A stretch of 15,115 nucleotides of DNA from assembly GCA_947457715.1 (NCBI GenBank), contig CANGXK010000024.1, positions 1 to 15,115 on the forward strand, read 5' to 3'. The DNA is from Gemmatimonadota bacterium (GTDB taxonomy: Bacteria; Gemmatimonadota; Gemmatimonadetes; Gemmatimonadales; Gemmatimonadaceae). Made by a program: the position numbers and the translations under genes. Every line of letters begins with the position of its first letter. Position 1 is the stretch's first letter. Shown in pieces: positions 1 to 15,115 of this stretch. The notes under the pieces are model-generated. The model was not told the origin of the DNA and did not search any database. It was given only the letters and a program-made list of their open reading frames with translations.

Positions 1-357
1 ACCAAGGCGCAAACGCTCTGGGAGTTCGACGACGCCTTCACCGCACCGCTGCACGGCTTCCACGATGCCGCCGACTATTACGCCCGCGCCAGCTCTCTGC
101 CCTACCTGTCGCGCATTCAGCTGCCGACGCTGCTCCTGAGCGCGGTCGATGACCCGTTTCTACCGGCCGACGTGCTCGACCAGGTGCGACGCGAGTTGCA
201 CGGCAATGAACGGGTCGAGCTCGAGTTTCCAGCACGCGGCGGGCACGTGGGCTTCACGTCAGGTCGCCGGCCGTGGAATCCATGGTACTACGGGGAATGG
301 CGCGCGGCCGAGTTCCTGAGCGTCCGGCTGGAACGGTTCGCGAGAGCTCTTCGCTAA
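1..357 (+). CDS. YheT-like alpha/beta hydrolase, C-terminal part (5' end outside window)
   Basis: The reading frame is open from the first base to TAA at 355-357, giving the last 118 residues of a longer protein. The stretch FDDAFTAPLHGFHDAADYY (residues 9-27) followed by a short linker and LPTLLLSAVDDPF matches what I know of the YheT/EMB8 branch of alpha/beta hydrolases. The acid of the catalytic triad is probably in the VDDPF motif (D50/D51) and the catalytic histidine is H82 in GGHVGF. The nucleophile serine must lie upstream of the window. Family members are cytoplasmic hydrolases or esterases whose physiological substrates are poorly defined. The family call is fairly secure; the substrate is unknown. 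Confidence 0.85.
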   Translation, partial: TKAQTLWEFDDAFTAPLHGFHDAADYYARASSLPYLSRIQLPTLLLSAVDDPFLPADVLDQVRRELHGNERVELEFPARGGHVGFTSGRRPWNPWYYGEWRAAEFLSVRLERFARALR

Positions 358-423
358 TTGGGCGTAGGAACCACCGGCACCTCGCGCGACGGTCGGTCGC
401 TGTTTCCCCGCTGAGGTCACCCG

Positions 424-786
424 ATGCCTGGACGCTGGAGTTGGACCGACGCAGCAATTTTCATCGTCTTCTTCGTGTCGATCCGCTTCGCGTTCATCTG
501 GCTCGCCACCAAGGCGTTCGTGATGATTATCCCTGACGGTGACGAGTGCCCGATGTGCGACGACGAGACGCTGGCCGTCGAGCGCGTCGGCGGGTGGCGG
601 GTCCTCGGGGAGCGCTTCCGCCGCAGCTGGTGCCTCGGGTGCGGCTGGGAAGGCGTGCTTCGGCGCAGCGACGTGTGGCTCTCCGCCGAACGGCACCGAA
701 GACTGGTAAATCAGACCGAAGCATCCATGGCGAAGAGCCGGAGCCACTCGGGCCAGTTGCCACTCAATTCGAAGAAGTCGTCGTAG
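424..786 (+). CDS. Small membrane-anchored zinc-ribbon protein, unknown function
   Basis: This 120-residue protein starts with ATG at 424, 66 bp after the hydrolase. Residues about 9-36 are strongly hydrophobic and form one probable membrane segment. They are followed by two CxxC knuckles, C42-P-M-C45 and C70-L-G-C73, the typical spacing of a zinc ribbon. The layout suggests an N-terminal anchor with a cytoplasmic metal-binding head, but no specific family is recognised. Residues after about 95 are polar and low in complexity, and their DNA is shared with the 3' end of the convergent gene (overlap 711-786). The C-terminal tail may therefore be unconstrained. No clear Shine-Dalgarno sequence precedes the start. 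The metal site is seen directly; the role is unknown. Confidence 0.65.
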   Translation: MPGRWSWTDAAIFIVFFVSIRFAFIWLATKAFVMIIPDGDECPMCDDETLAVERVGGWRVLGERFRRSWCLGCGWEGVLRRSDVWLSAERHRRLVNQTEASMAKSRSHSGQLPLNSKKSS

Positions 787-1001
787 TACACGAGTCCGGC
801 CGCCTCGAGGCGCTCGATCAGATCGCCGAGCGAGTCTTCGCCGACCAGCGGGCCGATGGCGATCAGCGACCCTTCAATCCGGAATTCGTCGGGGGTGAGT
901 CCCAGTGCTTCGTCGACCTGTGCGCGGGTCATCTCGACGCGCTCGAAGGCCGACTTCCGGATGAGGAGTGTCGGTGCGGTATTGGGCAGAATCAGCGGCA
1001 T
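711..1001 (-). CDS. Small hypothetical protein (96 aa)
   Basis: The frame reads from ATG at 1001 down to TGA at 713-711. The product is acidic, with no signal peptide or membrane segment. Residues about 24-60 (MTRAQVDEALGLTPDEF then EGSLIAIGPLVGED) and the helix SLGDLIERLEAAGLVYYDDFFE look like a small folded cytoplasmic domain with balanced codon use rather than a shadow. It is divergent from mnmG, whose start lies 83 bp away, so both promoters must share that gap. Its last 76 bp overlap the tail of the convergent zinc-ribbon gene. I do not recognise the family. Confidence 0.6.
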   Translation of the reverse strand: MPLILPNTAPTLLIRKSAFERVEMTRAQVDEALGLTPDEFRIEGSLIAIGPLVGEDSLGDLIERLEAAGLVYYDDFFELSGNWPEWLRLFAMDASV

Positions 1002-1084
1002 CGGTCGTCGGTCGGGAGAATCGTACGAAGTCTGAGGGATATAGCGGCCGTACCGGCTTGCCGCACCGTCTAGCTTAGAGTGCC

Positions 1085-3031
1085 ATGACCGTTCACTCGC
1101 CCCCTCGCGCGGATTTTGAGGCGTCGTTCGACGTCGTCGTCATCGGCGCTGGACATGCCGGCACCGAGGCCGCCGTAGCGGCGGCCCGCTCCGGCGCCTC
1201 GGTGGCGCTGATCACCGGCGCGCTCGAGCAGATCGGGCAGCTGTCGTGCAACCCGGCCATCGGCGGCATTGCCAAGGGTACGGTCGTACGCGAAGTGGAT
1301 GCTCTGGGCGGCATCATGGGGCGCGCTACCGATTTGGCGTCGGTGCAGTTCCGCATGCTCAATCGCGGCAAGGGACCGGCGGTCTGGGCGCCGCGCGCGC
1401 AGTGCGATCGCGGCCTCTATCGGCGCGCGGTGCGGCAGTTGCTGGAGGCGCAGCCCACGCTGGTCACGATTCAGGGCATGGTGGCGCGGCTGTTGTTCGA
1501 CGCCAGCGGCGAACGTGTGTCGGGCGTGGAAACAATCGAAGGCCGGCGCTTCGGCGCGCGCGCCGTGGTGCTCACCACCGGCACATTCGGACGCGGCAAG
1601 ATGCATATCGGTACGGGGACGCAGATCAGCGGCGGTCGCGCCGGCGAGGCATCGTCGGTACTGCTCGGCGAGCAGCTCGACGCCTTGGGTCTGGTTACCG
1701 AGCGCTTCAAAACGGGCACCCCGCCGCGCATCGATGGACGCAGTGTGCGCACGGCCGATCTCGAACTGCAGCACAGTGAGATCGAGCAGTTCGATTATTC
1801 GTGGTCGCATTTCTGGGCGACGCCACGCGCGCATGTCATGGACGGTGCACGGCGTACACGGCATCCGGCGCAGATGCCCTGCTGGCTCACGATGCTTGAC
1901 GAAGCGGGCACGTCGATCATCGCACACCATCTGGCCGAGTCGGCGATGTACGGTGGAGCGATCGCGTCGCGTGGTCCGCGCTATTGTCCGAGCGTCGAAG
2001 ACAAGGTGGTGAAGTTTCCCGATAAGGCGCAGCATCAGCTCTTTCTCGAGCCGGAGGGTCACGACACGAGTGAGTTGTACGTGAACGGCTTGTCGACGTC
2101 GCTGCCGGCGCCGGTGCAGCTCGCAGTGATGCGCAGTGTGCGCGGCCTCGAAGCGGTGCGTATGACGCGCGCCGGCTATGCGATCGAGTACGACTACTAT
2201 CCGCCCACCCAGCTGTCGTCCACGCTCGCCTCGCGCGCCGTGCACGGTCTGTATTTCGCGGGACAGGTGAACGGGACGACGGGCTACGAGGAAGCGGCCG
2301 GTCAGGGCGTGATCGCCGGGCTCAATGCCGCCCGCTGGGTGCAGGAGCGCGAGCCGGTGATCCTCGGCCGCGAGACGAGTTACATCGGGGTGCTGATCGA
2401 CGATTTGGTCACGCGCGGCGTCGACGAGCCATATCGGTTGTTCACGTCGCGCAGCGAGTTTCGTCTCACGGTCCGTCAGGACAACGCGCTCGCGAGGCTG
2501 GGCGAGCTCGCTGACGGGTTGGGGTTGCTCACGCCGCTCGAGCAGGCGGCAATGGGCATGCGTTTGGGGGCGGTGCGCGAGGCATACGCGCTGGCCGAGC
2601 GCACCAGCATGTCGCCCACGGTAGCCGATCCACTGTTGCGAGCGGTGGGTTCGGCGCCGTTGCTGCACGCGGTGCGGGCGATCGAGCTTACGCGCCGTCA
2701 GGATGTGTCGCTGCAAGCCCTCTTCGCGGCGGCGGGGGTGGGTGACACGCTCCCGGTGGACGCGGTGGTCGGCGCGGAGCTCGAGATCAAGTACGAGCGC
2801 TATTTCGAGAAGGAGCGGAACCGCGCGAACCGGCTCAGGGCTCAGGGTGCGGTCTCGCTGCACGCGTCGCTGAACTACGAGGCGATGCTCACGATCTCGA
2901 TCGAGGCCCGCCAGAAGCTCACGCGCATCCGCCCGGCCACGCTGGCCCAGGCGGGTCAGATCCCGGGCATCAGCCCGGCGGATCTGCAGAATCTGCTGAT
3001 GGAGATCCGGCGGACGCCGATTGGTGAGTAG
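1085..3031 (+). CDS. mnmG: tRNA uridine-5-carboxymethylaminomethyl(34) synthesis enzyme MnmG (GidA)
   Basis: MnmG is the FAD-dependent half of the MnmE-MnmG complex, which installs the (carboxymethyl)aminomethyl group on wobble U34 of certain tRNAs in the cytoplasm. At 648 residues it is slightly longer than the usual 620-630. The FAD-binding GAGHAG loop is at residues 21-26. The conserved CNPAIGG segment starts at C55 and is followed by NRGKGPAVWAPRAQCDR. Both GidA signatures are present: GPRYCPSVEDK at 297-307 and AGQVNGTTGYEEAAGQG at 392-408. The C-terminal helical domain, which contacts MnmE and tRNA, is complete. The ATG at 1085 is chosen because homology begins about 14 residues later; no Shine-Dalgarno sequence is visible. 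MnmG classically sits next to rsmG and parAB near the replication origin. Here parAB follows, but rsmG does not. Confidence 0.98.
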   Translation: MTVHSPPRADFEASFDVVVIGAGHAGTEAAVAAARSGASVALITGALEQIGQLSCNPAIGGIAKGTVVREVDALGGIMGRATDLASVQFRMLNRGKGPAVWAPRAQCDRGLYRRAVRQLLEAQPTLVTIQGMVARLLFDASGERVSGVETIEGRRFGARAVVLTTGTFGRGKMHIGTGTQISGGRAGEASSVLLGEQLDALGLVTERFKTGTPPRIDGRSVRTADLELQHSEIEQFDYSWSHFWATPRAHVMDGARRTRHPAQMPCWLTMLDEAGTSIIAHHLAESAMYGGAIASRGPRYCPSVEDKVVKFPDKAQHQLFLEPEGHDTSELYVNGLSTSLPAPVQLAVMRSVRGLEAVRMTRAGYAIEYDYYPPTQLSSTLASRAVHGLYFAGQVNGTTGYEEAAGQGVIAGLNAARWVQEREPVILGRETSYIGVLIDDLVTRGVDEPYRLFTSRSEFRLTVRQDNALARLGELADGLGLLTPLEQAAMGMRLGAVREAYALAERTSMSPTVADPLLRAVGSAPLLHAVRAIELTRRQDVSLQALFAAAGVGDTLPVDAVVGAELEIKYERYFEKERNRANRLRAQGAVSLHASLNYEAMLTISIEARQKLTRIRPATLAQAGQIPGISPADLQNLLMEIRRTPIGE

Positions 3032-3072
3032 GGTGTGCGTGCGGATGGCACCGAGCGATCGGTGAGTACCGC

Positions 3073-3214
3073 GGTTCACGCGAAGGGCCGCGAAGAACAG
3101 CAACCACACCTTTTTGGTTCGGCTCGGCGCCGGCTGCCTGCCGAGATCCATTCAGTGTTTTTCTTTTGCAGTTCTTCGCGCTCTTCGCGGCCCTTCGCGG
3201 ACTTCGCGTGAACC
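3073..3214. repeat. Inverted pair of 9-nt-periodic mini-repeats after mnmG
   Basis: The left arm (3073-3105) and right arm (3166-3214) are built from a degenerate nonamer of the form GCGAAGNNC, read in opposite directions. GGTTCACGCGAAG at 3073-3085 pairs perfectly with 3202-3214. GCGAAGGGCCGCGAAGA at 3080-3096 pairs with 3182-3198. The right arm carries two more nonamer units than the left, so the arms differ by whole units. A small GC-rich hairpin (CTCGGC at 3123-3128 with GCCGAG at 3140-3145) lies between them, followed by a T-rich stretch. The RNA could fold into a long hairpin just past the mnmG stop and might help end the transcript. Confidence 0.75.
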
Positions 3215-3260
3215 AGCGGGCTCTCCGATGATACCGAGAAAGCCGAAAGCACCGCCATTT

Positions 3261-3302
3261 GACGCGAAGAACGCGAAGGACGCGAAGAGCGCGAAGAACA
3301 GC
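3261..3302. repeat. Direct array of GCGAAGNNC nonamers
   Basis: Four consecutive nonamer units (GCGAAGAAC, GCGAAGGAC, GCGAAGAGC, GCGAAGAAC) run without a break. They belong to the same unit family as the inverted pair 47 bp upstream and match the left-arm orientation. The two unit-variable bases change while the GCGAAG core is constant. There are no unique spacers between units, so this is not a CRISPR array. No coding function is apparent. Confidence 0.8.
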
Positions 3303-3385
3303 TCAGAACGTGTGCACCTTTGCCGGATCTGTTCGTCTCCGAAAAGAGGCGTCAGCCTGCCCCGACTCGGCAAATAGGCGCAAAA

Positions 3386-3475
3386 CTGAGAATCCCACAC
3401 GATAACAATATTTGTCGTGATAATGGCTGTATAATGTTTTTATAGTGTATCGTCATTAAATCACTTTTCGCAACA
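3386..3475. other. AT-rich island in the mnmG-SIMPL gap
   Basis: The 3032-3584 gap has no credible gene. After the repeats it contains about 90 bp of clearly AT-rich sequence in an otherwise GC-rich window. Visible elements are a TATAAT at 3430-3435 with no good -35 box, a TATAGT at 3441-3446, a short dyad CACGA...TCGTG (3398-3418), and a longer imperfect dyad GTGATAATG (3417-3425) with CATTAAATCAC (3454-3464). It could be an operator/promoter region, an unwinding element, or a remnant of foreign DNA. No DnaA box (TTATCCACA or a close form) was seen. Confidence 0.45.
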
Positions 3476-3510
3476 TATTTCGTACGGTTCGCCATCAAAC
3501 TGTGCCACAT

Positions 3511-3540
3511 TTGACCAAAAATGGCCGCACGGGGTAGAAG
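3511..3540 (+). promoter_or_regulatory. Candidate sigma70-type promoter for the SIMPL gene
   Basis: TTGACC at 3511-3516 matches five of six bases of the -35 consensus. After 18 bp, TAGAAG at 3535-3540 matches four of six of the -10 consensus. Transcription would start near 3547, giving a leader of roughly 38 nt before the ATG at 3585. Confidence 0.4.
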
Positions 3541-3571
3541 CCAATCGCCACCACACGCGTTCTTTATAGAT

Positions 3572-3577
3572 GAGGAG
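3572..3577 (+). promoter_or_regulatory. Ribosome binding site that fixes the SIMPL start at 3585
   Basis: GAGGAG at 3572-3577 lies 7 nt before ATG 3585. An upstream in-frame ATG at 3570 overlaps this purine run and has no ribosome binding site of its own, so 3585 is preferred. Confidence 0.7.
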
Positions 3578-3584
3578 ATTCACC

Positions 3585-4343
3585 ATGATCATGCGCTTGT
3601 CGAACCGGACCGTTCGCCCGCTCACTGCTGCCGCCTTCGCACTCGCCGTACTCGCCGCCCCCATGCTCGCCACCCAGGCGGCGGCCCAGATGTCGATGCC
3701 GCAGCCGCCACCGCAGATCGTGGTGACCGGGCGTGGCGAGGTGCAAGTCACGCCCGACCGCGCGCAGGTGCAGGTTGGCATGGAGACGCAGGCCAGGACC
3801 GCCGCGCTCGCCTCGAAGGAGAACAACCAGAAGCAGACGGCGATCCTTACCGCCATCCGGGCACTGGGCATTCCCGCCTCGCAGATCCAGACGCTCAACT
3901 ACAGCGTCATGCCGATCCAGCGGTACGATGAGAAGACCCAGCGCGTCGTCATCGACGGCTACCGCGTGAGTAACATCGTGCAGGTCGAGACCGACAAGAT
4001 CGAGCAGGCCGGACCGATCATCGATGCCGCCCTCACCAGTGGCGGCAACCGGGTGGCCGGAGTCGACTTTGTGGTGAAGGACCGCGCCAAGGCCGAAGAG
4101 TCGGCGCTGATCAAAGCCGTGGAAAGCGCGCAGCGTCAGGCGGAGGTTGCGGCCAAGGCCGCGGGCGGACAGATCGCCGAACTGCTCGAACTCAACATCA
4201 ATGAGTACGAGCGCCCGCAACCGCGAGCCGTGATGGCGATGGCGAGGATGGAGATGGCCGACGCGTCGGCTCCCACGCCCGTGAGTGAAGGCATGGCCAC
4301 GATCGCGGTCAGTGTGACGACGCGCTGGCGCTTCACGAAGTAG
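3585..4343 (+). CDS. Exported SIMPL-domain (DUF541) protein
   Basis: The product is 252 residues. Residues 1-34 form a clear signal peptide: a basic start, a hydrophobic AAAFALAVLAAPMLA core, and AAA before Q35 as the likely cleavage site. The rest is one SIMPL domain, from IVVTGRGEVQVTPDRAQVQVGM (about 45-66) through YRVSNIVQVE to the closing strand TIAVSVTTRWRF at the C terminus. SIMPL-domain proteins of this type are exported or periplasmic; the name comes from a protein linked to IRAK signalling. Relatives such as E. coli YggE are linked to oxidative-stress tolerance, and some assemble into large rings, but no enzymatic activity is established. It stands alone with its own candidate promoter, between mnmG and the parS sites. 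No link to chromosome partitioning is implied. Confidence 0.93.
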   Translation: MIMRLSNRTVRPLTAAAFALAVLAAPMLATQAAAQMSMPQPPPQIVVTGRGEVQVTPDRAQVQVGMETQARTAALASKENNQKQTAILTAIRALGIPASQIQTLNYSVMPIQRYDEKTQRVVIDGYRVSNIVQVETDKIEQAGPIIDAALTSGGNRVAGVDFVVKDRAKAEESALIKAVESAQRQAEVAAKAAGGQIAELLELNINEYERPQPRAVMAMARMEMADASAPTPVSEGMATIAVSVTTRWRFTK

Positions 4344-4362
4344 CCGCCGAGGCCGAGGCGGC
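4343..4362 (+). terminator. Possible weak terminator hairpin after the SIMPL gene
   Basis: GCCGCC (4343-4348) pairs with GGCGGC (4357-4362) across an 8-nt loop directly at the stop codon. No T run follows, so intrinsic termination is doubtful. Confidence 0.25.
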
Positions 4363-4441
4363 ACCGCCCTATGCGAAGGAGTGCGAGTTGAACGTGCGAT
4401 AACGGGGGCGATTTTGAGGCTTCCCCCTTTTTCTTGGCAAC

Positions 4442-4457
4442 TGTTTCACGTGAAACG
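4442..4457. promoter_or_regulatory. parS: parS centromere site 1
   Basis: The 14-bp palindrome GTTTCACGTGAAAC (4443-4456) is perfect. The 16-mer here matches the known parS consensus TGTTTCACGTGAAACA at 15 of 16 positions, ending in G. ParB loads at such sites and spreads outward. This site lies 170 bp upstream of parA. Confidence 0.95.
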
Positions 4458-4496
4458 GTGCGACCTCTCCCCTTCTGCACCTCCCGGACCATGCCA

Positions 4497-4512
4497 TGTT
4501 TCACGTGAAACG
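4497..4512. promoter_or_regulatory. parS: parS centromere site 2
   Basis: This is an exact second copy of the 16-bp site, with the core palindrome at 4498-4511. It lies exactly 55 bp from site 1, about five helical turns, so the two sites face nearly the same side of the helix. Lying just before parA, it could also let ParB influence parAB transcription; that is inference. Confidence 0.95.
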
Positions 4513-4587
4513 CCCAAACCGCACAATTCCTGCACCAAACCACCGAATTGGTCTGCTCCCACGATAGGCCCGGACCCACGCGACGCC

Positions 4588-4593
4588 TATACT
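4588..4593 (+). promoter_or_regulatory. Candidate -10 element for parA
   Basis: TATACT (five of six to consensus) lies 35 bp before the parA TTG start, giving a leader of about 28 nt. No recognisable -35 box is found at 16-18 bp spacing. The element is 75 bp from the second parS site. Confidence 0.3.
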
Positions 4594-4627
4594 ACCCGTC
4601 CCCGCGCACCCTCCTCGCAGACGTCTC

Positions 4628-5422
4628 TTGGCACGCATCCTCGCTATCGCCAACCAGAAAGGTGGAGTCGGTAAGACCACCACCGCGGTAAACCTCGCCG
4701 CCTCCCTCGCAGTCGCTGAGCAGCGCACGCTCCTCATCGATGCCGACCCACAAGGGAATGCCACGAGCGGATGCGGAATCTCCCGCGACGACTTCACCAT
4801 GGACTGCTATGACGTCCTCATCGGCGGAGCCTCCGTCGATCAGGCCATCATACCCAACGTCCAGTTCCGACACCTCGACGTCCTCCCGACCACCCCCGAA
4901 CTCTCCGGCGCCGAAGTCGAGCTCGTCGATGCCGAAGACCGGGGGACCCGCATGCGCGATGCCCTGGCGCCCATCCGCGAACGGTACGACTTCATCCTGA
5001 TCGACTGCCCACCGTCACTCGGGCTCATCACGCTGAACATGCTCGTGGCCGCCGACGCCATCCTCATCCCGTTGCAATGCGAGTACTACGCACTCGAGGG
5101 ACTCTCGCAGTTGCTGAGCACCGTGCAACGCGTCCAGGACTCGCTCAACCCGGACCTCGAAGTCGATAGCGTCCTGCTCACCATGTACGACGCCCGACTC
5201 AATCTCTCAAGGCAGGTTGCCGACGACGCCCGCACCCACTTCGGCGACAAGGTCTTCAGCACCGTCATTCCCAGAAACATCCGCTTGGCCGAAGCCCCAA
5301 GCTTCGGCAAGCCGATCGTGGTATACGATGTGTCATCCGTCGGCGCTCAGGCCTACATGGCCGTCGCCCGCGAACTCATCGATCGCACGGCCGCCGCCTC
5401 CAAGCCCCCAGAAGGCACGTAA
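4628..5422 (+). CDS. parA: Chromosome-partitioning ATPase ParA
   Basis: ParA (Soj type) is a deviant Walker ATPase that binds the nucleoid nonspecifically when ATP-loaded and moves ParB-parS complexes. The product is 264 residues and lacks an N-terminal DNA-binding extension, as in chromosomal ParA. The deviant Walker A KGGVGKTTT is at residues 11-19 with signature lysine K11. LLIDADPQGNAT is at about 35-46, and Walker B FILIDCPPS at 122-130. The start is TTG 4628, because MARILAIANQKGG is the usual ParA opening and no ATG fits. No Shine-Dalgarno sequence is visible. It is followed 32 bp later by parB, and the pair is surely co-transcribed. The sense strand is C-rich, unlike mnmG upstream. 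Confidence 0.98.
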   Translation: MARILAIANQKGGVGKTTTAVNLAASLAVAEQRTLLIDADPQGNATSGCGISRDDFTMDCYDVLIGGASVDQAIIPNVQFRHLDVLPTTPELSGAEVELVDAEDRGTRMRDALAPIRERYDFILIDCPPSLGLITLNMLVAADAILIPLQCEYYALEGLSQLLSTVQRVQDSLNPDLEVDSVLLTMYDARLNLSRQVADDARTHFGDKVFSTVIPRNIRLAEAPSFGKPIVVYDVSSVGAQAYMAVARELIDRTAAASKPPEGT

Positions 5423-5454
5423 CATTCTCTGCATCAAGCACTTACGTAGCTCTT

Positions 5455-6414
5455 ATGACGCCTGAACCCCCTCGCCGCCTTGGACGCGGGCTCGATGCCC
5501 TCCTCGCTCGGCGTGACGCCCCCAAAGAGACGGCCAAAGCCGCCAACTCGGCGACCTCGACCGCCGAACAGCCAGAGAACGCGCGCGAGGAATCCCCGCT
5601 GCGCACCCTCAAGCTCGCCCAGATCCGCGCCAATCCCTACCAACCGCGACAAGAGTTCCGCCCCGAAGAACTCGCCGATCTCGAAGCGAGTCTGCGCGTG
5701 AATGGCCTACTCCAGCCGATCACCGTGCGCCCAGCCCCCAATGGCACCGGCTACGAACTGATCGCCGGTGAGCGACGCCTCCGAGCCGCCACCCGGTTGG
5801 GATGGACCGAGATCCCCGCCCTCGTTAAACCGGTCGACGACAAGACGCTGCTCGTGTTGGCTATGATCGAAAACCTCCAACGCGCCGACCTCGACCCCAT
5901 CGAGGAAGCCGATGGATACCACCGACTCGCCGAAGAATTCCAGCTCAGCAACCAGGAAGTCGCCGACGTCGTCGGGAAGGATCGCTCGACCGTCGCCAAC
6001 GCCCTCCGCCTCCGCCAGCTCCCCGCTTCCGTGCGCCGGATGCTGCAGGCAAAACAGCTGACCGCCGGACACGCCCGCGCCCTCCTCCCGCTGGCCACCG
6101 AACGCGCCATCGTCGACCTGGCCCGAGACATCATCGACGGCGGACTCTCCGTCCGCGAAGTCGAACGCCGGGTTCAAGTCGGACGACCGAAACCGCCAGC
6201 CGCTGGGAAGAAACAGACCGAAACCGAACCCACAACGCCAGCAGGCGCCTCCGCCGCCACCGTTCGCCAGATAGAAGAACGACTCCGACGGAAACTCCAG
6301 ACCGGCGTGTCCATTCACCTCTCAGCAAAAGACAAAGGCGAAGTCCGCATCGCCTTCTTCTCCAACGATGATCTCGAGCGACTCCTCGACCTGCTCGGCG
6401 TTTCTCTCGATTAA
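5455..6414 (+). CDS. parB: Chromosome-partitioning protein ParB (parS-binding CTPase)
   Basis: ParB binds parS and, when CTP-bound, closes into a clamp that slides along DNA. The product is 319 residues. The N-terminal RRLGRGLDALLARR (7-20) is the ParA-stimulating peptide. A polar linker leads to the ParB/Sulfiredoxin-like domain with NPYQPR (60-65), GERRLRA (105-111), the arginine-rich CTP-binding motif, and ENLQRADLDPIEEA (139-152). The parS-reading helix-turn-helix covers about 165-190 (NQEVADVVGKDRSTVANALRL). A basic/proline linker then joins the C-terminal dimerisation domain (about 268-319). All parts are intact. The two parS copies upstream of parA are its obvious targets. Confidence 0.98.
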   Translation: MTPEPPRRLGRGLDALLARRDAPKETAKAANSATSTAEQPENAREESPLRTLKLAQIRANPYQPRQEFRPEELADLEASLRVNGLLQPITVRPAPNGTGYELIAGERRLRAATRLGWTEIPALVKPVDDKTLLVLAMIENLQRADLDPIEEADGYHRLAEEFQLSNQEVADVVGKDRSTVANALRLRQLPASVRRMLQAKQLTAGHARALLPLATERAIVDLARDIIDGGLSVREVERRVQVGRPKPPAAGKKQTETEPTTPAGASAATVRQIEERLRRKLQTGVSIHLSAKDKGEVRIAFFSNDDLERLLDLLGVSLD

Positions 6415-6423
6415 CCAAGCACC

Positions 6424-6447
6424 GCGCTTTTCTGTGCACGAAAACGC
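6424..6447 (+). terminator. Imperfect hairpin between parB and the transporter operon
   Basis: GCGCTTTTC (6424-6432) pairs with GAAAACGC (6440-6447) around a 7-nt loop, with one bulged base. No T run follows, so it is at best a weak terminator or a transcript-end stabiliser. It is the only structure seen in the 79-bp gap. Confidence 0.25.
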
Positions 6448-6481
6448 CACCATTGAAACACCAACGCGCCTAAGCTTCCGT

Positions 6482-6486
6482 AAGGA
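6482..6486 (+). promoter_or_regulatory. Ribosome binding site deciding the BMP lipoprotein start
   Basis: AAGGA lies 7 nt before ATG 6494. The frame is open further upstream into parB, but only the 6494 start gives a lipoprotein signal peptide at the N terminus. Confidence 0.7.
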
Positions 6487-6493
6487 TCTCATT

Positions 6494-7543
6494 ATGCTCA
6501 CGAACCGCCTCGCCAGAAACGCTGTCCTCGCTCTCCTAAGCGCCCTCACCGCCTGCGGCGGACAGCAGGAACAGAGCACCGCCGATTCCACTGGCGCCGG
6601 CACCAAAATGCGGGTCGCACTGCTGACTCCCGGGCCAATCTCCGACAAATCGTGGAATGGCATCGCCCACGAAGGGCTCCTCGCCATCCGCGATTCACTC
6701 GGCGCGGAAACATCGCATATCCAGACCAAGACGCCGGCCGAATTCGATGAGAACTTCCGGCAGTATGGCGCGCAGGGTTACGACCTCGTGATCGGCAACG
6801 GATTCGAGTATCAAGAGGCGGCGACCCGCATCGCGCCCAGCTACCCGAAAACGAACTACGTCATCACCTCGGGACGCGTCACCGCGCCCAACGTGGCCGG
6901 TATCGCCTTCGCCTTCGAAGAAGCCTCCTATCAGGCGGGCATGATCGCCGGCGCCATGACCAAGACGAACAAACTTGGCCTGATCGGCGGCACGGAACTG
7001 CCGCCCGTGAAGACCAGCTTCCTCGCCTTCGAGCGCGGCGCCAAGTCGGTCAATCCGAAGGTCACCGTCCTTACGTCCTACATCGGTAACTGGGATGACG
7101 TCAGCGCCGGCAAGGAACAGGCGCTCGCCCAGATCGCACAGGGCGTCGACATCATTCTGCAGAACGCCGATGCCGCGGGGCTGGGCGTCTTTCAGGCCGC
7201 GCGTGAAAAGCAAATTCTCGCCTTCGGGACCAACGCCGACCAAAACAACGTGGCGCCAGACGTCATCATCGGCAGTGTGGTGATCGACCTGCCGAAGGCG
7301 TTCATGATGATTGCGCGCGAGATACAGGCCGGAACGTTCACGGGTCGCGTCATCACTCTGGGCGTGAAGGATGACGTGGTGCGCATGGTCATCAACCCAA
7401 CCATGCGCGAACGCGTGCCAACGGCCGTGATCACCGCCAGCGACTCCGTGGGCGCGCTACTCAAGGCGGGCACCTTCATGGGGCTGACCGATTTGTTGAG
7501 CGGCACGGACAACGCGAAGGCGCTTCCACCGGCGGCAAAGTAA
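6494..7543 (+). CDS. BMP/PnrA-family substrate-binding lipoprotein of a nucleoside-type ABC transporter
   Basis: The protein has 349 residues. Its signal peptide ends in a lipobox LTAC with lipidated C21, then a short Ser/Thr/Gln-rich tether. The mature part opens with MRVALLTPGPISDKSWN (about 39-55), the usual BMP start. It also holds SYIGNWDDVSAGKEQA (about 195-210), ILQNADAAGLGVF and FGTNADQN (about 244-251), the ligand-pocket segments of the PnrA/BmpA/Med family. Characterised relatives (Treponema PnrA, Bacillus and Streptococcus BMP proteins) bind purine or other nucleosides, so nucleoside capture at the outer face of the membrane is the likely job. It is the first gene of a five-gene operon and is only 3 bp from the NIF3 gene. 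The exact ligand cannot be read from the sequence. Confidence 0.93.
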   Translation: MLTNRLARNAVLALLSALTACGGQQEQSTADSTGAGTKMRVALLTPGPISDKSWNGIAHEGLLAIRDSLGAETSHIQTKTPAEFDENFRQYGAQGYDLVIGNGFEYQEAATRIAPSYPKTNYVITSGRVTAPNVAGIAFAFEEASYQAGMIAGAMTKTNKLGLIGGTELPPVKTSFLAFERGAKSVNPKVTVLTSYIGNWDDVSAGKEQALAQIAQGVDIILQNADAAGLGVFQAAREKQILAFGTNADQNNVAPDVIIGSVVIDLPKAFMMIAREIQAGTFTGRVITLGVKDDVVRMVINPTMRERVPTAVITASDSVGALLKAGTFMGLTDLLSGTDNAKALPPAAK

Positions 7544-7546
7544 CGC

Positions 7547-8383
7547 GTGTCGACCCCGGAAACCGATCGCATTCTCGCCTCAGCCAGCGCCAACGGCAGC
7601 ATGCTCCCGACCGTCCCGCTGCGCGACATCGTCGCCGCGCTCGACCTGGAGTTGCGCACCGGCGAGATCCCCGACTATCCCGGAGCGGTGAACGGACTCC
7701 AGGTAGCCAACCCCGGAACGGTACGGCGGGTGGCGGTGGCAGTCGATGCCTCGCGCGCGGCGATCGCCGAGGCCGTGATTTCTGGCGCCGATCTACTGAT
7801 CGTGCACCACGGTCTCTTCTGGAGTGGGGTGCAACCACTGATCGGCATGCAATACGACAAATTCCGCTCGCTCCTGTCCAGCGGACTTGCCGTGTACTCC
7901 TCGCATCTGCCGCTCGATTTGCACGCCGAGCACGGAAATAACGTGCGGCTCGCGCAGGCGCTGGGGCTGACACCGGACGGCGGCTTCGCCCGATTCAAGA
8001 CCGTCGACATCGGCGTGACCGGCGCGGCCAACGAGCCTACCGATGATCTGGTGAGTCGTGTGCAAGCGTTCTCGGCCCGCTACGGCGGGACCATCCGGAC
8101 CACAATCCCCCCACAGGGACGTCGCACCCGTCGGTGGGCGATCTGCACCGGCGGCGGCGCGTCGGCGGAGACGTTGGCAGAGGCGCGTGATCGCGGCATC
8201 GACACGCTGATCGTTGGCGAGGGACCGCATCACACGACAGTAAACGCCATCGAGCATGACCTGTGCGTGGTGTACGCCGGGCACTACGCCACCGAAACAC
8301 TCGGCGTTCAGGCGCTGGGTGCGTTCCTGGAGACGCGCTTCGGGCTGCCGTGGACCTTCCTGCACTTGCCAACGGGTTCGTGA
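7547..8383 (+). CDS. NIF3/DUF34 family dinuclear-metal protein
   Basis: The product is 278 residues from GTG 7547, placed 3 bp after the lipoprotein stop. An alternative ATG at 7601 would remove 18 residues that look non-conserved. The metal-ligand set known from E. coli YbgI is present: H87-H88 in IVHHGLFW, D124 in SSHLPLD, and H246 with E250 in GHYATE. It is the short form, without the CutA-like insertion. NIF3 proteins are ring-forming hexamers of uncertain activity; GTP cyclohydrolase I-like and nucleotide- or metal-related roles have been proposed. The stop codon overlaps the GTG start of the ATPase gene, so translation is coupled to the transporter. That context suggests a role connected with the imported nucleoside, but this is inference. 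Confidence 0.93.
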   Translation: MSTPETDRILASASANGSMLPTVPLRDIVAALDLELRTGEIPDYPGAVNGLQVANPGTVRRVAVAVDASRAAIAEAVISGADLLIVHHGLFWSGVQPLIGMQYDKFRSLLSSGLAVYSSHLPLDLHAEHGNNVRLAQALGLTPDGGFARFKTVDIGVTGAANEPTDDLVSRVQAFSARYGGTIRTTIPPQGRRTRRWAICTGGGASAETLAEARDRGIDTLIVGEGPHHTTVNAIEHDLCVVYAGHYATETLGVQALGAFLETRFGLPWTFLHLPTGS

Positions 8384-9867
8384 CGGCGGTGCCGACGGGG
8401 GCACTGTTGCTCTCGCTCGACGGCATCACCCACAGCTTCGGCCGCGTGCGTGCGCTCGAAGGCGCATCGTTGCATCTTCGCGCTGGCAGTGTGCACGCGC
8501 TCCTGGGCGAGAATGGTGCGGGAAAGACCACACTAATGCGCGTGGTGTTCGGGCTGCTGCGCCCCAACGATGGCGTGATGAAATGGCACGGCGTGCCGAC
8601 CTCGATGCGCTCACCGGCGCATGCGCTGAATCGCGGCATCGGCATGGTGCACCAGCATTTCACGCTGGTGCCGTCGATGACCGTGGCCGAGAACATTGCA
8701 CTCGGTGGACGTGGCCGATTTGATCCACGGCGCGCAGCGGACCGCGTGCGTGAGGTCGCCGGTCTCGCAGGACTGGCACTCGATCCCGACGCGCGCGTGC
8801 AGGATCTTTCCATTGGTGCGCAGCAGCGATGTGAAATCGTGAAGGCGCTCGCGCGCGGCGTCGAGCTGTTGATCCTCGACGAGCCCACCGCCGTGCTCGC
8901 CCCACCCGAAGCGGCCGAGTTATTGCGCTGGATTCGCGGATTCGCCGACGCCGGAAAGGCGGTGGTATTGATCACGCACAAGTTGCGTGACGCGCTGGCC
9001 GTGGCCGATGACATCACCGTGCTGCATCGCGGACGCACCGTACTCACGACGCCGACCCGCGACACCACGCAAGAACAGATCGCCACAGCGATGCTCGGCG
9101 GTGCGGCGCTCACGTCGGACGTACTTTTCGCCAACGTGAGCGGCGCTCGCGCGGTATGGGCACACCGAAGTACGACCGGACCGACGGTACTCGCGCTCGA
9201 TGCAGTCACGGTGCGTGATGCGAACGGCATCGACCGCGTACGAGCGGCCACCATGCAGGTGCGCTCCGGTGAGATCGTCGGTATCGGTGCGGTGGAAGGT
9301 GCTGGTCAGCACGCACTGTTGCGCGTGCTGGCTGGGAGGCTGTCACCGACGTCCGGTACACGCACCATTCCGGAGAACGTCGGGTTCGTACCGGAAGATC
9401 GACACCGCGATGCCCTGATGCTCGACGCGCCGCTTTTCGAGAACACGGCACTGCAGGGTGCCGGGGCACGCCGCGGCGTGTTGGATTGGGGCGCCTTCCG
9501 CGCGCGTACAACGGCACTGCTGCAGCGGTTCGATGTGCGCGCCTCGGGCGCCGACGCACTGGCGCGCTCACTATCAGGGGGCAATCAGCAAAAGCTCGTG
9601 CTGGGGCGAGAGCTCGAGACGGCGCGCAAGGCGCTCGTCGTGGAGAACCCGTCGCGGGGACTCGACTTCGTAGCCACGCAGGCCGTGCACACCGCCTTGC
9701 AGGCCGCTCGCGATGCGGGCATGGCCGTGGTGATCTACAGTAGTGATCTCGACGAAGTCATGCAGCTGTCCGACCGCGTGTATGCGATGCACAACGGGAC
9801 GCTGATCGAGATCGTGAAAGATCGTGATGCGGTGGGCCGCGCGATGTTGAGCGGCGCGGCTCCATGA
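8380..9867 (+). CDS. Nucleoside-type ABC transporter, tandem ATP-binding protein
   Basis: There are 495 residues with two ABC domains, as in YufO/NupO and RbsA-type ATPases. Domain 1 is canonical: Walker A GENGAGKTT (43-51), signature LSIGAQQ (143-149), Walker B LLILDE (163-168) and H-loop H200. Domain 2 has a degenerate P-loop GAVEGAGQ (303-310) without the GK[ST] lysine, a good signature LSGGNQQK (398-405), and VENPSRGLD (421-429) in the Walker B/D-loop region. This asymmetry is normal for the BMP-associated class, where only one site is fully catalytic. GTG 8380 overlaps the NIF3 TGA (GTGA) and is chosen over longer upstream readings, which would run through NIF3 coding sequence. GTG 8389 is a possible alternative. 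It works with the two permeases downstream. Confidence 0.95.
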   Translation: MTAVPTGALLLSLDGITHSFGRVRALEGASLHLRAGSVHALLGENGAGKTTLMRVVFGLLRPNDGVMKWHGVPTSMRSPAHALNRGIGMVHQHFTLVPSMTVAENIALGGRGRFDPRRAADRVREVAGLAGLALDPDARVQDLSIGAQQRCEIVKALARGVELLILDEPTAVLAPPEAAELLRWIRGFADAGKAVVLITHKLRDALAVADDITVLHRGRTVLTTPTRDTTQEQIATAMLGGAALTSDVLFANVSGARAVWAHRSTTGPTVLALDAVTVRDANGIDRVRAATMQVRSGEIVGIGAVEGAGQHALLRVLAGRLSPTSGTRTIPENVGFVPEDRHRDALMLDAPLFENTALQGAGARRGVLDWGAFRARTTALLQRFDVRASGADALARSLSGGNQQKLVLGRELETARKALVVENPSRGLDFVATQAVHTALQAARDAGMAVVIYSSDLDEVMQLSDRVYAMHNGTLIEIVKDRDAVGRAMLSGAAP

Positions 9868-10910
9868 GCAGGCGGCGTGTTGTGGCGGCGACCGCCGCCC
9901 GCGTGCTAGTGCTGCTGGCCGTCGCGATCGGCCTGCTGGCTGTGCTGTTGGTGGTGACGGGGCACGAGGTCGTTCCGGCACTCACGGCGATGGTGCGCGG
10001 CGCGTTCGGCTCGTACTACGCGATCACGTCGGCGACGATCGTGCGTATGGTGCCACTGGCACTGGCGGGGCTGGCCGTGTCGGTGGCCTTTCGCGCGGGG
10101 CTCCTGAACATCGGCGCCGAGGGGCAGTTACTGGTCGGTGCCGCGGCAGCAACGGCGATCGGCGGCGCGCTGATCGGCGTGCCCGGATTCGTCGGTATTC
10201 CGGTGATGCTGATCACCGGGGCGCTTGCCGGCGGAGCATGGGCTGCCATCGCAGGAGCCTTACGACTGCGGTTCGGCGTATTGGAAGTGATCAGCACGAT
10301 CATGCTGAACTTCGTCGCGCAATATCTCACCGGCTGGCTGGTACGTGGACCGTTGCAGGAGCCGACGCGGGTGAATCCGCAATCGGCGACCTTGGCGCCC
10401 GAGCTGCAGCTGCCAACGCTGCTCGACGGCACACGATTGCACGCGGGTGTGCTGCTCATGGTCGTGGTGGCGATCGCCGTGTGGTGGTGGCTGCGCAGCA
10501 CGGCGAGTGGTTTCCGTGTGCGCGCCGTGGGCGCAACCGCAACCGCGGCGGCGAGCGCGGGTGGCATCGATGTGCCGCGCACCCTCTTCGGTGCGTTTCT
10601 TGTGAGCGGACTGTTGGCGGGGATGGCCGGGTCGGTGGAGTACACCGGCATTACGTATGCGCTGTACGAGAACTTCTCGCCGGGCTACGGCTACACGGCG
10701 ATCGCTGTTGCACTCCTGGCGCGACTGCACCCGCTGGGTGTCCTAGCCACGGCGTTTTTGTTCGGCGCACTCGAAGCTGGCGCAAACGCGATGCAGCGCG
10801 ATGCCGGGGTGCCAAGTGTGGTGGTGTCGGTGGTGGAGGCGTTGTTGATTCTGCTGGTGCTGGCCGCCGACCGGTGGCGTTCATCGCGCGTGGACGAGGC
10901 GGGGACATGA
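9864..10910 (+). CDS. Nucleoside-type ABC transporter permease 1 (YufP/NupP-like)
   Basis: This is a 348-residue, very hydrophobic protein with about eight to ten membrane segments. It carries the BPD_transp_2 hallmarks FRAGLLNIGAEGQLLVGA (about 76-93) and a later cytoplasmic coupling segment ALRLRFGVLEVISTIMLNF. The N terminus begins with a positive stretch (MSRRRVV) followed by a hydrophobic helix. The ATG at 9864 overlaps the ATPase stop as ATGA, so expression is coupled. It would pair with the second permease as a heterodimer, the standard arrangement in BMP-type transporters. Confidence 0.94.
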   Translation: MSRRRVVAATAARVLVLLAVAIGLLAVLLVVTGHEVVPALTAMVRGAFGSYYAITSATIVRMVPLALAGLAVSVAFRAGLLNIGAEGQLLVGAAAATAIGGALIGVPGFVGIPVMLITGALAGGAWAAIAGALRLRFGVLEVISTIMLNFVAQYLTGWLVRGPLQEPTRVNPQSATLAPELQLPTLLDGTRLHAGVLLMVVVAIAVWWWLRSTASGFRVRAVGATATAAASAGGIDVPRTLFGAFLVSGLLAGMAGSVEYTGITYALYENFSPGYGYTAIAVALLARLHPLGVLATAFLFGALEAGANAMQRDAGVPSVVVSVVEALLILLVLAADRWRSSRVDEAGT

Positions 10911-11833
10911 TGCCGGAGCTGAGCGTAGGCGTTGGCGCACTGGCCGTCGGCGCCGGCCTGTTCGAGGCGACCGTTCGCACCGCGACGCCGCTGGCCTATG
11001 CCGCGTTGGGCGAGAGCGTGAGTGAGCGGGCCGGTGTGATCAACATCGGGCTCGAGGGCTCGATCATCGCCGGCGCGCTCAGTGCGACCATCGCGGCCGG
11101 CGCGATCGGCGTGGGGGGTGGCTTCGCGGCCGGCGCGGTGGCGGGACTCCTGGTGGCCGCCCTGTTTGCGCTCTTTGCCGTGGGACTGCGCGCCGACCAG
11201 ATCATTACCGGCACCGCAATCACGATGCTTGCCCTTGGGATCACCGGCACGGTCTACCGCACCGTGTACGGATCTAGCGGCGTGGCGCTCACGACGCCCA
11301 CGGCGGCCACGCATGCGCTGCCGGTGCTGTCGGCGATCCCCCTGATCGGGAGGGCCTTCTTCGCGCAGCCACTTGTCACCTATGCCCTGTACGTGATGGC
11401 ACCGCTGTTGAGCTGGTGGATGCAACGGACCCATGCCGGGCTAGGGCTGCGAGCCGTCGGCGAATATCCAGAGGCAGCAATCGCCGCGGGCATTTCTCCT
11501 CGACGCACGCAACTGCTCGCGGTGCTTTTCGCGGGGGCCATGGCCGGTCTGGCCGGGGCCACGCTCGTGCTGGCCCAAGCCGGGACCTTCGCGGAGGGAA
11601 TGTCAGCCGGCCGCGGCTTTATCGCTATTGCGATCGTGGTTTTGGGGCGGTGGCGCCCGCTTGGTGTTGCGGCAACCGCGTTGTTGTTCGGTGCGGCGAG
11701 CTCCGCCCAAACGCTCCTCCAGGCGATGGGATGGACCAGCATTCCCTACCAGCTGTTTCTGGCGGTGCCCTATCTGCTGACACTGGTGGTCCTCGCCGCC
11801 ACCGGAACGCGGGGACGGCAGCGCATGGTGTGA
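10907..11833 (+). CDS. Nucleoside-type ABC transporter permease 2 (YufQ/NupQ-like)
   Basis: The product is 308 residues of mostly membrane-embedded sequence. It contains the hallmark ERAGVINIGLEGSIIAGAL near residues 41-59 and the coupling stretch LRADQIITGTAITMLALGITG. ATG 10907 overlaps the first permease stop (ATGA); a second ATG at 10910 follows directly. The frame is open far upstream inside permease 1, but that extension is a shadow of the other gene. It is the shorter partner of the two permeases, as usual for this transporter class, and it closes the operon. Confidence 0.94.
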   Translation: MMPELSVGVGALAVGAGLFEATVRTATPLAYAALGESVSERAGVINIGLEGSIIAGALSATIAAGAIGVGGGFAAGAVAGLLVAALFALFAVGLRADQIITGTAITMLALGITGTVYRTVYGSSGVALTTPTAATHALPVLSAIPLIGRAFFAQPLVTYALYVMAPLLSWWMQRTHAGLGLRAVGEYPEAAIAAGISPRRTQLLAVLFAGAMAGLAGATLVLAQAGTFAEGMSAGRGFIAIAIVVLGRWRPLGVAATALLFGAASSAQTLLQAMGWTSIPYQLFLAVPYLLTLVVLAATGTRGRQRMV

Positions 11834-11845
11834 CGGGTGCCCGTC
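11832..11845 (+). terminator. Candidate hairpin ending the transporter operon
   Basis: GACGGGTGCCCGTC folds into a five-pair stem with a GTGC loop, starting inside the last stop codon. Only two T residues follow immediately, so it is a weak intrinsic terminator at best. Confidence 0.3.
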
Positions 11846-11966
11846 TTATCGAGTACACATTTGAAGAGGACATCACCGTCATGACCAATCGCACCAGCCA
11901 CGTCACCGGCATAAAGATCGGCCGCAGTGAAGGTTCGTCGCCCAGCCGAAGACGGGCCAACGACGC

Positions 11967-12018
11967 TTCGTGCCCATGTGTGGCTGTTTCGGTGTAATCC
12001 GTGGTTCCGTGGTTGCTG
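11967..12018. repeat. 8-nt-periodic mini-repeat between convergent operons
   Basis: CCGTGGTT occurs twice in perfect tandem (11999-12006 and 12007-12014). It is preceded by degenerate units of the same period (GGCTGTTT, CGGTGTAA). On the minus strand this reads as the ACCACGGA-type intergenic repeat that I recall from several bacterial phyla. It fills the space just beyond the 3' ends of the transporter operon and the convergent release-factor-like gene. The remainder of 11834-12027 holds no convincing gene. Confidence 0.55.
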
Positions 12019-12027
12019 TTGCCGCTC

Positions 12028-13191
12028 CTAAAACCGATAGATCGCCGCGACGCCAGTACTTGACGGCATGCGGTCGCGCGGGACCATGACCACATCGCCG
12101 CCCATGCGGAGCACGATCTCAGCAAGCTCCTCGAGAATGTCGTCAACGTGCGGATCGTCCAAGTCGCCGTATGATACATGCGCCGTTGTATGGTCGACCC
12201 GACCGGGTATGGCCTGATCGTCGTCCACCAGCAACGTGCGCACGCGTCCGCCCAGTGCGGCCGCAGCGACATCGGACAATGCGTCTGAGGCAATTCCGCG
12301 CGGAAGCCCGGCGCCGTAGTCGTCCATCAGGCCTTGTAAGTGTGCCGTATACCGCGGCTCGACGATCTCCCACGCCTTCTGCCGCAGCTCTTCGGGCGAG
12401 AACGCGCCCGGATTTCCGGCAATGGCATCGGGCAACAACAGCGCGTTATGGCTCACTTCGCGAAAGAGCGCATGATGCTCCGGCAGTGCGGCGAGAACCA
12501 TCGGGAGACCCGAGTGCTTGGCATGATGCTCGAAAATCGCCCGGTCCACCACCCGGAAAAATCGCTCGGTCTCCTTGTCGATTTCATCTTTGCGTGAACC
12601 CGATCCCGCATGCATCACGATCTGCGCACCGCCATGCCCGAGCTGCCCGACCGAGTGGTACGCCGTATGCGCCTCGGTGACGTGCTCGCCGAGCGCTTCG
12701 GTCAGCGTTCGCGGAACATCGGCATGCAGCACGATCTCGTCGACGGCGTCACGATTGCCATGGAAGAGACGCACATGATCGCGCGTGATCGCGAGCAGCA
12801 GGAACCGGTCGGCCGATTGCCATACCCGCAACAGCGGCTTGATGTGAAATGAGTCTGCGACCATGGCACGCTCAGGCACCGCGCGCTGCAGCCGATACAC
12901 CTTGAAGAAGTCCGCATGCAGAAACACAGCGAGCCCTTCGAGCGAATGCGACCAGAACCGCTCGCTATCGGCCAACGCATGCAACGGCTCGGTGAAGCCC
13001 TCCAGTTCAGCGGCCCCCATCACCTCGATCAGCGACGATTCCGCCTGCCGGAGCAGATTGCGAAAGCGGACCACGTCCTGTTGCGACTCGGGGAAGCGAC
13101 GGCCGGTGGGGAGATAGATCGACACGCACGGGCCAGTGCGCTCCAACAGGAGTTCGGGGAAATGCTCGACCACGGGCGTCGTCATCGTCAC
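12028..13191 (-). CDS. Bacterial archaeo-eukaryotic release-factor-like protein (baeRF family, type 3/7)
   Basis: The protein has 387 residues read from GTG 13191; ATG 13185 is a minor alternative. The opening LLLERTGPCVSIYLPTGRR (15-32), the middle segment LLLAITRDHVRLFHGNRD (131-148), and the closing MGGDVVMVPRDRMPSSTGVAAIYRF match what I know of the baeRF proteins, bacterial relatives of eRF1/aRF1. Where eRF1 carries its catalytic GGQ loop there is GHGGAQ (185-190) followed by a charged helix (200-220). The C-terminal part resembles the eL30/ribonuclease-like fold of eRF1 domain 3. Peptide release is therefore uncertain. The relative Balon is a ribosome hibernation factor. The start overlaps the stop of the HPF-like gene upstream (GTGA), which supports a joint role on idle ribosomes. 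The family call is good; the function is inferred. Confidence 0.82.
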   Translation of the reverse strand: MTMTTPVVEHFPELLLERTGPCVSIYLPTGRRFPESQQDVVRFRNLLRQAESSLIEVMGAAELEGFTEPLHALADSERFWSHSLEGLAVFLHADFFKVYRLQRAVPERAMVADSFHIKPLLRVWQSADRFLLLAITRDHVRLFHGNRDAVDEIVLHADVPRTLTEALGEHVTEAHTAYHSVGQLGHGGAQIVMHAGSGSRKDEIDKETERFFRVVDRAIFEHHAKHSGLPMVLAALPEHHALFREVSHNALLLPDAIAGNPGAFSPEELRQKAWEIVEPRYTAHLQGLMDDYGAGLPRGIASDALSDVAAAALGGRVRTLLVDDDQAIPGRVDHTTAHVSYGDLDDPHVDDILEELAEIVLRMGGDVVMVPRDRMPSSTGVAAIYRF

Positions 13192-13553
13192 AGCGGAAGA
13201 CCTTGGTCGACGGGAGGGCGGTCATATGGATCGACCCCCTTGGGCGGCCGCAGTTTCGCCACACGCTTGTCCAGCACACGCACGAGCTTATCGCGCGCAC
13301 CGTGGAACGCCGCCGAAAGTGTGGCTGCCGCGTGGGTCACGGCCGTCGGATCCTGCCCGGCCACGCGCGCTTCGAGGGTGCATTCCTTGTCGTGCGCGCC
13401 CGACTTCACGGCATTCGCGTCACGGAAATGCACCTCTATGCGGGTGATCTGTTTCGAAAAGCGGGCCAATGTTCGAGTGAGATCGGTCTCGACCTCACGC
13501 ATTGCCTCGTCCCGTCCATCCACATGATTGTCCGTATTCAGCTGAATGAGCAT
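13188..13553 (-). CDS. Short HPF/RaiA-type ribosome hibernation factor
   Basis: The product is 121 residues. It opens with MLIQLNTDNHVDG, the usual first strand of HPF/RaiA proteins. It continues with the helix-strand pattern ITRIEVHFRDANAVKSGAHDKECTLEARVAGQDP (about 36-69) and the basic second helix ARDKLVRVLDKRVAKL (about 86-101). The tail after residue 102 is proline-rich and lacks the dimerising domain of long HPF, so this is the short type. Such proteins bind the 30S decoding centre and block tRNA and mRNA entry during starvation. ATG 13553 is supported by homology; a purine-rich GAGAGGA lies unusually close before it. Its TGA overlaps the GTG start of the baeRF gene, forming a two-gene operon. 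Confidence 0.85.
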   Translation of the reverse strand: MLIQLNTDNHVDGRDEAMREVETDLTRTLARFSKQITRIEVHFRDANAVKSGAHDKECTLEARVAGQDPTAVTHAAATLSAAFHGARDKLVRVLDKRVAKLRPPKGVDPYDRPPVDQGLPL

Positions 13554-13688
13554 GTCCTCTCACTGTCTGGGGGAAACCAAGGACGAGTGCACGCTTTGTG
13601 CCACACCAGCGGGTATGCCGGGCCGGGCGTAGACTCTAGTAGTTGCAGTCCGTGTCATACCCCGCAGTCCCCCCAGAGACTCCGCCAT
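13554..13688. promoter_or_regulatory. Divergent control region between the HPF operon and the dipeptidase gene
   Basis: The two genes are transcribed away from each other, so both promoters should lie in these 135 bp. A TAGACT at 13630-13635 resembles a -10 box on the plus strand but has no matching -35. No strong Shine-Dalgarno sequence precedes the dipeptidase ATG. No clear operator was found. Confidence 0.35.
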
Positions 13689-14996
13689 ATGCCTATTTCG
13701 ACTCCCCTGCGCCGTGCCGCCATTGGATTGGTCGCCACGCCGGCGCTCCTCTCCGCGCAGGCACGGACGCCGGTTACAGATGAGGCCGCCGTGATGGCCA
13801 ACGCGAAGGCCGTTCATTCAGCCGTGCTGTCCATCGACACCCACGTGGACATCGCCCCCGCCAACTTCACCGTGACCGGAGCGAACTACACGCAACGGTT
13901 GCCGCGGACGCAGGTCGATCTGGTCAAGATGGAAGAGGGTGGACTCGTTGGCGCGTTCCTCGTGGTATACGTCGGCCAGTCACCGAAGCTCGACACCGAC
14001 GGATTCGCCAGCGCCAACGCGCAAGCACTCGAGAAGTTCGAGGCGATCCACCGCCTCACCGAACAGCTCGCGCCGTCACGCGCCGAAATCGCGTACACCG
14101 CGGCCGATGCGCGTCGCATTCACGCTGCCGGCAAGCGCGTGATCTTCATCGGCGTCGAAAACGGCTTTCCGATCGGCGCCGACATCACGAACGTGCAGAA
14201 GTTCTTCGATCGTGGTGGCCGCTATATGTCGCTGGCGCACAATGGACACAGCCAGCTCTCCGACTCGAACACCGGCGAACGCGACAGCGTCTGGCTGCAC
14301 AACGGCCTGAGCCCGCTCGGCAAGCAAGTAATCGGAGAGATGAACCGACTCGGCATGATGATCGACGTGTCCCACCCGTCGAAGCAGTCGATGCTGCAGA
14401 CCATCGCGATCTCGAAGGCGCCGATCATTGCGTCGCATTCCGGTGTGCGCGCAATCTGCAATCACAGCCGCAACATGGACGACGAGCAACTCATAGCGCT
14501 CAAGAAGAACGGCGGCGTGATTCAGCTCGTGGCATTCAACGCGTACGTGAAGTGCGACCCCACGCGCGACCTGCCGCGTGAACAGGCGCGTGCCGCCGCG
14601 ATGGCCGAGCTGCGCACGGAGTTCGGTATCACGGCCACCGATCGCCGTGAGCAGCAGGCGCAGATTCAGGCGCTCGCCGACGAGAAGCGCAACGCGTATC
14701 TCGCCAAGCAGGAAGACATCACGGCGCGCCGCTATCCGTCGGATCCGCCGGCCACGGTGAAGGACTTCGCGAACCACATCGACTATGTGGTGCAGCTGAT
14801 CGGCATCGACCACGTCGGCATCAGCTCAGACTTTGACGGCGGTGGCGGCGTGGACGGCTGGCGCAATGCGTCGGAATCATTGAACGTCACGGCGGAACTC
14901 GTGCGCCGCGGTTACTCGAAGAGCGAGATCGAGAAGATCTGGGGTGGGAATTTGCTGCGGGTGATGGAGCAGGCAGCCGCAGTGTCGAAGCGCTGA
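13689..14996 (+). CDS. Exported membrane dipeptidase, peptidase family M19
   Basis: The product is 435 residues. Residues 1 to about 25 form a signal peptide (LRRAAIGLVATPALLSAQA), so the enzyme is exported. The complete binuclear zinc site of renal-dipeptidase-type enzymes is present: H52 and D54 in IDTHVDI, bridging E157 in GVENGF, H229 in DVSHPS and H250 in ASHSGV. The substrate-binding R261 and catalytic-region D381 (GISSDFDG) are also present. The 11-residue spacing from H250 to R261 equals that in the human enzyme. It should cleave dipeptides, possibly including D-amino-acid or modified ones, to feed uptake or cell-wall recycling. ATG 13689 is chosen because it gives the signal peptide; the open frame upstream runs antisense through the HPF gene. 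No other peptide-uptake gene is adjacent. Confidence 0.95.
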   Translation: MPISTPLRRAAIGLVATPALLSAQARTPVTDEAAVMANAKAVHSAVLSIDTHVDIAPANFTVTGANYTQRLPRTQVDLVKMEEGGLVGAFLVVYVGQSPKLDTDGFASANAQALEKFEAIHRLTEQLAPSRAEIAYTAADARRIHAAGKRVIFIGVENGFPIGADITNVQKFFDRGGRYMSLAHNGHSQLSDSNTGERDSVWLHNGLSPLGKQVIGEMNRLGMMIDVSHPSKQSMLQTIAISKAPIIASHSGVRAICNHSRNMDDEQLIALKKNGGVIQLVAFNAYVKCDPTRDLPREQARAAAMAELRTEFGITATDRREQQAQIQALADEKRNAYLAKQEDITARRYPSDPPATVKDFANHIDYVVQLIGIDHVGISSDFDGGGGVDGWRNASESLNVTAELVRRGYSKSEIEKIWGGNLLRVMEQAAAVSKR

Positions 14997-15008
14997 ACTG
15001 GCCGTCAC

Positions 15009-15093
15009 GTGGGTTTCGAGTGGCGAGTGAGAGTCTCGGGTCGTGAGTGCACAACCCAGAACTCGAAACTCGAACTCGCCACTCGAAACTCAC
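15009..15093. repeat. Inverted GAGTTTCGAGT-type mini-repeat after the dipeptidase gene
   Basis: GTGGGTTTCGAGTGGCGAGT (15009-15028) pairs with 15074-15093 at 19 of 20 positions. Between the arms lie further degenerate copies of the CTCGAAACT/GAGTTTCG unit. The right side adds extra units, so the arms are unequal, as in the repeat after mnmG. The structure starts 13 bp after the dipeptidase stop and could fold in the 3' end of its mRNA. The remaining bases to 15115 show nothing further. Confidence 0.7.
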
Positions 15094-15115
15094 AGCAAAC
15101 CATCCGACAGCACTC

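Follow-up and report, generated by a model that had tools for sequence, protein, structure and literature searches.

The gene pair and its locus

The DNA analysed here, referred to throughout as the window, is a stretch of 15,115 nucleotides from a Gemmatimonadota bacterium related to Gemmatimonas (contig CANGXK010000024.1 of assembly GCA_947457715.1), and a protein search places the closest named homologues of its proteins in Gemmatimonas. It carries a gene of the HPF/RaiA type directly followed by a gene of baeRF family 3 (baeRF3), together with the following features.

13188..13553, minus strand: HPF/RaiA-type gene, first of the pair, 121 aa, a short form without the dimerisation domain
12028..13191, minus strand: baeRF family 3 (Balon-family) gene, second of the pair, 387 aa
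13188..13191, minus strand: 4-nt GTGA overlap, formed by the baeRF GTG start (13191-13189) and the HPF TGA stop (13190-13188)
13556..13561, minus strand: Shine-Dalgarno-like GAGAGG before the HPF start, read from the sequence (duplex -5.2 kcal/mol)
13588..13603, minus strand: sigma-54-like -24/-12 element TGGCAC-N5-GTGCA, beginning 50 nt before the HPF ATG
10910..11833, plus strand: ABC permease (BPD_transp_2; PF02653, E 2e-32), by synteny the border of the slot on the baeRF side
13692..14996, plus strand: divergent membrane dipeptidase (Peptidase_M19; PF01244, E 1.8e-94), by synteny the border of the slot on the HPF side

Two open reading frames at these coordinates, joined by a GTGA stop/start overlap, had been described in a first-pass annotation of the window and were confirmed from the sequence, on the minus strand, and its assignment of the two products to the HPF and baeRF families was correct, with Pfam matches above the cut-offs. 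The chromosomal gene order runs mnmG, SIMPL, parA, parB, a Bmp-type ABC transporter with NIF3, the pair, and the divergent membrane dipeptidase. In five of five junction-aligned relatives (L001, L002, L003, L004, and L088) an ATG stands at the base of the window's baeRF GTG, giving ATGA, which makes the GTG start credible, and the 4-nt overlap is likely to be the baeRF start of the window; an in-frame ATG 6 nt downstream of the GTG is a possible alternative. Both reading frames are under purifying selection, with a dN/dS of 0.085-0.11 for HPF (three pairs of intact HPF) and 0.067-0.143 for baeRF (15 pairs), in a comparison in which dS was close to or past saturation in several pairs and the L003 baeRF was extended beyond its stop, with 372 codons counted. 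Hence the HPF protein matters where it is kept.

The two proteins

The HPF protein matches PF02482 (Ribosomal_S30AE) with 30.6 bits (E 5.7e-7, cut-off 23.7) and reaches 20.6 bits on NCBI TIGR00741, the HPF/YfiA equivalog, under the cut-off of 40.9. Its sole sequence match in the PDB is 7m4z_v, the HPF on the Acinetobacter baumannii 70S (E 2.1e-18). The same chain is the best Foldseek match of its structural model (pLDDT 82.3) at 1.2 Å, followed by 8rd8_D, the RaiA of the Balon complex, and the 24 PDB chains retrieved at E <= 0.001 are headed by ribosome-bound HPF/RaiA chains. The profile of this HPF gives the A. baumannii HPF an E of 2.1e-32 and the RaiA of the Balon complex 1.1e-4, and since it is far weaker for that RaiA, the window HPF is assigned to another subtype. 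Residues 102-121 (window 13188-13250, minus strand) form a disordered tail in the model (pLDDT 50-65), in which an RPPKGxDPFD-like stretch is conserved across Gemmatimonadaceae HPFs.

The long protein matches PF18845 (baeRF_family3) with 154.3 bits (E 5e-45, cut-off 31.5), which is also the best Pfam match of Balon (residues 12-369, 105.6 bits), and scores 174.9 bits on NCBI NF052287, the Balon equivalog, under the cut-off of 330. Because both proteins of the pair stay under the NCBI equivalog cut-offs, neither is regarded as a close orthologue; as judged by these profiles, the long protein lies within the Pfam family of Balon without being a close Balon orthologue. Balon (8rd8_B) is its only PDB sequence match at E <= 10 (E 1.4e-17, residues 18-387). 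An AlphaFold2 model built from 29 sequences (pLDDT 82.5) found Balon and Msmeg1130 as the top Foldseek matches and then aRF1/eRF1, which aligned over 435-437 columns with an rmsd of 6.5-13 Å because the domain angles differ. Thus the eRF1 resemblance proposed in the first-pass annotation is borne out by the model, which predicts an eRF1-like fold with the full-length eRF1 domain order.

A catalytic GGQ in the window protein was considered and rejected: a sequence scan found neither the GGQ nor the NIKS string, and the glutamine of GGQ is missing. Loop 174-197, which we take to be the place where release factors carry GGQ, is disordered in the AlphaFold2 model, and its counterpart in relatives is Gly-rich. 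A GGQ string occurs in 30 of the 120 homologues listed, near the C terminus in 21 and in the Gly-rich loop in 10, with one protein having both. These ten loop strings, placed before the middle-domain helix (P0006, P0069, P0083, P0084, P0090, P0103, P0107, P0108, P0110, and P0117), may be due to chance or to a partial return of the release-factor motif; P0006 shares 84% identity with the window protein.

At residues 33-34, where Balon has its decoding-centre HP motif, the window protein has FP. In 29 aligned homologues, the first residue of this motif is F in 17 and H in 10, and the P is kept in 27; the motif pattern left 21 of the 80 loci described below unparsed. The HP motif has been credited, in the available part of the Balon study, with letting Balon and RaiA share the 70S (Helena-Bueno et al., 2024; PMC10901736).

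Adjacency of the two families

GTDB genomes were scanned for relatives, and the best 80 loci of the 368 recovered, a clumped sample with, for example, many Stutzerimonas, were analysed. The first-pass annotation had raised the question of whether the two families adjoin in other genomes, and indeed an HPF lies on the same strand within 250 bp in 47 of the best 80 loci, upstream in 23 (one of them a remnant), which is the gene order of the window, and downstream in 24; one further HPF is 2.5 kb off and another is on the opposite strand. The adjacency of HPF and baeRF3 recurs across phyla among these best 80 of the 368 relatives and is beyond chance. The occurrence of both gene orders implies that it originated, or was reshuffled, repeatedly. 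Outside the clade of the window few loci have genes overlapping by 1 or 4 nt, such overlaps being likely in L039 and L068.

The remaining 31 of the best 80 loci gave no HPF match. Two of them are remnants (L002 and L004), and at least 500 bp were available on both sides in 29 of the 31. Among the matches listed for 40 of the 43 ORFs around 29 HPF-less loci, of which six were unparsed, there were four alpha/beta hydrolases and no other family as frequent. ORFs of about 175-207 aa that end directly upstream of the baeRF3 open frame were seen at the HPF-less loci L042, L053, L064, and L075, which are three Bacteroidota-type loci and one Desulfobulbaceae locus.

Across 179 genomes of the Gemmatimonadaceae, baeRF3 was found in 14 and the linked HPF subtype in 16, with both in eight, this HPF type only in eight, and baeRF3 only in six. 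The association has an odds ratio of 26 (Fisher p 1.3e-6, kinship ignored), where the subtype was delimited at E < 1e-20, a cut chosen after viewing a list of 32. In the eight genomes with both, the genes are adjacent in G001, G049, and G005, about 0.7 kb apart in G090, 133 kb apart in G050, and on separate contigs in G075, G077, and G078. G090 has two baeRF3 genes (contigs 218 and 220), one of them with the HPF about 0.7 kb off. The HPF subtype and baeRF3 therefore go together but not strictly.

One chromosomal slot in three states

The slot between the permease and the dipeptidase is readable in 13 genomes including the window, with G003 seen from one side as its contig ends before the permease. 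Both genes are intact and overlapping in three of these (window, G001, and G049), baeRF stands behind an HPF remnant in three (G002, G003, and G004), and HPF stands alone in seven (G050, G053, G055, G056, G062, G063, and G067). G005 has an intact pair outside the slot, with a 9-nt gap between the genes. The first-pass annotation had reckoned with a fixed pair; however, in relatives the pair is broken both ways, in this slot as well as in the family-wide counts given above, and it is favoured rather than obligatory. An extra ORF, by eye resembling a glycine-zipper-like lipoprotein, separates the permease from the pair or HPF in L157 (8049-8997), L156 (6765-7661), L151 (2317-3121), and L152 (3546-4442) and is missing from other genomes.

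In the junction alignment, the upstream region and the HPF start are retained in all three remnants. Net losses of 234 nt in G002, 147 nt in G003, and 273 nt in G004, by deletions that differ, leave frames of 43, 72, and 30 codons, respectively, from the HPF ATG to a TGA overlapping the baeRF ATG. The first 33 HPF residues are nearly intact in G002, two internal HPF pieces and the tail are kept in G003, and the remnant of G004, for which tblastn gave no HPF match, is known from its position and the upstream alignment. A fourth case is P0180, a protein of 71 aa with the HPF ends, in which the middle is deleted and the native end is in frame; P0180 and the baeRF P0018 are on contigs of equal size. 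A search with P0180 for further eroded HPFs returned 21 proteins at E <= 10 and no more clear cases. G002, G003, and G004 each have one other PF02482 gene, of a different subtype that the linked-subtype profile misses.

A tree of eight neighbouring proteins splits the pair clade from the HPF-only clade with a support of 100 and makes G003 the sister of the intact G001 (95), the other nodes of the pair clade being weak (34-62), and the baeRF tree joins G001 and G003 at 100 and places P0018 outside the clade of the window. Given that the window, G001, and G049 have an unbroken HPF, the most sparing count is three or more erosions, and at least three are likely from these trees. In a search for the former position of baeRF in the HPF-only genomes, no remnant was found in the 11 slot gaps covered (best E 0.023, in G063), so that a gain in one clade and a clean loss in the other both fit. 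The gene trees sampled the listed rows (baeRF, 40 of 120; HPF, 42 of 67), and the HPF tree is poorly supported, with many nodes under 60; together with the shared contigs they suggest that the pair is old within the family.

A sigma-54-like element upstream of HPF

The sigma-54-like element of the window, which fits the GG-N10-GC form of such promoters, scores 14 of 15.5, and none of 500 shuffles was as good. In five of six clade genomes GGCAC-N5-GTGCA begins 49-50 nt ahead of the HPF start codon with a score of 13-14, which 0-2.4% of mononucleotide shuffles reached; the GG is lost in G003, and RpoN, present in nine of the ten genomes checked, was not found in G003 either. The element also lies 46-47 nt before HPF, with a score of 14, in two of seven HPF-only genomes, G063 and G067, which are the only independent support, as the pattern was defined after viewing the sites. 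Upstream of HPF in G050, G053, G055, G056, G062, and G005 it was not found.

As a general trait of such operons the element is not supported, since outside Gemmatimonadota three of 75 loci reached a score of at least 13 versus 1.12 expected from shuffles, and genome-wide the reversed control outnumbers the pattern in four of four genomes. A sigma-54 start before HPF is a possibility, and an alternative is an inverted-repeat operator, GCAC-GTGC, which matches all the sites except that of G067. Sigma-54 control, if present, would bring a hibernation operon into a regulon mostly associated with nitrogen and envelope functions; in the available part of PMC3162934, hpf is described as a neighbour of rpoN and not as being under sigma-54 control.

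Function of the pair

We consider it quite probable that the two genes form a ribosome-hibernation operon of the Balon/RaiA kind. Under stress, one mRNA would be made over both genes, possibly from the sigma-54-type promoter. HPF would be translated first and would block the mRNA and decoding side of the 30S, and ribosomes finishing HPF would restart at the overlapping baeRF start. The baeRF3 protein would then sit in the A site, covering the decoding and peptidyl-transferase centres without catalysis. In support stand the families, the predicted fold, the overlap, the conserved adjacency, and the purifying selection described above; ribosome binding and joint occupancy were shown by others for relatives, and the same function is inferred here, as are coupled translation and the promoter. 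Against this hibernation operon we count the equivalog cut-offs missed, the FP in place of HP, the other HPF subtype, and the pair broken in relatives.

The eroded loci bring in a further possibility, namely that HPF is dispensable as a protein in this clade and its cistron is held mainly as a translated leader that delivers ribosomes to the baeRF start. We regard this as a serious but somewhat doubtful explanation, and the same rather guarded judgement applies to its corollary that, once HPF function is lost, deletions would be tolerated only if the frame still enters the overlap. The remnants of G002, G003, and G004 are all open from the HPF ATG into the TGA overlapping the baeRF ATG, the internal deletion of P0180 keeps the native end in frame, and three or more erosions are likely from the trees, in which G003 is sister to an intact genome and P0018 lies outside the clade; the other HPF kept in each of G002-G004 would fit the loss of this one. 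If the frame were irrelevant, four of four in frame would be expected once in 81, an after-the-fact arithmetic. However, there are only four cases, noticed after the fact, of which three rest on single metagenome-assembled genomes and one, the G004 remnant, gives no tblastn match to HPF. The remnant overlap adds no evidence, because any ATGA start supplies the TGA, and the frame alone counts. Moreover, in G003 and G004 baeRF has a strong Shine-Dalgarno-like duplex at its own start (-9.4 and -9.8 versus -3.8 kcal/mol in the window), and the purifying selection on intact HPFs argues for the protein itself.

The simplest sense of the open frames is that baeRF output would need translation of the upstream frame or the absence of polarity, and on this view the HPF cistron may have been retained as a leader whose translation serves the Balon-type factor, which would be our inference from the alignments. 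A fuller version, in which selection in Gemmatimonas holds the Balon-type factor and the HPF cistron, no longer useful as a protein since another HPF remains, is repeatedly being turned into a short coupling leader that meters this factor behind a sigma-54-type promoter, is more speculative still and on the whole unlikely. If true, it would describe a decay route from a hibernation operon to a leader-controlled single factor, caught at several stages.

It is improbable that the baeRF3 protein rescues stalled ribosomes or wakes hibernating ones rather than guarding them, as had also been entertained. The predicted fold is eRF1/Pelota-like, the GGQ before the middle-domain helix in 10 of the 120 homologues listed would suit such activity, and a relief role for baeRF is proposed in the accessible portion of PMC6514570 (Burroughs and Aravind, 2019). 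On the contrary, the window protein is without GGQ, the loop concerned, disordered in the model, is rich in Gly in relatives, so that a GGQ there may be chance, and mycobacterial relatives inhibit translation in vitro according to the available text of PMC10901736. Least credible of all is that faulty assembly of metagenome bins produced the HPF remnants and that the pair is intact throughout the clade: G002, G003, and G004 are indeed all metagenome-assembled genomes, but their deletions differ and preserve the frame, the baeRF of L003, which carries a 15-aa deletion of its own, is matched without gaps and at 96% identity by P0014 (12 member sequences), and P0180 was found in jgi, lgn, and ena.

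Comparison with known systems

The link between HPF and baeRF has already been published (2019, 2024), so the pair itself is not new, and the window confirms in another phylum what was reported. A literature search, made mainly without subscription papers, listed no paper that dealt with an eroded HPF or placed a sigma-54 promoter ahead of an operon of the Balon type. What the window adds is one locus in three states, with both factors, the Balon-type factor only, or HPF only, within a genus-level group that serves as a natural experiment. With it one can ask which of the two factors is important to idle ribosomes, and whether the HPF frame acts as a switch on translation of the gene downstream.

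Burroughs and Aravind (2019; PMC6514570), in the part available, described a conserved operonic neighbourhood of baeRF and HPF, whose products they proposed to act together at the A site. Their baeRF-1/HPF association is alike in having both families in one neighbourhood, and that part of the paper makes no statement on the clade of the window, the overlap, or the loss of a partner. Msmeg1130 and Rv2629, the mycobacterial Balon homologues (8v9j-8v9l), share the fold and are more distant in sequence, the NCBI models for them giving the window protein 17.2 and 22.6 bits versus cut-offs of 480 and 320. On the HPF side, the A. baumannii 70S HPF (7m4z chain v) is the same subtype by profile and by structural superposition.

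The nearest system is Balon/RaiA of Psychrobacter urativorans (8rd8, 8rdv, and 8rdw), which has the same baeRF family 3 and eRF1-like domain order, the window protein having neither GGQ nor NIKS. Balon genes most often adjoin raiA, and Balon and RaiA were seen by cryo-EM on one 70S in Psychrobacter, as stated in the accessible text of Helena-Bueno et al. (2024; PMC10901736). Whether two such proteins can share a ribosome without clash, a question put in the first-pass annotation, is thereby answered by experiment for relatives. In contrast to Balon, with which it shares about 20% identity in the structural alignment, the window baeRF3 protein has FP for HP, its partner HPF is of the other subtype near that of A. 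baumannii, and the two genes overlap by 4 nt.
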